Origin: Steroidobacter denitrificans
GTDB taxonomy: Bacteria; Pseudomonadota; Gammaproteobacteria; Steroidobacterales; Steroidobacteraceae
Direction of reading: 5' to 3'
Length of the DNA stretch: 64,000 nt
Assembly: GCF_001579945.1 (NCBI RefSeq)
Contig: NZ_CP011971.1
Coordinates: forward strand, 2,726,030 to 2,790,029
Position numbers and translations under genes: made by a program. The notes under the pieces are model-generated. The model ran no database searches. It had not been told where the DNA came from and saw nothing but the letters and a program-made list of their open reading frames with translations. This document shows, one piece after another, positions 1 through 64,000 of this stretch (position 1 is its first letter; every line of letters starts with the position of its first letter).

Positions 1-25
1 GCCGAACCATGACTCTCTGCCGTAG

Positions 26-2416
26 TCATCGAGGAACATGGGCGGCACGGGAGGACGGGGCCTTCATCGCCCGATCCCGCAATACCCGCCAGCGCTCATA
101 CTGATGGACTTTGCTCTCGTCTGCATCCTCACGGCCATTGAGCCAAAAATCGAACCAATCGATGCTGCGCTGCTGAACCGCGAGAATCTGCTTCGGGTTC
201 TGGGTATTATGCGCCCCGTACATCGCATCGGGCATAACGTACATCTCCACCGCCTTGCCTAGGTGGCGCAGCCGTGCGAACAACTCCCACTTAAACAGCA
301 CGTCGAGTATGCCGGTGGACTGTACGATCGTGAGCAGCGGCGTTCGAACCCGTTCGGCATTGAATCCCGGCGCACGCTCGATCCACTTCACAAGTCCAGC
401 GCCGAACGGTTCGGCGCCATGGATATCGATGGCTGACGCATCGAATCCTCCTAACATATGCGCCATGTAGCTGGGATCCCAATTATCGGCACTGATGGCC
501 GCCGCGAACGGAAATGCCGAGTGTGTCAGCGTGTGCTCGACATAGTAGCCATTGCGGCTGAACCCCAGCAGCCCGATCCGCTGCCGGTCGACGAGCCCGG
601 CCTGCACAAGCTGCTGCGCGGCCGCCTCGAACGCACGTTGCCGGATTTCGGGCTCGGCCGGCGTGTCGAACTGCATCCCCCGCGTCACATCCATGTGCAG
701 TACCAGGATATCCCGGGCGGCCAGCAGCCGTCCGGGATAGGACGCGATCAGCGTGGGACCCAGTCCGGCATCTTGTTGAACGCCATAGAGCGTAAACCCC
801 TCAGTGAGAGCGCTGCCATAGACGCTCTGGATGACCAGCGGATAGTGCCGCTCAGCCCGGTAGCCTGGCGGATAAAAGAGCAGGCCTGCCCAGCGTTCGC
901 CGGCCGCTGTATCCCCTTCGATCCGCTCTACGGACCCCAGTTCAAAGCGGGTGAGCAGATCGGGGTTCGGATCCAGAACCAGGCGCGCCTTGCCCGACCC
1001 GACGTCCACCGCGAAAAGACGGGGCGGCATGTCGAGACTCTGGCGAAGCTCGAAGCGTACGCGAGGGGAAGCAGCGCTCCGACTCGGCGCTTCGGCGGCC
1101 CGCCAGCATCCACGCTCCTTCGTAAAATACCGGCGTTCGATCTGTCCGGACCTGACCACCGTCAACTCGATCCGATCCGCTGTCAGCCAGCGCAGAGCGG
1201 CCACTCGCGAGTCATTGAGCTCGATCGGCAAGACACTGTATCGGCCTGTCTCTACGTCGATGACAGCAGCAGCCGTGCCGGACCGCCCGCGGGGATCCTC
1301 ATCCTGCGGCGGCAGGAAAGTCGGCGCGAGCAGCAGCCGGCCGCCGTCGGGGGACCAGGAAACCTCCGTCCCGAAGCTCATCGCAGCCGCGCCCCATAAC
1401 GGCCGGACCTGTGCGGAGTCGGCATCGAGCAGGAACAACTGGTGAACCTGCCTTCCAGTCAGGTCGTTCGGATTCAAGTGCGCCGTGCGAATCGCATGAG
1501 CCATATACTCATCGTCGTAGACGTTCCAGCGCTCCGGCATCTCGATCGCGTTCGTACTCACGATTGCGCGGCTGCCGGCGGGCGAAAGCCATGCGGGTTG
1601 CGGCGAATTCAGCGCGGTGTCCCGACCGAAGCGAATATGCAGCGGCTGCGATCCGGGACGCTGCAGAAACCACTGCGCGTTCCAATAATAATCGGCCGAT
1701 GGACCGGTATTGACGAACCCCAGGATCAACGCGGCCGCATCTGTATCGGGCTCGACCGTGAAGCCCTCTTGCAGTGCCTGCGCCAAACTGGAAGGCCGCG
1801 ACGGCAGCAACGCTTGATACAGTATCTCGCCGCCGGCACCGATATCGAAACTTATGACGGCACTGGGATGCTGCGTCAATCGATCGACCTTCCCGGCAAT
1901 CAGATCCACCCGCGTCACTTGAGGTATTTCACGCTCGTCGCTCCAGAGAAATACCACGTGGGTATCGTCGAGCCATCGCAGCCCGTTCAGTACCGGCGAC
2001 ACGTCCTGATCCGCGCCCTGACGTCCATCCCGCGCGCCTCGGCCGCTGCTGAATAGTTGTGCCACCGCGCGCCCGTTGGCAACCTGCTCGAGCGAATCCA
2101 GCCCCCCCGTGATCACTTGCATCGAAACGCCGTTGCGCCGCGCGTCGCCGCGCACGATGCGGGCCACATAGCGGCGTCCGCTCGGCGCGATCGACACCAC
2201 GCCATCGGGATCGTACTCGGAGGCCAAGGCACGGTCCGTCATGAACCTCGCCGTCTCGATGGCATCACGCGCGGTCGGCGGCCGGCGGCCACTGTCCCCC
2301 TCGATTTGCCCCTCGATGTCTCCGGCGGCTGCAACGGCGAGCGACAGGCTCATCCCCAGCATTGCCGCCCGCCGCATGCCCGGGGCGAGCAGGCACCTCC
2401 ACCGGCCGGGTATCAT
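26..2416 (-). CDS. S9 family serine peptidase, Atxe2-type lasso-peptide isopeptidase
   Basis: Predicted secreted prolyl-oligopeptidase-fold hydrolase of 796 aa. A hydrophobic signal segment follows an internal Met14, so the true start may be slightly later. An N-terminal beta-propeller-like region precedes a C-terminal alpha/beta-hydrolase domain. The nucleophile motif GFSRNGY places Ser at about residue 620; Asp705 (GILD) and His736 (YGAH) complete the expected triad. The spacing and the tail motif SIDWFDFWLNG match the Atxe2 group, which opens the isopeptide bond of lasso peptides. Its ATG overlaps the stop of the upstream TonB-receptor gene (TGATG), so the two are translationally coupled. 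Known lasso clusters pair these two functions: uptake and linearisation. No lasso precursor or maturase gene is visible here, so the substrate is unproven and a general dipeptidyl-peptidase role is the alternative. Confidence 0.85.
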   Translation of the reverse strand: MIPGRWRCLLAPGMRRAAMLGMSLSLAVAAAGDIEGQIEGDSGRRPPTARDAIETARFMTDRALASEYDPDGVVSIAPSGRRYVARIVRGDARRNGVSMQVITGGLDSLEQVANGRAVAQLFSSGRGARDGRQGADQDVSPVLNGLRWLDDTHVVFLWSDEREIPQVTRVDLIAGKVDRLTQHPSAVISFDIGAGGEILYQALLPSRPSSLAQALQEGFTVEPDTDAAALILGFVNTGPSADYYWNAQWFLQRPGSQPLHIRFGRDTALNSPQPAWLSPAGSRAIVSTNAIEMPERWNVYDDEYMAHAIRTAHLNPNDLTGRQVHQLFLLDADSAQVRPLWGAAAMSFGTEVSWSPDGGRLLLAPTFLPPQDEDPRGRSGTAAAVIDVETGRYSVLPIELNDSRVAALRWLTADRIELTVVRSGQIERRYFTKERGCWRAAEAPSRSAASPRVRFELRQSLDMPPRLFAVDVGSGKARLVLDPNPDLLTRFELGSVERIEGDTAAGERWAGLLFYPPGYRAERHYPLVIQSVYGSALTEGFTLYGVQQDAGLGPTLIASYPGRLLAARDILVLHMDVTRGMQFDTPAEPEIRQRAFEAAAQQLVQAGLVDRQRIGLLGFSRNGYYVEHTLTHSAFPFAAAISADNWDPSYMAHMLGGFDASAIDIHGAEPFGAGLVKWIERAPGFNAERVRTPLLTIVQSTGILDVLFKWELFARLRHLGKAVEMYVMPDAMYGAHNTQNPKQILAVQQRSIDWFDFWLNGREDADESKVHQYERWRVLRDRAMKAPSSRAAHVPR

Positions 2417-5079
2417 CAGAGCTTCTTGGACAAGTTGATGTAACCGAAGCGCTGCCGGATATCGCCCTGCGACGAATCGAAGCCAAAAGAGCTACCGATT
2501 TCTGAAAAACGCGGTTCCTCATCGAACAGATTCGACACGCCGAGCGTCAGCTTCAAACCACGCAACCATCGGGAACCGGCCATGTCGTAGGCATCCGAAT
2601 CCCACGTCACCTGCGCATCGAATAATGTTTGCGACGCCACTCTGCGGTCCAGGCGCCCAAGGTAGGTCGCATCGTCATATGAGTCGGTGTATCGCGCCGA
2701 GGTCGATACGCTCAGGCCGCGCCTGCTCCAGCCCAGCGTGGCCACGGCGCTCCATTCAGGAATGGTTCCCTCTACATCCGCCACCCCCACCCGATCGAGC
2801 GGCGCGGTATCCGGAACGTCGACCGTTTCGTATTTCTTGACCCAGGTCGCCGACAGACTGGCGCTCCATTGGCCGGCCGCAGTGTCAAAAACATGGCTGA
2901 CCCCGAAATCGATACCGCGGGTATCCAAGAGTCCAAAGTTGATATCAGACATATCCACACTCAGGACGCGTCCAGGCAGACCCAGTGCCGCATCGGCGGG
3001 AGAAGGATCGTCCCGGACCACTCTACCCGGGAAACGCGCCTCGTTGGCCAGCACGAGTTCCGGCAGAAAAACTTCCACCCGCTTTTTCAGCTTGATCCGC
3101 CAATAGGAACCTGTCAGGCGCAATCCCGGCTGGCCCTGAGGCGTAAATACGAAACCCACGGTGGAGGATTCGCCTTCCACCGGGTCGAGATCCGGGTTGC
3201 CCGCGAGGATCGCCGTGGCCTCCGTGACTTCGCCGTTGCGACGGGGGTCGACGATCACGTACGGGAAGGTGTCGCGGCTCGAATAGAGCCTGAGAAGCTC
3301 CGGCGGACGGAAGCTGGTGCCGTGCGAGATGCGCAACAGGAGACTCTCGACCGGGGTCCACATCAGGCCGAACTGCGGGTTGAAGGTATCGCCGAAATCG
3401 CTGTAGTGATCCTGCCGGCCCGCAAACTGCAGCGACAGCCCGTGCACGCCGGGGATCTGCATGGCGCCATCGATCAGCGGCAGGCCAACCTCCGCGAACA
3501 CGGCCGAGGCTCTGCGATCCACGGGATGACCGATGAAATCACCGGAGAGAATCTCTTCCTCGCGCCACTCGGCGCCGACGACTACCTGCACGGCGCCTGC
3601 CGGCAGCGTCAGGGCGGCGCCACGCGCAAAGGCCGCCACCTGTGTGCCGTCCGAACCGTAGTCGCTGACCGTGGGCACGGCCATGAGCGATGACAATAAG
3701 GCGGCGCTGCCTGCCGGTCCATCCGCGAACACGTTCAGCGCCTGCGCCGGATCCGACGCTGCCAGCGCCTGCGCCACGCGCGCGGGATCGAGTGCGTTAC
3801 GGGTCCATGACGAACCCTCCTCCTGAGTGTTCAGCAGCGACACCTCCCACTCCCATCCGCCGAGCCAGCCCCGCGCCCCGCCGACGCCGCGCCACAGCTC
3901 CGCCTCACTCATGATGTGTCGAGAACTCATGCCTGCGAAGCGATAGTCCACCGCGACATCGATTCCAAAGGGATTGAAGGGATTGATCGCGGGCACGACA
4001 GCCCCCGATAGTCGCGCCGGGCTGAGCTCGAGGTCGCTGCGCCGGTCGTTGTACAGCAGCTCTGCGAACAACTTCGCGTGCGGCGAAATCTCCAGCTCCG
4101 CGAACGCCGCCACGCTATAGCGTTCGGCTTCGGGAAGGATGGCCTCGTACTTCAACAGGCTGTCCATCCGCCGTTCGCCCGCCGTGGCCTGGAAGTCCGC
4201 CGGCGTCAGGCCGATGCCGCTGCCGCCCTGCGGCACCGCCGCAAAGGGCGAGGGCAGCCCCGGCAGATTCTCACCCGTCAGGGAGCGCACATTGCCGGGA
4301 TTAGTGTTGGGCACGCGATAATTTTCGCCGCCGAAACGCCGAAAATCCTGATCGCGGATACGGGTGCGCTCCGCACCCGGCAGTGCTCCCTTTTCAAAGG
4401 CGTCGAACACCAGTACGGCGTGCCCGCGGCTTCCCGACCAGCCGGTGGTGAGCGAGGCGCGCCGCTCGCGCGCACCGCCCTGGGCAGTACCATAATGCAG
4501 ATCGGCAACCGTGCCGGATACGTCCTGTTTAAGGATGATATTGACCACGCCGCCGACGGCATCGGCGCCATACACGGCGGAGGCGGCATCGGAAAGCACT
4601 TCCACGCGTTCCACGGCGGCCAGCGGGATCGTGTTCAGGTCGAAGGCATTCTGCGCCACCACGCCTGCCGAGGGCACGACGCGCCGGCCGTTGATCAGGA
4701 CCAGGGTCATGTCCGCACCCAGGCCTCTCAGCGACACCACCTGCGAACCGTTTACTGCGAAAACCTCCGAATGAACATACGGCTGCTGCGAGGTGAATCT
4801 CAGCAACTCCGACACCGAACTGACGCCCAGGCTGTCGATTTTTCCCCGGTCGAGCACGATCACCGGTGAAGGCCCCTCCAACGTGTCGGTTTTCAAACGC
4901 GACCCCGTGACCACGATTTCTTCCACCCGGACGATTCGCGGCACCGATGCCGTATCTTGCATCGAGGGTTCCGCCGACGTGTCGGCCTGGGCAGCCACAC
5001 CGACACTGAGTCCCAGTACGATACCCGCCATACCTGACCACGCACCTGCCTTTGGCATCGATCTCATTATTTTCCCCAT
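2416..5079 (-). CDS. TonB-dependent outer-membrane receptor (paired with isopeptidase)
   Basis: An 887-aa outer-membrane active transporter. After a signal peptide (about residues 1-33) comes a TonB-box/plug start (VEEIVVTGSRL), the plug domain with VLINGRRV and SAVYGADAVGGVVNIIL, and a long 22-strand barrel with typical motifs such as ISHGTSFRPPELLRLY and GVSNLFDEEPRFS. Length is normal for the family. It is the first gene of a two-gene unit with the downstream isopeptidase-like peptidase (stop/start overlap TGATG). The pairing suggests import of a peptide such as a lasso peptide, but the ligand cannot be read from the sequence. No FecI/FecR regulator pair is seen next to it, although the window ends just past the peptidase. 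Confidence 0.93.
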   Translation of the reverse strand: MGKIMRSMPKAGAWSGMAGIVLGLSVGVAAQADTSAEPSMQDTASVPRIVRVEEIVVTGSRLKTDTLEGPSPVIVLDRGKIDSLGVSSVSELLRFTSQQPYVHSEVFAVNGSQVVSLRGLGADMTLVLINGRRVVPSAGVVAQNAFDLNTIPLAAVERVEVLSDAASAVYGADAVGGVVNIILKQDVSGTVADLHYGTAQGGARERRASLTTGWSGSRGHAVLVFDAFEKGALPGAERTRIRDQDFRRFGGENYRVPNTNPGNVRSLTGENLPGLPSPFAAVPQGGSGIGLTPADFQATAGERRMDSLLKYEAILPEAERYSVAAFAELEISPHAKLFAELLYNDRRSDLELSPARLSGAVVPAINPFNPFGIDVAVDYRFAGMSSRHIMSEAELWRGVGGARGWLGGWEWEVSLLNTQEEGSSWTRNALDPARVAQALAASDPAQALNVFADGPAGSAALLSSLMAVPTVSDYGSDGTQVAAFARGAALTLPAGAVQVVVGAEWREEEILSGDFIGHPVDRRASAVFAEVGLPLIDGAMQIPGVHGLSLQFAGRQDHYSDFGDTFNPQFGLMWTPVESLLLRISHGTSFRPPELLRLYSSRDTFPYVIVDPRRNGEVTEATAILAGNPDLDPVEGESSTVGFVFTPQGQPGLRLTGSYWRIKLKKRVEVFLPELVLANEARFPGRVVRDDPSPADAALGLPGRVLSVDMSDINFGLLDTRGIDFGVSHVFDTAAGQWSASLSATWVKKYETVDVPDTAPLDRVGVADVEGTIPEWSAVATLGWSRRGLSVSTSARYTDSYDDATYLGRLDRRVASQTLFDAQVTWDSDAYDMAGSRWLRGLKLTLGVSNLFDEEPRFSEIGSSFGFDSSQGDIRQRFGYINLSKKL

Positions 5080-5609
5080 GGATTTTTCAGTAAAATACGA
5101 ACTCGCGCTCCGCCGGATGTTTCCGGCGCCGGGAACACAGGGACGCGACTCCTAGCTCCCGGCGATCACCGGCCGGCGCAATGCGACATCACTACAAGGA
5201 AGCATTCGGAACTGACAACAAACTAAGGCGCTTATCAGCATTAATCCTTAATAAGGATTTTATATATCGCGTCTTCACTTCCCTGGCTTGTCCTGGTTTG
5301 TTACGACTTATCCCGGCATCGACATTCGACGTCCGATTGCAAGACCGGACGACCCTGGGATGTCATCCCCCCGGCCCGCCGCCATGACATGCCCTTGCCC
5401 AACCGCTCGAGCCTCCGAGCGTCAACCGTGTTTTGCCGAGCAGCCGGCCAGACACGATAGCGCACCTCGTATCCATCGCTCATCGTATTGAATAAACTTG
5501 TATTATGCCCGTCCCCTCTAAATGCGCCTCTCTAAGTCATGGCGACGCTCGTCGACGAATGTTTGCCTCATTCACCAGGTTCGAGCGGAATCCAAAAGGA
5601 AAGCGCTGG
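5080..5609. other. 530-bp divergent intergenic region between two receptor genes
   Basis: Control region between two divergently transcribed TonB-receptor genes. It contains an AT-rich island around 5200-5275 in otherwise GC-rich DNA, with an odd-centred palindrome at 5243-5259. Short ORFs in all frames lack ribosome-binding sites and family features, and none looks like a lasso precursor (leader plus a core starting with Gly and carrying an acidic residue at position 7-9). Promoters for both receptor genes are expected here but cannot be assigned with confidence. Confidence 0.6.
5243..5259. promoter_or_regulatory. 17-bp palindrome, candidate operator
   Basis: AATCCTTA-A-TAAGGATT is a perfect 8-bp inverted repeat around one central base, inside the AT-rich part of the divergent promoter region. 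Its size and position fit a dimeric repressor site acting on one or both receptor genes. The binding protein is unknown. Confidence 0.4.
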
Positions 5610-8546
5610 ATGAAAAGAGCGATTCGAGCCGATTATCGAGTGGCAATGACCGCACTGTGCGCCGCTTTGGACGGCGTACTGGGTGTCGCCGAAGCACAGA
5701 CTGCTGAGGATCAGAGTGTCGAGGTCGTGATCGTGACCGGCTCGCGCATCCAGCAAAACGAGTTCGACGCGCCGACGCCGACGATCTCCCTGTCGTCGGC
5801 AGCCATCGAGCTGTCCGGGACGACCAATCTCACCGATCTGCTGAGAAGCCGGCCGGCCCTGGTCGGCTCGAAGGACTCGACGCAGACCACCAACGACTTC
5901 ATCGGCAGCAATGGCCTGAATCTACTCAACCTGCGCAACCTAGGCAAAGATCGGACCCTGGTTCTGGTGGACGGCCGCCGCCACGTAGCGCAGCTGCCGG
6001 AGACTGCCGCGGTGGACATCAATACGATTCCCGCGGACCTGGTCGAGCGCATCGACATCGTGACCGGCGGCGTGTCGGCGATCTATGGCGCCGACGCCGT
6101 GTCCGGTGTCGTCAACTTCGTGATGCGCAAGAATTTCGAGGGCCTCGTCGGCCGGCTGCAGTATGGCAGCGCCGACGCCGGCAACCCCGGCGATCTGCAG
6201 GCCAGCCTGACCGGCGGCTTCAACTTCGCGAACGGCCGCGGCAATCTTTCGGGTTCGATTCAGCACACCCGCGAAGGGCGTCTGAGAGCCTCGGATCGAA
6301 GCTATCTTCGCGGCGCCAATTACACCACCATGCGGCGCAACCCGGATGATTTTCCCGACGACCCCAACGTCCCGGACCAGATTCCAACCAATGATCTGCG
6401 CTACGACAGCAGCTCGCGCGAGGGCGCCATCGATATCGATATCGATGAGGAAGACGAAGGCAGGTACATTGCCGATCTGCGGCCTGACGGCACGGCCTAC
6501 GATCTCGGTGTATTCATTCCTCCATACTTTGCACAAGGCGGCACCGGCACGCCGGTGGCCGATTACATCGGTGATCTGCGCTCCAAGAACGAGAACACCA
6601 TCGGCAGCCTGTTTCTGAACTTCGAGCTCAACCCGTCGGTCAATCTGTTCGCGGAAACCAAGTTTGCCCGCGGCACGGCCGTCGGCTTCTATCAGCCGAC
6701 CTATGATTTCGATTTGTTCTTCACACCCGACAATCCCTACATCTCGCCGGCGCTTGCCGCACAGATCCAACCGGAAGGCTTCTTTGTCACTCGGGACAAC
6801 TTCGATCTCGGCGTTCGCGGTGAGGACAATACCCGCGAAACCATCCGAACCGTACTGGGCATCAACGGCGGTTTCCTGGACGGCTACAGCTACGAAGTGT
6901 CATACGTGTACGGGCAGACGGAGATCGACTCCCTGGCGATCAACAATCGCTACAACGACCGGTTCTTCGCGGCGATCGACGTGGTGGCCGATCCGCTGAG
7001 CGGTGCGCCGACCTGCCGTTCGAATCTCGACCCCTCGGCGCTGCCGGACGATCCGATCTTCCATTTGCCGGAACTGTCCTTCACTCCCGGACCGAACAGC
7101 GGCTGTCTGCCCTTGAATATTCTCGGCGAAGGCGTCGCCACTGCGGCGGCGATCGATTGGGTGATGCTCAACAACCGGACGCGCTCCAGGATCACACAGA
7201 ACGTGTTCACCGCCTTTGCCGCCGGCCCGCTCCCCGGCATCACCCTGCCCGCGGGTGCGATCGATACGGTGGCGGGCATGGAATGGCGGCGCGAGACCAG
7301 CCGCTCCACGCCTCCCTGGGAGGATCAGGCCGGCCTGACCTTCGGCAACGTGATACTGCCCAGCGACGGCAGCTTCGATGTCAAGGAAGCCTTCGTCGAA
7401 CTGCGCGCACCCATCCTGAAGGATCTGGCGTACACGGAACTGCTGCAGCTCTCCGGCGCGGCGCGTGTTTCCGACTATTCCACGGTCGGCAACACGGTCA
7501 CCTGGAATCTGGGCGCCTTGTGGGCTCCCGTTCGCGATATTTCGTTTCGCGCCACCGTCTCGGAGTCGGTCCGCGCGCCCAATATCGGCGAACTTTTCGG
7601 CCCGCAAAGCCAGACATATGAGGGGATCGACGATCCCTGCGGCATGAGCCAGCTCAACAACGGCACCTCCTACCGGACGGCCAACTGCAGCGCCATGCTC
7701 AATGCCCTGAGCATCGACCCCATCGGCTACGATGATCCGAATCCCGGCGACAGTATCCCCGGACTCAGCCAGGGCAATGCCGCGCTGAGCGAGGAAACCG
7801 CCAGAAGCTATACCTTCGGCACGGTGCTGCGGCCCCGGTTCGCGCCGGGTCTGGCCCTGGCCATCGATTACTACGACATCAACATCAAGAACGCGATAAG
7901 CACCGCGACAGCGCAGGTGATCGCGAATACCTGTGTCGACCAGCCCTCGATCGATAACGTGTTCTGCGATGCGCTGAGGCGCAACGCGACCACCGGCGCC
8001 ATCGAGTCGTTCATCGTGCAGCCGGAGAACGTCGCCTCCTACCGCACCCGCGGCATCGACTTCAACGTAAGCTACCTGCTCGATCCAGCCCTTCTCGGCG
8101 TGGACTCCTATATCGGATCATTCGGGATTTCGCTGCTGGGCAGCCGGCTGGAGCGGCTCACGACCATCCCCACGCTCGGCGCGGACCAGATCGACGAGCG
8201 CACCACCGCGTATGCGCCCAAACTGCAGACCAGCCTGGACCTGACCTGGTACTTCCATGGATTCACGGCCTTCTACGGCTATGATCATTTCAGCAAGACG
8301 TCGCGCTATGATTTGCTCACACGAGCCGGCAATCCCGATATCGCCTCGTCGAAAAACATCGACTACGATGCCTACGACATGCACACGCTGAGCCTGGCAT
8401 TCGACTTCAAAGGCGGCTACCGGCTATATGCGGGGGTGCGCAACCTGACCGACGAGCGTCCTGATTATTCACTGAATTATCCGGTCAGTGCAGTGGGTCG
8501 CTTCTACTACGGCGGATTCAAGATGAGTCTTGGTGCTGCGCCCTAG
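5610..8546 (+). CDS. TonB-dependent outer-membrane receptor
   Basis: Outer-membrane transporter of 978 aa from the chosen ATG, which is preceded by AAAGGA about 9 nt upstream and followed by a signal-peptide-like stretch ending near AEAQ. An in-frame ATG at 5562 has no such site. The TonB-box/plug start is VEVVIVTGSRI; the plug carries VLVDGRRH and SAIYGADAVSGVVNFVMRK. The barrel contains SESVRAPNIGELFGPQ and GVRNLTDERPDYS. It belongs to the large receptor type used by oligotrophic Gammaproteobacteria for complex organic substrates; the ligand is unknown. It is divergent from the receptor/isopeptidase pair, and the two receptors are clearly different proteins rather than a recent duplication. 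Confidence 0.93.
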   Translation: MKRAIRADYRVAMTALCAALDGVLGVAEAQTAEDQSVEVVIVTGSRIQQNEFDAPTPTISLSSAAIELSGTTNLTDLLRSRPALVGSKDSTQTTNDFIGSNGLNLLNLRNLGKDRTLVLVDGRRHVAQLPETAAVDINTIPADLVERIDIVTGGVSAIYGADAVSGVVNFVMRKNFEGLVGRLQYGSADAGNPGDLQASLTGGFNFANGRGNLSGSIQHTREGRLRASDRSYLRGANYTTMRRNPDDFPDDPNVPDQIPTNDLRYDSSSREGAIDIDIDEEDEGRYIADLRPDGTAYDLGVFIPPYFAQGGTGTPVADYIGDLRSKNENTIGSLFLNFELNPSVNLFAETKFARGTAVGFYQPTYDFDLFFTPDNPYISPALAAQIQPEGFFVTRDNFDLGVRGEDNTRETIRTVLGINGGFLDGYSYEVSYVYGQTEIDSLAINNRYNDRFFAAIDVVADPLSGAPTCRSNLDPSALPDDPIFHLPELSFTPGPNSGCLPLNILGEGVATAAAIDWVMLNNRTRSRITQNVFTAFAAGPLPGITLPAGAIDTVAGMEWRRETSRSTPPWEDQAGLTFGNVILPSDGSFDVKEAFVELRAPILKDLAYTELLQLSGAARVSDYSTVGNTVTWNLGALWAPVRDISFRATVSESVRAPNIGELFGPQSQTYEGIDDPCGMSQLNNGTSYRTANCSAMLNALSIDPIGYDDPNPGDSIPGLSQGNAALSEETARSYTFGTVLRPRFAPGLALAIDYYDINIKNAISTATAQVIANTCVDQPSIDNVFCDALRRNATTGAIESFIVQPENVASYRTRGIDFNVSYLLDPALLGVDSYIGSFGISLLGSRLERLTTIPTLGADQIDERTTAYAPKLQTSLDLTWYFHGFTAFYGYDHFSKTSRYDLLTRAGNPDIASSKNIDYDAYDMHTLSLAFDFKGGYRLYAGVRNLTDERPDYSLNYPVSAVGRFYYGGFKMSLGAAP

Positions 8547-8610
8547 GAAGCTCCAACGAAATGACGCTCACGGTGATGTTTCGGCCCGGCAACGCCATGA
8601 AGGTTCGTTT

Positions 8611-8627
8611 CGTTAGACGCTCTAACG
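8611..8627. promoter_or_regulatory. Perfect inverted repeat in the receptor/NmrA intergenic region
   Basis: CGTTAGA-CGC-TCTAACG, a 7-bp perfect inverted repeat with a 3-bp centre, lies 65 bp after the receptor stop and about 160 bp before the NmrA-like gene. No T-run follows it, so an operator is more likely than an intrinsic terminator. Confidence 0.35.
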
Positions 8628-8788
8628 CTCGGCGCCGCGCTGCCCGGAGCAGGCGGCTTCATGCATGTATCGTAATGAGGCTACGCATTATTGCCCAGCA
8701 ACGTATGCATATTTGCTGATGCAACACGACTGCGCTGCTCGTCGAGTATGGTGGCACTTCGTCAATCACCCGAGCACAAGCCGATCTT

Positions 8789-9709
8789 ATGTCCAACGTC
8801 TCCCGCATTCTCGTCACGGGCGCCACCGGCGCCCAGGGCGGATCCGTCACCCGTCATTTGCTGCATACTGGAAAATATAAGGTCCGCTGCCTGACGCGAC
8901 GCCCCCATTCGAACACCGCCGTGGCGCTCGAGCGGCTGGGCGCGGAAGTCGTGGCCGGCGATCTGAACGATCCCGTCGCTCTGCGAGCGAGCCTGCGCGA
9001 CTGTGACGGCGTTTTCGGGGTGACGGACTTCTGGGAACACCACGACAAGGAATATCTCCAGGGCTGCAACCTGGTGGATGCGATCTTCGGCAGCAGCGTG
9101 CAGCACACGGTGCTGAGTACCCTGCCGAACACCAAGCAACTCTCGGGCGGACGGATCAGCGTGCCCCACTTCGACACCAAGGCGCGTATCGAGGAATACG
9201 CGCGCAGCCGGCAGCTGGCGGCGACCTATGTGCACGTCGCATTCTATTATGAAAACTTCATTCGCCATTTCCCGCCGCGCCTGCAACGCGATGGCAGCTA
9301 TGCATTCAGCCTGCCGCAGGGCACCACGACACTGGCGGGCGTCGCGGTCGAGGACGTCGGTGGAGTGATAGCTGGAATTTTCGCGGAATCCTTCTGGTAC
9401 CGCGACAAGACCATCGGCATCGTCGGTGACGAGCTTCGCTGCGATGAATATGCGCAGATCATGAAGCTGGCGACCGGCCGTCCCATCGTCTACCGGTACC
9501 TCGCACACAATGACTTCGCCGCGCTGGATTTCCCGGGTGCGAAGGATCTCGCCGACATGTTCGAGTTCAATCGGCTGTACATCCCCAACCGCCAAGCCGA
9601 TCTTGCCAAATCATGCGAACTGTATCCGGAGATCCGCAGATTCGAACGTTGGATGAAAACGAATGTCGGCGCCCTGGAGCAGGCCATGGATCAGGCACCG
9701 GCTGCATAG
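8789..9709 (+). CDS. NmrA/HSCARG-family NAD(P)-binding protein
   Basis: A 306-aa atypical short-chain dehydrogenase. The N-terminal Rossmann motif GATGAQG (residues 11-17) binds NAD(P), followed by LTRRPHS and GDLNDPVALRASL, typical of the NmrA-like group. The SDR catalytic Tyr-x3-Lys is not evident. Members act as redox sensors or as quinone/aldehyde reductases; no substrate is suggested here. It stands alone on the plus strand and converges on the large uvrA gene downstream. A hairpin-forming repeat lies between the two. Confidence 0.85.
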   Translation: MSNVSRILVTGATGAQGGSVTRHLLHTGKYKVRCLTRRPHSNTAVALERLGAEVVAGDLNDPVALRASLRDCDGVFGVTDFWEHHDKEYLQGCNLVDAIFGSSVQHTVLSTLPNTKQLSGGRISVPHFDTKARIEEYARSRQLAATYVHVAFYYENFIRHFPPRLQRDGSYAFSLPQGTTTLAGVAVEDVGGVIAGIFAESFWYRDKTIGIVGDELRCDEYAQIMKLATGRPIVYRYLAHNDFAALDFPGAKDLADMFEFNRLYIPNRQADLAKSCELYPEIRRFERWMKTNVGALEQAMDQAPAA

Positions 9710-9777
9710 CCGGCAATCTCTGCTCCTGCTGTCCCTGACTGCCCCTGGCTGTCTCTGCCGCCCCTGCTGTCCCTACC

Positions 9778-9795
9778 CTGCCGGCGTACCGGCAG
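9778..9795. terminator. Hairpin between convergent NmrA and uvrA genes
   Basis: CTGCCGG-CGTA-CCGGCAG forms a 7-bp perfect stem with a 4-nt loop between the converging gene ends. There is no clear T-tract on either side, so bidirectional termination is inferred mainly from position. The preceding 60 bp is a low-complexity run of imperfect CTGTCCCTG copies. Confidence 0.4.
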
Positions 9796-9822
9796 CCTGG
9801 ATCCGCCCGGGCGGCTGCAACA

Positions 9823-12800
9823 TCACCGGACGGTGCGCTCCCGCAGGAACGATTCGAGAATACGTGCCGTATGCGACGGTGTCATCGCTCGCGCAGCCCT
9901 TCCGGCCAACGCCTCGGGCGCACCCTGCGCCACCACCCGGCCGCCGCCGTCGCCGCCCTCCGGCCCCAGATCGATGACCCAGTCGGCCTCGGCGATGACA
10001 TCCAGGTCGTGCTCGACCACCACCACCGTATTGCCGACCTCGACCAGCCGGTGCAGCACCCGAATGAGTTTTTCGACATCCGCCATGTGCAAGCCGACCG
10101 TCGGTTCATCCAGTACATACAGCGCCGGTTTGCGTACCCGGCCAGCCGGACGCCCCGGTCTCGTGTCCGGCCCCGGCGCTGCAGCTGCCGTATCGACCTT
10201 GGACAGCTCCGTCACCAGCTTGATACGCTGCGCCTCGCCGCCCGACAGGGTCGGACTTTGCTGTCCCAGCCTTAAATAGCCGAGCCCGACATCCTGCAGC
10301 AGGCTCAAGGCACGATGGATGCGGACATGTGCGCTGAAAAACTCCGCCGCCTCATCCACGCTCATCATCAGTACATCGCCGATGCTTTTGCCGCGATAGC
10401 TGACCGCCAAGGTTTCCTGGTTGAAACGACGGCCGCCGCAACGATCGCAGACGATACGCACATCGGGCAGAAAGCTCATGCCGATCTTGCGCAGCCCCTG
10501 TCCGTCGCAGCCCTCGCAGCGCCCGCCTGCGGTATTGAAGGAAAAACGCGATGGCGTATAGCCGCGCATGCGCGATGAAGTCGTTTCGGCGAATACGCGC
10601 CGGATGGCGTCCCAGAAGCCGATGTAGGTTGCCGGACAGGAACGCGGCGTCTTGCCGATCGGTGTCTGATCGACCTCCAGGATCCGGCCCACCTGTTCCC
10701 AGCCCTCGATCTCGCGGCAACCGAACCATTTCAGTTTCGCACCTTTGCGCCGCTCGAGCGCGGCCCGCAGATTGTCGTGCAGCACATCACGCGCCAGCGT
10801 GGACTTGCCGGAGCCCGACACACCCGTAACGACCACCAGCCGCCCCAGGGGAATGCGGCAGGTCTGCCTGCGCAGATTGTGCAGGCTGGCCTCGCGGATC
10901 GTCAGGACCGGATGTCGCCGGCCGGCCGGCCGGCGCGGCGCCAGCGGATGGCGCAGCGGATCGGCGAGCAGCCGCCCGGTGACCGAGGCCTCGCAATCCT
11001 GCAACTGCTGCGCCGTACCCGCCGCGACCACCTGCCCGCCGTGAACCCCCGCTCCCGGCCCGAGATCCACCACATGATCCGCACGCCGGATCGTCTCTTC
11101 ATCATGCTCCACGACCAGCAGGGAGTTACCCTTTTTCGCCAGCCGCTCCAGCGTATCCAGCAGGATACGATTGTCTCGCGGGTGCAGGCCGATGGTCGGC
11201 TCATCCAGGATGTAGCAGACGCCTTGCAGATTCGAACCCAGCTGCGCCGCCAGCCGGATACGCTGCGCCTCGCCGCCGGACAAGGTCGGCGCCGAACGAT
11301 CCAGGGCCAGATAGCCCAGGCCTACGTCCTGCAAAAACGCCAACCGGGAACGAACTTCGGCGAGCACGTCGCGAGCGATCTCGCGCTCGCGCCCTTGCAG
11401 TCTCAAGCCGTCGAACCAGGCACGCAGCTTCAGCACCGGTTTCGCCGTCATCTCGGCGATCGACTCTCCCCGGAAACGCACCTTGCGAGCGATCGCATTC
11501 AACCGCTGTCCCTTGCAGGACTCGCACGCTGCCGCCTCGCCCTCGAACCACTCGTTCCAGCAAATCTCCTCGCCGCTTTGTTCCGCATCGAAACCCTGCA
11601 GGCGCACCCCGGTGCCGAAACACGACTCGCACCAGCCATGTTTTGAATTGAATGAAAACAGTCGCGGATCAAGTTCGGCGAAACTGCGCGCGCAGGATGG
11701 GCAGGCGCGACGAGTGGAAAAAATACGGATCGGCGCATCTCCATGCAGCACATGCACGACGCCCTTGCCGAACTCCAGAGCAAGATTCAGCGCCGCGCGT
11801 AACCCGGCTTCGGCGCGTGCCGACAGGCTCAAGTCCGCCACCGGCAGCTCGATCGTGTGCTCCTTGAACCGCGGCAGCCGCGGCCAGGGCTGCGTCGGCA
11901 GCAGCTCTCCGTCGACACGCAGTCGGGTATAGCCCTTTTTCGCGGCCCAGGCCGCCAGATCGGTGTAGTAGCCCTTGCGCGCCACCACCAGCGGTGCCAG
12001 CAGTGAGACGCTCTTGCCGCGATAATCCTTCAAGAGCCGGGCGGCGATCGACTCGAAGCTCTGCGGCTCGATCGGTACATCGCAGTCCGGGCAATACTGG
12101 GTGCCCAACCTGACATACAGCAGGCGCAGGAAATGATAGATCTCGGTCAGCGTCGCGACCGTGCTCTTGCGTCCGCCGCGGCTGGTGCGCTGCTCGATCG
12201 CGACGGTAGGCGGGATACCGAAAATGGCATCCACGTCCGGACGCGAGGCGGGCTGCACGAACTGCCGCGCATAGGCATTCAGGGATTCCAGGTAGCGCCG
12301 TTGGCCCTCGCCGAACACGATGTCGAAAGCCAGCGTCGATTTACCTGAACCCGACACGCCCGTGATCACCGTGAAGCGGTCCCGCGGCAGCTGTACATCG
12401 ATGTTCTTGAGGTTGTGTTCGCGTGCGCCATGGACGGCGATGACATCGGCCGTATCGACGGCATTCGAACCGGCTGCGCGCTGCGTCTTGAAGGCCACGG
12501 CTGTCGCACTGCTCGAGGCGCGCCGCGCCTCGGCCATGGCGTCGCGCAGGGCCCTGCCGGTATGCGAGCCCGGCACCTTCATCACCTCGGCCGGAGTGCC
12601 CATGCACACGATCTCGCCGCCGGCCTCCCCGCCTTCGGGCCCCAGATCGATGAGCCAGTCGGCCGCTGCGATCACCTCCAGGTTGTGCTCGACGATCAGC
12701 AGCGAATGCCCGGCATCCTGCAGGCGGCGCAAGGCGCGCAACAATTTGGCGATATCATCGAAATGCAGGCCGGTTGTCGGCTCGTCGAACAGGAACAGCT

Positions 12801-15465
12801 TGCCTCGCCCGGCCTGGCCTGCCCCGCCTCGCGGCTCGCGCTGCGCGGCCAGATGACCTGCCAGCTTCAGGCGCTGGGCCTCCCCGCCCGACAAGGTCGG
12901 TACCGGTTGGCCGAGCTTGAGATAATCCAGGCCCACCTGTACCAGCGGCTCCAGCGTACGCACCACCTCAGGCTCGTCCGCGAAGTATGCGGCCGCTTCC
13001 GACACCGTCATTTCCAGGACTTGGGCGATGTTCGGGTGTGCTCCCGAGCCTCCATCGAGCGTGATTTCCAGTATCTCGTCGCGATACCGCCGGCCATTGC
13101 AATCAGCACAGCGCAGATAGACATCCGCGAGGAACTGCATCTCCACATGTTCGAAACCGTTGCCGCCGCAGGTCGGGCAACGGCCGCTGCCGGAATTGAA
13201 GCTGAAGGTCCCGATCGTATAGCCGCGCTCCTTCGCCAGCGGCTCCTTCGCGAACGCTTTGCGGATCGCATCGAAGGCCCCCACATAACTGGCCGGATTG
13301 GAGCGCGTGGTACGGCCGATCGGCGCCTGGTCGACCATCACGACACCCTCCAGGTGATGCGCACCCCGCAGCGCGCCATGCGCACCCGGCGTCTCGGTCG
13401 GCTTGCCGAAATGCTTCAACAAGGCGGGATACATCACGTCCTGCACCAGCGTGGATTTGCCGGATCCCGATACCCCCGTGATGCATACCAGCTGATGCAA
13501 GGGAATCGAGACATCGATACCCTTGAGGTTGTGCTGGCGCGCGCCGCGAATTTCCACTGCGGCTTGGGCGCGCCCTCGCCCGGCACGCCGTCCCGCCTGC
13601 GTGTTTCCGGTAGGCGCATTCTTCGCCGGCGCGTTTCCCGGCTCCCGGCTCACCCGCTTGCGGCCTGCCAGATAGTCCGCGGTCAAGGAATCCTGCGCGC
13701 TCAGCAGCAATGCCGGCGGCCCGCAGTACACGATCCGTCCGCCCTTTTCCCCTGGTCCCGGGCCGATGTCCAGAATACGATCGGCGGCTCGCATGACCAA
13801 CGGATCATGCTCCACCACGACCAGCGAATTTCCCGCCTGCTGCAAGCGCCGCATCACTTCGATCACCCGTCCCATGTCACGCGGATGCAGTCCGATCGAA
13901 GGTTCGTCCAGAACGAACAAGGTATTGACCAGGGACGTCCCCAGCGCGGTCGTGAGATTGATACGCTGGACTTCGCCGCCCGAAAGCGTACGCGACTGGC
14001 GATCCAGGGTCAGGTAGCCCAGCCCCACGTCCAGCAGGAAGCGGAAGCGGCTGCGAATCTCGCGCAGCACCAGATCGCCGGCCTGATCCAGCGGCGCCGG
14101 CAGCGACAGGCTCTGGAAGAAGGCATGACATCGCTCCAGCGGCAGCAACATGAGCTCATGCAGGCCGACCCCGGGCAGGTTCGCCAGCACCGCTTCGCTC
14201 CAGCAAGCCCCGTTCGGCGCCCTTCGCTCCTCCGGCCGCAGCAATTCCCCGGCCTCGGCCCGCGTCCCCAGCCGCCACAGCAACGCCTCCGTCTTCAAGC
14301 GGGCGCCGCTGCAGTCCGGACAAGGCGTATAGGCACGGTACTTCGACAACAGCACACGAATGTGCATCTTGTAGACCTTGGTCTCCAGCCAGGCGAAGAA
14401 GCGCCGCACGCCGTACCACTTCTTTTCCTCCCAGGAACCCTCGCCTTCCAGCACCCAACGGCGATGCTCTTGTGCAAGCGCACGCCAAGGGACGTCCACC
14501 GGAACGCCGCGACGGCGCGCGAACTTCATCAGCTCGTCCTGGCATTCGCGATAGGATTCGCTCTGCCAGGGCCGGATCGCGCCCTCGCGCAGCGACTTGG
14601 TCTCGTCCGGCACGATCAAGCCGAAATCGATGTCGATCGTGCGTCCGAATCCACGGCAACGCTCGCAGGCGCCCAGCGGCGAATTGAACGAAAAAAGACT
14701 GGGCGTCGGCTCCTGATAAGGAATATCGCAGTCGGCGCAATGCAAGCCGGAGGAGAAGCGCCAGCGCCGGTCGGCCACCTGCACATCGACATGCCCGCGT
14801 CCCACACGCAGTCCTGCCTCGAGCGCCTCGATCAGGCGTGCGGGATCGGCCGGATCGAAACGCAGCCGGTCCTGGATCATGTCGAGAACGACGCCAGGCG
14901 CCGCCGAGCGCCCGAACACCCGCGTGTAGCCCTGCTTCTCCAGCAGCGTCAGGACTTCCTGTTCGCTGAAATTATGCGGAACGGGCACCGGAAACGTGAT
15001 GACGAGGCGCTCGTCCACGAGCCCCTGCGCCGCCAGGCGCCGCTCCACCTCGGCATGGATGCTCTGCGCCGAATCACGCCTCACCGGCGCGCCGCAGCCA
15101 CGGCAATACAACTGTGCCGCGCGCGAATACAGCAACTTCAGATGATCATTCAGCTCCGTCATCGTCCCCACGGTGGAACGCGAGGTGCGCACCGGGTTGG
15201 TCTGATCGATGGCGATCGCCGGCGGAATCCCTTCGATCCGATCCACCTGCGGACGATCCATGCGATCCAGGAACTGCCGGGCATATGGCGAGAAGGTTTC
15301 GACATAGCGCCGCTGCCCCTCGGCATACAGCGTATCGAACACCAGCGATGACTTGCCGGATCCCGATACTCCGGTGACGACGATGAGTTCGTTCGTGGGC
15401 AGTTCCAGATCGAGATTCTTCAGGTTGTTCTGGCGCGCGCCGCGGATGATGATCGACTGGGACAT
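9823..15465 (-). CDS. uvrA: Double-length UvrA-like excinuclease ATPase
   Basis: An 1880-aa protein, about twice the length of classical UvrA (~940 aa), made of two UvrA units in tandem. Four Walker A motifs of type GVSGSGKS(S/T) lie near residues 32, 667, 1035 and 1550; each half also has LSGGE(A/V)QRI signatures, DEPT(T/I)GLH Walker B regions and CxxC zinc modules. The join lies near residue 1010. UvrA recognises damaged DNA in nucleotide-excision repair as a dimer, so this chain could form a built-in dimer. Double-length UvrAs are known in several Proteobacteria, usually beside a normal uvrA elsewhere. The first half resembles UvrA class II ([15 protein letters not shown]). Whether it does repair, DNA-binding-drug resistance or both cannot be told from sequence. 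Confidence 0.93.
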
Positions 15466-15543
15466 GCCTGCATGGAACCTTGTAGAACGGCGACGCCAAA
15501 ACGGCGTCGCGCCGCAACATTTGATCCGCGCACTGCGTGCCGG

Positions 15544-17502
15544 TCAAGCATCGGAATCGATCACCGGCGGCAAAGGACAGTGCAGGCCGGCGCAGATCGC
15601 CCGCAGCAGTTCCGCCTCCCCGAGCGTCAGCCGCCCATCATGCGCCACGGTCTTCAGCAAGGCCTCCACGAGTCGTTCCTTCGCGGCCGGCGCCAGCCGG
15701 TCGAGCCGGCCGAGGGAGGCATCCAGCAGGCGCGCCCAATCGCCCGGCACGGCATAGGCAGGCCGTTCACGCGGATACAGATGATGTACGCCCGCCTCAT
15801 AGGCCCGCCGCGCCTCGACACCATCGGAGTGTCCATGGCGTGCCAGGACCGAGAACAGTACCTGGATGTCGCCGCGCACCACCCGCAAGGACAGTGCGTG
15901 CCCTGTCCGCACCGGTTGTAGTTCATCGAGCAAATGCACCTGCGCCAGCTTGCGCAGCACATAGCTGTGCAGTCCACCTTTGCCGCCTCGCTGCATCATG
16001 CCGTTCAGGCAGGACACCAGTTCCACACGAGCCTCTCGCGACAGCTGGCGCAGGGTTGCATAGCCGCGCAAAAGCGCCGGAATGCGCTGCGTCGGCATCA
16101 ACCGGTCGACCTCATCCTGCAACCCGGCGACCTCCGCGGAGATGACCGTACCCAATTCCTGATCGATGAACCGAATTTGCAGCTCACGCACTTCGCCCGG
16201 CGCATTCAGGGCCAGCGCCAACAGCAGAGCGCGCGCCGAATCGGGACGCTGTCCGGCGGCGATCAAGGTTTCCGGCAGGGATTCACGGATTTTGCGCGCC
16301 GACTGCATATGCGCGGTGCCGGGGCTACCTACCTGCTGCACGATCACCAGCGCCTCCGGCGGCCTGATCACGTCTCCCCGGGTCTGCGCCGTGCCGGATT
16401 GCGGCCATCCGGCCGCGCGGCGTTGCGGCCGCCCCTGCGACTGCGGCTGTGAGTGTGACCGGGGCCGGCCGATCAGCCGCGCCCGCGCTGCCTCGATCTG
16501 GCGCACGTCGAAACGCGGATCGATCGCCTTGAGCCGCTTGATCAACGGCGGATGCGTGGCCATGAGGCGCCGGGTACCCGGTGCGAACAACATATGCGCG
16601 ACTTGCTCCACCTCCAGGGTACGGATCCTGGAGCCGCCGGCATGAGCGGCGATCTTGATCAGCGCATCCCGCAGGCCGCGCGGATTTCGTGTGAATTGCA
16701 CGGCCGAGGCATCGGCCAGGGATTCGCGCCGGCGCGATACGGCCGCTTGCAGCAGCCTCCCCAGAAACAACCCCAGATAGCCGACGATCAGCAGGGTCAC
16801 GGCGAACACGACCGCTACCGGGATGATGACACCGCGGCGGCGATCGCCGCCATGAACCTGGGCCACCAGTCTCAACACGGTGCGGGCGATCAGCGCAATC
16901 ACCAGCAGGCCGAACAACATCCCCATCAGGTGCAGGTTCAAGCGCATATCGCCGTTCAGGATGTGGCTGAACTCGTGCGCGATCACGCCTTGAAGCTCCG
17001 CACGATCCAGCGCGGTCAGCGCGCCGCGCGTCACGCCGATGGCGGCGTTCGAGGGATTATGACCGGCGGCAAACGCATTGATGCCGTTTTCATGCTCCAG
17101 CAAATAGACCTCGGGCATGGGCACGCCGGAGGCGATCGACATCTCCTCGACCACGTTGAGCAGGCGGCGCTGCAAGGGATCGGTCGTATCCGCCGAAACC
17201 CGTACGCCGCCCAGGGACTGCGCCACCAGGCCGCCGCCGCCGCTCAAGACCACCGTCTTGTACAGGCTCGCGCCCGCGATGATGCCAGCCACGGCCAGCG
17301 TCACGGCCACGACGGTTCCCGGATGGACCGCCATCCAATCCCGCAGCGGCAAGTAGTACCCCTGCGTTCCTTGATAGAACGACAGTCCCGCAAAAATCAC
17401 CAGGTCCACGGCGATCACGACCATGATCACGGCGAACACGAATGCGGCGACCAATCGGCGCGACGCGCGGCGCGCTTCGGCCTGACGATGAAAGAAATTC
17501 AT
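15544..17502 (-). CDS. M48-family membrane metalloprotease with TerB-like tail
   Basis: A 652-aa inner-membrane zinc protease related to HtpX. Two membrane segments lie near residues 18-42 and 62-82; the zinc motif HEFSH is at 176-180, the likely third ligand Glu260 is in SRRRESLADASA, and two more hydrophobic segments occupy about 192-212 and 226-250. The protease core ends near residue 345, leaving about 300 residues of extra C-terminal domain. The last 50 (LLKTVAHDGRLTLGEAELLR) resemble a TerB/DUF533 helical unit. HtpX itself is about 290 aa, so this is a long variant. It follows the lemA-like gene by 54 bp on the same strand, a recurring LemA-M48 pairing linked to membrane protein quality control. 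Confidence 0.88.
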   Translation of the reverse strand: MNFFHRQAEARRASRRLVAAFVFAVIMVVIAVDLVIFAGLSFYQGTQGYYLPLRDWMAVHPGTVVAVTLAVAGIIAGASLYKTVVLSGGGGLVAQSLGGVRVSADTTDPLQRRLLNVVEEMSIASGVPMPEVYLLEHENGINAFAAGHNPSNAAIGVTRGALTALDRAELQGVIAHEFSHILNGDMRLNLHLMGMLFGLLVIALIARTVLRLVAQVHGGDRRRGVIIPVAVVFAVTLLIVGYLGLFLGRLLQAAVSRRRESLADASAVQFTRNPRGLRDALIKIAAHAGGSRIRTLEVEQVAHMLFAPGTRRLMATHPPLIKRLKAIDPRFDVRQIEAARARLIGRPRSHSQPQSQGRPQRRAAGWPQSGTAQTRGDVIRPPEALVIVQQVGSPGTAHMQSARKIRESLPETLIAAGQRPDSARALLLALALNAPGEVRELQIRFIDQELGTVISAEVAGLQDEVDRLMPTQRIPALLRGYATLRQLSREARVELVSCLNGMMQRGGKGGLHSYVLRKLAQVHLLDELQPVRTGHALSLRVVRGDIQVLFSVLARHGHSDGVEARRAYEAGVHHLYPRERPAYAVPGDWARLLDASLGRLDRLAPAAKERLVEALLKTVAHDGRLTLGEAELLRAICAGLHCPLPPVIDSDA

Positions 17503-17556
17503 GACGGCACCGTCACCGGCTCAGGCCGCCGCTCGCCCGGCCGGCCGAAAATGAAT

Positions 17557-18141
17557 TCAGGTGAAACTGATCTGCGGCACCGCACGCCTGTCCGGCGACT
17601 CGATATTCAGCAGCTGCGCCGGCAGGAACGAGAAGATGCCGGCGATCAAGCTGTTCGGAAACATTTCCCGCGTATTGTTGTAGCTCATCACCGCATCGTT
17701 GAAAGCCTGGCGCGCAAACGCCACTTTGTTTTCCGTCGAGGTGAGTTCTTCGGACAACTGCATCATGTTCTGATTCGCCTTGAGATCCGGATAGGCCTCG
17801 GCCAACGCGAACAAGCGTCCCAGCGCGCCGCTCAAGGCATTCTCCGCGCCCGCCAGCTGCTGCACGGCATGCGGATCGCCGGGATTCACTGCCGCATTGC
17901 GCAGCCCGTTGACCGCCGTATTGCGAGCGTTGATCACCGTTTCGAGCGTCTCGCGCTCATGCTTCATATAGCCCTTGGCGGTTTCGACCAGATTCGGAAT
18001 CAAGTCATGCCGCCGCGTAAGCTGCACGTCGATCTGTGCGAATGCATTCTTGTAGAGGTTGCGGCCGGTCACCAGGCGGTTGTAGATCGAAACGACAAAA
18101 ACCACGATGGCAATGAGCACGCCGCCAATGATCCAGCCCAT
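17557..18141 (-). CDS. lemA: LemA family protein
   Basis: A 194-aa membrane-anchored helical protein. The start at 18141 is chosen because AGGGGAGG lies 6-7 nt upstream and the protein then opens directly with one N-terminal membrane helix (GWIIGGVLIAIVVFVVSIY). The LemA core follows: NRLVTGRNLYKNAFAQIDVQ, RRHDLIPNLVETAKGY, ENALSGALGRLFALAEAYPDLKAN and YNNTREMFPNSLIA. Upstream in-frame ATGs would add an unlikely polar stretch. The helical bundle sits outside the membrane; the biochemical role is not settled. It forms a unit with the M48 protease gene downstream. Confidence 0.93.
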   Translation of the reverse strand: MGWIIGGVLIAIVVFVVSIYNRLVTGRNLYKNAFAQIDVQLTRRHDLIPNLVETAKGYMKHERETLETVINARNTAVNGLRNAAVNPGDPHAVQQLAGAENALSGALGRLFALAEAYPDLKANQNMMQLSEELTSTENKVAFARQAFNDAVMSYNNTREMFPNSLIAGIFSFLPAQLLNIESPDRRAVPQISFT

Positions 18142-18469
18142 CTGCTGACCTCCCCTTGAAATGAACCGCCGCCCTATCGGATCGCACTGCTTTGCGCCGC
18201 TGCATGCCGCGGCTTCCACCGGCGCGCCCGCGGCGAACCTACAACGGGCAGGGCGGCGGATGAAACTACGGAAGCACGGGCATCACTCATGGGACAAGCC
18301 TTGATTCATCGGAATCCGATCGGATCAGACTAGAACAGCGGACCGTATCGCTGCGTGAGCTGGATCACGTTCGCGATCCATGATGGGCACCTATCGGCAC
18401 CGATTGCCTGTATCCTTGGGTTTCACGGCCCGCCGAAGCCGTATTTCGAAACGGTCTCATCGAACCCTC
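18142..18469. other. 328-bp divergent intergenic region
   Basis: Control region between lemA (leftward) and a small membrane-protein gene (rightward). It includes a 12-bp palindrome ATCCGATCGGAT near 18313. No RNA gene or conserved small ORF is seen. Confidence 0.5.
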
Positions 18470-18799
18470 ATGGCAGTACCCTGGCTACAGATCGTGCAAC
18501 TCGTCCCCTCCATCGTCGAGGTTTCCCGGGACCTGTTGAAATCCGCGCGGCGGATGCCGGCGGCCACGACTGCGGCCGAACTCGCACAGCTGCAGGGTGA
18601 GGATGCGCTGCTCGCCAGGCTGCAGGCGCTGGAGGAGAACGAACGCCGCCAGGCCGAGCTCATCAGCCAGATGGCGCAGCAGCTCGACGGTCTGACGCGT
18701 GCCGCCACGGCGCTGCATCGACGCGTCATCTGGCTTACCGCCGGTCTGGCTATCGCGCTATTACTCGGCTTGAGCGCGCTCTTCCCGGGCCTGCGCTGA
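18470..18799 (+). CDS. Small coiled-coil, C-terminally anchored membrane protein
   Basis: Unrecognised 109-aa protein. From Met at 18470 it has an amphipathic N-terminus (VPWLQIVQLVPSIVEVSRDLL), a Gln/Glu-rich coiled coil at about 36-80 with heptad Leu/Ala, and one membrane helix at 87-106 ending in GLR. The topology suggests a tail-anchored inner-membrane protein with a cytoplasmic coiled coil. An upstream ATG at 18380 would give 139 aa; neither start has a strong ribosome-binding site, and the shorter form is preferred because the extra segment is Arg-rich and featureless. Function unknown. Confidence 0.6.
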   Translation: MAVPWLQIVQLVPSIVEVSRDLLKSARRMPAATTAAELAQLQGEDALLARLQALEENERRQAELISQMAQQLDGLTRAATALHRRVIWLTAGLAIALLLGLSALFPGLR

Positions 18800-18822
18800 C
18801 GCCTGCGCCCTTCCCTCGATGG

Positions 18823-19626
18823 CTATTGGACGACCGCCCGGTACAAGGGCAGCACGCGCGGAATATTCGTTTCCAGGTCGCGGATGCGTGATTCGCCCGA
18901 CGGATGAGTGCTCAGGAATTCCGGACCGCCGCCGCCGAGTTTCGCCATCTTTCGCCATAGCGTAACCGCGGCATTCGGGTCGTAACCGGCGCGCGCCATC
19001 AGCTCCAGGCCGATACGGTCGGCTTCCGCTTCCTGCTCCCTGCTGTGCGGCAGTGTGAAGGTCACCGCCGATATCTGACTGGCAAGCTCCAGGGTGCTCT
19101 GCCCTGCCCCCGTAGCCACCGCAAGACCCGCCAGCGCGAGCTGCTCCGCATAAGCGCGGGAAATACGCTCGCGCGAATGCTCGCGCAGCGCATGCGCGAT
19201 TTCATGGCCGATGACCGCCGCCAGTTCCGCGTCCGTAGCCTCGAGCTGATCGATCAGGCCCGTGTAGACCATGATCTTGCCGCCGGGCATGCAGTAGGCG
19301 TTCACGTCAGCGGAAGTTTCGACGTTCACCTCCCACTGCCACCGAGGCGCATCCGCCCGGAATACGCCGGTCTGCGGAATCAATCGCCTGGCGATCGTCT
19401 GGATACGTTGATATGCCTTTTGATCCCGGTTCAACACTCCGCCGGCGCGCGCCTTTTGGAGTTCCTGATCGTAAGCCACCTTCGCGCCCGCATCGATATC
19501 CTGGGCGGAGACCAGCATCATCTGTTTACGAGCGACGCCGATCGCACCCGGCTGGGTCGTCTGCACCGTCTGGCAGCCCGTCGCAAGAATCGCCACGGCG
19601 GCGATCAGCAGCGTGCGAATATGCAT
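18823..19626 (-). CDS. M48-family lipoprotein metalloprotease (BepA/LoiP-like)
   Basis: A 267-aa periplasmic zinc protease. The start at 19626 has GGAG 8 nt upstream and gives a lipoprotein signal peptide with lipobox Cys18 (ILATGC). The catalytic motif HEIAH is at 141-145 and the Glu ligand is in REQEAEADRIGLELM. The closing STHPSGESRIRDLE is typical of the BepA/LoiP/Oma1 branch. Such proteins degrade misassembled outer-membrane proteins. It lacks the TPR tail of BepA, so LoiP-like single-domain enzymes are the nearer match. It is separated from the other M48 gene by the lemA unit and the small membrane gene. Confidence 0.9.
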   Translation of the reverse strand: MHIRTLLIAAVAILATGCQTVQTTQPGAIGVARKQMMLVSAQDIDAGAKVAYDQELQKARAGGVLNRDQKAYQRIQTIARRLIPQTGVFRADAPRWQWEVNVETSADVNAYCMPGGKIMVYTGLIDQLEATDAELAAVIGHEIAHALREHSRERISRAYAEQLALAGLAVATGAGQSTLELASQISAVTFTLPHSREQEAEADRIGLELMARAGYDPNAAVTLWRKMAKLGGGGPEFLSTHPSGESRIRDLETNIPRVLPLYRAVVQ

Positions 19627-19816
19627 GAATGATACTCCGATGACAGCAAAAACCCGGCGGCGCCGCGGGTTCCCGACGAGGAACCGGCCGCGGCCCGTGC
19701 GCGCCTCCGGTGAAACGGCCTTTGGAAATAGCAATGGGGAAATAGTAATACCAGGCGACCGTCCCGCCAAATTACGCTAGCCTTCCATCACAACCACCGC
19801 GTAAGGAGACAGATGC

Positions 19817-20425
19817 ATGATTCGGGTACCCCGCAAAAAATCTCCCCGGCCCGCTGTGCCCGGCGTCACCGAGGAACAAGCCCAGGAGGCCATCCGCGTA
19901 CTGCTGCGCTGGGCTGGCGAGGACCCGCGGCGTGAAGGACTGCTCGATACGCCGGCGCGCGTCGTCGGCGCCTATCGCGACTGGTTCGCCGGCTATCTAA
20001 GCGATCCGGCCGATTACCTGCGCCGCACCTTCGAGGAAGTGGACGGTTATGATGAAATGATCGTATTGCGCGGCATCGAGTTCGAGTCGCATTGCGAGCA
20101 TCACATGGCGCCCATCATCGGCTGCGCCCACGTCGGCTACCTGCCTACCAACAAGGTCGTGGGCATCAGCAAATTGGCACGCGTCGTCGATGGCTATGCA
20201 AGACGCTTCCAGGTGCAGGAGAAACTCACGGCGCAGATAGCGAATTGCATCGAATCGGTCTTGAAGCCGCGCGGTGTAGCCGTCGTGGTCAATGCCGTAC
20301 ATCAGTGCATGACGACGCGCGGGGTACATAAGCGCGGCGTATCGATGATAACGAGTGCGATGCGCGGCGACTTCCGCGACGACGCCCGCACCCGCGATGA
20401 GTTCCTGCGCTTCATCAAGGAATGA
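19817..20425 (+). CDS. folE: GTP cyclohydrolase I
   Basis: A 202-aa type I GTP cyclohydrolase, converting GTP to 7,8-dihydroneopterin triphosphate for folate or pterin synthesis. Zinc ligands Cys93 and His96 (HCEHHMAPI) and Cys164 (HQCMTTRGV) are present, with [18 protein letters not shown] and the C-terminal TRDEFL. Length is normal. AAGGAG lies about 9 nt before the ATG. It is a single gene converging on the large flavoprotein gene; no other folate gene is adjacent. Confidence 0.97.
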
Positions 20426-20581
20426 GTTCGAGCGAGGCCGCGTGCAGCCGTCGGCCCCGCGAGCAGCCTGCATCGCTTGTCGTCGGCCAAGCCTCGGCTT
20501 TGGCAGCCCGTCCGATCCCGCGAATAGTCCGTGTCGTTCGTCGCCGGCCCGGCGCCACGGGGCGGGCATGCCGGGCATGCC

Positions 20582-23500
20582 TTACACCAATACCCGCTCG
20601 ATGCCGCCGGCGTTGGCCGCCTTCACATACTCCGGCAGCCAGCGCTCACCCAGCACATGCCGGGCGATCTCGATCACGATGTAGTCCGCCTCGGTAGCCG
20701 CATCGTCGTTGTAGCGTTTCAATCCCTGCATGCAGGAGGGGCAGGAGGTCAGAATCTTCACTTCCCCCTGAAACCCGTCCGCCCGCAGTTTCTGTGCTCC
20801 GGCGCGCATTTCCTCCTCCTTGCGAAAGCGCACCTGGGTAGCGACATCGGGACGGCTGATCGCAAATGTACCCGACTCCCCGCAGCAGCGCTCATTCTTT
20901 TCCACCCGGCCGTTGACCTGTTCGTTGATGAGCGTATTCACCACCTGCATGGGATCATGGGTCTTGATCGGTGTATGGCAGGGATCGTGGTACATGTAGC
21001 GCACTCCGGTGGCACCTGCCAACCGGACGCCGCGTTCCATCAGAAACTCGTGGATATCCACGATCCGACAGCCCGGAAAGATTTCCTCGAACTTGTAGTC
21101 CTGCAGCTGATCGTAGCAGGTGCCGCAACTCACCACGACGGTCCTGATGTCCAGGTAATTCAAGGTGGTCGAGACCCGATGGAACAACACCCGGTTGTCG
21201 GTGATCATTTTGTCGGCCTTGCTGAAATCACCATTGCCGCGTTGCGGATAGCCGCAACACATGTACCCCGGCGGCAACACCGTCTGTACACCGATTTGCC
21301 AGAGCATGGCCTGGGTCGCCAAGCCCACCTGTGAGAACAGGCGCTCCGAACCGCACCCGGGAAAATAGAACACGGCCTCGGATTCACTGCTGGTGCGGGC
21401 CGGATCGCGGATGATCGGCACATAGTTGCGGTCCTCGATGTCGAGCAGCGCCCGCGCCGTTCTCTTGGGCAGACCGGCGGGCATCTTCTTGTTGACAAAA
21501 TGCACGACCTGCTCATGAACCGGCGGCTTGCCGGTCGTCGCCGGAGGCCGCGCCGTCTGCGGCGACGCGAACACGCTCATCGCCCGACCCGCCAGGCGCT
21601 GTGCCTTGAAACCCCACTCCAGCATCACCTTGCGCGTCAGCTTGATGGTTTCCGGATGAGTCGCATTCAGGAAAAACATCGAGGCGGCGGTCCCGGGATT
21701 GAAGCGCTTCTTGCCCATGCGGCGCAGCAGATCGCGCATCGCCATCGACACATCGCCGAAATCAATGTCGACCGGGCAAGGCTTTTCGCACTTGTGGCAC
21801 AGCGTACAGTGCTCCGCCACATCCGCGAATTCATCGAAGTGTCGAATCGATACGCCGCGGCGTGTCTGCTCCTCGTACAGGAACGCCTCGATCAGCAGAG
21901 AGGTCGCCAGGATCTTGTTGCGGGGCGAGTACAGCAGGTTCGCCCGCGGCACATGGGTTGCGCATACCGGCTTGCATTTGCCGCAGCGCAAGCAATCCTT
22001 GACCGCTGCCGCAATGGAAGCGATGTCCGACTGCTGCATGATGAGCGATTCATGACCCATCAGCTTGAAGCTCGGCGTATAGGCATTGCGCAGATCGCCG
22101 CCGGGCATCAACTTGCCGCGGTTGAAATGACCATCCGGATCGATGCGATTCTTGTAGCGCCGAAAATCGGCAGTCTCCGCCGCGGACAGAAATTCCAGCT
22201 TGGTGATACCGATGCCGTGTTCGCCGGAGATGACGCCGCCGAGCGAGCGGGCGATCTGCATGATGCGCTTTACGGCACGATTGGCCTCCTGCAGCATTTC
22301 GTAGTCATCCGAGTTGACCGGAATATTGGTATGCACGTTGCCGTCGCCGGCATGCATATGCAGCGCAATCCATACGCGTCCACGCAGGACTCGCTTATGA
22401 ATCGCCTCGACCGCCTCGATGACCGGGGCGAACGTACTGCCGACGAATGAACGGCGCAAATGAGCCCGCACTTCGGTTTTCCACGAGGTGCGCACGGAAC
22501 GATCCTGCACCAGGTCGAATATGCGTGCCTCCGGCTCGCGCTCCAGCCGGCGCTCGAAATCCCCGCGCAACGGTTCGAAGCCCAGCGCGGCGAGAGCCGG
22601 CAACGCCTGCGCCAGCGGCGTGTCCAGGTGCTCGTACAGGTAGCGCCAGCGCGCCCGCGCCTGCTCCAGCACATGCCGCGCCTGACGCTGACGCTCACCG
22701 AGCCGCTCGTCGCGGGAGGCATGCTCCAGATCGGGATCCTCGATCTTGCCTAACGTAAGCTCCGTGCTGAAATACTCCAGCAGCTCGTCCAGCAGCTTCA
22801 GTTTGTTCTTGAAGGATAGCTCGATATTGATGCGCTCGATCGCGTCGGTGTAATCCCCCATGCGATCCAGCGGTATCACCACGTCCTCGTTGATCTTGAA
22901 GGCATTGGTGTGCTTGGCGATGGCGGCGGTGCGTGAACGGTCCAGCCAGAATTGCCGCCGCGACTCGGGGTTGACCGCTACAAAACCTTCGCCGGAACGG
23001 CTGTTCGCAATACGCACCACCTCGGAAGTGGCGCGCGCCACGGCATCCTCGTCATCCCCGACGATGTCGCCGAGCAACACCATCTTGGGTAGTGCGCCGC
23101 GCTTGGAACGGGTCGAGTAGCCGACCGCGCGCAGATAGCGTTCATCGAGATGCTCCAGTCCCGCAAGTTGTACGCCGCCGCTGCGCGCCTGCGCATCCAG
23201 GTGACTCTTGATTTCGACGATCGATGGAATCGCGTGGCGCGCATGCCCGAAGAACTCCAGGCATACGGTACGAACATGATTCGGCATGCGATGCAGCAGC
23301 CAGCGTGCGGAGGTGATCACGCCGTCGCAGCCTTCCTTCTGCACCCCCGGCAAACCGCCCAGGAACTTGTCGGTCACATCCTTGCCCAGACCGGCCTTGC
23401 GGAACCTGCGGCCCTCGATCGCCACGACACCGGTGCGCAATACGCGGGCATGCGCCGGCGCGGCGCGGCCATCCTTCCACACCAGTTCGAACTTCGCCTG

Positions 23501-24553
23501 ATCGACCTCGTGAATCTTACCGCGATCATGCTCGAGCCGCGTCACCTCCAGCCAGTTGCCGTCCGGGTCGACCATGCGCCACCACAACAGATTATCGACG
23601 GCCGTTCCCCACAATACCGCCTTCTTGCCGCCGGCATTCATGGCCACGTTGCCGCCGATGCAGGAGGCATCCGCCGAGGTGGGATCGACCGCGAACACCA
23701 GTCCGGCACGATCCGCCGCCTCGGCAACCCTCCGGGTCACCACGCCTGCGCCCGTGAGAATGCTCGGCGCATCATCCGTCGTACCCGGCAAAGGCCGCGT
23801 TTCGACCTTGCCCAGCGCCTCGAGTTTCTCGGTATTGATCACCGCGGCCCGCGGCGTGAGCGGTACTGCGCCGCCGGTGTAGCCCGTGCCGCCGCCGCGC
23901 GGAATGATGGTCAATCCCAACTCGATGCAGCCGCGCACCAAAGCCGGAATCTCGTCCTCTCCATCGGGCGACAGCACCAGGAACGGATATTCCACGCGCC
24001 AATCGGTGGCGTCCGTGACATGCGAGACACGGGCGAATGCATCCAAGCGGATGTTGTCGGCACGCGTATGGCGCTCCAGCAGGCGGCGAGCACGCTTGCG
24101 CAAACTCGCCACTTGTTCCAGGCCGTCGGCAAAGGACTCCACGGCTTCACGCGCCGCGCGCAACAATTCACCCACCTTGCGATCGCGCTCGGCGTCGGTA
24201 TCGTCGCGGCGCCGTTCGACCTCGTTGAGGCGATGCTGCAGCGCCTCGACGAGTTGGCGCCGGCGCTTGGCACTATCGACCAGGTCGTCCTGCAGATAAG
24301 GATTTCGCTGCACCACCCAGATGTCGCCCAGCGCCTCGTACAGCATGCGAGCGGAGCGGCCGGTGCGCCGTTCGCCGCGCAACTCGTTCAGCAGGTCCCA
24401 GGCCGGTTCGCCCAGCAGCCGTATAACGATCTCGCGATCCGAAAACGAGGTGTAGTTGTAGGGAATCTCGCGCAGGCGCGCGGGAATGCACGCGGCAGAA
24501 GACTCCTTCGGTGCGAGTGGCGCGGACAAATGGAGCGGCGGCAGGTTGGACAC
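20582..24553 (-). CDS. DUF3683-type FAD/Fe-S oxidoreductase (D-lactate-dehydrogenase-like)
   Basis: A 1323-aa multidomain redox protein read from a GTG. Order: an N-terminal DUF3683-like segment (about 1-100), a coiled region, an FAD-binding type 4 domain with [11 protein letters not shown] near residue 220, the FAD-oxidase C-terminal domain, then two ferredoxin clusters ([11 protein letters not shown] near 856 and [12 protein letters not shown] near 917) and a CCG (heterodisulfide-reductase-like) module with [18 protein letters not shown] and CCGESGTF between about 1069 and 1224. This is the glycolate/D-lactate dehydrogenase plan fused into one chain, likely oxidising a 2-hydroxyacid into the quinone pool from the cytoplasmic face. 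It is transcribed alone, divergent from the DegP-like gene. Confidence 0.9.
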
Positions 24554-24663
24554 GGCGGTACCCGCAGTTCAGGGGTGGCAGCGGATTGTAATTAACTCTC
24601 CGTAATATTCGCGAACTCCGGCTTCCAGAGACCGTCATAATCATGTCTTCGACCTAGGAGTCC

Positions 24664-26166
24664 ATGCATATGGTTGCGAATTGGTTGCGTGTCGGCATCG
24701 TATCGATCGCCGTAGGCATGGCCTCGGTCGCCTGTTCCGGAAACCTCGATTCGCGCGCCGCCACGCCGCCGGTCGGCGTCACGGCCGGCGGGGCGGGAGC
24801 TTCTGCGGGGAATGCCCAGGAACCGATGCGGGGCGCCGTCTCGTCCACCCTGCCGGATTTCGCCTCCCTGGTGGACCAGTACGGGCCGGCAGTCGTCAAT
24901 ATTACGGTCATCGGCGAGCGCCGGGACGTGGCCGACACCATCGATCTGCCGGGTCTCTCTCCCAACGATCCCTTGTACGAATTCTTTCGGCGTTTCAGGC
25001 GTCCCCTGCCTCGCGGCGGCGAGCTGCCGCCTTCGCGCGGAGAAGGTTCCGGCTTCATCGTCAGCGCCGACGGCTACATCCTGACGAATGCTCACGTCGT
25101 GGACACTGCCGCCGAAGTGACCGTCAAGACGATCGATCGGCGTGAATACACGGCCAAGGTCATCGGCGCGGATTCGGCCACCGATGTCGCGGTATTGAAA
25201 ATCGATGCCGACAACCTGCCTACGGTACGCATCGGTAATCCCGAGGAACTGCGGCCCGGACAGTGGGTCATCGCCATCGGCTCTCCGTTCGGCTTCGAAA
25301 ACAGCGTCACCGCGGGTATCGTCAGCGCGACTTCGCGCTCCATGCCCGGCAGCAACTACACGCCTTTCATCCAGACCGACGTCGCTGTCAATCCCGGCAA
25401 TTCCGGCGGCCCCCTGTTCAATCTCAAGGGTGAGGTCGTCGGCATCAACTCCCAGATCTATAGCGGTACCGGCGGATATATGGGCCTGTCTTTCGCCATT
25501 CCGATCGACGTTGCCAACCAGGTGCGCGAACAGTTGGTCAGCACCGGCAAGGTGATCCGCAGCCGTATCGGCGTGTCCATCCAGGACGTCAACGCACAAC
25601 TCGCCGATTCCTTCGGGCTGGACCGGCCGCGAGGCGCTCTGGTCGGCATGGTCGAAGACGGCGGCCCGGGCGCCAAGGCCGGCATCGAGGCGGGCGACGT
25701 GATCCTGAAGGTCGGCGATACAGCGATCGACCGCTCTTCCCAGGTTCCCGGGTTGATCGCCAACACCCGGCCCGGCAGCGCGGTACGGATCGAAGTCTGG
25801 CGCGACGGACGTATCAAGCGTCTCACGGTGCATCCCGAACAGATGCAGGCGGAAGCAACCCGTAGCGCGGCAAATCGGGAAGACAGCGACGATGAGGCAG
25901 TGCGCCTGGGACTGGCCATACGCACCCTGACGCCCGAGGAGCAGCGCCGCAGCGGCACTCAGGGCGCTTTGCTGGTCGAGGATGTCGAGGGCCCTTCGGC
26001 GCAAGCCGGTGTGCGGCCCGGCGATATCATCCTGGGCGTCAACGGCAAGACCGTGAAATCGCTCGATGAATTGCGCCAGGCAGCCAAGCAGCGCAAGGGC
26101 AAGATCGTTGCGCTGCTGATCCAGCGTCAGGATGCGCAGATCTTTCTACCGGTGCGCATCGGCTGA
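24664..26166 (+). CDS. DegP/Do-family periplasmic serine protease
   Basis: A 500-aa HtrA-type protease/chaperone. An N-terminal signal region has a possible lipobox at Cys24 (SVAC), though -3 is not the usual Leu. The trypsin-like domain has TNAHVV (His), DVAVLK (Asp) and GNSGGPL (Ser). Two PDZ domains follow (about 300-385 with VEDGGPGAKAGIEAGDVIL, about 405-495 with PSAQAGVRPGDIIL). The role is degradation or refolding of damaged envelope proteins. The response-regulator and kinase genes follow at 33 bp and 19 bp, suggesting one envelope-stress operon, as degP/mucD genes often sit near such regulators. Confidence 0.95.
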   Translation: MHMVANWLRVGIVSIAVGMASVACSGNLDSRAATPPVGVTAGGAGASAGNAQEPMRGAVSSTLPDFASLVDQYGPAVVNITVIGERRDVADTIDLPGLSPNDPLYEFFRRFRRPLPRGGELPPSRGEGSGFIVSADGYILTNAHVVDTAAEVTVKTIDRREYTAKVIGADSATDVAVLKIDADNLPTVRIGNPEELRPGQWVIAIGSPFGFENSVTAGIVSATSRSMPGSNYTPFIQTDVAVNPGNSGGPLFNLKGEVVGINSQIYSGTGGYMGLSFAIPIDVANQVREQLVSTGKVIRSRIGVSIQDVNAQLADSFGLDRPRGALVGMVEDGGPGAKAGIEAGDVILKVGDTAIDRSSQVPGLIANTRPGSAVRIEVWRDGRIKRLTVHPEQMQAEATRSAANREDSDDEAVRLGLAIRTLTPEEQRRSGTQGALLVEDVEGPSAQAGVRPGDIILGVNGKTVKSLDELRQAAKQRKGKIVALLIQRQDAQIFLPVRIG

Positions 26167-26199
26167 TACCCGCAAGAGGCTGCCTGGAAAACGAACCGC

Positions 26200-26871
26200 A
26201 TGCGACTGCTTTTGATCGAAGACGACCTGCAAGCCGCCGAGTATCTGGCCAAGGGGCTGCGTGAGAACGGCTATCGGATCGACCACAGCCCCGACGGACG
26301 CGACGGCCTGGCGAAGGCGCTTGCCGGGGGTTACGACATCATCATCGCCGATCGGCAGCTGCCGCATCTCGATGGCCTGGAAATCATCGCCGCGCTGCGC
26401 CGGCGCAACGATCACACTCCCGTGCTCATCCTGTCCGCGCTTGGCACGGTGGATGACCGTGTACATGGACTGCAGGCCGGCGGCGACGACTACTTGACCA
26501 AGCCCTTCGCCTTTGCCGAGCTGCTGGCACGCATCGAGGCGCTCAATCGCCGCAGCACCGCCTCGGCCGAGACCACCCGGCTGAAAGTCGCCGATCTGGA
26601 GCTGGATCTCCTGGCGCGCCGCGTGAACCGTGCCGGCCGCACGATCGAGTTGACCACCAAGGAATTTCAGCTGCTGGAATACCTGATGCGTCGCGCCGGG
26701 CAGGTGGTGACGCGCACCATGCTGCTGGAAGGGGTGTGGAACCTGCATTTCGACCCCCAGACGAATATCACCGATGTGCATATGAGCCGCCTGCGCAACG
26801 CCATCGACAGGGGATTTTCCAAGGCACTCATTCACACGGTGCGCGGTGCAGGGTATGTTCTGAGGGAATGA
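26200..26871 (+). CDS. OmpR-family response regulator
   Basis: A 223-aa two-component regulator. The receiver domain (1-115) has acidic residues EDD at 7-9, the phospho-acceptor Asp51 (IIIADRQLP) and Lys101 (LTKPF). The C-terminal winged-helix domain has LTTKEFQLLEYLMRRAGQVV and VHMSRLRNAID with the final VRGAGYVLRE. It resembles the CopR/CusR/QseB-like branch. It lies between the DegP-like gene and its kinase gene in a tight same-strand run, so it probably partners that kinase. Its operator cannot be named from this sequence. Confidence 0.95.
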   Translation: MRLLLIEDDLQAAEYLAKGLRENGYRIDHSPDGRDGLAKALAGGYDIIIADRQLPHLDGLEIIAALRRRNDHTPVLILSALGTVDDRVHGLQAGGDDYLTKPFAFAELLARIEALNRRSTASAETTRLKVADLELDLLARRVNRAGRTIELTTKEFQLLEYLMRRAGQVVTRTMLLEGVWNLHFDPQTNITDVHMSRLRNAIDRGFSKALIHTVRGAGYVLRE

Positions 26872-26890
26872 GTTCCCCACGACGCCCCGC

Positions 26891-28402
26891 ATGACGGATC
26901 CTGGCCCTACCACGGCAGGGCACACGGATACCGGCCGCAGAAAATCCTCTCCGGCCGCATCCGGGCGTATGGAAGCGGGGCACGTCCACGCGCAGGGTTC
27001 ACGCCTGGAACCGGCGCCGCGATTGCGCATTCGTCTGTCATCCTCGCGGCTTGCATTGCTGCTGATCCTCGTGTTCGCAGCCGGCGTCGCCCTGATCCTG
27101 ACCTCGGTCTATTATCTCACCGCACGGGTACTGGATCGCGAAGTCGATGCAGTCATCAGTTCGGAAGTGGGTCACTTGGTGGATGACTATTCACGCGGCG
27201 GCCTGCTGCAGCTGGTATCGACTCTGCGCCGGCGCACCGACAGCTGGGGCCGTTTCGGCGCCGTCTATCTGCTGACCGAGGCCAACGGCTATCCGATCGC
27301 CGGGAACCTGGCGCGCTGGCCGACGGAGGTCCGGATCTACGACGAATGGATCGAATTCGAGATCGATGCAAGCGAAGCAGGCGGCATCATCGCGCATCCG
27401 GTACGCGCACAGCGTTTTGTGCTGCCGAGCGGCCGGCGGCTGCTGGTGGGCACGGATATCCTGGAACGCCGGCGGCTCGCCTCGCGGCTGCGCACGGCGA
27501 TGTATTGGGGTATCGGCTCGATCGTGCTGTTGGCAGCCGCTTTCGGCATCGCCTACAGCCGGGGTATTCGCCGCCGACTAGGCGCTTTTGCGGCAACCTG
27601 TGAATCGATCATGGCGGGCGACTTGTCGCAGCGCCTGCCGATGCGGACTGCTCATGACGAGTTCGATGCACTGGCTGCCGCAGTCAACCGCATGCTCGAG
27701 CGTATCGAACAGCAGACGCGTGTCCTGCGCACCACGTTCGACAGTGCCGCGCACGATCTGCGCGGTCCCCTGTACCGCGCTCGAGTACGCATCGAGGAAA
27801 CGCTCCGGCATCCCGATCTCGCCGACGGTTCACGTGAGACCATGGAAGCGACGCTCGCGGAACTGGAGCGCGTGCAGCGCATACTGGGTACCTTGCTGCA
27901 GATCGCCCAGGCCGACGGCAGTGCGCATGAACTGCCCACCCAGGATGTGGACCTGGCGCGGCTGGCACGGGAACTGGTGGATCTCTACACCCCGGAGGCC
28001 GGCGAGCGCGGCATCACGCTGACGTATTCCGGCACCGGGACCGCAGCCATCCGCGGCAACGGCCAGCTGCTGGCACAGGCGCTCGTGAACCTGATCGAAA
28101 ACGCGATCAAATATGTTCCGGCAGGTGGACACATCGAAGTCGGCATCGCCCACGAACCCAACGGCCTGCTGCTGAGCGTGGCGGATGACGGACCGGGCAT
28201 TCCGGCAGCGGATCGTCAACGCATCCTGCAACCGTTCGTTCGCCTGGAACGCGATCGCGATCAGGTCGGCAGCGGCCTGGGTCTGAGCCTGGTGGCCGCA
28301 GTGATGCGCATGCACCTGGCCAGCATGGAATTGCTGGACAACCGGCCGGGTTTGCGGGTGCAATGCCGTCTTCCGGCAGCCGCTCCCGAAGTATGTTCTT
28401 GA
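26891..28402 (+). CDS. Membrane sensor histidine kinase
   Basis: A 503-aa sensor kinase. A polar N-terminal tail is followed by TM1 (about 53-77), a periplasmic sensor of about 125 residues, TM2 (about 205-223), a HAMP domain, the phospho-acceptor His288 in the H box (AAHDLRGPL), and an HATPase domain with N box NLIENAIKY, G1 DDGPGIP and G2 GSGLGLSLV. The H-box Arg in place of Glu (HDLRGPL) is a common variant. The ATG chosen has a weak ribosome-binding site; a start about 26 codons later is possible. It is the third gene of the DegP-regulator-kinase run. The sensed signal is unknown. Confidence 0.93.
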   Translation: MTDPGPTTAGHTDTGRRKSSPAASGRMEAGHVHAQGSRLEPAPRLRIRLSSSRLALLLILVFAAGVALILTSVYYLTARVLDREVDAVISSEVGHLVDDYSRGGLLQLVSTLRRRTDSWGRFGAVYLLTEANGYPIAGNLARWPTEVRIYDEWIEFEIDASEAGGIIAHPVRAQRFVLPSGRRLLVGTDILERRRLASRLRTAMYWGIGSIVLLAAAFGIAYSRGIRRRLGAFAATCESIMAGDLSQRLPMRTAHDEFDALAAAVNRMLERIEQQTRVLRTTFDSAAHDLRGPLYRARVRIEETLRHPDLADGSRETMEATLAELERVQRILGTLLQIAQADGSAHELPTQDVDLARLARELVDLYTPEAGERGITLTYSGTGTAAIRGNGQLLAQALVNLIENAIKYVPAGGHIEVGIAHEPNGLLLSVADDGPGIPAADRQRILQPFVRLERDRDQVGSGLGLSLVAAVMRMHLASMELLDNRPGLRVQCRLPAAAPEVCS

Positions 28403-28413
28403 GGAGATCCGGA

Positions 28414-28809
28414 TCAGGGGATCTGGATCTTGCCGCCGCCCCCCAGACCGCCGGCACCCAGATTCGGCATGCCGCCCTGCGGAACCACCAGCTGGGAGGC
28501 CTGCTGACGGCGCAATTCCTGAATCTGCTGCACCGTGCGTTCGATTCCCGCAGCCGCAGCACCGGCGAAGCCGGCAACCGCCGCATCGAGCGTGGCGCCG
28601 GGAATCTCGAAGCTGATCGGCACCGGCCCCATGTTGGTCATGATCTCGGCCTGGCCCAGAAACAGCACCGGACGATCGGCATCCACGCTGCCGTCGCTCT
28701 TGACGGGCGTGAGCCGGCGGATCGTGCCCACCTTCCTATCGGTAAAAGTATCTTCCTGATACAGGGCTCCCGCATCCATTTGGGGGTCCAGGGTCTGTTC
28801 GTCGGCCAT
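28414..28809 (-). CDS. Conserved-looking small protein of unknown function
   Basis: A 131-aa protein, start at 28809 chosen because GGAG lies 7 nt upstream. It has an acidic N-terminus (MADEQTLDPQMDAGALYQED), a middle part that could be a small beta domain (RPVLFLGQAEIMTNMGPVPISFEIPG), an Ala-rich helix (AAVAGFAGAAAAGIERTVQQIQELRRQQ) and a Gly-rich tail ending KIQIP. No signal peptide or metal motif. It converges on the histidine-kinase gene with 11 bp between the ends. I do not recognise a named family. Confidence 0.7.
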   Translation of the reverse strand: MADEQTLDPQMDAGALYQEDTFTDRKVGTIRRLTPVKSDGSVDADRPVLFLGQAEIMTNMGPVPISFEIPGATLDAAVAGFAGAAAAGIERTVQQIQELRRQQASQLVVPQGGMPNLGAGGLGGGGKIQIP

Positions 28810-28983
28810 CGATCGCTCCAGCGGAATGTCCGGCACAGTAGACCAGCCCGATGGCATATCTTCAAGACGGTTTGCGAACGATGCCCGGGCGACCGGAGCA
28901 AAAGATCCGTTCGGATCGGAACAGGGTTCCGGAGGGACTCGGGACGGGTACAATGCGACATGTGTTGAGCACCGGCCAGGACC

Positions 28984-29283
28984 ATGCAGGAAACCGATAA
29001 CCCATTCAGCGAAGCCTTCGGTAAGGCCGTGGATCTGGCCAACAGGATTGCCGATACCGACGATAAGGCCGATATCTGGGATATCGCCGATGGGTTGATG
29101 GCCGGCGCCGTCCAGTATTGGCTGTACTCACGCCAACCCTGTCCCGACCCGGAATGCGAGGAATGTACACCGATCAGCACGGCCGAAAGCCGACTGGAAG
29201 AACTGCGTAAGCTGATATACCAGTTCGCGCGGGAGAGCGAGTATTACCACGCCCCCACCGATCGCAACGTCGGCCGCGCCTGA
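28984..29283 (+). CDS. Small acidic protein of unknown function
   Basis: A 99-aa acidic protein with no signal or membrane segment. It has helical stretches (AFGKAVDLANRIADTDDKADIWDIADGLM and RLEELRKLIYQFARES) around a Cys-containing loop PCPDPECEECTP, whose three Cys could bind metal or form a disulfide. The ribosome-binding site is weak. It diverges from the 131-aa gene upstream and is followed by another small unknown gene after 192 bp. Codon use looks normal for the region, which supports a real gene. Confidence 0.6.
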   Translation: MQETDNPFSEAFGKAVDLANRIADTDDKADIWDIADGLMAGAVQYWLYSRQPCPDPECEECTPISTAESRLEELRKLIYQFARESEYYHAPTDRNVGRA

Positions 29284-29475
29284 AATACACGGCTGAAGCG
29301 CCTGGGCGGAATCCATACCGACCCGATCCGCCGGCGAACCGCGGCAAAACCGCCGAATGCGCCCCGTCCGCACGGAAGACGAAGGCAATCTGGGATCCAG
29401 CGCACACCACCGCCGATGTGATGCCGTCCACACTGTCATCGCCTGTTCTGTGGACTCGCCCCAAGGAGGCCGGAA

Positions 29476-29817
29476 TTGGGAATGCTGAAAAATCTCAAGC
29501 TGCGCCATCGCGCCTATGCGTGTACCTACAATTCATTTCGCTTTGCGGCACGCCTGCGGGGTGATCTGAGCGAATTCGCTCCATCGATCGCCGAAACGCT
29601 GGAAAGCGTCGGTGACGAACTGGCCGCCCTGGCGCGTGACAACTGTCCGGATGAGAAGGAACGCCGGCAACTGATCGACGGACTGGAAGGCGCCCTGCGG
29701 GCCCTGGGTCTATCCGATACGGCGCAGGTTCATATCGTCTCGCAGCTGGCGCCGCGCATCATGGCGGGCGAACCCGCCAGCGCCGGCAAGGAGGCCTGGA
29801 CGCGTATCGCGGTCTGA
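29476..29817 (+). CDS. Small helical protein of unknown function (TTG start)
   Basis: A 113-aa predicted all-helical cytoplasmic protein. AAGGAGG at 29463-29469 lies 6 nt before the TTG at 29476 and 12 nt before an ATG at 29482, so the TTG start is favoured. The sequence has a basic N-terminus (LKNLKLRHRAYACTY) and an acidic middle (AETLESVGDELAALARD), with no catalytic motif. Its end faces the end of the tetR-type gene 8 bp away. No family recognised. Confidence 0.65.
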   Translation: MGMLKNLKLRHRAYACTYNSFRFAARLRGDLSEFAPSIAETLESVGDELAALARDNCPDEKERRQLIDGLEGALRALGLSDTAQVHIVSQLAPRIMAGEPASAGKEAWTRIAV

Positions 29818-29825
29818 TTCGGCGT

Positions 29826-30548
29826 TTACTGTTCGCCAAATATCTCGCGCGCGCGTCGCGAACCGTCCGCTGAACCAGTCCCGGCTGAGACTGCGGCGGA
29901 CAGCAAGGCGACGACGGCGTCTTCCAGATTGGCGACGAACAGCCGGATGTCGACCGTCGCACGACGTTCGCCGGCCGCATCCAGCAGACGCGAGTAATCG
30001 TCGAGGCCGTGAAAGACCAGCACCGCGGCGAGCATCCCGCGGTTGCGAGCCACCGGTCCCGGCACCGCGGCGGCGCGCAGCGCGCGCTGCAACGCACGGG
30101 TGAAGCGATCGGCGTGCGCCAGGCGCATCGTCGAAGCGGGTACGCCCCGCACCGAAAGCGTATGCAGCGCAATGAGCTGCGCATTGATGCGAATGAACTC
30201 CCGACCGCCGTCGGCATCATGAAGCTTCGCGGCCACCGGCCGCACCAGGGCTTCGGCCAGCGGGCGCAGCCACCGCCTGGACGGTGAACCCTGCAGCCGC
30301 CCGAGCATGACCTCGCGCGCAGCGGCGATCCCAGGCACATGCTTGTCGAGGATCGCCTGCAGGAGACCCTGTTTATCACCAAAGTGATACTGGCAGACGT
30401 TACTGTTGCGTTGAGCAGCTGCCTTGCTGATCTCGTTGAGCGAGACACCCTCGATGCTACGCTCGGCGAACAGTCGCTCAGCGACACTGATGAGCTTGGC
30501 ACGCGTCGCGACGCTGCGCCGTGTCGGAACCGCGTCGAGAGCCTGCAT
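29826..30548 (-). CDS. TetR-family transcriptional regulator
   Basis: A 240-aa repressor-type protein. The N-terminal HTH (about 12-60) is canonical: ATRAKLISVAERLFAERSIEGVSLNEISKAAAQRNSNVCQYHFGDKQGLL. The C-terminal ligand domain is helical and ends Arg-rich. The ATG at 30548 overlaps the stop of the glutathione-transferase gene (TGATG), so it is translationally coupled; a GTG two codons earlier is less likely. Such pairing suggests it controls the transferase gene and so responds to a xenobiotic or electrophile; that is inference. Confidence 0.92.
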   Translation of the reverse strand: MQALDAVPTRRSVATRAKLISVAERLFAERSIEGVSLNEISKAAAQRNSNVCQYHFGDKQGLLQAILDKHVPGIAAAREVMLGRLQGSPSRRWLRPLAEALVRPVAAKLHDADGGREFIRINAQLIALHTLSVRGVPASTMRLAHADRFTRALQRALRAAAVPGPVARNRGMLAAVLVFHGLDDYSRLLDAAGERRATVDIRLFVANLEDAVVALLSAAVSAGTGSADGSRRAREIFGEQ

Positions 30549-31231
30549 CAGCACATCGTGCCGAAGCGGCCGTCCATTGCCGATGTCTGCCCCGCCACGC
30601 GTCCCGCTGCGGCGGCATGCTGCTCGTTGGCCGCGATATGTCCAGGCTGTTGCCGAACCCGCTGCAGCCAGGCAACGACCGCAGGATAGGCCGACAGCTC
30701 GAAACCTCCTTCAGGCGCTGCATGCGTGTAGGCATAAAGCGCGATATCCGCGATGGAATATTGCTCACCGACGAAGAATGTATGTGATTGCAAATGCGCA
30801 TTCATGACTGCCAGCGCCTGATTGCCCGCCGTCTGCTTTTGTCGCAGCAACTCCATATTGAAGGGAGTTTTCTCCATGCCTTTGACCGTCAACCAGAACC
30901 TGGCCGTTGCGATGTTCGGCTCGTGACTGTATTGCTCGAAGAACATCCACTGCAACACCTGCGACTGCTCCAGCAACCCGTTCGGCCAATAGTGCGTCCC
31001 TTGAGACAGGAAATGGAGAATGGCATTCGATTCGGGCAGGCGCGTTCCGTCATCCAGCTCCAGGACTGGTATACGCCCATTATGATTTTTGGCGAGAAAT
31101 TCCCTGGTTCGGGTCTCGCCCTGCAAAATATCGACAAAAACGTATTGATACGGCAAGGCAAGATGCGCAAGCAACAACCTTACCTTGTAGCCGTTACCTG
31201 ATCTTGGATCGTCGTAAAGCTTCATTGCCAT
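30548..31231 (-). CDS. Glutathione S-transferase family protein
   Basis: A 227-aa two-domain transferase. The thioredoxin-like N-domain (about 1-82) carries [24 protein letters not shown] and the glutathione-binding [11 protein letters not shown]; the helical C-domain has [17 protein letters not shown], the conserved N-capping motif. Likely role is conjugating glutathione to electrophiles or a related catabolic step. A 15-20-residue Ala/Gly-rich tail after residue 205 extends past the usual end. It is first in a two-gene unit with the TetR gene. Confidence 0.92.
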
Positions 31232-31459
31232 GCACCGCTGCTCGTCGTCATGGTAGCGCGCCGCCAGTCTCGATTGTCAACCCGGATGATGGTCGCATCA
31301 GCCTCGGGATCAGCCTCGGAAACGACGCGTCCGCAAGGCCCCGCTCTCACCGGCACCTGTCATTTCATATACCAGCAGCCGCCGGCGGCTGCCAAGCATG
31401 CTGCCTGGAAGTCCACGGAATGGGCCTGTTATCATATCGCCTGGCGATTTGGAGAGATG

Positions 31460-31807
31460 ATGTCATCGAGCAGCTTGCCCAGGTGTCCGCAGTGCACCTC
31501 GGAATTTACCTACGAGGATGGAAATCTATACATTTGCCCAGAATGCGCGCATGGATGGAGCAAGGATGCCTCAGCTGAGGAAGCCGAATCAAAGCAGGCG
31601 ATACGCGATGCGGTCGGCAACGAACTTCAGGATGACGACACCGTCACCGTCATCAAGGATCTCAAGGTGAAGGGTTCATCCCTGGTCGTGAAGATGGGCA
31701 CCAAGGTGAAGAATATCCGCCTGGTCGCAGGCGATCACGATATCGACTGCAAAATCGACGGTATCGGCGCCATGCAGCTGAAATCGCAGTTTGTGAAGAA
31801 GGCGTAG
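31460..31807 (+). CDS. yjdM: Zinc-ribbon protein YjdM (PhnA)
   Basis: A 115-aa protein close to E. coli YjdM. The zinc ribbon [21 protein letters not shown] is followed by the conserved [26 protein letters not shown]-like and [10 protein letters not shown] blocks and ends LKSQFVKKA. The start at 31460 is preferred because GGAG lies 5 nt upstream; the ATG three bases earlier is too close. Long upstream extensions in this frame are not coding. Although historically called an alkylphosphonate-uptake protein, its function is unresolved and no phn gene is near. Confidence 0.95.
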
Positions 31808-31818
31808 AGCAGATTCGC

Positions 31819-32682
31819 TCAGGAACCATCCTTTGTCTTCATCGCGAGAACCCGGCGCGCGGCTTTCAAGTGCGGTATATCGATCATTTTCCCCTCGATA
31901 CTGAGCGCACCTGCTCCCGGGTTGTTTTCGAATAGTTCCACCACGGCCCGCGCTGCCGCAATCTGCGCATCGGTGGGCGTAAAGGCAGCATTGATGATTT
32001 CGATCTGTGACGGATGAATCGCCATCATGCCGGTGAAGCCGTCCCTGCGGCCGCGTTGCGCATAAGCGGCCAGACCCTCCGGATCGCGAAAAGCCGGATA
32101 GACTGTTTCTATCGCTGCTACTCCCGCCGCATGGGCCGCAAACAAGGTCAGGGAACGAGCCAACTCGTAGGGTGCTGAATATCGGCCATCCTCTTGTCGC
32201 GCGGAGATTGCGCCGATCGACGCCGGTAGATCTTCCGCACCCCAGGTAAGACCACACAGCCGGGTGCTGCTGCCTCTATAGGAGCCAAGGGAAAATATGG
32301 CGCTGGGAGTTTCGGCGGTGATCGGCAAGATCATGCCGTCCGTCCACCCCAGCGAGGTCAATCTTGCATCCAGCGCCGCGACACTGGCGCCCCCTTCCGC
32401 CTTGGGCAGCATGATTCCATCCGGCCGCGCGTCGCAGAGCGCCTCGAGATCCTCGTCGACGAGACCGCTGTCCAGCGGATTGACGCGGACGAAAAGGCAT
32501 GTCGTACTGCCTTCGACGTCTTTCAAGAATGCATGAACGGCACGGCGCGCGGCCGGCTTGGCCTCGAGCACCACCGAATCTTCCAGATCCAGGATCAAGG
32601 CATCCGCGCCGCAGGTGAGCGCCTTTCGCATCCGGTCGGGGCGATCGCCCGGCACGAACAGCAATGAACGTAGTTGCATCAT
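31819..32682 (-). CDS. CoA-ester lyase (HpcH/HpaI, citrate-lyase-beta-like)
   Basis: A 287-aa TIM-barrel lyase of the CitE-like group that splits malyl-, citramalyl- or related CoA esters. It shows LFVPGDRPDRM, LDLEDSV, FVRVNPLDSG, PKAEGG and ETPSAIF, the conserved CoA- and Mg-binding blocks, then GMMAIHPSQI near the C-terminus. Its ATG at 32682 shares the A of the stop codon (TAATG) of the truncated MaoC frame upstream, so the two were once a coupled pair. MaoC hydratase plus CitE-like lyase is a known partnership in C4-C5 CoA metabolism. Confidence 0.9.
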   Translation of the reverse strand: MMQLRSLLFVPGDRPDRMRKALTCGADALILDLEDSVVLEAKPAARRAVHAFLKDVEGSTTCLFVRVNPLDSGLVDEDLEALCDARPDGIMLPKAEGGASVAALDARLTSLGWTDGMILPITAETPSAIFSLGSYRGSSTRLCGLTWGAEDLPASIGAISARQEDGRYSAPYELARSLTLFAAHAAGVAAIETVYPAFRDPEGLAAYAQRGRRDGFTGMMAIHPSQIEIINAAFTPTDAQIAAARAVVELFENNPGAGALSIEGKMIDIPHLKAARRVLAMKTKDGS

Positions 32683-32940
32683 TACGGACTTCGATTCAAT
32701 TGATCCGCTCGGAGACATTCGTGGATCGTTTCACTTTTCTGATTCAATAGTTCGTGTCGGCACATGACGATGCCTGCCTGGAGGCGCGATCCGCCGATCT
32801 TGACCACCACCGCTTCCGTGTCGGCGTGCAAGGTGTCGCCGATGAATACCGGCCTGAGCCTGACCACTTTATCATAGCCGGGATCGGCAACGAGCCTTGT
32901 GCCGGGGTCGATCGGTCCCGGCGATGAGGCGATAATTTTT
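32682..32940 (-). pseudogene. Truncated MaoC-type acyl-CoA hydratase
   Basis: C-terminal remnant of a hot-dog-fold (R)-specific enoyl-CoA hydratase. The readable part (about 85 residues: IIASSPGPIDPG, YDKVVRLRPVFIGDTLHA, KSETIHECL) matches the second half of a MaoC domain of about 150 aa. The first half, with the catalytic Asp/His segment, is missing: upstream the DNA switches to the 3' end of a DUF3187 gene, whose stop is at 32947. The frame remains open to 33041 but that part has no MaoC likeness. It is still coupled to the CoA-ester-lyase gene by TAATG. A deletion fusing unrelated genes is the likely cause. Confidence 0.75.
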
Positions 32941-32946
32941 CGACGC

Positions 32947-34047
32947 CTAATCGACGCTCCTTTCGGGAGAGAATGTCCAGCCCAGCTGAAAGCCGATGTC
33001 GGGCGTATTATTGAGATTCTGCAGATTCTCCGTGATCGCAAAGCGGAAGGCGTGTCTGCCTCTGCGATGGAAAAATCCCAGGCTCAGTTGATACTTGGTG
33101 GCCAGCAGTTCATACAGATCAGTTTCGTTGCGATCGTATACGCTGGGACTGATATAGCCCTGCAGAATTGCATTGGTTCGCTGCGTCAGGCGTCGCTCAT
33201 AACCCAGCACCAAGGTGGGTACGATTTGTGCGTCGGATGGCATGAATCCACCGGCGCCCGCATAGTACACGGCGGCGGCATTCACATAGATCGCTTGAGA
33301 TTTTGAAAAGCGCTGTACCGCCGCCTGCACGCCGACATCGGTACGTCCCGTGGACAGGATCGTACGATGACCGTTCAGCGGAAGCTTGGCGGCCGCCTCC
33401 AGGATCAGTTTCCACTTCTCCGGCAGGCTCACGCCCGAGTAACGTACACCGATCGTCGGATCCAGCAGTCCGCCGCTCGTTGGCATGCCGGATGAGACGT
33501 ATTGCGTCGACTTCAGGTTCAGCAATATGTTGGCATCATTGCGCGATACTGCATGCCGCCCGAAGCTGCTGAAGCCGAACGTATCGTGAAACCCCTCGAT
33601 CGCGCTATCGAGAAATCCACCGCCATACGCTGCACCGCTCAAAATCAGGTAAGCGCTCCAATCTGCAGTGAACTGATAATGTAGAGTGACATCGAGCTGT
33701 GCCAGCTCTTGATCCACCAGGTAATTATCGCCAGGCAGATCCAGCATCGCCTGATACTCGGCAGGACCCAGCGTACGGCGCCCCGGCAAGCCGACGAGAT
33801 AACGTTCCACCTCGGGACTCAGCGCCCAGGTATTTTGATACGCCAACTCGGCCTCCATCGCCCATGAGCCAGGCGCCAGGGAGCCTGCGTACGCCGGACG
33901 CATATCCAGGCGCAGATATCCGAAGGGCGTCAAGTCGCGCGCCCGCAGCAAGCCGAAGTACCCATCTCCGCCGGCCGCAAATGCAGGCGCTTGGATCATC
34001 GAAACGAGGAGTATGAGAACAAGACTGTGACGTAGCATGCTGCTCAT
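32947..34047 (-). CDS. DUF3187 family outer-membrane-like protein
   Basis: A 366-aa exported protein from the chosen ATG at 34047, with a signal peptide ending AFAAGG. The mature part is rich in alternating beta strands and aromatic residues (GYFGLLRARDLTPFGYLRLDMRPAY, LGYERRLTQRTNAILQGYISP, LGFFHRRGRHAFRFAITENLQNLNNTPDIGFQLGW), typical of the DUF3187 barrel-like family. No strong ribosome-binding site separates the candidate starts (34038, 34047, 34068). It may be a surface channel or lipid-related barrel; function unknown. Its 3' end abuts the MaoC remnant, so the last residues could have been altered by that junction. Confidence 0.85.
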   Translation of the reverse strand: MSSMLRHSLVLILLVSMIQAPAFAAGGDGYFGLLRARDLTPFGYLRLDMRPAYAGSLAPGSWAMEAELAYQNTWALSPEVERYLVGLPGRRTLGPAEYQAMLDLPGDNYLVDQELAQLDVTLHYQFTADWSAYLILSGAAYGGGFLDSAIEGFHDTFGFSSFGRHAVSRNDANILLNLKSTQYVSSGMPTSGGLLDPTIGVRYSGVSLPEKWKLILEAAAKLPLNGHRTILSTGRTDVGVQAAVQRFSKSQAIYVNAAAVYYAGAGGFMPSDAQIVPTLVLGYERRLTQRTNAILQGYISPSVYDRNETDLYELLATKYQLSLGFFHRRGRHAFRFAITENLQNLNNTPDIGFQLGWTFSPERSVD

Positions 34048-34144
34048 TTGCGTACTGTAGCCGCGCATGAGCAGCGCCCGCCAGATCGATTTTGCAACCA
34101 TCTGCCTGCCCGCGGATCGAGGCCGCTCAGTCGTCTGCTCAGCC

Positions 34145-34177
34145 AGGTCGTCAGATCGGCTAGGTCGTCAGATCGGC
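34145..34177. repeat. 17-bp tandem duplication over the ligase stop codon
   Basis: Two copies of AGGTCGTCAGATCGGC (16 bp, period 17) lie at 34145-34160 and 34162-34177. The second copy encodes the last residues of the acyl-CoA synthetase; the stop codon sits at the junction. It is a recent local duplication just past the coding end. Confidence 0.85.
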
Positions 34178-34865
34178 GAACTGCTGCTTGAGCACCCGCC
34201 GCAGCACCTTGCCCATCTCATTGTAGGGCAGCTCATCCAGGTAACGGATCTCACTGGGAACGCGCGAGGAACGCAGCCGCCGGCGCACCCACTCCTGCAG
34301 CTCCGCCGGCGTCGCCTTCGCGCCCGCCTTCAGCACCACTGCCGCCCCGACCCCCTCGCCCCATTGACGATCCGGTACCGCCACCACCGCCGCATCGCGC
34401 AGCGCCGGATGCTCCTGCAGCACCTCCTCGATCTCCCCGGGGGAGATATTCTCCCCGCCGCGCACGATCACATCATCCGCCCGGCCCTCAAGGTACACAT
34501 ACCCGAAGCCATCCACATGGCCGCGATCGCGCGTGGCGAACCACCCCTGCGCATTGAGCTGACTGCCCTGCTCCAGATACTCCCCGGAGACCTGCTCGCC
34601 GCGCACATAGATCTCCCCGGACTGCCCCGCTCCAAGCAGCTGGCCGTCCTCATCGCGCACCTGCAGCTCCACCGTCGGCACCGGCTTGCCCACCGAGGCC
34701 AGACGCCGGCGAATCTGCGGATCCTGGCTCTCAAAGCCACTGCGATGATCCTCAGGGCCCAGCAGACAGATCGTCGAGCTCGTCTCGGTCAGCCCGTACG
34801 CATTGGTGAAGTCCACCCCCGGGAAATACCCCATCGCCTGCTCGATCACCGCCAGCGGCATCTTG

Positions 34866-34875
34866 CCCCCCCCCC
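34866..34875. repeat. C10/G10 homopolymer at the frameshift
   Basis: Ten consecutive C on the plus strand inside the acyl-CoA synthetase gene. Reading frames on either side are offset, and a change to 8 or 11 bases would join them. Confidence 0.95.
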
Positions 34876-35288
34876 ATAGGCGATCGCCCGCAAGGAGGGC
34901 ACCTCGGCCGTCGCACACCCCGCCTGCTGCAGATGATCCACGATGCGCGAGAGCATCGTGGGCACCACGAACGCATTACTGATCCGCTGCGAGCGGCACA
35001 GCTGCAGCCAGCCGGCGGCATCGAAGTTCGCCATCTGCACCATGCGCCGGCCCGCATACGTGGAGCTCAAGATCGCCGAGATACCCGCGATGTGGTACGG
35101 CGGCACCGAGATCAGGATCGCATCCGTCTCGCTCGCACAGCCAAACTCCACCGTGCCCAGCACATAGGACATCAGGTTCTGATGACGCAGCACCGCCGCC
35201 TTGGGCCGCCCCGTGGTGCCGCTGGTGAACAGCTGAATGGCGGTATCCTCACCCTGGCCCGGGGCCGCCAGATCTTCCGCTACCGCTG

Positions 35289-35324
35289 GTGATGCCCCTT
35301 GTGATGCCCCTGGTGATGCCGAGG
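35289..35324. repeat. 12-bp tandem repeats inside the ligase gene
   Basis: Three consecutive 12-bp units beginning GTGATGCCCC (35289, 35301, 35313; the third diverges at its end). They encode a Gly/Ala/Ser/Pro-rich insert (SASPGASQGASPAVAED) between the N-terminal core and the P-loop. In-frame units can expand or contract without breaking the gene. Confidence 0.85.
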
Positions 35325-35730
35325 CCTCGATCGCCCCCAGGCTCAGGCGCAAAAACTCCTCCCGCCGCAGCACCTCGATCCCCGCCGGCAAGCGCAGCGT
35401 GCTCAGCAGCGGCTCATCGCTCAGCAGCACCGCCGGGGCAATACGCTGCAGCTGCTCCTGCAGCTCGGGCGCGGTGAGCCGGTAGTTCAGCGGCACATAC
35501 ACCGCCCCGGCATACGCCGCGGCGAACAGCGCAATCGGCACCGCCGGGCTGTTGGTGTCCAGCACCCCAAAGTACTTCACCCCCGCCGCGGCGATGCGCC
35601 GCGAGCCTGCCTGCGCGCCCGCCAGCAGCTGCCCGTACGTCAGATGCGTCTCCCCGCAGCTCACCGCAATGCGCTGCGCATGGCACTGCGCCGCCATCTC
35701 CAGCGCCATGACCAGATTCATCGCTTGATC

Positions 35731-36042
35731 CTAATCCGAAGAGGGCAGCGGCTTGGCCTGCTTCACCGTCAAGGCCTCACCCCCAAGCCCCAGCGCACCC
35801 TTGCCCGCCTTCGTGCACAGCAGCTCCAGCGTATCGCCCGCATCCACATAACGCTTGCCCACCAGCGCCATCTCCCCCGCCTCAGCCGCCACATGCTCAC
35901 CGACCCTCTTGGGCGCATCCATCGCCACCATCTCCACCCCTCCGCAGCTCAGCACCACCTCCTCGGCCGGCGAGCGCACCACCATCACTTCCGTATCGCA
36001 TACCGCGCATTTCACGCGTGTGCCTGCCTTCAACAGCCTCAT
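35731..36042 (-). CDS. Small CxxC protein linked to acyl-CoA ligase
   Basis: A 103-aa soluble protein. The N-terminal half (LKAGTRVKCAVCDTEVMVVRSPAEEVVLSCGGVEM) carries CxxC plus a later Cys, a possible metal or redox site, and resembles small conserved proteins found beside CoA-ligase and lipid-catabolism genes, often in Actinobacteria. The C-terminal half (GKRYVDAGDTLELLCTKAGKGALGLGGEALTVKQAKPLP) looks like a small beta domain. It is 9 bp upstream of the ligase gene on the same strand, so the two likely act together. No biochemical function is established. Confidence 0.7.
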   Translation of the reverse strand: MRLLKAGTRVKCAVCDTEVMVVRSPAEEVVLSCGGVEMVAMDAPKRVGEHVAAEAGEMALVGKRYVDAGDTLELLCTKAGKGALGLGGEALTVKQAKPLPSSD

Positions 36043-36228
36043 GTGTATTCCCGTCGCTTTAATTCAGGCATTGGTGCCTTGATCTTTCACCGCACAGCCT
36101 AGCTGCTGCGGCGGATATGAATTCTTAACTATGACCGCCGATATTACACCATTCATCGCCCACCCAGACTACAACTCGTTGCTGCAACCACCCATGCTTC
36201 CGCCCGGCGGTGAGTTCCCGATCGAGTC

Positions 36229-37266
36229 TTAAGGGAGCGATCGATCCTCGATGCTGTCGATCAATCCCCAGGCCAGTGCCGTCGATGCATCGATGCGCTC
36301 GGCCGATAAACCCATATAGGCAGCGCGCTGACGACCGATGCGGCGCGGAATGCTGACACAGCCGCCGGCGCCGGGAACCAGTCCAAGACGAATTTCAGGA
36401 AGCTGGAAAAACGCGTCAGGTGTCGCGCGTACATATCGGCCGAAAGCAGGCAGTTCCGCGCCGGCACCGACACAGGCCCCGTGCACATGAAATTCGACCC
36501 GCTCGGCACACTGGAGCAGCACTGCCGCCGGCAGCCGCAGACTGCGTATCGCATGCGCTGTCGCTGTATCAGGCCGCGTACCGAATTCATCGAGGTCGCC
36601 GCCGGCACTGAAACTTTTTCCGTTGCCCGCCAGCCGCGCCTTCTTGATCGACGGATCGGCAACCACGAGTTGCAGCGCCTCGCAAAGTCCATCGCGCATC
36701 TCCACCGACATCGAATTACGGCGGGACGGGCGATTCAACCGGATCTCGAAATTTTCGCCCTGGCGCTCCATCAGTACGGGCGGCCCTGGATCATTGGCCC
36801 TTGCGCCGGTGCGCGGCGCCCGCTCATCCAGCCAGCGGCGAAACTCCGGACCGCCCTGGAGCACGGCATAGGCCAGCGACTCGACCACAAGCGCCTGCTC
36901 GGCGGCCATGTGCTCGGTGACCCGCAACACTTGCACGAACGTCATGGCGGCCAGCGGAGAGCGCCGTATATTTTCCAGGGTGGCACCCAGCAACGCCGCA
37001 TCCGGCACGACCATGTCGCAAGCCTGCTGCACAATCTCATGCACCCCCTGTTCGGCGATGGCAACGACCGGGCACGACAATCTGCGCAGCCAGCCGGCAA
37101 TGAACGCCTCCTCGTCTATGCTCAGTCCAGGTGCAGACTCGTCCAGGTGCAGGAGCAGACAAGGAAATTCGGCAAATGGCGAAGCGGCATCGGCCTCCGG
37201 CAAGCGCGCCAGCGCCGCCAGTTCGCTCAAGCCGATCGCCTCGGTGGTCAGCGATGCGATATTCAT
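36229..37266 (-). CDS. Enoyl-CoA hydratase/isomerase family protein with extra N-terminal half
   Basis: A 345-aa protein. The C-terminal half (about 160-345) is a crotonase: IRLNRPSRRNSMSVEM, the oxyanion-hole GKSFSAGGDLDEFG, GACVGAGAELPAF and LPEIRLGLVPGAGG. Both catalytic Glu positions (in GAGAEL and LPEI) are kept, so it should be active on enoyl-CoA. The first 155 residues are an unusual extension that looks like a degenerate crotonase-type fold (FPCLLLHLDESAPGLSIDEEAFIAGWLRRLSCPVVAIAEQGVHEIVQQACDMVVP). Its ATG directly follows the TGA of the LLM oxidoreductase gene (TGAATG), so the two are co-translated. Confidence 0.88.
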   Translation of the reverse strand: MNIASLTTEAIGLSELAALARLPEADAASPFAEFPCLLLHLDESAPGLSIDEEAFIAGWLRRLSCPVVAIAEQGVHEIVQQACDMVVPDAALLGATLENIRRSPLAAMTFVQVLRVTEHMAAEQALVVESLAYAVLQGGPEFRRWLDERAPRTGARANDPGPPVLMERQGENFEIRLNRPSRRNSMSVEMRDGLCEALQLVVADPSIKKARLAGNGKSFSAGGDLDEFGTRPDTATAHAIRSLRLPAAVLLQCAERVEFHVHGACVGAGAELPAFGRYVRATPDAFFQLPEIRLGLVPGAGGCVSIPRRIGRQRAAYMGLSAERIDASTALAWGLIDSIEDRSLP

Positions 37267-38148
37267 TCAAACCTTGGAAATCAGCTCCTCGGCGACCCGT
37301 TCGAGTTCCGCGCGCTTCTGCGCCAGCGTCGTATTCGGGCCGAGGGTGAAGGCGAACGGAAAGACCGTGTAGCCGGTCGCGCCGGCATCTTCGAGACGGC
37401 GTATATCAGCCGGAGTCATCGGTCTTTCGTCCCAGATCGCCACGATCGAGTCGAACGGCTTGTTGTAGGTGCCGTACTCCTTGCGCAACTTTTCGAGTGT
37501 CCGCAGCGTGTCGAGCGCCTGTTCGAGCGTCTGCCCGGGAGCAACCCAGCCGTCCCCGAGGAGGGCGGCGCGTCTGAGTGCCGGCTCGCTGATGCCGCCG
37601 ATCAGGATCGGAACCGGAGCGGGCGGAGCCGGAGTCATGATGACGCGTGGAAAGTTGAAAAACCGTCCGTGATGTTCGACGAATTTTCCGGTCTGCAACT
37701 TGCGGATGACCTCGATGCACTCGTCATAACGCTTGCCGCGAGTATGAAAGTCGACACCCATCATGTCGAATTCCTCCTTCATCCAGCCGGCGCCGGTACC
37801 CAGATGCAAGCGTCCCTTGGAGAAATATCCCAAGCTGCCGGTCGCCTTTGCGACCTCGATCGGATGGCGCAGCGGCAAAATATAAATACTGGTGCAAAAG
37901 TGCAGCTTCTGCGTCACCGCCGCCAGCCCGCCGACCAGTGTCCAGGGATCGGGCCACAGCGTTTCATCCGTAAATTGCGGCGGCTTGTGATCAGCCGAAT
38001 ATAGGTATTTCGACTCCTGCTTCTCCGGATGCACGAGATGATCCGGAACGATGAACCCATGGAACCCTATGCTCTCACAGGCCTTCGCCACATCGAATAG
38101 CTGGTCACCTTCACACAAAAACGACGATTGCCAGAATTGCATTCTCAC
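37267..38148 (-). CDS. LLM-class flavin/F420-dependent oxidoreductase (TIGR03619-like)
   Basis: A 293-aa luciferase-like monooxygenase-fold enzyme. Motifs: ACESIGFHGFIVPDHLVHP, WPDPWTLVGGLAAVTQKLHFCTSIYILPLRHP, GRLHLGTGAGWMKEEFDMMGVDFHTRGKR and PVPILIGGISEPALRRAALLGDGW. These match the group annotated TIGR03619, many of which use F420 while others use FMN. It may oxidise or reduce a CoA-linked or alcohol intermediate. It is first in a coupled pair with the crotonase-like gene and lies next to a LuxR-type regulator gene on the same strand. Confidence 0.88.
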   Translation of the reverse strand: MRMQFWQSSFLCEGDQLFDVAKACESIGFHGFIVPDHLVHPEKQESKYLYSADHKPPQFTDETLWPDPWTLVGGLAAVTQKLHFCTSIYILPLRHPIEVAKATGSLGYFSKGRLHLGTGAGWMKEEFDMMGVDFHTRGKRYDECIEVIRKLQTGKFVEHHGRFFNFPRVIMTPAPPAPVPILIGGISEPALRRAALLGDGWVAPGQTLEQALDTLRTLEKLRKEYGTYNKPFDSIVAIWDERPMTPADIRRLEDAGATGYTVFPFAFTLGPNTTLAQKRAELERVAEELISKV

Positions 38149-38236
38149 TCCTCGAAGCAGCGCCCGCCCGCACCATACCCCGGATTCAGGCTATTGAGGA
38201 ACCAGGCAGCGGTCAACGCCCTCGAGGGCCACGCCG

Positions 38237-39412
38237 CTAGCTCATCGAGGCGACGCTGTTCAACAGCAGGTGAACCAGGGTGGTTTGTCGCCGCACGCCG
38301 GTCTTGGCAAAGATCGAGCGGAGATGGGCTCGAATCGTGTTTTTGCGGATCTTCAACTCCGCGGCCGCCTCATCCAGCGTCAGGCCGTTGGCCAGCAGCA
38401 GCGCCAGCGTGGCTTCCGCGGCCGTCAGGCCGAACAGGTTTCGCACCGTCTCCAGGGAAAACTGCGATTTCTGTTCCGGATCCCGGATGAACGCCACCGC
38501 AGTGGGACGATGACGGCCCTCCGAGTATTCGCCGATCGGTATCGGCCGTACCAGCACGCTCAAACTGGCTCCCCCGGAGCGCCGGGTCAGCGACATCGCC
38601 TCCGGAACTCCCGGCGCCGGCCCCGCCGCGTCCAGAGCCAGAGCGATCAAGCGCTGCAACTCCCGGTCCTCGGCTGGAAAATCGGCACGCAACTCGTTGT
38701 GAACGATCCGAATCCCATCCTTCGCTTTCAGCAACGCATCAACGATACGGTTGGTGCGCATGATCGCACCTTTTTCATCGAAAACGATCATGCCCACCAG
38801 CATGCGGTCCATGGTGCTCGAATACAGCTGCCGCTCCGTTTCGATGAAGCCCATGCGCGAATGCAGCGTCACCGCACGCTTGAGGTGCGGCAGCAGCGCC
38901 TGCGTCAACGCCTTGTCCTGCGCCGAGAACTCCCCGGCAGCCGACGCCCGCGTGATGCGCAGCCGGCAATTGGCACCGCCCTCGGTGAGCAGATCGGCCC
39001 CCATGATGAAGCGGATGTCGTTCGGTTCCAGAAACGATTTGTAAAACTCTCCCGCCATCCAGGAGGTATCGCTCCTCTCATCGATGGTGACTACTTTTTC
39101 GATAGGCAATCCCATGAACGGGTCCATCGAAAAGAACTGATAGTGGCTATAGGAGGAATTGCACACCTCCGCCCCCCATTCACCGGCCCGCGTCAGCAGC
39201 GCAGGCTGATCTACCGAGGCGGAGCGTAGAATCAGCGTCGTCCAATTCGCCCGCATGAGCCGGCGCAACATGATCAGCGCCTCGCTCCACGGCACCGGCT
39301 CGAGCGGCCCCTGATAAATAGCACCGATCAGCGCACTGAACTGCTCCAACGGCAGGGACATCGCTCCATCTGCGGCTTTCGGTCGCTTATCGAACGCTAG
39401 CGGCTGGCTCAT
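38237..39412 (-). CDS. LuxR-type helix-turn-helix transcriptional regulator
   Basis: A 391-aa regulator. The C-terminal HTH (about 320-380) has FGLTAAEATLALLLANGLTLDEAAAELKIRKNTIRAHLRSIFAKTGVRRQTTLVHLL, a clear LuxR/NarL-type DNA-binding unit. The N-terminal 300 residues form PAS/GAF-like sensor regions (SSTMDRMLVGMIVFDEKGAIMRTNRIVDALL is PAS-like). It is not a classical autoinducer-binding LuxR. An internal Met at 39361 is a possible start, but its upstream GGAG is too close, so the longer form is given. Located within the catabolic block, it probably regulates it. Confidence 0.9.
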   Translation of the reverse strand: MSQPLAFDKRPKAADGAMSLPLEQFSALIGAIYQGPLEPVPWSEALIMLRRLMRANWTTLILRSASVDQPALLTRAGEWGAEVCNSSYSHYQFFSMDPFMGLPIEKVVTIDERSDTSWMAGEFYKSFLEPNDIRFIMGADLLTEGGANCRLRITRASAAGEFSAQDKALTQALLPHLKRAVTLHSRMGFIETERQLYSSTMDRMLVGMIVFDEKGAIMRTNRIVDALLKAKDGIRIVHNELRADFPAEDRELQRLIALALDAAGPAPGVPEAMSLTRRSGGASLSVLVRPIPIGEYSEGRHRPTAVAFIRDPEQKSQFSLETVRNLFGLTAAEATLALLLANGLTLDEAAAELKIRKNTIRAHLRSIFAKTGVRRQTTLVHLLLNSVASMS

Positions 39413-39489
39413 TACGGTGCATGGCCCCTGCGAGAACGGGAAGGCTCGAACCTGGAAAGGAGCGGACGAGCATCAAGCCTCCGGCAGGA

Positions 39490-39508
39490 GGCACGGGCCC
39501 ACCGTGCC
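39490..39508. terminator. Hairpin after the SDR gene
   Basis: GGCACGG-GCCCA-CCGTGCC, a perfect 7-bp stem with a 5-nt loop, lies 68 bp past the SDR stop and ahead of the LuxR-type gene. There is no T-tract, so termination is inferred from position only. Confidence 0.4.
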
Positions 39509-39575
39509 CGTCCGTCACGTCATCCAGGCATGATAGGTGCACCTCAAGCAGCCTGCAATCGAACTTCGTCGATCC

Positions 39576-40370
39576 TCAGCCGATACTGCCGCGGGCAATT
39601 TGCGCCAGGTCCAAAAACACGGGCTTTTCGCCGCCGCCGTGTATTTCGATTTTGGCGCCGCTTACATAGGCGGCCAGCGGCGAGGCAAGGTATAGACAGG
39701 CATCGGCGACATCCCGCGGTCTGCCCATGCGCTGCAGCGGCAGCATCGCGCCGATACGCTTTATCCCCTCCTCTCCACCATAGTGTTCTCGTGAATTCTC
39801 GGTGGTCACGAGGCCGACGATCAATGCGTTGACCCGGATGCGCTGCGGTCCCCACTCCATCGCCAGCGACTCCGTCAGGTTCAGCAGTCCGGCCTTGGCT
39901 GCTCCATAGGCCGCAGTACGCGGCGATGAGCGCACCGCCGACACGCTCGAAATATTGATGATCGAACCGCCTTCCGGCTGGTCTTTCATGGCCGCATACG
40001 CCGCCTGTGACATGAAGAACGCAGCTGTCAGATTCAGCTGGATCACCTTCTCGATCAACGACGCAGAGCAGGTCGCCGAATCGACCTCGGGGCCGCCTCC
40101 GGCGTTATTGACCAGGACATCGAGACCTCCATGGTCGCGCGCGATGTCCTGAATCAACCCGTGGCACTGGTCGGCCTGGCGCACATCGCATTTACGGAAT
40201 TCAGCCACATTCGCACCTGCCGACGGCCGCTCCTCGGGATCCGAGCGGCCGCAGACGATGACCGTGGCGCCACACTCCAGAAACGCCTCGGCGATGCCGC
40301 GGCCGATACCGGCCGTGCCGCCGGTCACCAGTATCCGGCTGCCCGAGAAGTTCAACACTGCGTCCGCCAC
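39576..40370 (-). CDS. Short-chain dehydrogenase/reductase
   Basis: A classical SDR of about 264 aa. Cofactor motif TGGTAGIGRG, NNAGG, Ser in ISSVSAV and the catalytic YGAAK are present, with the C-terminal AAYVSGAKIEIHGGG. It likely oxidises a 3-hydroxyacyl or alcohol intermediate with NAD(P). The GTG at 40370 is favoured because AGGAG lies 6 nt upstream; the ATG at 40376 directly abuts that site. Longer in-frame extension (to 40715) overlaps the next gene and is Pro/Arg-rich, so not coding. It is the second gene after the flavoprotein gene, 121 bp downstream. Confidence 0.93.
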   Translation of the reverse strand: MADAVLNFSGSRILVTGGTAGIGRGIAEAFLECGATVIVCGRSDPEERPSAGANVAEFRKCDVRQADQCHGLIQDIARDHGGLDVLVNNAGGGPEVDSATCSASLIEKVIQLNLTAAFFMSQAAYAAMKDQPEGGSIINISSVSAVRSSPRTAAYGAAKAGLLNLTESLAMEWGPQRIRVNALIVGLVTTENSREHYGGEEGIKRIGAMLPLQRMGRPRDVADACLYLASPLAAYVSGAKIEIHGGGEKPVFLDLAQIARGSIG

Positions 40371-40469
40371 CTTCATCTCCTGGCTGGCAACTGAATCCGA
40401 CCTGCACCTGGCCTTGGGCGGGCCTGGATTTGGGTTGTGGTTTGGGCTGGGGCTGGGCCTGCTGGGACC

Positions 40470-40489
40470 GGCCGGACTGCAGGCCGGCC
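40470..40489. terminator. GC-rich hairpin directly after the flavoprotein gene
   Basis: GGCCGG-ACTGCAGG-CCGGCC lies just beyond the OYE-type gene stop (40492-40494), followed by a GT-rich low-complexity run. There is no T-tract; it could reduce read-through into the SDR gene. Confidence 0.35.
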
Positions 40490-40491
40490 GT

Positions 40492-42486
40492 CTAGATGAC
40501 CAGGCCGATATTGGCACCATGGCGGGTCGCCTCCGCCATGCGCCGCGGCAGCCAGGCAGCCCCCGCCAGATACAGCGGCGTAAAGCCTTCCGCCTTGAAC
40601 TGATCGTACAGCTCGTTCTGCGCCACCGCGCCGTACACCAGCACCACGCTGTCGAAACCCTCATGGCGAACCGGCCGGCCCCCAAAGACCGATACGAACT
40701 GCAGTCCCCCGGCATCGATCTGCGTCAAGATCACATTCCCAACCGTCTGCACCCCCAACTCCTCCATGCGCGCCAGCGCCATCCCCTGGGAGTAGCGGGC
40801 GATCTCTCGGCCGAGCTGCGCGCTCTTGTGAAAGACGACGACCTCCCGACCCTGACTCGCCAGGTAATCCGCCACGCTGACCGTCTCGTAATAGTCCTCC
40901 TGCGACACCAGCGCCACGCGCTGCCCGCAGGCAGCCGCCCCCTGCATCACATCCCAGCCGTACGCCACATGCGCCAGCTCCAGACCCGATACATCATGCG
41001 GCACCCGCGGCCGCGCCCCGGTGGCAATCACGATCGCCTCGGGTGACAGCGCCTTGATCGACGCGGCATCCGCTCGGTTCTGCAGACGCACCTCCACCCC
41101 CAGGCGCGTCATCTCGTTCTCCTCGAAATAGATCTGATCTTCGAAGGAATCCCGACCCGGCGCCTTGGCTGCGATCAACAACTGCCCGCCCAGACGCTTG
41201 CCCTGCTCCAGCAACGTCACTCGATGTCCGCGCTGCGCCGCAATCCGTGCAGCCTCGCATCCCGCCAGGCCCCCACCCACCACGACCACTCGCTTCGGCT
41301 TTTGCGCCGGACGATATTGCTGCTCCCAGCGCAGTTCGCTGCCGATCACCGGATTGATCGAACACATCGGCGTATATGGAACATACAGCGACTCGGACGC
41401 CTCATCGATGCAGCGCGTGCAGGCGATACAGCGACGAATCTCCCCCAGTCGACCCTCGCGTGCCTTGTTGGCGAATTCCGGGTCGGCGATCCCCGCGCGC
41501 ACCATCCCCACCAGATCGCAGTACCCCTCCTCGATCAGGTTTTCCGCCAGCACCGGATCATTGATGCGGCCGGTGAACATCACCGCCACCTTTCTGGGCA
41601 ACCCCGACAGGTCCGCCTTGGCCGCCTTGCCGGCCTCGCGATATTGGGCGTGCGGATAATAGGAATTCGGCACGTACGAGGGCGCTCCCCAGCAATGCCC
41701 GGTATCGATGTCGACGAAGTCCAGCAGACCGTGCTGCGCGATCCCATAGAGCATCTCGCGCATTTCCATATGGTCGTAGCCGCCCTGACGAAACTCCTGT
41801 GCGCTGATGCGCATGCCCAGCGCCAACGACTCTCCGATACGCCCGCGCACCCGCTTGAGCACCTCCACGACGAAGCGGATGCGCTCGCTCGGCCCGCCCC
41901 CCCAGCGGTCGGTGCGCCGGTTGGAAACCGGCGAAAGAAAGGCGTGACCCATGGTCTCGTGCGCGCAATGAATCTCGATTCCATCCGCCCCCACCGACTG
42001 CGCCACCCGCGCCGCGGCAGCATATACATCGATGCAATACTCGATCTCCTCCTCCCCCAGCACATGCGGCGTGTAGGACTGCGCGCCGATCATGGGTACT
42101 GCCGAAGGACCCCACGCAGAGGTCAGCTGTGTCAGCTGCACCACCGCCACCGAGCCTGCCTCGTGCACCGCGGTGACAAACTTCTTCATCCCCTCGGCAA
42201 ACGCCGGATACTGATACGCCGCACCATGCGAGGCGCAGCCGATGGACAGGCCGACCTCATCGGCCGTCTCGGGCGGAAACGGCACATCCAGCAGCCAGGT
42301 CTCGCTACCGATCCAGCCGGTGCCTCCGCGCGCCTTGGCCACATGATGAGCGATGAAATGCTCATCGATCATCCCCGGGGTCATCGAGGAATTGATGGTG
42401 TTGGTCGTCTCGCAGATCCGGTTCGGAACCCGCATCGGACCTATCTGTAATGGCGTGAATAGATGCGTGAATTTCATATCGCTCAT
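40492..42486 (-). CDS. OYE-type NADH:flavin oxidoreductase / 2,4-dienoyl-CoA-reductase-like flavoprotein
   Basis: A 664-aa enzyme of the FadH/trimethylamine-dehydrogenase group, start at 42486 with AAGGAAAG upstream. The FMN TIM barrel (about 1-360) contains FTPLQIGPMRVPNRI, DGIEIHCAHETMGHAFLSP and RTDRWGG. A 4Fe-4S motif CIACTRC is followed after 15 residues by the fourth Cys (MCSINP), longer than the usual 11-12. The C-terminal FAD/NAD domain has VVVVGGGLAGCEAARIAA and GGQLLIAAKAPGR. It probably reduces an unsaturated CoA ester or enone in the catabolic block. Confidence 0.93.
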   Translation of the reverse strand: MSDMKFTHLFTPLQIGPMRVPNRICETTNTINSSMTPGMIDEHFIAHHVAKARGGTGWIGSETWLLDVPFPPETADEVGLSIGCASHGAAYQYPAFAEGMKKFVTAVHEAGSVAVVQLTQLTSAWGPSAVPMIGAQSYTPHVLGEEEIEYCIDVYAAAARVAQSVGADGIEIHCAHETMGHAFLSPVSNRRTDRWGGGPSERIRFVVEVLKRVRGRIGESLALGMRISAQEFRQGGYDHMEMREMLYGIAQHGLLDFVDIDTGHCWGAPSYVPNSYYPHAQYREAGKAAKADLSGLPRKVAVMFTGRINDPVLAENLIEEGYCDLVGMVRAGIADPEFANKAREGRLGEIRRCIACTRCIDEASESLYVPYTPMCSINPVIGSELRWEQQYRPAQKPKRVVVVGGGLAGCEAARIAAQRGHRVTLLEQGKRLGGQLLIAAKAPGRDSFEDQIYFEENEMTRLGVEVRLQNRADAASIKALSPEAIVIATGARPRVPHDVSGLELAHVAYGWDVMQGAAACGQRVALVSQEDYYETVSVADYLASQGREVVVFHKSAQLGREIARYSQGMALARMEELGVQTVGNVILTQIDAGGLQFVSVFGGRPVRHEGFDSVVLVYGAVAQNELYDQFKAEGFTPLYLAGAAWLPRRMAEATRHGANIGLVI

Positions 42487-42590
42487 GACAGCTTTCCTTC
42501 CATCCTCCGTCCCCTCATCCCCCGTCCCGGTCCGCAACCTCGCCTCTCGGTTCGCGATTCGGCCGCTTCTCGCCCCCGCGAAAAATCCGC

Positions 42591-43112
42591 TCAGGCCGGA
42601 GCACTCACCGTCAGCCGCTTCACGGCAAAAGGGCGCTCCGTTTGCATCTGAAAGTAACCCCAGGCGGGAAACACCTTCACCAGCCGCGGCCACAGTGCTT
42701 CGCGCTCCTCTGTCGTCACATCGCGCGCCACCGCCGCGTACTTGTCGAAATCAAGCTGCACCCAGCAGTTCGGATTGGCCTGCAGATTCATGATCCAACT
42801 CGGATGTTGATCATAGCCGGCCAGCGAGCCCACCACGATCATGTCCTCCCCATCGCGCATGAACACCGCCGGCGTGGTGCGCTGCTTGCCCGTCTTGCGG
42901 CCGATCGTCGTCAGCAACAGCGTCGGAAAGCCGCCCTGCGCGTTCTGTCCCGTCGATCGACCCGCAGGATCGGCCAGGTACGCCTCCACATCAGCGTGTG
43001 CATCGCTTCTGATCAGTTCCAACGAGGCTGTGCGCTCCTTGAACCAGGCCCACTCCTCATCGTTCATCCAGTCAGGCTTCTGCATGTTCTCTCGATTCGT
43101 CTTGGTCACCAT
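42591..43112 (-). CDS. DDN-type deazaflavin (F420)-dependent nitroreductase family protein
   Basis: A 173-aa single-domain split-barrel protein. The start at 43112 has GGAGAGG about 7 nt upstream. Motifs: FPTLLLTTIGRKTGKQRTTPAVFMRDGEDMIVVGS and HPSWIMNLQANPNCWVQL, hallmark of the nitroreductase family deazaflavin-dependent group, best known in mycobacteria (Ddn). The family often uses F420H2, though some members bind other flavins or lipids. It is upstream of, and co-oriented with, the OYE-type gene (104 bp gap). A longer Arg-rich extension to 43271 is unlikely to be translated. Confidence 0.9.
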   Translation of the reverse strand: MVTKTNRENMQKPDWMNDEEWAWFKERTASLELIRSDAHADVEAYLADPAGRSTGQNAQGGFPTLLLTTIGRKTGKQRTTPAVFMRDGEDMIVVGSLAGYDQHPSWIMNLQANPNCWVQLDFDKYAAVARDVTTEEREALWPRLVKVFPAWGYFQMQTERPFAVKRLTVSAPA

Positions 43113-43387
43113 TGTCAGCCTCTCCAGATGGGTGATGCGAGATGACGTGCATCTCACGGGACAACTCCTGCGGGACAACTCACACGGGACAATGCCGCGC
43201 CGCGGCCTCGCCACGCCCGCCGTGGGTAAACGTGTCTTTTGCGATGGTCGACCCGCCTGGTCAACCCTCATTTGGGGTAGAGCCGCCGTGACTGACGACA
43301 GCCGCGAGCAAGACCGTCCTGCCTGTCATGGAGCAGTTTCCGCACGAAATCCTGGCGGGGAATCCTGGAGGGCTCGACATAGAGGGC
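43113..43387. other. Divergent intergenic region upstream of the riboswitch promoter
   Basis: Non-coding stretch between the DDN-type gene (leftward) and the riboswitch unit (rightward). It carries three spaced GGGACAA copies around 43157-43192 and a near-duplicate GGCTCGACATA / GGCTTGACATA just before the promoter. Minus-strand ORFs here cross the riboswitch and lack family features. Confidence 0.5.
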
Positions 43388-43416
43388 TTGACATATGCGC
43401 CGTCCATGTCAATCAT
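43388..43416 (+). promoter_or_regulatory. Sigma70-like promoter for the riboswitch transcript
   Basis: TTGACA at 43388-43393 is a perfect -35 box; a 17-bp spacer leads to AATCAT at 43411-43416 (4 of 6 matches to TATAAT). The predicted start near 43422-43424 coincides with the first bases of the c-di-GMP aptamer, which supports the assignment. Confidence 0.65.
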
Positions 43417-43420
43417 GACA

Positions 43421-43513
43421 TCGTCAAACAATGGGCAAACTCGCCGAAAGGCGGGGACGCAAAGCTTCCGGTCTACAGGAATCATTCCCAGGACAGCGGG
43501 GTTGCCGCGGAGC
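43421..43513 (+). promoter_or_regulatory. Cyclic-di-GMP-I (GEMM-I) riboswitch aptamer
   Basis: The sequence matches the class I c-di-GMP riboswitch block by block: GGGCAAAC at 43433-43440, a CGCC-GAAA-GGCG hairpin with the GNRA tetraloop, GGGACGCAAAGC, TCCGGTCTAC, a short variable stem (GGAATCATTCC), then GGACAGCGGGGTTGCCG as the 3' strand with the tetraloop receptor. Order and spacing agree with the Vibrio Vc2 aptamer as known from the family. It lies on the plus strand, directly after a promoter and about 225 bp before the SPOR-like gene, with the glucan synthase further on. It should sense c-di-GMP and switch expression of these genes; ON or OFF cannot be told from sequence. Confidence 0.93.
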
Positions 43514-43532
43514 CGCGAACATTGATTCGCGG
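43513..43532 (+). promoter_or_regulatory. Stem-loop after the aptamer, candidate expression platform
   Basis: CCGCGAA-CATTGA-TTCGCGG forms a 7-bp perfect stem directly after the aptamer. GGTTGCCG, part of the aptamer's 3' strand (43500-43507), recurs at 43531-43538, so the two copies could compete for pairing. No U-tract follows, arguing against a simple intrinsic terminator. Confidence 0.45.
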
Positions 43533-43737
43533 TTGCCGACTCGCCATCGATCAGCGGTGAATACCGGCCGATCGATCCAGAATCCAAGCGAGACGGACCG
43601 TGCAAAGCGACATCCTCCCCGAATGAATTCCCCGCGGGCATTGCGTCGAGCGTCGGCCGCCGGCGAGTTTTACTCGCTCGTGACCGCAGTGCCGGCCCTG
43701 AAACAGGCGTCATGGGATCCGTGACCGGGGAACGAGC
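43533..43737 (+). other. Riboswitch leader, untranslated
   Basis: About 200 nt between the aptamer and the GTG start of the SPOR-like gene. It includes a small hairpin GCGAGT-TTT-ACTCGC at 43665-43679. Short ORFs in the leader have no protein-family features. Confidence 0.5.
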
Positions 43738-45045
43738 GTGGCCGACAACACCAGCAAAGTCTTCCAAGCGCCGGCGGTCGAGACCGCCGGTTTCCAGACG
43801 GTGACGCATGGCGACGCCGACACCGGGGCAACGCTGTTCGTCATCAATTTATGCGCCTCCATCGCTCCGATCTCGACCGACGGCCGCAATCTTCCAGGCC
43901 TGGAGAACTACCGGCTCTATCGAGTTTCACGCCTGGAGGACGGCCGTACCCGCCATCGCCTGCGCCTGGGTTTTTTTTCCAGCGAAGCACACGCCGAGAA
44001 TGTGCTCGCCCTGGTTCGCCAGCAATACCCGACGGCCTTCACCGCCTGCCTGCACGAGGAAGACCGCAAATTCGCCCGAGGCTACCTGGCGCCGGCCGGC
44101 CGCGAAACAGTCGTGAAACCCAGGCCGGCGGCGGCACCCGTTGCCGCACCGACGGCCGGGGAGCGACCGGCGCGCCAAGCACCGGCGGAGCTCGTGGTCA
44201 CGCCGCTGCAAGCCGCCGGTATCCGGCCCGCCACGACACGTCCCATGCGCCGCTCGCCTCCGCAACTCGATACCACCCAAACGATCCGTGCATTGACGCG
44301 CGCGGAACTCGAAGATGAAGGACTGGAAAAGTGGTTTGCCATCCAGTTGGCCGCTTCCGAGCAACCGGTCAATCTCGACACCATGCCGCATCTCGACATC
44401 TTCGACGCCTATCGGCTGTACTCGGTGGCCTCGATGAATGCCGGCAAGATCGTGCACTCGCTGCGGCTCGGTTTTTTCAAGGAGGATATTTCGGCCGAAG
44501 CGGTCGGCGGCTATCTCAAGACATTTTTCTCGACACCGACGGTTCTGCGCGTGAGCGAAGCCGAGTACACCCGGTTCAAGGCTCCTCCGGAGCAGACACG
44601 GCCGGCGGCGAGCGCGGACATCGTCACGCTCACTCCGGCTCGCGCGCCTCGAGCCGACATCCCGACGATAACGCTGGCCGTGCCCACGCCGGACTTCGCC
44701 CCCCTGGCAACCGGCGCATTCGAATCGCGGACCGGCGACCGACAGACCGTCGAGCAACTCGATGCCGCAACCACGGGCAGTTTCAAATCCGGTATCAGCG
44801 CCTCGACCCTGGCGCAGCTTGCATCACGGCACGAGCCCAAGGCCATTGTGTCTGCGCGGCAGCGTCCGACACCCTCGCGCAACAGGACAGGCATGACGGG
44901 CAAGCACAAGGCCCTGGCGCCACGCAGCTTGTCGGAGCAACTGCTGGAAGAAGCTCGTGCCGTCGCACTGTCCGAAAGCGGTATTCGTGAAATTCCCAAG
45001 AACGGCTCGCTGTTTTCGCGTCTGGTCGGCAAGCTGACACGTTGA
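43738..45045 (+). CDS. Two-repeat SPOR-like protein
   Basis: A 435-aa protein starting at GTG. It holds two copies of a SPOR-like unit: about 31-108 (LFVINLCAS, NYRLYRVSRLEDGRTRHRLRLGFF) and about 199-276 (WFAIQLAAS, AYRLYSVASMNAGKIVHSLRLGFF). SPOR domains bind denuded peptidoglycan glycans, but no signal peptide or membrane segment is visible, so a cytoplasmic role is possible. The rest is Ala/Pro/Thr-rich linker with a conserved-looking basic C-terminus (LSEQLLEEARAVALSESGIREIPKNGSLFSRLVGKL). It is the first gene under the c-di-GMP riboswitch and lies before the glucan-synthase gene. A T8 run at 43971-43978 in repeat 1 is a potential slippage site. Exact function unknown. Confidence 0.85.
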   Translation: MADNTSKVFQAPAVETAGFQTVTHGDADTGATLFVINLCASIAPISTDGRNLPGLENYRLYRVSRLEDGRTRHRLRLGFFSSEAHAENVLALVRQQYPTAFTACLHEEDRKFARGYLAPAGRETVVKPRPAAAPVAAPTAGERPARQAPAELVVTPLQAAGIRPATTRPMRRSPPQLDTTQTIRALTRAELEDEGLEKWFAIQLAASEQPVNLDTMPHLDIFDAYRLYSVASMNAGKIVHSLRLGFFKEDISAEAVGGYLKTFFSTPTVLRVSEAEYTRFKAPPEQTRPAASADIVTLTPARAPRADIPTITLAVPTPDFAPLATGAFESRTGDRQTVEQLDAATTGSFKSGISASTLAQLASRHEPKAIVSARQRPTPSRNRTGMTGKHKALAPRSLSEQLLEEARAVALSESGIREIPKNGSLFSRLVGKLTR

Positions 45046-45387
45046 CACCGGGCCATCACGACGCTCGGCGCCTCCCGACAGCACAGCGGCACGCTGAAAT
45101 CCTATCGCCGCACCCAGCGACGCTGCGTACTGCGCCAAGACATCCGACTTGGTGCGCTCCACCAGGACGTCTTGAGTTAACATGTCGCCCGGACCGCCCG
45201 CCGGAATCAACCCTTCCCGGCAATACGCAGCCATCCTGACGGCTCGCCGTGGACTCAGCCGTGATTCTCATCCGACGAAGTGTCTTCCATCATCATCCTG
45301 CATCCAGTGACCCTGCGCGGCAGCCTGATTGCGGATCATGATATCGGCTCGGGCAAGCGGCCTGCGGCGTTCGCGCCAGCCTGAATC
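45046..45387 (+). other. 342-bp gap between SPOR-like and glucan-synthase genes
   Basis: Same-strand gap with no convincing ORF. The main structure is a hairpin at 45136-45174. No second riboswitch consensus is recognised. The gap is long enough for a separate promoter of the synthase gene, but none is clear. Confidence 0.5.
45136..45174 (+). promoter_or_regulatory. Extended stem-loop in the SPOR/glucan-synthase gap
   Basis: CAAGACATCC pairs with GGACGTCTTG (9 of 10 positions) and encloses a second helix TGGTG-CGCTC-CACCA, with a 4-nt GACT bulge on one side. About 15 paired bases follow the SPOR-like gene by 90 bp. No U-tract follows, so it could be an attenuator, an mRNA-stability element or a processing site. 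Confidence 0.5.
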
Positions 45388-48030
45388 ATGAAAGATTCCG
45401 GCATCGCCGTGGCGTTGGTTTTCGCCATACTCACGTTCGGACTGTGGGCCTACATGAACCGTCCCGCCGCTGAGCCGCCCTGGCCGGCCCGCGTGCAGGG
45501 CATGGCCTTCTCGCCGTTCCACGCCGACCAGGATCCGGCCTATCGCAGACTACCCGACAGAACGCAGATCGAGGCGGATCTGCAGCTGCTGTCCGGCAAG
45601 GTCGCCGCGCTGCGCATCTATTCCTCGCTGTACAGCCTGGCGGAAGTGCCGCAGCTCGCCGCACATCACGGCATCAAGATCACGGTCGGCGCCTGGCTGG
45701 ATACTCGGCGGCACAGCAATGAAGCGGAAATCCACGGAGCCATCCGCCTGGCGCAGGACAATGACAATGTCACCCACGTCATCGTCGGCAACGAAGTCCT
45801 GCATCGTGGCGATCTGACGCTCGCCGAGCTGGTGCAGCACATCGACCGAGTCCGGGAAGCGGTGCAACAGCCGGTCAGCACTGCCGAGCCGGCCCATGTC
45901 TGGCTGAGGAACCCCGAACTGGCGCAGCACGTGGATTTCGTCACCGTGCACCTGCTGCCTTACTGGGAAGGCATCGGTGTCGAACAGGCGAACGATTTCA
46001 TTGCCGGCACGATGCGACAGCTGCAAGCGGCTTTTCCCGACAAGCTCATCGTCATCGGAGAGGTGGGTTGGCCTTCCGACGGGCGCACCCGCGGTCAGGC
46101 GATCGCCTCGGTCAGTCACGAAGCGCTGTTTCTGCGCCGCTTTCTGCGCCTGGCACGTGATGCAGGCTATGTCTACTATCTGATGGAAGCCTTCGATCAG
46201 CCGTGGAAGGCGCGCTTCGAAGGCGCAGTCGGCGCCTACTGGGGCGTGTACGATGTACATCGTCGGCCGAAATTCGAATTCGTCGCTCCCATCGTGCGCG
46301 TACAGCGTTGGCAGTTGCTCGCCGTCATTTCGGTGGCGCTCGCCGCCCTCCTGCTGGGACAGCTCTATATGCACAGTACGGCGCTGCGCATCCGCGGACG
46401 CGGCCTGCTGGCGATGGTGGTCTATGCGGCAGCCACCGCCGCGGTATGGATCATCTACGACTACTCGCAGCGATACCTGAGTTTCGGCGGCATCATCATC
46501 GGCGCCTTGCTGATCCTGTGCATGCTCGCCGTGATCGCACTGCTGCTGACCGAAGCACACGAATGGGCCGAGGCGCACTGGGCCACCACCCGGCGGCGGC
46601 GTTTCACCGTCTCTTCGGTACCCTCACGACATTGGCCGAAAGTTTCCATTCACGTACCGGCCTACAATGAACCGGTACCGATGTTGATCGAGACGCTGAA
46701 CGCGCTCGCCGCGCTAGACTATCCGGACTTCGAGGTCATTCTGGTCGACAACAACACGGCCGATGAAGCCGTGTGGCGGCCTTTGGAGGCGCATTGCCGG
46801 CTCCTCGGTCCGCGCTTTCGCTTTTTCCATGCCGCACCGCTGGCCGGCTTCAAGGCCGGCGCATTGAACTACGCGCTGCGCCGCACGGCTGCGGACGCCG
46901 ACATCATCGCCGTGATCGACAGCGACTATCGCGTCGATACGCGCTGGCTGTGCGACCTGGTGCCGGGCTTCGATGATCCGAAGGTCGCGATCGTACAGGC
47001 ACCGCAGGATTATCGGGACAGCGGCGCCAGCTTGTTCAAGGCGATGTGCTACGCCGAGTATCGCGGTTTTTTTCACATCGGCATGGTGACCCGCAATGAG
47101 CGCAACGCCATCATCCAGCATGGCACCATGACCTTGGTTCGCCGCGCGGCCCTGGAACAGGCAGACGGATGGGCTCAGTGGTGCATCACGGAGGATGCCG
47201 AATTAGGCCTGCGCTTGTTCGCCCTAGGTCATGAAGCCTGCTATCTGGTGCATAGCTACGGCCGCGGTCTGATGCCGGACAGCTTCGCCGACTATAGAAA
47301 ACAGCGCTTCCGCTGGGCCTACGGCGCCGTGCAGATCCTGCGCATACATGCCGCTGCCTTGTTCTCCGGCACACGTTCACGGCTGACACGCGGCCAGCGT
47401 TATCATTTCATCGCCGGCTGGCTGCCCTGGCTCGCCGACGGTCTCAATCTGATCTTCACCCTGGCGGCTTTGTGCTGGTCGGCGGCAATGATTCTGTGGC
47501 CCAATCGCATCGATCCGCCGCCGATCATGTTCTCGGCGCTGCCGCTGGTCCTGTTCACGTTCAAGCTGCTGAAACTTGCCCACCTGTATACTTCGCGCAT
47601 CGGCACGAACGTGCGCCAGACGTTCGCCGCGGCAATGGCGGGACTGAGTCTGTCGCACACCATCGGCAAGGCGGTGATCAAGGCTCTGTTCACCCGCGAC
47701 GAACCTTTTTTTCGTACGCCCAAGCATGGCACGCGGCATGTGCTGGCTCGCGCCGTTACAGATGCCCGGCAGGAAATGCTGATACTGGCGGCACTATTGC
47801 TGGCGGTCCTGGGTCTGACTCATCGGTTCGCAATTGCACCCGGACTTGTGATCGGCCTGCCGCGGGAGTTGAAGGGAACCGACGTCTCGGTCTGGATCGC
47901 GGTCCTGCTGATCCAGGCGGTTCCCTATGCCGCCGCCTTGCTGATGTCGATCATCGACGCCTTGCCGCTGCCGGCAAAATGGCTCGGCGATCCGGCCCGT
48001 CCCCTGCCCGACCTGCGGCCCGACCCATAG
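45388..48030 (+). CDS. NdvB-like membrane beta-glucan synthase (GH17 + GT2)
   Basis: An 880-aa membrane protein with a signal-anchor helix (about 6-24), a GH17-like glucosidase/transglycosylase domain (about 36-300) with acid Glu in VGNEVLHRGD and nucleophile Glu in IGEVGWPSDG, TM helices near 310-385, then a processive GT2 domain: VHVPAYNE-type motif HVPAYNEP, DSDYRVD (DxD), TEDAEL and QRFRW (QxxRW). More TM helices lie toward the C-terminus. Pseudomonas aeruginosa NdvB (PA1163) has the same plan and size and makes cyclic beta-1,3-glucans tied to biofilm tolerance. It lies second after the c-di-GMP riboswitch, fitting a biofilm polymer. Confidence 0.92.
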   Translation: MKDSGIAVALVFAILTFGLWAYMNRPAAEPPWPARVQGMAFSPFHADQDPAYRRLPDRTQIEADLQLLSGKVAALRIYSSLYSLAEVPQLAAHHGIKITVGAWLDTRRHSNEAEIHGAIRLAQDNDNVTHVIVGNEVLHRGDLTLAELVQHIDRVREAVQQPVSTAEPAHVWLRNPELAQHVDFVTVHLLPYWEGIGVEQANDFIAGTMRQLQAAFPDKLIVIGEVGWPSDGRTRGQAIASVSHEALFLRRFLRLARDAGYVYYLMEAFDQPWKARFEGAVGAYWGVYDVHRRPKFEFVAPIVRVQRWQLLAVISVALAALLLGQLYMHSTALRIRGRGLLAMVVYAAATAAVWIIYDYSQRYLSFGGIIIGALLILCMLAVIALLLTEAHEWAEAHWATTRRRRFTVSSVPSRHWPKVSIHVPAYNEPVPMLIETLNALAALDYPDFEVILVDNNTADEAVWRPLEAHCRLLGPRFRFFHAAPLAGFKAGALNYALRRTAADADIIAVIDSDYRVDTRWLCDLVPGFDDPKVAIVQAPQDYRDSGASLFKAMCYAEYRGFFHIGMVTRNERNAIIQHGTMTLVRRAALEQADGWAQWCITEDAELGLRLFALGHEACYLVHSYGRGLMPDSFADYRKQRFRWAYGAVQILRIHAAALFSGTRSRLTRGQRYHFIAGWLPWLADGLNLIFTLAALCWSAAMILWPNRIDPPPIMFSALPLVLFTFKLLKLAHLYTSRIGTNVRQTFAAAMAGLSLSHTIGKAVIKALFTRDEPFFRTPKHGTRHVLARAVTDARQEMLILAALLLAVLGLTHRFAIAPGLVIGLPRELKGTDVSVWIAVLLIQAVPYAAALLMSIIDALPLPAKWLGDPARPLPDLRPDP

Positions 48031-48043
48031 CAGATCGGAATCC

Positions 48044-48117
48044 AGCCCGCCCATGGCGCTTGCTTCGTCATGCATTTCGATTTGAATGCATGACGAAGCA
48101 AGCGCCATGGGCGGGCT
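48044..48117. repeat. Perfect 33-bp inverted repeat after the glucan-synthase gene
   Basis: 48044-48076 is exactly complementary to 48085-48117 around an 8-nt loop (TCGATTTG). Arms start AGCCCGCCCATGGCGCTTGC. It begins 14 bp after the synthase stop. This is far longer than a normal terminator stem and has no U-tract (TATAACCC follows). It could end or stabilise the riboswitch-controlled mRNA, be a small non-coding mobile unit, or be a recent inverted duplication or assembly artefact. Confidence 0.9.
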
Positions 48118-48239
48118 ATAACCCAGGATGGTTACGAACGGCATGTCTTGTGAAGGCCTTTTTCGCGCCGTCATGCAAGACAGCGGCGCGGAAACGAGCG
48201 AGGTAAGCTTACGGATCCACTCATCCAGGCAAACTTCCA

Positions 48240-49235
48240 ATGACGAGTCCCCGACAGCGGCACGCTTCCCCGGCCCGCGGTAAAACCGCCGCACGCCGGC
48301 GAAACGACGGCGAATCCGGCTCGGCGGCCACCCGGCGGCTGACACCTCCGGCGCCGGGGGTGCGCCTGCAGAAAGCCATGGCCGACGCCGGTCTGGGTGC
48401 GCGTCGTGATTGCGAAAACATGATCACTACCGGGCGTGTGCGCGTGAACGGACGCACCATCGACACCCTGCCCTGTTTCATCGATCCCGCCAGAGACATT
48501 GTCGAACTCGACGGCGAAATCCTCCGGCTGTCCGCTGCCGCAGGTACGCATCCTGAAGACGCCGCTCGAAATCAGGAACGGTCCGGGAATCAGCCCGCGA
48601 GCCGATCCGAAGCCGCAACCGCCATCCAGGCACATGCGCATATTTATGTGCTCATCAACAAACCGAAAGGGGTGATCACCACCACGCGCGATCCCGAAGG
48701 CCGGCGCAATGTGCTGGATCTGGTACCGCTGGCGCTGAGGCGCAACGCACGCCTGTTCCCGGTCGGACGGCTGGATGGTGACTCCACGGGCCTGCTGCTG
48801 CTCACCAACGATGGCGACCTGGCCTATCGGTTGACTCATCCGAAGTTCGGCGTCACCAAGGAATACCGCGTGACCTGCGCGGGGCTTGCGGGCGAGGAAC
48901 AGATGAAAAAACTTCGTGCCGGCATGTATCTGTTCGATCCGCGTGCGGAGGGCGCCAAGGCGGCAAAGCGCGCCTCGATGGAATCGGTACGCATCATCGA
49001 GCGCCGGGTCGACCGTGCCCGCGGCGATCGTACATTGCTGAGCATCCGTCTGCGGGAAGGGCAGAACCGCGAAATTCGCCGCATGCTGGCACGCACGGGG
49101 CTGAAAGTCCGTGAACTCGAGCGTGTCGCCATCGGCCCGTTGCGGGCGCCGGGACTGAAACCCGGCCAGGCCAGGCTGCTGGGCAAAAAGGACGTGGACC
49201 GCCTGCGGGCCGCGGTCCTGTCGACCAAGGATTGA
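48240..49235 (+). CDS. rluB: 23S rRNA pseudouridine synthase RluB-like
   Basis: A 331-aa RsuA/RluB-family synthase. A basic N-terminal tail is followed by an S4 domain (VRLQKAMADAGLGARRDCENMITTGRVRVNG), then the catalytic domain with LINKPKGVITTTRDPEGR, the active-site Asp in GRLDGDSTGLLLLTNDG, KEYRV and the closing EGQNREIRRMLARTGLKVRELERVAIGPL. These features match RluB, which modifies 23S rRNA U2605 in E. coli. The ribosome-binding site is weak. It ends 3 bp before the hrpB start. Confidence 0.93.
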   Translation: MTSPRQRHASPARGKTAARRRNDGESGSAATRRLTPPAPGVRLQKAMADAGLGARRDCENMITTGRVRVNGRTIDTLPCFIDPARDIVELDGEILRLSAAAGTHPEDAARNQERSGNQPASRSEAATAIQAHAHIYVLINKPKGVITTTRDPEGRRNVLDLVPLALRRNARLFPVGRLDGDSTGLLLLTNDGDLAYRLTHPKFGVTKEYRVTCAGLAGEEQMKKLRAGMYLFDPRAEGAKAAKRASMESVRIIERRVDRARGDRTLLSIRLREGQNREIRRMLARTGLKVRELERVAIGPLRAPGLKPGQARLLGKKDVDRLRAAVLSTKD

Positions 49236-49238
49236 TCG

Positions 49239-51860
49239 ATGCGTCGCGCTGGCCTGGACGAATCCATGTTCGAACCTTCCGTTGCTTCTGCGCATATTTC
49301 CGCTCTGCCCATCGCTGCGGCGCTGGATGCGCTGCGGCTGGCGCTGAGGCGGCATGCCAACGTGGTACTGCAGGCGCCGCCCGGCGCCGGCAAGTCCACC
49401 GGTGTACCGCCGACACTGCTCGCGGAAGAGTGGCTGCAGGGCCGCAAAATCGTGATGCTGGAACCACGCCGCCTGGCGGCACGCGCCGTCGCCGAGCGCA
49501 TGGCCGCCACGCTCGGTGAGAATGTCGGCACCACGATCGGCTATCGAACCCGGCTGGAATCCCGAATCGGTAAGGACACTCGTATCGAAGTCGTCACCGA
49601 GGGAATACTGACCCGTCGGCTGCAGTACGACGCCGCGCTGGAAGGGGTGGGTCTGCTGATCTTCGACGAATTCCACGAACGCAGTCTGCAAGGCGATCTG
49701 GGGCTGGCGCTGAGTCTGGACGTGCAGCAGACATTGCGCGAAGACCTGAAGATCCTGGTGATGTCCGCGACGCTCGACGGCGAGGCCGTCGCCCGGCTGC
49801 TGCACGGCGCGCCCATCGTGAACGCCCAGGGCCGTGCATTCGACGTCGAGGTTCGCTGGCTCGATGCCTTCCGAGCCGGAGCCCCGCGCGGTGCCGGACG
49901 ACGCCCCGATGTCGCCGGCATGACCTCCGCCACGATACGACAAGCCTGTCTCGAGTCACCTGGCGACATCCTTGCCTTCCTGCCCGGTCAGGCGGAAATC
50001 CACCGCACGCGGCAACTGCTGGAAAACCTCTCCCTGCCGCAAGGCACGCGGATATCGCCTTTATATGGAGAACTGGGACTGGACGCCCAACAGGCCGCCA
50101 TACGGCCCGGCCACGCCGGGGAGCGCAAGATCGTGCTCGCCACGAACATCGCCGAGACCAGCCTGACGATCGAAGGGGTGCGCATCGTGGTGGATACCGG
50201 CCTGGCGCGCCGCGCCCGATTCGATCCGGCCACCGGCATGAACCGGCTCGAAACGCAGCGTATCTCGCGCGCCTCGGCAAGTCAGCGCCGAGGACGTGCC
50301 GGGCGCCTCGCACCCGGCATCTGTTATCGGCTCTGGACACGAGCCGAGCATGACGCCCTGCCGGCGCATACGCCCGCAGAAATCCTGGAAACCGATCTGG
50401 CGCCGCTGGCGCTGGACCTCGCCGCCTGGGGCATCCATGATCCGGGCCGGTTATGCTGGCTGGATCCGCCGCCGGCTGCGGCCTTCCAGCAGGCGCGCGA
50501 CCTGCTGACTTCGCTCGAAGGATTGGACAACCATGGACGGATCAACACACATGGACGCGCACTGAACCGGCTCGGCACGCATCCGCGCCTGGCGCACATG
50601 ATCCTGCGCGGCGCCGCACTGGGCATGCAGCGCACCGCGCTGGAAATCGCCGCCGTATTGGGCGAGCGTGATCTGCTGCGCACCGGACCCGCCCATCGCA
50701 ACGTAGATCTGCGCCTGCGGCTGGAAGCGTTGCGCCACGGTCGAATCACCGACCCGGCAGCCGGCGCAGAACTGCGCATCGATACAGGTGCTCGCCGGCG
50801 AGCGCTGCGCAATATCCCCTTGCTGAGGCGGCAGCTGCAGGGCCGCGCGGACGGAACCGAGCATCCCGCCCGCCAGGAGGATTTCGCTGCAGACCATGAT
50901 ACGGACATCGGCCGCCTGCTGGCCTTTGCCTATCCGGAACGCGTGGCGCAGTCGCGCGGGGCCGATGGCCGCTACCTCCTCGCCAATGGGCGCGGCGCCG
51001 CGCTTCCGCCGGGGCAGAGTCTCGCACGCGCGGAATTCCTGGTCGTTGCCGATCTGGAGGCCGGTGAGCGCGAGGCATCGATCCGTCTTGCCGCGCCCTT
51101 GGAGCGGACGCATTTGACGGCGGACTTCGCGGCGCGTATCGAACATCGTCGGCGTTGCGAATGGGATGCACGCAGCCAGGCGGTACTGGCGCAGGATGAA
51201 GACTGGCTGGGCGCGATCAAGTTGCGCGAACGGCGTATCGAACAACCCGATGAGGAACGCATGCATCGCGCCTTGCTCCAGGGCATACGCGAACTCGGCA
51301 TCGACGCTCTGCCCTGGAGCCGCGAGGCGCGCTCCCTGCAGCGGCGCCTGATGTTTGCACGCCGCATGGATGTCTCGATCGGACCCGACGTGAGCGATGC
51401 CGTATTAGGCGCACAACTTGAGGACTGGCTGTCGCCCTGGCTATCCGGCATGAGCCGAAGGGAACACCTGGCGCGTCTGGATCTGCATGCCATCCTCATG
51501 TCCCTGCTGGACTGGAATGCGCAGCAGCGGCTTGCACACCTTGCGCCCAGTCATCTGGAAGTGCCCAGCGGCTCGCGCATTCCCATCGACTATTCCGGCG
51601 ACGCGCCCAGCGTCGCCGTAAGGCTGCAGGAAGTCTTCGGCCTGCACGTCACGCCGACCATCGCCGGCCGTGTACCGCTGACCTTGCAGCTGCTTTCGCC
51701 CGCAGGCCGTCCGGTACAGGTGACTCGGGATCTGGCCAGCTTCTGGGCACACGGTTATCTTGAGGTAAAAAAGGAGCTCAAGGGACGCTATCCGAAACAT
51801 TCCTGGCCGGACGACCCCAGGAATGCCGCTGCCGTGCGCGCCGGGCGCGGCAGGCGCTGA
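49239..51860 (+). CDS. hrpB: ATP-dependent helicase HrpB
   Basis: An 873-aa DExH helicase. AAGGA lies 7 nt before the ATG. The RecA-like core has Walker A APPGAGKST, the DEFH box (LIFDEFHERSLQ), SAT (MSATLDG), and motif VI SQRRGRAGR, followed by the helicase-associated domain and the HrpB C-terminal domain ending FWAHGYLEVKKELKGRYPKHSWPDDP. Length is usual for HrpB. The DEFH variant is characteristic of HrpB. The physiological role is poorly known; it is implicated in RNA metabolism. Confidence 0.97.
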   Translation: MRRAGLDESMFEPSVASAHISALPIAAALDALRLALRRHANVVLQAPPGAGKSTGVPPTLLAEEWLQGRKIVMLEPRRLAARAVAERMAATLGENVGTTIGYRTRLESRIGKDTRIEVVTEGILTRRLQYDAALEGVGLLIFDEFHERSLQGDLGLALSLDVQQTLREDLKILVMSATLDGEAVARLLHGAPIVNAQGRAFDVEVRWLDAFRAGAPRGAGRRPDVAGMTSATIRQACLESPGDILAFLPGQAEIHRTRQLLENLSLPQGTRISPLYGELGLDAQQAAIRPGHAGERKIVLATNIAETSLTIEGVRIVVDTGLARRARFDPATGMNRLETQRISRASASQRRGRAGRLAPGICYRLWTRAEHDALPAHTPAEILETDLAPLALDLAAWGIHDPGRLCWLDPPPAAAFQQARDLLTSLEGLDNHGRINTHGRALNRLGTHPRLAHMILRGAALGMQRTALEIAAVLGERDLLRTGPAHRNVDLRLRLEALRHGRITDPAAGAELRIDTGARRRALRNIPLLRRQLQGRADGTEHPARQEDFAADHDTDIGRLLAFAYPERVAQSRGADGRYLLANGRGAALPPGQSLARAEFLVVADLEAGEREASIRLAAPLERTHLTADFAARIEHRRRCEWDARSQAVLAQDEDWLGAIKLRERRIEQPDEERMHRALLQGIRELGIDALPWSREARSLQRRLMFARRMDVSIGPDVSDAVLGAQLEDWLSPWLSGMSRREHLARLDLHAILMSLLDWNAQQRLAHLAPSHLEVPSGSRIPIDYSGDAPSVAVRLQEVFGLHVTPTIAGRVPLTLQLLSPAGRPVQVTRDLASFWAHGYLEVKKELKGRYPKHSWPDDPRNAAAVRAGRGRR

Positions 51861-52000
51861 CCCGAATGCCCCTTCACGGCTGCAGGGTTGGAAAACGAGA
51901 GCATCGGGATAGAATGTTCTCGACATGGATACCGTATCCGCTGTCATCCACCCTGTCCTCGCAAGCTGCCGCGCCCGGCCGCGGACGGAGAATTCGTATA

Positions 52001-52261
52001 ATGCAACCTTTGAACGAGCAGCTTGCGGCACTACATGCCGAACTCGCCCGTACACGCTCGGTCGATCCGCAGACACGCGAGCTGCTCATTGCACTATTGA
52101 CCGACATCACTCGCCTGCTGGGCCAATCGGCCAGTGCTATCGAACAACAATCGCGTACCGCACGGCTCAATGAACTGGCCGTACAGTTCGAGGCGGAACA
52201 TCCGGCACTGGGCAGAGCGCTGCGGCAGGTTGTCGATACTCTCAGCAAAGCAGGTATCTGA
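52001..52261 (+). CDS. DUF4404 family protein
   Basis: An 86-aa all-helical protein (LNEQLAALHAELARTRSVDPQTRELLIALLTDITRLLG, FEAEHPALGRALRQVVDTLSKAGI) matching the short DUF4404 group. The start at 52001 is chosen because the frame upstream is an improbable Arg-rich stretch and GGAG lies 10 nt before it. Its TGA is directly followed by the ATG of the HIT gene (TGAATG), so they are co-translated. Function unknown. Confidence 0.85.
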   Translation: MQPLNEQLAALHAELARTRSVDPQTRELLIALLTDITRLLGQSASAIEQQSRTARLNELAVQFEAEHPALGRALRQVVDTLSKAGI

Positions 52262-52684
52262 ATGTACGACGACAATAACGTATTCGCGAAAATCATCCGC
52301 GGCGAGATCCCGGCCTTCAAGGTTCATGAAGATCCTCATACGCTCGCCTTCATGGACGCAATGCCGCAGTCCGACGGGCATACGCTCGTGATTCCGAAAG
52401 TGCGCGCCCGTAATTTTTTCGATATCGAACCGCAGGCGCTGGCCAGGCTGATCGAGTCGACACAGTGGGTTGCGCGCGGGGTGCGTCAGGCGTTCAACCC
52501 CGGCGGTATCCGCATCCTGCAGTTCAACGAAGCGATGGCGGGTCAATCCGTCTTTCACATTCACTTCCATATCATTCCCTGTTACGAGGGCACCGAGCTG
52601 CTGATGCATGCCCGCAAACCCGCCGACAAAGCGCTGCTCGCAAGGCAGGCCGAACAGATACGCCAATCCCTCGCTGCGCTGTAG
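52262..52684 (+). CDS. HIT family nucleotide-binding protein
   Basis: A 140-aa HINT-like hydrolase. It shows [53 protein letters not shown] with the histidine triad HIHFH, and a C-terminal helix. Members hydrolyse nucleoside phosphoramidates or diadenosine polyphosphates. It follows DUF4404 with no gap and precedes acs by 29 bp. Confidence 0.95.
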
Positions 52685-52713
52685 CACCCCTATTCACGCA
52701 CCGGCGAAAACGA

Positions 52714-54666
52714 ATGTCCGAGAAAATCCACAAGGTACCCGACGACTTCGCCACCCTGGCTCATTTGCGCCAGGCGGATTATCAGCGGCTGTACCAGGAA
52801 TCGATCCGTGATCCGAATGGGTTCTGGGCACGCATCGGCCGGCGCCTGGACTGGATCCAACCGTATACCAAGATCAAGGACACCAGCTTCGACGAGCACG
52901 ATTTCCGCATTCGCTGGTTCTATGACGGCAAGCTCAATGTCGCCGCCAACTGCCTGGATCGCCATCTGCTCAAGCGCGGTGACAAGACCGCCATCATCTG
53001 GGAAGGCGATGATCCCCGCTTGTCGGAGCACATCAGCTACCGCCAGCTCCATGAACGCGTCTGCCAATGTGCCAATGCTCTGAAATCCCTGGGCGTCGGT
53101 CCAGGCGATCGGGTCACCATCTATTTGCCGATGATCCCGGAAGCCGCCGTGGCAATGCTGGCATGCGCCCGCATCGGCGCGGTGCACTCGGTGGTATTCG
53201 GCGGATTCTCCGCGGATTCGCTCGCCGGGCGTATTGCCGATTGCGGCTCGAGCGTCGTCATCACGGCCGACGAGGGATTGCGTGGCGGCAGGCGCATCGC
53301 GCTCAAGGAAAATGTCGATGAGGCGCTGAAGGCGTCCGGCACCCAATGCGTCAAGCATGTGCTGGTTACGCGGCGCCTGGGATCGAACGTGTCCATGCAG
53401 AAAGGCCGCGATCGATGGTTCGAGGATCTGCTACAAGGCCAAAGCAAGGAATGTCCGGCTGCAGCCATGGATGCGGAGAGCCCCCTGTTCATCCTTTACA
53501 CTTCCGGTTCCACCGGGCAGCCAAAGGGCGTCCTGCATACCAGCGGCGGCTATCTGGTGTTCGTCGCAATGACGCATGAACTGGTGTTCGATCTGCGCGA
53601 GGACGACATCTTCTGGTGCACCGCGGACGTGGGCTGGGTCACCGGCCACAGTTATGTCCTATATGGTCCGCTCGCCAATGGCGCCACGACCGTGATGTTC
53701 GAAGGTGTGCCCAGCTATCCCGACGCCGGCCGTTTCTGGCAGATCGTCGACAAGCATGCAGTCACACTGTTCTACACTGCGCCGACGGCGATACGCGCCT
53801 TGATGCGCGAAGGCGAGGAGCCCGTCAAACAATGGTCGCGGCGCTCGCTGCGTCTGCTGGGTTCCGTCGGCGAGCCCATCAACCCCGAGGCCTGGGAGTG
53901 GTATCACCGCGTCGTCGGCGACGGCCGCTGTCCCGTCGTGGATACCTGGTGGCAAACGGAAACCGGCGGCATCCTGATCTCGCCCCTGCCCGGAGCGATC
54001 GACCAAAAACCAGGTTCGGCCACCTTGCCCTTCTTCGGCGTACAACCCGCCATTGTCGATAACGAAGGCAACATGCTCGATGGCGTCGCTGAAGGCAATC
54101 TGGTGCTCATCGATAGCTGGCCGGGCCAGATGCGCACCGTATTCGGCGATCATGCGCGCTTCGTGGAGACCTATTTCCGGACGTTTCCGGGAAAATACTT
54201 CACCGGCGACGGCGCAAAGCGCGATGCGGACGGCTACTACTGGATCACCGGCCGCGTGGATGACGTGCTGAACGTTGCCGGCCACCGGCTGGGCACCGCC
54301 GAAATCGAAAGTGCGCTGGTGGCGCATCCGAAAGTGGCGGAAGCCGCGGTCGTCGGCTGCCCGCACGATGTCAAGGGACAGGGCATCTATGTCTATGTCA
54401 CCCTCAATCTAGGCGAGACACCCAGCGAGGAGTTGCGCACCGAACTGCGCAACCGTGTACGCCAGGAAATCGGCGCGATTGCCACGCCCGACTTCATCCA
54501 GTGGGCGCCCAGCCTGCCCAAGACCCGTTCTGGAAAGATCATGCGGCGCATCCTGCGCAAGATCGCCGCCAACGAGCATGATCAGCTCGGCGATATCTCC
54601 ACCCTGGCTGATCCTGGTGTCGTGGACAGCTTGATCCGCGAGCGCCTGAACGGGTCCGACCGGTAG
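52714..54666 (+). CDS. acs: Acetyl-CoA synthetase
   Basis: A 650-aa AMP-forming ligase making acetyl-CoA from acetate, ATP and CoA. P-loop [80 protein letters not shown] and the regulatory/catalytic Lys in [10 protein letters not shown] are present. Length matches Acs (about 650 aa). Upstream in-frame sequence to 52465 overlaps the HIT gene and is not coding. The conserved Lys is usually controlled by acetylation. Confidence 0.97.
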
Positions 54667-54789
54667 GGGTACGGCACGGCTGCGTGGGGTACGGGCGGCA
54701 TCATGCGCCGCCGCGATCATGGCGCCAGGCCGGACACCGGGCGGTTTCGAGCCGGGATCATGTCCTGCTCGGAGCCGCCAAAGGAGCCG

Positions 54790-55311
54790 TCAAAACAGCC
54801 GGCCCGCTCCAGCCAGCCGGGGCCGATAATATGCATCGTCCAAGGTACGCAGCTCGACGGTGCGCCCCGTTTGCGGCGCGTGGATGAAGCGGCCCTCGCC
54901 GGTATAGATCGCCACGTGGGAAACGCGTGTGCCGCGAGTCTTGAAAAACAACAGGTCACCGGGTGCAAGCTGTTCGAGACCGACGGGATCCGCGGCGGAA
55001 TATTGTTCGAGCGTAGTGCGCGGCACATCGATGCCGAGTTGACGGTGTACGAAGCGCACCAGGCCGCTGCAATCGAATCCGCCGGGTGCCTCGCCGCCGT
55101 AGTGATAAGGCGTGCCGAGCAGGGACATCGCCCGCATCGCGATCTCGCTGCCCAAACCGGCAGCAGCGAATTCCCGCGCGCTCGATGCCAGCGGCGACAC
55201 GGCAGCCGGCGGACCGGTCCGCGTGCGTTCGGCAGGGGAAGCGCAGCCTTGCAGGAACAGTCCTCCCGCAAGCACGATCAAAACCATCGGTAGTCCGCGG
55301 TCGTGCAACAT
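54790..55311 (-). CDS. NlpC/P60 family lipoprotein, cell-wall endopeptidase
   Basis: A 173-aa outer-membrane-type lipoprotein with lipobox Cys23 (LFLQGC). The NlpC/P60 domain has Cys81 (GGFDCSGLV), His132 (SHVAIY) and His144 (RFIHAP), the catalytic set, with LGTPYHYGG and LAPGDLLFFKT. It probably cleaves peptidoglycan stem peptides in the periplasm, like Spr/MepS. It converges on acs, with a GC-rich gap. Single gene; no partner is suggested. Confidence 0.95.
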   Translation of the reverse strand: MLHDRGLPMVLIVLAGGLFLQGCASPAERTRTGPPAAVSPLASSAREFAAAGLGSEIAMRAMSLLGTPYHYGGEAPGGFDCSGLVRFVHRQLGIDVPRTTLEQYSAADPVGLEQLAPGDLLFFKTRGTRVSHVAIYTGEGRFIHAPQTGRTVELRTLDDAYYRPRLAGAGRLF

Positions 55312-55388
55312 CTCGAGTCAGAATGCCGCAGCCGGCGCCGGGTTCCAAGGCCGCCAGACCGAAAACCCCTGCAACCTCCTGTCCGGGC

Positions 55389-55706
55389 CTATTCCTCCGG
55401 AGCCAAGGTCAGCTGCAGCCCGTCCAGATGCGCGCCCAGCGGAATCTGGCAAGACAGGCGTGAATGCTTTTGAGCGAATTCCAGCTCGGTCAACAGCTCA
55501 TGCTCGTCGCTTTGCCGATCGGGAACGCGATCGATCCATTCAGGCGCCACATACACATGACAAGTGGCGCAGGAGCACATGCCGCCACATGCCGCCGCCA
55601 GGCCATAGTCCGGATCCCGCAACGCCTCCATCAGAGAACCTTGTGCCGGTACCTCGAGTTCATGCGTCTGACCATCACGATCGACGACATTCAATTTGAT
55701 TTTCAC
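55389..55706 (-). CDS. Adrenodoxin/putidaredoxin-type [2Fe-2S] ferredoxin
   Basis: A 105-aa electron-transfer protein. The GTG at 55706 is favoured, with GGGAG 7 nt upstream; a longer frame to 55838 adds repetitive GSGW-type sequence and is unlikely. The Cys pattern is exactly C-x5-C-x2-C-x36-C (CGGMCSCATC...LSCQIP), the adrenodoxin/putidaredoxin signature. Such ferredoxins serve cytochromes P450, oxygenases or Fe-S assembly; no redox partner gene is adjacent and no isc/suf gene is near. Confidence 0.9.
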   Translation of the reverse strand: MKIKLNVVDRDGQTHELEVPAQGSLMEALRDPDYGLAAACGGMCSCATCHVYVAPEWIDRVPDRQSDEHELLTELEFAQKHSRLSCQIPLGAHLDGLQLTLAPEE

Positions 55707-55926
55707 CCACCGACTCCCGACCCGATCGATTTCAACCCAACCGCTTCCGTCCCAACCACTTCCGTCCGGCATCACCGCGCATTTTAAGCAACGCCCGGCC
55801 GGACTCCAACCGACCGGCCCGCAGCGTGGATCAGCCATGCCTCACCGGTCGGCGCCTCTCCGGCCGGCGCTGCCAGCGTAGCGGCGAACGCTTGCGCTGC
55901 CCCGCCGACCGGGATTCCATCCTACA

Positions 55927-57594
55927 ATGCCCCCGATGAATGTGATTTCAAGCTCCCGGCACGCTCTGCATACATCGGCCACCGTGCTGCTGTGGATGCT
56001 GCTGCCCTTGGCCCAGCCTGCAAGCGGTGCTCCCTGGGATGCCATTCGCCCCTCTGCCATACGCGCACACGTCGAATTTCTCGCCGACGATCTGCTGGAG
56101 GGGCGTGCCGCCGCCTCGCGCGGACATGACATCGCAGCTGCCTACGTGGCGGCACAATTCCAGCAGTCCGGGCTGCTGCCCGCCGGGGAGGCGGACTCGT
56201 TTTTCCAACCCGTCCCGCTTCTAGAGGCGACACCGGTGCTGCCTGGTTCGTCCGCGGAATGGGTGTTCGCAGGCGGCAGTCATGTATTCGAGTACGGCAT
56301 CGACTATCTGCCTTCCGCCGATTTTGAATCGGCCAGCTCCACCTTGAGCGCACCGCTGGTATTTGCGGGATTCGGTGTCGAGGCACCCGAATTGCAGCAT
56401 GACGACTTTGCGAACATCGATGTCAAGGGACGCATCGTCGTGGTGCTGAGCGGCGCACCGGCGAAGTTCCCGGACCATCAACGGGCTTATTATTCCTGGC
56501 CGCAGCGCAAGGCGGCCACGCTCCTCGAGCATGGCGCGGTAGGCGTCATCCACGTCGATTCTCTGGAAGACAGCCGCCGCATCCCATGGGAGCGGCGCGT
56601 CGCCATGAGCTGGACCTCGCAGATGCGCTGGCTGAACGAGCAGGGCGAACCGCAGAACACCTATCCTCAACTGAAGTTGCAATTCCGTTTCAATCACGCT
56701 GCCGCCGCGTACCTGTTCGAGCAAAGTCCCGCCAGTCTCCCGGAAGTGCTCGCGACGGCTGAGACAGGTGATGCACAAGGCTTCGAACTCCCCGGTATGC
56801 TGACGCTGTCGGCGACAACCGGACTGCGGCGCACCCAAAGCTCCAACGTCATCGCTGTATATCCGGGCGCGGATGCTCAGCTCAAAGACGAATATATCGT
56901 GCTGAGTGCGCATCTGGATCATCTGGGCCGCGGTTCCGCCGTCGACGGCGATTCGATCTACAACGGCGCGCACGACAACGCCGCCGGTGTGGCCATCCTG
57001 CTGGAGATCGCCCATGCGCTGCACGCATCCAAGGTACGTTCGCGTCGCTCGCTCCTGATCGCCGCCGTGACCGCGCAGGAGAAGGGCCTGCTGGGCTCGG
57101 ACTTCCTCGTGCACAGCGCTCGGGCGGCGAACCGACGCATCGTGGCAAACATCAATATCGATATGCCGCTGATTTTCGCGCCGCTGCAGGACTTCGTCGC
57201 GATCGGAGCGCGACACTCGACTCTGGGCGTGATGGCACGTTCGGCTGCAGCGAGCCAGGGATACCAACTCGCCTCAGAACGCTTTCCGGAAGAATTGCGC
57301 CTCATACGCGGCGATCAATTCTCGTTCATCCGCCGCGGCATTCCTGCGCTCGCCCTGACCGGCGGATATCGTGCGCGCGACAATGCGCTGGATCTGGAGC
57401 AGATGCGGCGGCAATTCCGCGCCAGCCGCCATCATCAACCCGGTGACGATCTGTCTCTGCCGATGGACTATCGAACCATGGCAGACCTGGGAAAGGTCAA
57501 CCTGCGTATCGCGCTGGCGGCGGCCGATGCGTCGGCCCGGCCGCACTGGCAGCCGGGAGATTTCTTCGCGCGAATATTCGCGCACCAGGAATGA
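55927..57594 (+). CDS. M28 family zinc metallopeptidase with PA domain
   Basis: A 555-aa secreted aminopeptidase-type protein with a signal peptide ending near PASGAPWDA. A PA-like insert lies about 130-270 (PLVFAGFGVEAPELQHDDFANIDVKGRIVVVLSG). Metal ligands are His329 (SAHLDH), Asp350 (HDNAAG), Glu385 (TAQEKGLLGS), Asp412 (INIDMP) and a late His in RHHQPGD. It probably removes N-terminal residues of peptides in the periplasm. No operon partner. Confidence 0.93.
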   Translation: MPPMNVISSSRHALHTSATVLLWMLLPLAQPASGAPWDAIRPSAIRAHVEFLADDLLEGRAAASRGHDIAAAYVAAQFQQSGLLPAGEADSFFQPVPLLEATPVLPGSSAEWVFAGGSHVFEYGIDYLPSADFESASSTLSAPLVFAGFGVEAPELQHDDFANIDVKGRIVVVLSGAPAKFPDHQRAYYSWPQRKAATLLEHGAVGVIHVDSLEDSRRIPWERRVAMSWTSQMRWLNEQGEPQNTYPQLKLQFRFNHAAAAYLFEQSPASLPEVLATAETGDAQGFELPGMLTLSATTGLRRTQSSNVIAVYPGADAQLKDEYIVLSAHLDHLGRGSAVDGDSIYNGAHDNAAGVAILLEIAHALHASKVRSRRSLLIAAVTAQEKGLLGSDFLVHSARAANRRIVANINIDMPLIFAPLQDFVAIGARHSTLGVMARSAAASQGYQLASERFPEELRLIRGDQFSFIRRGIPALALTGGYRARDNALDLEQMRRQFRASRHHQPGDDLSLPMDYRTMADLGKVNLRIALAAADASARPHWQPGDFFARIFAHQE

Positions 57595-57879
57595 GCGGGC
57601 GCAGCGCCCCTTCACCGGACGAGACCGCAATCCCGCTCCAGCGTGGCGCGCACGGCATCGATGGCGCTCCTTCACCAGGCGAGGATCGATCTCCGCGTGC
57701 GCGGCATTACGTAAAAAAGCTCATATTTCCGGGTAGTCCACCGTACCCATGAATGTGAACCAGCACTCATCCCAGACATCCCGGACGCAATTCAGACCCT
57801 CTCGCAGTCGAACATCGGCAAGGCATTGCCTACGCTAGGCGCAGCTCCGGCCGATAACAAGGTCAAGGAGAGGCGAGCC

Positions 57880-58101
57880 ATGAGCGACGAATGGATCCAG
57901 CTACGGGTGGGTGACCCGGTTCGACTTAAAGACAGCGGTATCGAGCTGCGCGGCGATGTCTGGCGGCTGCGCGCCGGGGGCTATCTGGTCGTACGCTGGC
58001 AGGATGCCTGCTGCAGCACTCATTGCATGACCGCGTTGGAGTACGATCATTCGCGCAGCCGTGCCGACTGGAGCCGCAATATCATCCAGGAGGACCGCTA
58101 A
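57880..58101 (+). CDS. Small protein of unknown function
   Basis: A 73-aa protein with AAGGAG 9 nt upstream of ATG 57880. It is beta-rich (WIQLRVGDPVRLKDSGIELRGDVWRLRAGGYLVVRWQDACCSTHC), suggesting a small SH3-like barrel of the KOW/PAS-like type, with three Cys (CCSTHC) that might bind metal. A 54-bp in-frame extension upstream lacks a site. It precedes the FAH-family gene by 72 bp. No family recognised. Confidence 0.7.
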   Translation: MSDEWIQLRVGDPVRLKDSGIELRGDVWRLRAGGYLVVRWQDACCSTHCMTALEYDHSRSRADWSRNIIQEDR

Positions 58102-58173
58102 GCAGAATTTCTCCTGCGCCGTGAGCAAGCCCGGCACACGAGATATCCGGGCCCCAACCGAGCGTCGCGACAC

Positions 58174-58860
58174 ATGTTATTCGCATTTCCTCCCCCTTCC
58201 ATCCCGTCGGTCGAAATCAAGAATCGCGAGGAGCGCTTTCCCGTCCACCGCATCTATTGCGTAGGGCGCAATTACGCTGCGCATGCGCGTGAGATGGGCT
58301 CGGACCCTGGGCGCGAGCCGCCGTGCTTTTTCACCAAGCCGGCCGATGCCATCGTCGCCAATCATGCCGAGATACCGTATCCGCCGCGCACTGCCGATCT
58401 GCACCATGAAATCGAACTGGTGATCGCTATCGGCACAGGCGGCTTAGATATTCCGATGACACATGCACTGGAGCATGTTTTCGGCTATGCCGTCGGTAAC
58501 GATCTTACTCGACGAGATCTGCAATCGACCGCGCGTGAACAGCGGCATCCCTGGGACACGGCCAAGGGCTTCGACCGCTCGGCGCCTATCTCGGCCATCA
58601 CGCCGGCGGCGCTATGCGGACATCTGCAACGCGGCCGTATCTGGCTGAATGTCAACGATAAGCTGCGCCAGGACGCAGATCTGTCCGAACTGATCTGGAG
58701 CGTTCCGGAAATCGTTGCCGAGCTCTCGGCCTTGTTCGAACTCGTCCCGGGAGACTTGATCTACACGGGAACGCCCGCCGGCGTCGGCCCGCTCGAGCGT
58801 GGCGATCACCTGGAAGGCGGCATCGACGGTTTGGACACCCTGGTCACAAGGATCGTGTAG
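58174..58860 (+). CDS. Fumarylacetoacetate hydrolase family protein
   Basis: A 228-aa single-domain FAH protein of the FAHD1/YcgM type. It has IYCVGRNYAAHAREMG, PPCFFTKPADAIV, the metal-binding Glu pair in DLHHEIELVIAIG, FGYAVGNDLTRRDLQ and LVPGDLIYTGTPAGVGPL. Such enzymes act as acylpyruvate hydrolases or oxaloacetate decarboxylases in the cytoplasm. A stem-loop follows the stop. Confidence 0.93.
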   Translation: MLFAFPPPSIPSVEIKNREERFPVHRIYCVGRNYAAHAREMGSDPGREPPCFFTKPADAIVANHAEIPYPPRTADLHHEIELVIAIGTGGLDIPMTHALEHVFGYAVGNDLTRRDLQSTAREQRHPWDTAKGFDRSAPISAITPAALCGHLQRGRIWLNVNDKLRQDADLSELIWSVPEIVAELSALFELVPGDLIYTGTPAGVGPLERGDHLEGGIDGLDTLVTRIV

Positions 58861-59408
58861 AGCGCCAGCCGGATGCCGTCCGGCTGTCCCCTGGGGACCG
58901 CCCAGGAACCGTCCCGGCGATCCGGAAACCACCCGCTGACCGCCCCGGCGGGCATTCCGAAAACTCAGGCTCCCGGAGCCCATGAAATCCCTGCGAAAAC
59001 CTTCAAGATTCCCGGATCCGCCTGCGAAAGGCCCTCCAGACCTGTCAGCAAAGGCCGAGCAGCGGTAAATCAACCGACAAATCGACCTGGGGCTTGAAGA
59101 ATTCGATGACGCCGGCATTGATCCAGCGGCCATATCATCCGACAATTAAGGGCTCGGCTTGTAACTCGAATTTGGCTGAAACCCGATCCCGGCTCGCTAC
59201 TTGAATCAAGGAAATCTCATTTCCGTCTGAATTTCGCTCCAGTCCGGCTCATTGTGGGATTTTCCCAGGCTCAGTCACGCCCACGCGGGATTTCCGCGGC
59301 AATCGCCGGCACGCTCCGGGCAACCTCCCCGATACCAAGCCTCCTCAGCAAGACTCATTCTGGACTACAATCCGCGCCCCCATGATCAACCACCCCAAGG
59401 AATCCGAT
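58861..59408. other. 548-bp intergenic region with two small hairpins
   Basis: Contains AGCCGGA-TGCCG-TCCGGCT at 58867-58885 and CCTGGG-GACCG-CCCAGG just after, both stems of 6-7 bp without U-tracts, probably ending the FAH transcript. The rest has no RNA gene, riboswitch or supported ORF that I recognise. A promoter for the downstream coiled-coil gene is expected near 59300-59375. Confidence 0.5.
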
Positions 59409-60161
59409 GTGAATCAACCGGAACTAGAGCTTCAATTGAAGGTATGGAAGGAACTCGCCATCAGTAAACAGGTGCTGATGCGAACCGCAACCGATGCATT
59501 GAAGCTGGATCCGAACTGCACCCAGGAACAACTCAAAGAAGCGCTCGAAAGCGTCATCCAGAAGATCGCCAAGTCCGAGACTCATGTCGCCCAGGTTCAG
59601 GCGGAAGCCAAGAACACGGTCGCCGCGATCGAGAAAAAGCTGACCGCAAGTGAAAAGGCTCAGGCCGCCGCCGCCGCCACGATCGAACAGTTGCGCGCCG
59701 CTCAGGAAGGCATGGGCCGGGACATCGTGGCCGAACGCACCGGGACGACCCGGGAAATCCAGAAATTGAAGGAACGCATCGCCGAACAGGAAAAGGCCAT
59801 GAAGGCGATCAACACGGCGTTATCGGATACGCCGGAAAACGTGCTGCGTAAAATGAACACGCTCAAGAAGCAGAAGCAGGAAGAGGCCGAGGCTCGCAGA
59901 GCCGTCGAAAGTGCGTTGAACACCATGCGCGCCGACAAGCGCAAGCAGGAACAGCACACCACCGAGGTGCTCAAGGACAGCGCGAAACTGCTGCAGGGCT
60001 ACCGCGATCTGCATGCCGCATGCACCACCATACATGAACAACTCAAGCCCCTGGTCGCCGATGCCAAGGATCTGCCCGCATTGCCCGAGTTCGATACGAA
60101 GCTCGTGGAAGGCATCGAACAGGCCACCGCCAAAATCGAGAAATCACTCGACAAGAAGTGA
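59409..60161 (+). CDS. Coiled-coil protein of unknown function
   Basis: A 250-aa soluble protein. The GTG at 59409 is favoured because AAGGA lies 7 nt upstream and gives VNQPELELQLKVWKELAISKQ; an ATG at 59382 is the alternative. It is almost entirely coiled coil from residue 60 to 220 (Ala/Gln/Glu/Lys-rich, with KLKERIAEQEKAMKAIN and KKQKQEEAEARRAVESAL). No signal or membrane segment. It may be a cytoplasmic scaffold or DNA/cell-division accessory; that cannot be told from sequence. Confidence 0.85.
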   Translation: MNQPELELQLKVWKELAISKQVLMRTATDALKLDPNCTQEQLKEALESVIQKIAKSETHVAQVQAEAKNTVAAIEKKLTASEKAQAAAAATIEQLRAAQEGMGRDIVAERTGTTREIQKLKERIAEQEKAMKAINTALSDTPENVLRKMNTLKKQKQEEAEARRAVESALNTMRADKRKQEQHTTEVLKDSAKLLQGYRDLHAACTTIHEQLKPLVADAKDLPALPEFDTKLVEGIEQATAKIEKSLDKK

Positions 60162-60194
60162 TCCGTCAGGAATTCGGCGGCCGGCCCGGCGCGC

Positions 60195-60740
60195 TCACCA
60201 CATCAGGTCATCCGGCACGACGAAGTCCTTGTAAGGATCGTCCGCCTCGGCGACCGGACGCTCGTCCGTCAGGGCGACGACCGCACGCGGCTCACGTTCG
60301 CGTATCCGTTCGGCAATTTCGGCCGGAACCACATCGTACCGTCCTTCGCAGCGCACGATGACCAGTGAACCGGCGATCAATTTTTCGCGCAGCGCCGCAT
60401 CGACGCTCATGCGCCGCACCTTCTGCCGATCGATGAAATTGAAATAATCGTCGGTCTGCGGACGGGTCACCCGATGCTGCTCGATCAACTGCTTGATCTG
60501 GGCCCAGCGCTCTTTCCTTTCCGCCTGTTCCTGGCGCTTGCGATTCAGTTCCTGATCGCGCGCGGCTTTCGCGGCTTGCGCCTGTGCGGCACGGCGCTGC
60601 TGCTCCTTGTGGCGCTCCGCTGCGGCAGCCCGGTTCTTATCCTGCTTGTTTCGCTGATACTGCTGCTGTTCCGCCTGCTTCGCCTGTTTGCGGCTGCCCA
60701 GACCGGCCTGCAACAACTGCTCTCGCAACGACATGCTCAT
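60195..60740 (-). CDS. DUF2058 (YaiL-like) protein
   Basis: A 181-aa basic protein. The N-terminal half is Gln/Lys/Arg-rich coiled coil (LREQLLQAGLGSRKQAKQAEQQQYQRNKQDKNR); the C-terminal half is the conserved DUF2058 domain (DYFNFIDRQKVRRMSVDAALREKLIAGSLVIVRCEGRYDVVPAEIAERI) ending DDPYKDFVVPDDLMW. E. coli YaiL is similar in size. Possible nucleic-acid-binding role; unproven. It converges on the coiled-coil gene. Confidence 0.93.
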   Translation of the reverse strand: MSMSLREQLLQAGLGSRKQAKQAEQQQYQRNKQDKNRAAAAERHKEQQRRAAQAQAAKAARDQELNRKRQEQAERKERWAQIKQLIEQHRVTRPQTDDYFNFIDRQKVRRMSVDAALREKLIAGSLVIVRCEGRYDVVPAEIAERIREREPRAVVALTDERPVAEADDPYKDFVVPDDLMW

Positions 60741-60809
60741 GAATCGATCCCGAACGCCAAGAGTCCCGTGCGGACCCGGAAGGCACTATGGGGATTGCAC
60801 CGTTGCCGG

Positions 60810-61538
60810 TCAATCGGCAGACCCCCGCGGCGTAAACAGCCGGTCGAGATCCGCAGCGGCGAGCAGCCGCCATTGACCCGGCGCCAGAGTGCCGAGTTCC
60901 AGCGCACCGATGCGGCATCGATGCAGACTTTCCACATGGTTACCCAGCGCTGCGAACATGCGGCGCGCCTGATGATAGCGGCCCTCGGTCAAGGTCAGGC
61001 GCGCCCGGCGCGCGTCGAGGACCTGCAGCAACGCCGGCGCCAGCGGCTGGCGCTCGGAGGCGAGCATCAGGCGGCCGCTGGCGAACACCCCCGCCTCATC
61101 GCCCCGCAAATCGCGCGCCAAGGTGACTTCATAGACCTTGGGCAGGTAGGCGCGTGGATGTGTAATCCGGTGCAGCAGCCGCCCGTCGTCGGTCATCAGC
61201 AGCAAGCCGCTGGTGTCGCGATCCAAGCGGCCGATGCTGGCAAGTTGCGGGGAACGCCGCCTGAATCGTGGCGGCAGCAGGTCGTAGACGACGGCACCCG
61301 GGTCACGCGTCGAACAGGTGTATTGTGTCGGTTTATGCAGCATCAGCAGCATGCCGGCCGGTGGATCCAGCGGCTCGCCGTCCAGGCGAACGTTGCCATG
61401 TTCGACCCGGTCATCCGCATACAGGATCTCGCCCGAGGCGTCCGTGACTCGCCCTTCGCGGAACATGAGCGCCACTTGCTTGCGGCTGCCGTAGCCTAGG
61501 TTGGCGATCAGCCTGAGCGCCTTGATCACAGGATCCAT
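60810..61538 (-). CDS. rsuA: 16S rRNA pseudouridine516 synthase RsuA-like
   Basis: A 242-aa synthase. The short N-terminal S4-like part (IKALRLIANLGYGSRKQVALMFREGRVT) is followed by MLHKPTQYTCSTRDPGA, the catalytic Asp in GRLDRDTSGLLLMTDDG, KVYEVTLAR and EGRYHQARRMFAALGNHVESLHR. Size and motifs fit RsuA, which modifies 16S rRNA U516, better than the longer RluB type encoded elsewhere in this window. It is followed upstream by DUF2058 on the same strand. Confidence 0.88.
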   Translation of the reverse strand: MDPVIKALRLIANLGYGSRKQVALMFREGRVTDASGEILYADDRVEHGNVRLDGEPLDPPAGMLLMLHKPTQYTCSTRDPGAVVYDLLPPRFRRRSPQLASIGRLDRDTSGLLLMTDDGRLLHRITHPRAYLPKVYEVTLARDLRGDEAGVFASGRLMLASERQPLAPALLQVLDARRARLTLTEGRYHQARRMFAALGNHVESLHRCRIGALELGTLAPGQWRLLAAADLDRLFTPRGSAD

Positions 61539-61574
61539 GGATATCGAGACATCGAAAAATCCGTTCAGCCCGAT

Positions 61575-62696
61575 CTATCGAGATACGGCCGCCCGGGACG
61601 CCTGCCGCCGGGCTTTCACCGCCTCGATGACCTTGAAGCCGCCGGCCTGCGCGATCGTGTGCACTGCGGCGAAGCCGCGCGCCAGTTCGGCCTCATAGGG
61701 CAGGTGTCGATTGGCCACCAGCCACAAACGGCCGCCGCCGGCCAATGCCTGTGCAGCCGCGGCCAGGAACCGCCGGCCGATGTCCGGACGATCGGCGCCG
61801 CGCTGTGCGTGAAAAGGCGGATTGGTGACGATGACGTCATAACGGCGCGCCAGACCGGCCATTACGTCATGCCAAAGAAAATCGATGGCGATACGCGCCT
61901 GGAACGGCGCCAGGTTCACGCGCGCCAGATCCAAGGCACGCCGTTCCGCGTCGATGACATCCAGGGCCTCGATACCCGGACAGCGCTCCAGCAATTGTAC
62001 CGACAGATAGCCATGACCCGCCCCCAGATCCGCGGCATGGCCAGCCAAATCCAAGGGCAGCAACGAGCCCAGCAGCGCGGAGGCCGGGTCGATCCGGTCC
62101 CAGGCGAAAAGACCCGGCCGACTGACATAACGCCCGCCGGCGATCCGTCTGGGAGCATCGAGCCGTACCCAAGCCTGCGCCAGCATCGGATCGGCGGCGC
62201 CCTGCAGCGGCCCGCTCCAGAACACGCGGCATTTGTTCTTGACCATGACCTCGACGGGACCGGCCAGACGTTCCAGATCCGCCTGCACCGATCTTGCCCC
62301 TTCATTGTTGCTCGCGCAGGCCAGGACCCGCCCACCGGGCGCGGCCGCCATGACTGCGCGCGCCAGCAACGTACGCGCCTCATCGCGCTGACGCGGCGGC
62401 AAGACCAGGACCAGCGCATATCCGCCGGGCACCGGCGGATCCTCCCCGGGCAGAATCACCGGATGCCCCGTGTGCATCAATTCATCCACCTCGGGTTTGA
62501 ATGTTTGCTCGCACACCAGGCCGGGCAGACGGCAGCCTGATAAAACGCCGCCGGCCCGCGCGCGCAAAAACAGGACCGCGGGAGCATTCCCGTCCGCCGC
62601 GTCCAGGCACGTACCGCCGGAGGGCCATGCCAGCCGGCCGTGCCGAATCGGTAAAAACAATGTATCGAGTACGGCGTCCGTGGCGCTGCTATCCAG
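61575..62696 (-). CDS. RsmC/RlmG-like RNA methyltransferase
   Basis: A class I SAM-dependent methyltransferase of about 373 aa. The SAM motif DLGAGHGYLSVQLLERCP and the catalytic NPPFH (VTNPPFHAQRG) are characteristic of the RsmC/RlmG N2-guanine group; the N-terminal half looks like their degenerate methyltransferase domain. No ATG, GTG or TTG with a ribosome-binding site suits the N-terminus: the frame stays open upstream to 62819 within the aminotransferase gene, while the likeness starts near TDAVLDTLFLP. A CTG at 62696 is given as the likely limit. Exact rRNA target unknown. Confidence 0.8.
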   Translation of the reverse strand: MDSSATDAVLDTLFLPIRHGRLAWPSGGTCLDAADGNAPAVLFLRARAGGVLSGCRLPGLVCEQTFKPEVDELMHTGHPVILPGEDPPVPGGYALVLVLPPRQRDEARTLLARAVMAAAPGGRVLACASNNEGARSVQADLERLAGPVEVMVKNKCRVFWSGPLQGAADPMLAQAWVRLDAPRRIAGGRYVSRPGLFAWDRIDPASALLGSLLPLDLAGHAADLGAGHGYLSVQLLERCPGIEALDVIDAERRALDLARVNLAPFQARIAIDFLWHDVMAGLARRYDVIVTNPPFHAQRGADRPDIGRRFLAAAAQALAGGGRLWLVANRHLPYEAELARGFAAVHTIAQAGGFKVIEAVKARRQASRAAVSR

Positions 62697-63963
62697 CCAG
62701 CTTTTCCAGCGCCGCCAGCAGCACGCAGATCGCCACGCCCTCCGCGGCCGGGCCGACTTCGGCCAGGTCCGGGAAGCTCGGTGCGATGCGGATGGTACGA
62801 TCCTCGGGATCCTGGCCATAAGGATGAGTCGCGCCCGCCGGGGTCAATTCCACGCCGGCCTGTTTCGCCAGCTTCACGACTTCCCGAGCGGTCCCCGGCA
62901 GGACATCCAAGGAAATGAAATATCCTCCCTTGGGCTGCGTCCATTTCGCCACACCCGTGCCTCCGAGCAGCTCGGCGAACACCGCCTGCACCTTGGCGAA
63001 TTTAGGCGCCAGGATGGCTCGATGACGGTCCATGAGCGCGGCGATGCCGCCGACGTTGTGCAGCAGGCGCAGATGGCGCAGCTGATTCAGCTTGTCGCCG
63101 CCGATCGTGCGTTTTTCCATGCGCGCCAGATACCACCGGACGTTGGCCGGCGAGCTCGCGAACAATGCCACGCCGGCACCGGCAAAGGTCACCTTGGACG
63201 TGGAGCCGAAGATGAACGCCCGGTTCGGATGACCATGGCGCGCACAGGCCTCGCCGATATTCGCAATCTCGACGGCCTCGGCGCCCAGATGATGCACGGC
63301 ATAGGCATTGTCCCAGAACAGCCGGAAGTCCGGCGCCGCAGTCTTCATTTTCGCCAGGCGATCCACGGTCGAGTTCGAATACACGGCGCCGGAAGGATTG
63401 CTGTACTTCGGCACGCACCACATGCCTTTGATGCGCGCATCCTCGGCCACCCGCTGCTCGACCACGTCCATGTCGGGGCCATCTTCGTGCAGCGGCACGC
63501 TGATCATCTCGATCCCCAGTTCCTGACAGATGGAAAAATGCCGGTCGTAGCCGGGAACGGCGCACAAAAAGGCGATGCCCGGTTCCTTCGACCAGGGCCG
63601 CTCGCTGTCGCAGGTGCCCTTCAGCAACGAGTAGACGATCGCATCGTGCATCAGCGCGAGACTGGAATTGTCGCCCAGAACGACGCACTCGGGGGACACG
63701 CCGAATACCGGCGCCAGCAAGGTGCGCAAGTCGGCCAGTCCCTGCAAGTCGCCGTAATTGCGGCAATCGAGCGCGCCCACCGAGTAGTCTCCCGCGCCTG
63801 GCAGGCACAGCAGCTCATTGCTCAGATCCAGCTGCTCGGCCGACGGCTTGCCCCGCGTCAGATTCAGCTTCAGGCCGCGTTGGGCAAATGTCTCGTAACG
63901 GCTGCGGACTTCGGCCAGGGTGGCGCGCAGTTCATCGGCACACAGACGGGTGAGCTCGGACAT
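62689..63963 (-). CDS. PLP-dependent aminotransferase (MocR-like Asp/Ala type)
   Basis: A 424-aa fold-type I aminotransferase. The PLP Lys is in FGSTSKVTFAGAG; other motifs are LNLTRGKPSAEQLDLS, NYGDLQGLADLRTLL, YSNPSGAVYSNSTVDRL and TIRIAPSFPDLAEV. These match the group annotated as MocR-type aspartate aminotransferase. It transfers an amino group, probably between glutamate and an aromatic or aliphatic keto acid. Its 3' end overlaps the methyltransferase frame. Confidence 0.93.
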   Translation of the reverse strand: MSELTRLCADELRATLAEVRSRYETFAQRGLKLNLTRGKPSAEQLDLSNELLCLPGAGDYSVGALDCRNYGDLQGLADLRTLLAPVFGVSPECVVLGDNSSLALMHDAIVYSLLKGTCDSERPWSKEPGIAFLCAVPGYDRHFSICQELGIEMISVPLHEDGPDMDVVEQRVAEDARIKGMWCVPKYSNPSGAVYSNSTVDRLAKMKTAAPDFRLFWDNAYAVHHLGAEAVEIANIGEACARHGHPNRAFIFGSTSKVTFAGAGVALFASSPANVRWYLARMEKRTIGGDKLNQLRHLRLLHNVGGIAALMDRHRAILAPKFAKVQAVFAELLGGTGVAKWTQPKGGYFISLDVLPGTAREVVKLAKQAGVELTPAGATHPYGQDPEDRTIRIAPSFPDLAEVGPAAEGVAICVLLAALEKLAG

Positions 63964-64000
63964 GCAATCCTCGACTATACGGCAAGCGGATAATGGTAGC

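Follow-up and report, generated by a model that had tools for sequence, protein, structure and literature searches.

The window (the whole 64-kb stretch of DNA that was analysed) carries on its plus strand a c-di-GMP-I riboswitch aptamer followed by two genes, the first encoding a SPOR-like protein and the second an NdvB-like membrane glucan synthase (Table 1). The conserved GEMM-I blocks and the two downstream genes that the sequence-only reading had pointed out are all present, and the Infernal search with the Rfam c-di-GMP-I model that it had proposed as a check gave a significant match. In particular, when the entire window was run through cmscan with gathering thresholds applied, this aptamer was the single Rfam match returned; it is full-length (model positions 1-87 of 87), and its 78.5 bits exceed the gathering score of 35. 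The whole genome, which its NdvB relatives place among gammaproteobacteria of the Steroidobacteraceae type, contains five RF01051 matches. The promoter-like site, composed of TTGACA (43388-43393), a 17 nt spacer and AATCAT (43411-43416), ends 7 nt before the aptamer, and it is to be taken as a consensus match only, since two such sites were found in the scanned region when 1.3 were expected. Among 16 loci displayed, the window included, 15 carry TTGAC at similar positions, and the mean best promoter score over 71 loci is 8.57, compared with 7.09 in single-base shuffles.

Table 1. Features of the riboswitch locus, with positions in the window.
Feature	Position	Strand	Evidence
Sigma-70-like promoter, TTGACA-17-AATCAT	43388-43416	+	Consensus match only, 10/12
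c-di-GMP-I riboswitch aptamer (RF01051)	43424-43509	+	78.5 bits, E 9.4e-14; covariation
CGGGG, 3' strand of the aptamer, could pair with the anti-SD CCCCG; proposed competitor	43497-43501	+	Sequence; putative competition
Proposed anti-Shine-Dalgarno (anti-SD), TTCCCCG	43628-43634	+	Fold pairing and UCCCC enrichment in homologous leaders
Shine-Dalgarno, CGGGGAA, ahead of GTG 43738	43726-43732	+	Sequence
SPOR-like protein, 435 aa, GTG start	43738-45045	+	Pfam SPOR; conserved riboswitch target
GTTAACATG, element also upstream of relatives' NdvB; single copy in window	45176-45184	+	Comparison
NdvB/'Orphan'-type GH17+GT2 membrane glucan synthase, 880 aa	45388-48030	+	Pfam, motifs

The association of this aptamer with the SPOR-like gene is widespread in the Steroidobacteraceae. 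An aptamer was found at 70 of the 85 SPOR loci fetched from relatives, one of them weak (34.9 bits), some of the others having served to build the covariance model. Counted by genome, it stands directly upstream of the SPOR-like homologue in 70 of 79 family genomes, window included, which belong to 17 genus groups; this count covers the genomes with fetched loci, and it becomes 70/80 if G029, whose locus L266 was examined and has no aptamer, is added to it. Eight SPOR-positive genomes were left out of the main count (G026, G029, G039, G048, G055, G056, G059 and G081). A same-strand SPOR-like frame follows the aptamer in all 70 loci, the one of L198 having been recognised by eye, and the weak aptamer match of L211 runs into the gene. 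No aptamer was present at any fetched SPOR locus in nine genomes (G002, G010, G031, G043, G061, G082, G097, G116, G137). The aptamer-less loci are 15 of the 85 (L158, L165, L181, L182, L184, L187, L189, L194, L196, L205, L220, L238, L239, L240, L241); some of them represent a second SPOR gene or are located at the end of a contig. Covariation was examined on the 70 SPOR-locus aptamers, including that of the window, in an alignment that had been fitted to the covariance model: 98.5% of the cells are paired, and 54 helix cells are doubly changed, versus 9.7 in shuffles (none of 500 reaching 54) and 1-15 in slid controls. Because relatives also carry this aptamer, with covariation, ahead of their SPOR-like gene, it is far beyond chance. 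Judged by its sequence, this RNA is thus a genuine c-di-GMP-I riboswitch, predicted to bind its ligand, and comparison across the family makes the SPOR-like gene its conserved target.

The product of this gene carries two SPOR-like domains, at about residues 33-108 and 199-281. With Pfam SPOR (PF05036), 29 of the 37 family members give a match at E<=0.01; in the window protein this profile recognises the first domain (22.9 bits, for a cut-off of 21) and gives no match on the second. It was found with Foldseek that SPOR domains are the top two hits of the whole model, the third not being SPOR, and the top four of the second domain alone (E 0.002-0.025), the confidence of the query models being low (mean pLDDT of 48.7 and 66.5, respectively). 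The predicted elements fit a beta-alpha-beta-beta-alpha-beta fold, as judged from these low-pLDDT models and from PDB hits with E>=0.002. No close relatives of the protein were found in the searched collection of genome contigs, nor by a profile search of PDB sequences. A 19-aa hydropathy scan, which is not a signal-peptide predictor, gave a maximum of 1.98 and a median of 1.29 over 37 SPOR-like proteins, four of them above 1.6 (NdvB control, 3.3), and no signal or membrane segment was seen in the SPOR-like protein. Periplasmic glycan binding is therefore unsupported, and so is the cell-wall glycan binding initially ascribed to this protein; the protein is probably cytosolic.

The leaders that follow the aptamers suggest how it could act. 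We first note the ribosome-binding sites, which are of the GGGGA type in 47 of 68 leaders (these tests omit L211 and the shortest leaders, L202 and L210). The complementary word UCCCC occurs in 34 of the 68, versus 12.6 in shuffles (sd 2.9; no more than 23 in any of 300 sets), and in 13 of the 14 leaders of the window's genus versus 2.2 shuffled, and the control word UGGGG in 2 leaders versus 3.5 shuffled; as leaders are related sequences, such counts are not independent. Leaders with GGGGA contain UCCCC only somewhat more often (26/47) than leaders without it (8/21). Enforcing the aptamer lowers the mean accessibility of the ribosome site from 0.364 to 0.307, whereas five shuffled sets change by -0.001 to +0.013; in the window it goes from 0.32 to 0.16, and in 36 of the 68 leaders the change is at most 0.05. 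Through this enrichment, and through the closing of real and not of shuffled leaders, the leaders resemble translational OFF switches. The energy of the anti-Shine-Dalgarno duplex gives a weak signal (mean z -0.73; 13/68 at p<=0.05), the best-energy duplex at the window's ribosome site being different from the proposed pairing (p 0.835), and so does the longest contiguous complement (5.46 versus 4.99, with p<=0.05 in 4/68 and p 0.19 for the window). In its minimum-energy fold, the stretch 43620-43745 pairs 43628-43633 with 43727-43732, and its folding does not surpass that of shuffles (z -0.93). Nor do leaders pair with the aptamer's 3' strand beyond the level of shuffles (2/68 at p<=0.05), so the exact competitor remains a proposal.

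We consider it likely that the conserved role of this riboswitch in the family is to control the SPOR-like gene as a translational OFF switch, and that NdvB came to adjoin it through gene loss while keeping its own promoter region. In this mechanism, the binding of c-di-GMP would close the aptamer, which would free the proposed anti-Shine-Dalgarno to pair with the ribosome-binding site, and translation would fall, hence the assignment as a translational OFF switch. An ON switch, or one working through transcription termination (intrinsic or Rho) and not through translation, appears rather unlikely. Such a device would fit a long leader, which measures 228 nt in the window and contains one terminator-like site (43651-43665; three sites in the scanned region versus 3.9 expected by shuffling), and riboswitches can in general be on or off, via termination or ribosome access, according to the review PMC6366702. 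However, UUUU is found in only 9 of 70 leaders, which disfavours intrinsic termination, and when the aptamer is enforced, the ribosome site becomes less accessible in 26/68 leaders and more so in 6/68. As for the ligand, the GGG ahead of CAAA is intact at 43433-43435 (model positions 10-12), and both position 11 and position 12 hold a G in 35 of 35 aligned aptamers. Position 20, in the numbering of the V. cholerae RNA, is taken to fall within this GGG, and on that assumed mapping a guanine occupies the position that specifies c-di-GMP versus cGAMP. It is thus highly improbable, the GGG being intact, that the aptamer prefers 3',3'-cGAMP as in the Geobacter branch of RF01051, even if this family does include binders of both dinucleotides (Geobacter structure 4YAZ) and a G20A mutant is able to bind cGAMP (PMC7288161). 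The GGDEF/EAL genes that lie upstream in 28 of 70 relatives likewise favour c-di-GMP as the ligand.

The proximity of the glucan synthase had suggested that the riboswitch is an NdvB device. In that case it would drive a SPOR-NdvB operon and tie c-di-GMP directly to beta-glucan synthesis, which we regard as unlikely. The two genes do lie on the same strand, 342 nt apart, the scan lists no terminator-like site in 45046-45387, and the NdvB-like protein (GT2, 100.3 bits; GH17, 27.3 bits, slightly below the Pfam cut-off of 28.2) keeps the GT2 motifs GFK(A/G)G, FFRTPK and QxPQ and lacks the PilZ motif DxSxxG, so control at the RNA level would fill a gap. Relatives argue against it: no credible sense aptamer was found upstream of NdvB in 80 of them (flank 0-7 kb), 9 of 13 congeners have NdvB at 5-10 kb from the SPOR-like gene, with both on one strand, and opposite-strand genes separate the two in all five congener loci read. 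Moreover, the conserved element GTTAACATG is retained upstream of NdvB, and at least ten family genomes, some of them incomplete (G001, G004, G005, G007, G009, G011, G016, G018, G022, G085), have the aptamer and the SPOR-like gene with no NdvB match at E<=1e-30. Direct control of NdvB was thus rejected as a conserved design, same-strand adjacency not being kept and NdvB retaining its own upstream element. The adjacency most likely arose because a block of genes, mostly opposite-strand in relatives, was lost from this genome, as suggested by two of the four block genes, which were sought here without a positive control and gave no real match. NdvB would then probably be expressed for the most part from a promoter region of its own upstream of the gene, and any influence of the riboswitch would be limited to read-through transcripts. 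This shows how a regulatory link can be suggested by the order of genes in a single genome and yet find no support in relatives.

What this analysis names is a conserved c-di-GMP output gene in the Steroidobacteraceae, for which the sign (repression), the mechanism and the exact bases are predicted. One may speculate further, as a long shot, that the SPOR-like family is cytosolic and a dedicated c-di-GMP output repressed by the riboswitch, in many genera beside its own GGDEF-EAL gene, and that a deletion in the window's lineage has put the glucan synthase under read-through c-di-GMP control at the RNA level; if true, the riboswitch-SPOR-NdvB arrangement of this lineage would be an operon caught forming. 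The literature searches brought up no riboswitch target of this kind among the matches listed; one joining c-di-GMP riboswitches and ndvB found no paper, and one on SPOR domains, c-di-GMP and diguanylate returned other subjects, as far as titles and the beginnings of abstracts tell.

Compared with pseudomonad cyclic beta-glucan synthases of the NdvB/'Orphan' GH17-GT2 type, for which PMC10237404 gives the GT2 motifs and the PilZ DxSxxG used here, the window protein shares the order of a GH17-like and then a GT2 region, the GT2 motifs and the lack of DxSxxG; it differs in its GH17 score, which is under the cut-off, and cyclic beta-1,3-glucan is its putative product. It also differs by adjoining the riboswitch-SPOR gene, an arrangement absent from nine congeners with both on one contig. 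c-di-GMP riboswitches are known ahead of motility, chemotaxis and adherence genes (PMC6366702), whereas the conserved target here codes for a protein that combines two SPOR-like domains and shows no export signal. With other RF01051 riboswitches, this RNA has in common the full-length model match, the conserved core and the position in a gene's 5' leader. Periplasmic glycan is the ligand of known SPOR proteins, and 6i09, one of the structures listed by Foldseek, is RlpA with denuded glycan. The SPOR-like protein is akin to this family (PF05036; CwlC, RlpA, DedD, DamX) by Pfam and Foldseek, but no export signal was seen in it, and it is built differently, from two SPOR-like domains, a linker and a conserved C-terminal segment.

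The c-di-GMP-I riboswitch proposed by the sequence-only reading was found by covariance model, with a score above the gathering score of 35, and it is the sole Rfam match in the window when cmscan is run at gathering thresholds. It heads the SPOR-like gene, as had been claimed, and this pairing is kept across much of the family. Of 150 sampled Steroidobacteraceae genomes, 122 contain RF01051, with 24 of 25 genus groups represented, and 87 encode the SPOR-like protein; SPOR loci were fetched for 79 of these 87, the window's own among them. Scanned with a family aptamer model, built from 35 family aptamers that partly come from the very loci scanned, 70 of 85 relative SPOR loci carry an aptamer, one of them weak (34.9 bits). 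Counted by genome, with the window included, this gives 70 of 79 across 17 genus groups, two of the 70 relative loci sharing one genome; in an 80th genome examined (G029), the aptamer is absent at the SPOR locus. A SPOR-like frame follows on the strand of the aptamer in all 70 relatives and in the window (by eye in L198), and in locus L211 the weak aptamer match overlaps into the gene. Aptamer and start codon are 27 to 261 nt apart over 70 leaders (median about 102) and 228 nt apart in the window. Covariation is evident in a set of 70 aptamers (69 relatives and the window's own, 69 distinct): 98.5% of cells are paired, and both sides have changed in 54 cells vs 9.7 in shuffles, a value that none of 500 shuffles reaches.

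Genome-wide (one contig, 3.47 Mb), five RF01051 matches exceed the cut-off. Tandem c-di-GMP-I aptamers are found at 6413-6498 and 6634-6720 (-) of fetched locus L146 (genome C1:3170912-3171219), and the 653-residue product of the gene downstream is lipoprotein-like and combines Ig-like (He_PIG) repeats with a fibronectin III domain. Locus L147 has an aptamer at 4344-4434 (+), 5' of an M23 peptidase gene (4704-5624) that is followed by a secA-like gene (secA by eye), and locus L148 has a weaker one (40.9 bits) at 4731-4825 (+), 5' of a secreted-looking 365-residue protein with glycosyltransferase-like genes adjoining (names by eye).

Features of the riboswitch locus and of related loci
Feature	Position	Strand	Basis or remark
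Sigma-70-like promoter	43388-43416	+	immediately 5' of the aptamer; consensus match only
c-di-GMP-I aptamer RF01051	43424-43509	+	cmscan against Rfam: 78.5 bits, E 9.4e-14, model 1-87 of 87
SPOR-like gene	43738-45045	+	435 residues; Pfam SPOR 22.9 bits, cut-off 21
GTTAACATG, nine-base element	45176		between SPOR-like gene and NdvB; single occurrence on either window strand
NdvB gene	45388-48030	+	880 residues; GT2 protein; N-terminal GH17-like region 27.3 bits, cut-off 28.2
GGDEF-EAL gene, other genus	L210 3030-5999	-	directly or nearly directly upstream of riboswitch-SPOR unit
GGDEF-EAL gene, other genus	L225 1-2766	+	directly or nearly directly upstream of riboswitch-SPOR unit
SPOR-like domain in long protein, outside the family	L267, L268, L274, L276, L277, L279, L287		

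The further claim, that the riboswitch also controls NdvB, is not supported. Among named isolates with public genomes, the best NdvB matches come from Steroidobacter, Peristeroidobacter and Povalibacter (66-67% identity in the best segment), which points to Steroidobacteraceae as the family. NdvB-like matches (E<=1e-30) were obtained in 67 of the 150 family genomes. The two genes share a contig and a strand, with 5-10 kb between them, in 9 of 13 congeners; in three they are on separate contigs, and genome G085 has no NdvB match. The interval contains opposite-strand genes in the four loci whose gene order was read (L153, L009, L243, L010). Pfam identifies those of L153 as a CrtC-type lipocalin protein, an FtsX/MacB permease, an ABC ATPase and an outer-membrane beta-barrel protein; the two genes tested in L243 agree, and the lipocalin protein and permease were recognized by eye in L149, with further genes on both strands. 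The window genome has an interval of 342 nt, and its opposite-strand block has most likely been lost, because searches there for two of the four block genes, run without a positive control, gave only two 24-bit matches for the permease and none for the lipocalin protein. Upstream of NdvB, no credible sense aptamer was found among 80 loci in the flank covered, which runs from none (L033, L054, L068) to 7 kb; L007 has a sense match at chance level (16 bits, E 0.44). As the congener riboswitch lies at or beyond the edge of this flank, the scan needs the gene-order comparison beside it. Judged from these sequences, NdvB is outside the conserved riboswitch unit. One clear aptamer match, in Desulfopila (L075 5362-5456, -), lies on the strand opposite to the NdvB homologue.

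NdvB has sequence elements around it. Of 76 NdvB loci tested, 7 carry GTTAACATG at 53-100 nt before NdvB, all of them in the window's genus (background frequency 0.0014 per 300 nt), with L031 differing in one base; in the four of these that were read, the element is flanked by NdvB on one side and the divergently oriented beta-barrel gene on the other. Between NdvB and a pseudouridine synthase gene, the window carries a perfect 33-nt inverted repeat with an 8-nt loop and no T run (48044-48117), a 30-base piece of which, looked for in 291 loci, turned up in one alone, L166, which belongs to the window's own genome.

We read the leader, on folding models, as a probable translational OFF switch. 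Of 68 leaders, 47 have a GGGGA ribosome-binding site no more than 20 nt from the start. UCCCC, its complement, occurs upstream in 34 of 68; dinucleotide shuffles give 12.6 (sd 2.9). Within the window's genus the figure is 13 of 14 leaders vs 2.2, and the control UGGGG shows no excess (2 vs 3.5). Leaders with GGGGA have UCCCC in 26 of 47 cases, those without in 8 of 21. When 43620-43745 is folded to minimum energy, 43628-43633 pairs with 43727-43732, covering the ribosome-binding site, and the overall folding of this stretch is no better than that of shuffles (z -0.93). Imposing the aptamer fold lowers ribosome-site accessibility from 0.364 to 0.307 in real leaders (26 lower, 6 higher of 68) vs a change of -0.001 to +0.013 in five shuffled sets; in the window it goes from 0.32 to 0.16. 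UUUU is scarce (9 of 70 leaders), which speaks against intrinsic termination. That the riboswitch acts as an ON switch or in a transcriptional mode we consider rather unlikely, even if the translational OFF switch must contend with cruder tests of leader/ribosome-site pairing that were weak, pairing of the leader with the aptamer 3' strand that does not exceed shuffles, and 36 of 68 leaders that barely respond to the enforced aptamer.

Upstream of the aptamer, a GGDEF and/or EAL gene lies within 4.5 kb on the same strand at 28 of 70 relative loci, a count that leaves out the window and in which its genus is absent among the 28. Both signatures are present in 27, the gene ends 101-133 nt before the aptamer in 13, and Pfam gave GGDEF plus EAL in all seven genes submitted to it.

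The SPOR-like profile was also run against an order-level sample (196 genomes) and a class-level one (274 genomes), both of which contain some family members. It matched in 31 genomes outside the family, with loci given for 22: none of the 22 has an aptamer in its 1.5-kb flanks, vs 4 of 8 family loci scanned alongside. Long frames were read at eight of the 22, and in seven of them the SPOR-like domain belongs to a long protein, judged by eye to resemble an exported TPR plus beta-barrel type.

In the family, 37 homologues have in common an FVINLCAS-type motif (first SPOR-like unit), a GFF motif (each unit) and a segment at the C-terminus. AlphaFold2 models two SPOR-like units with very-low-confidence stretches between (mean pLDDT 48.7; second unit alone 66.5). 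A hydropathy scan of the window's protein detected neither a signal nor a membrane segment, and therefore a role on periplasmic glycan, which had been suggested as cell-wall glycan binding, is not supported. In the PDB, SPOR domains (CwlC, RlpA, DedD) take the top two places for the first model and the top four for the second-unit model, with modest E-values.

What appears new here is the pairing of a c-di-GMP-I riboswitch with the SPOR-like family, which did not appear among the matches listed in the open-paper literature. PMC6366702, PMC7288161 and PMC10237404 present c-di-GMP-I riboswitches and NdvB-type synthases as already known and ribosome-access control as a general riboswitch mode.
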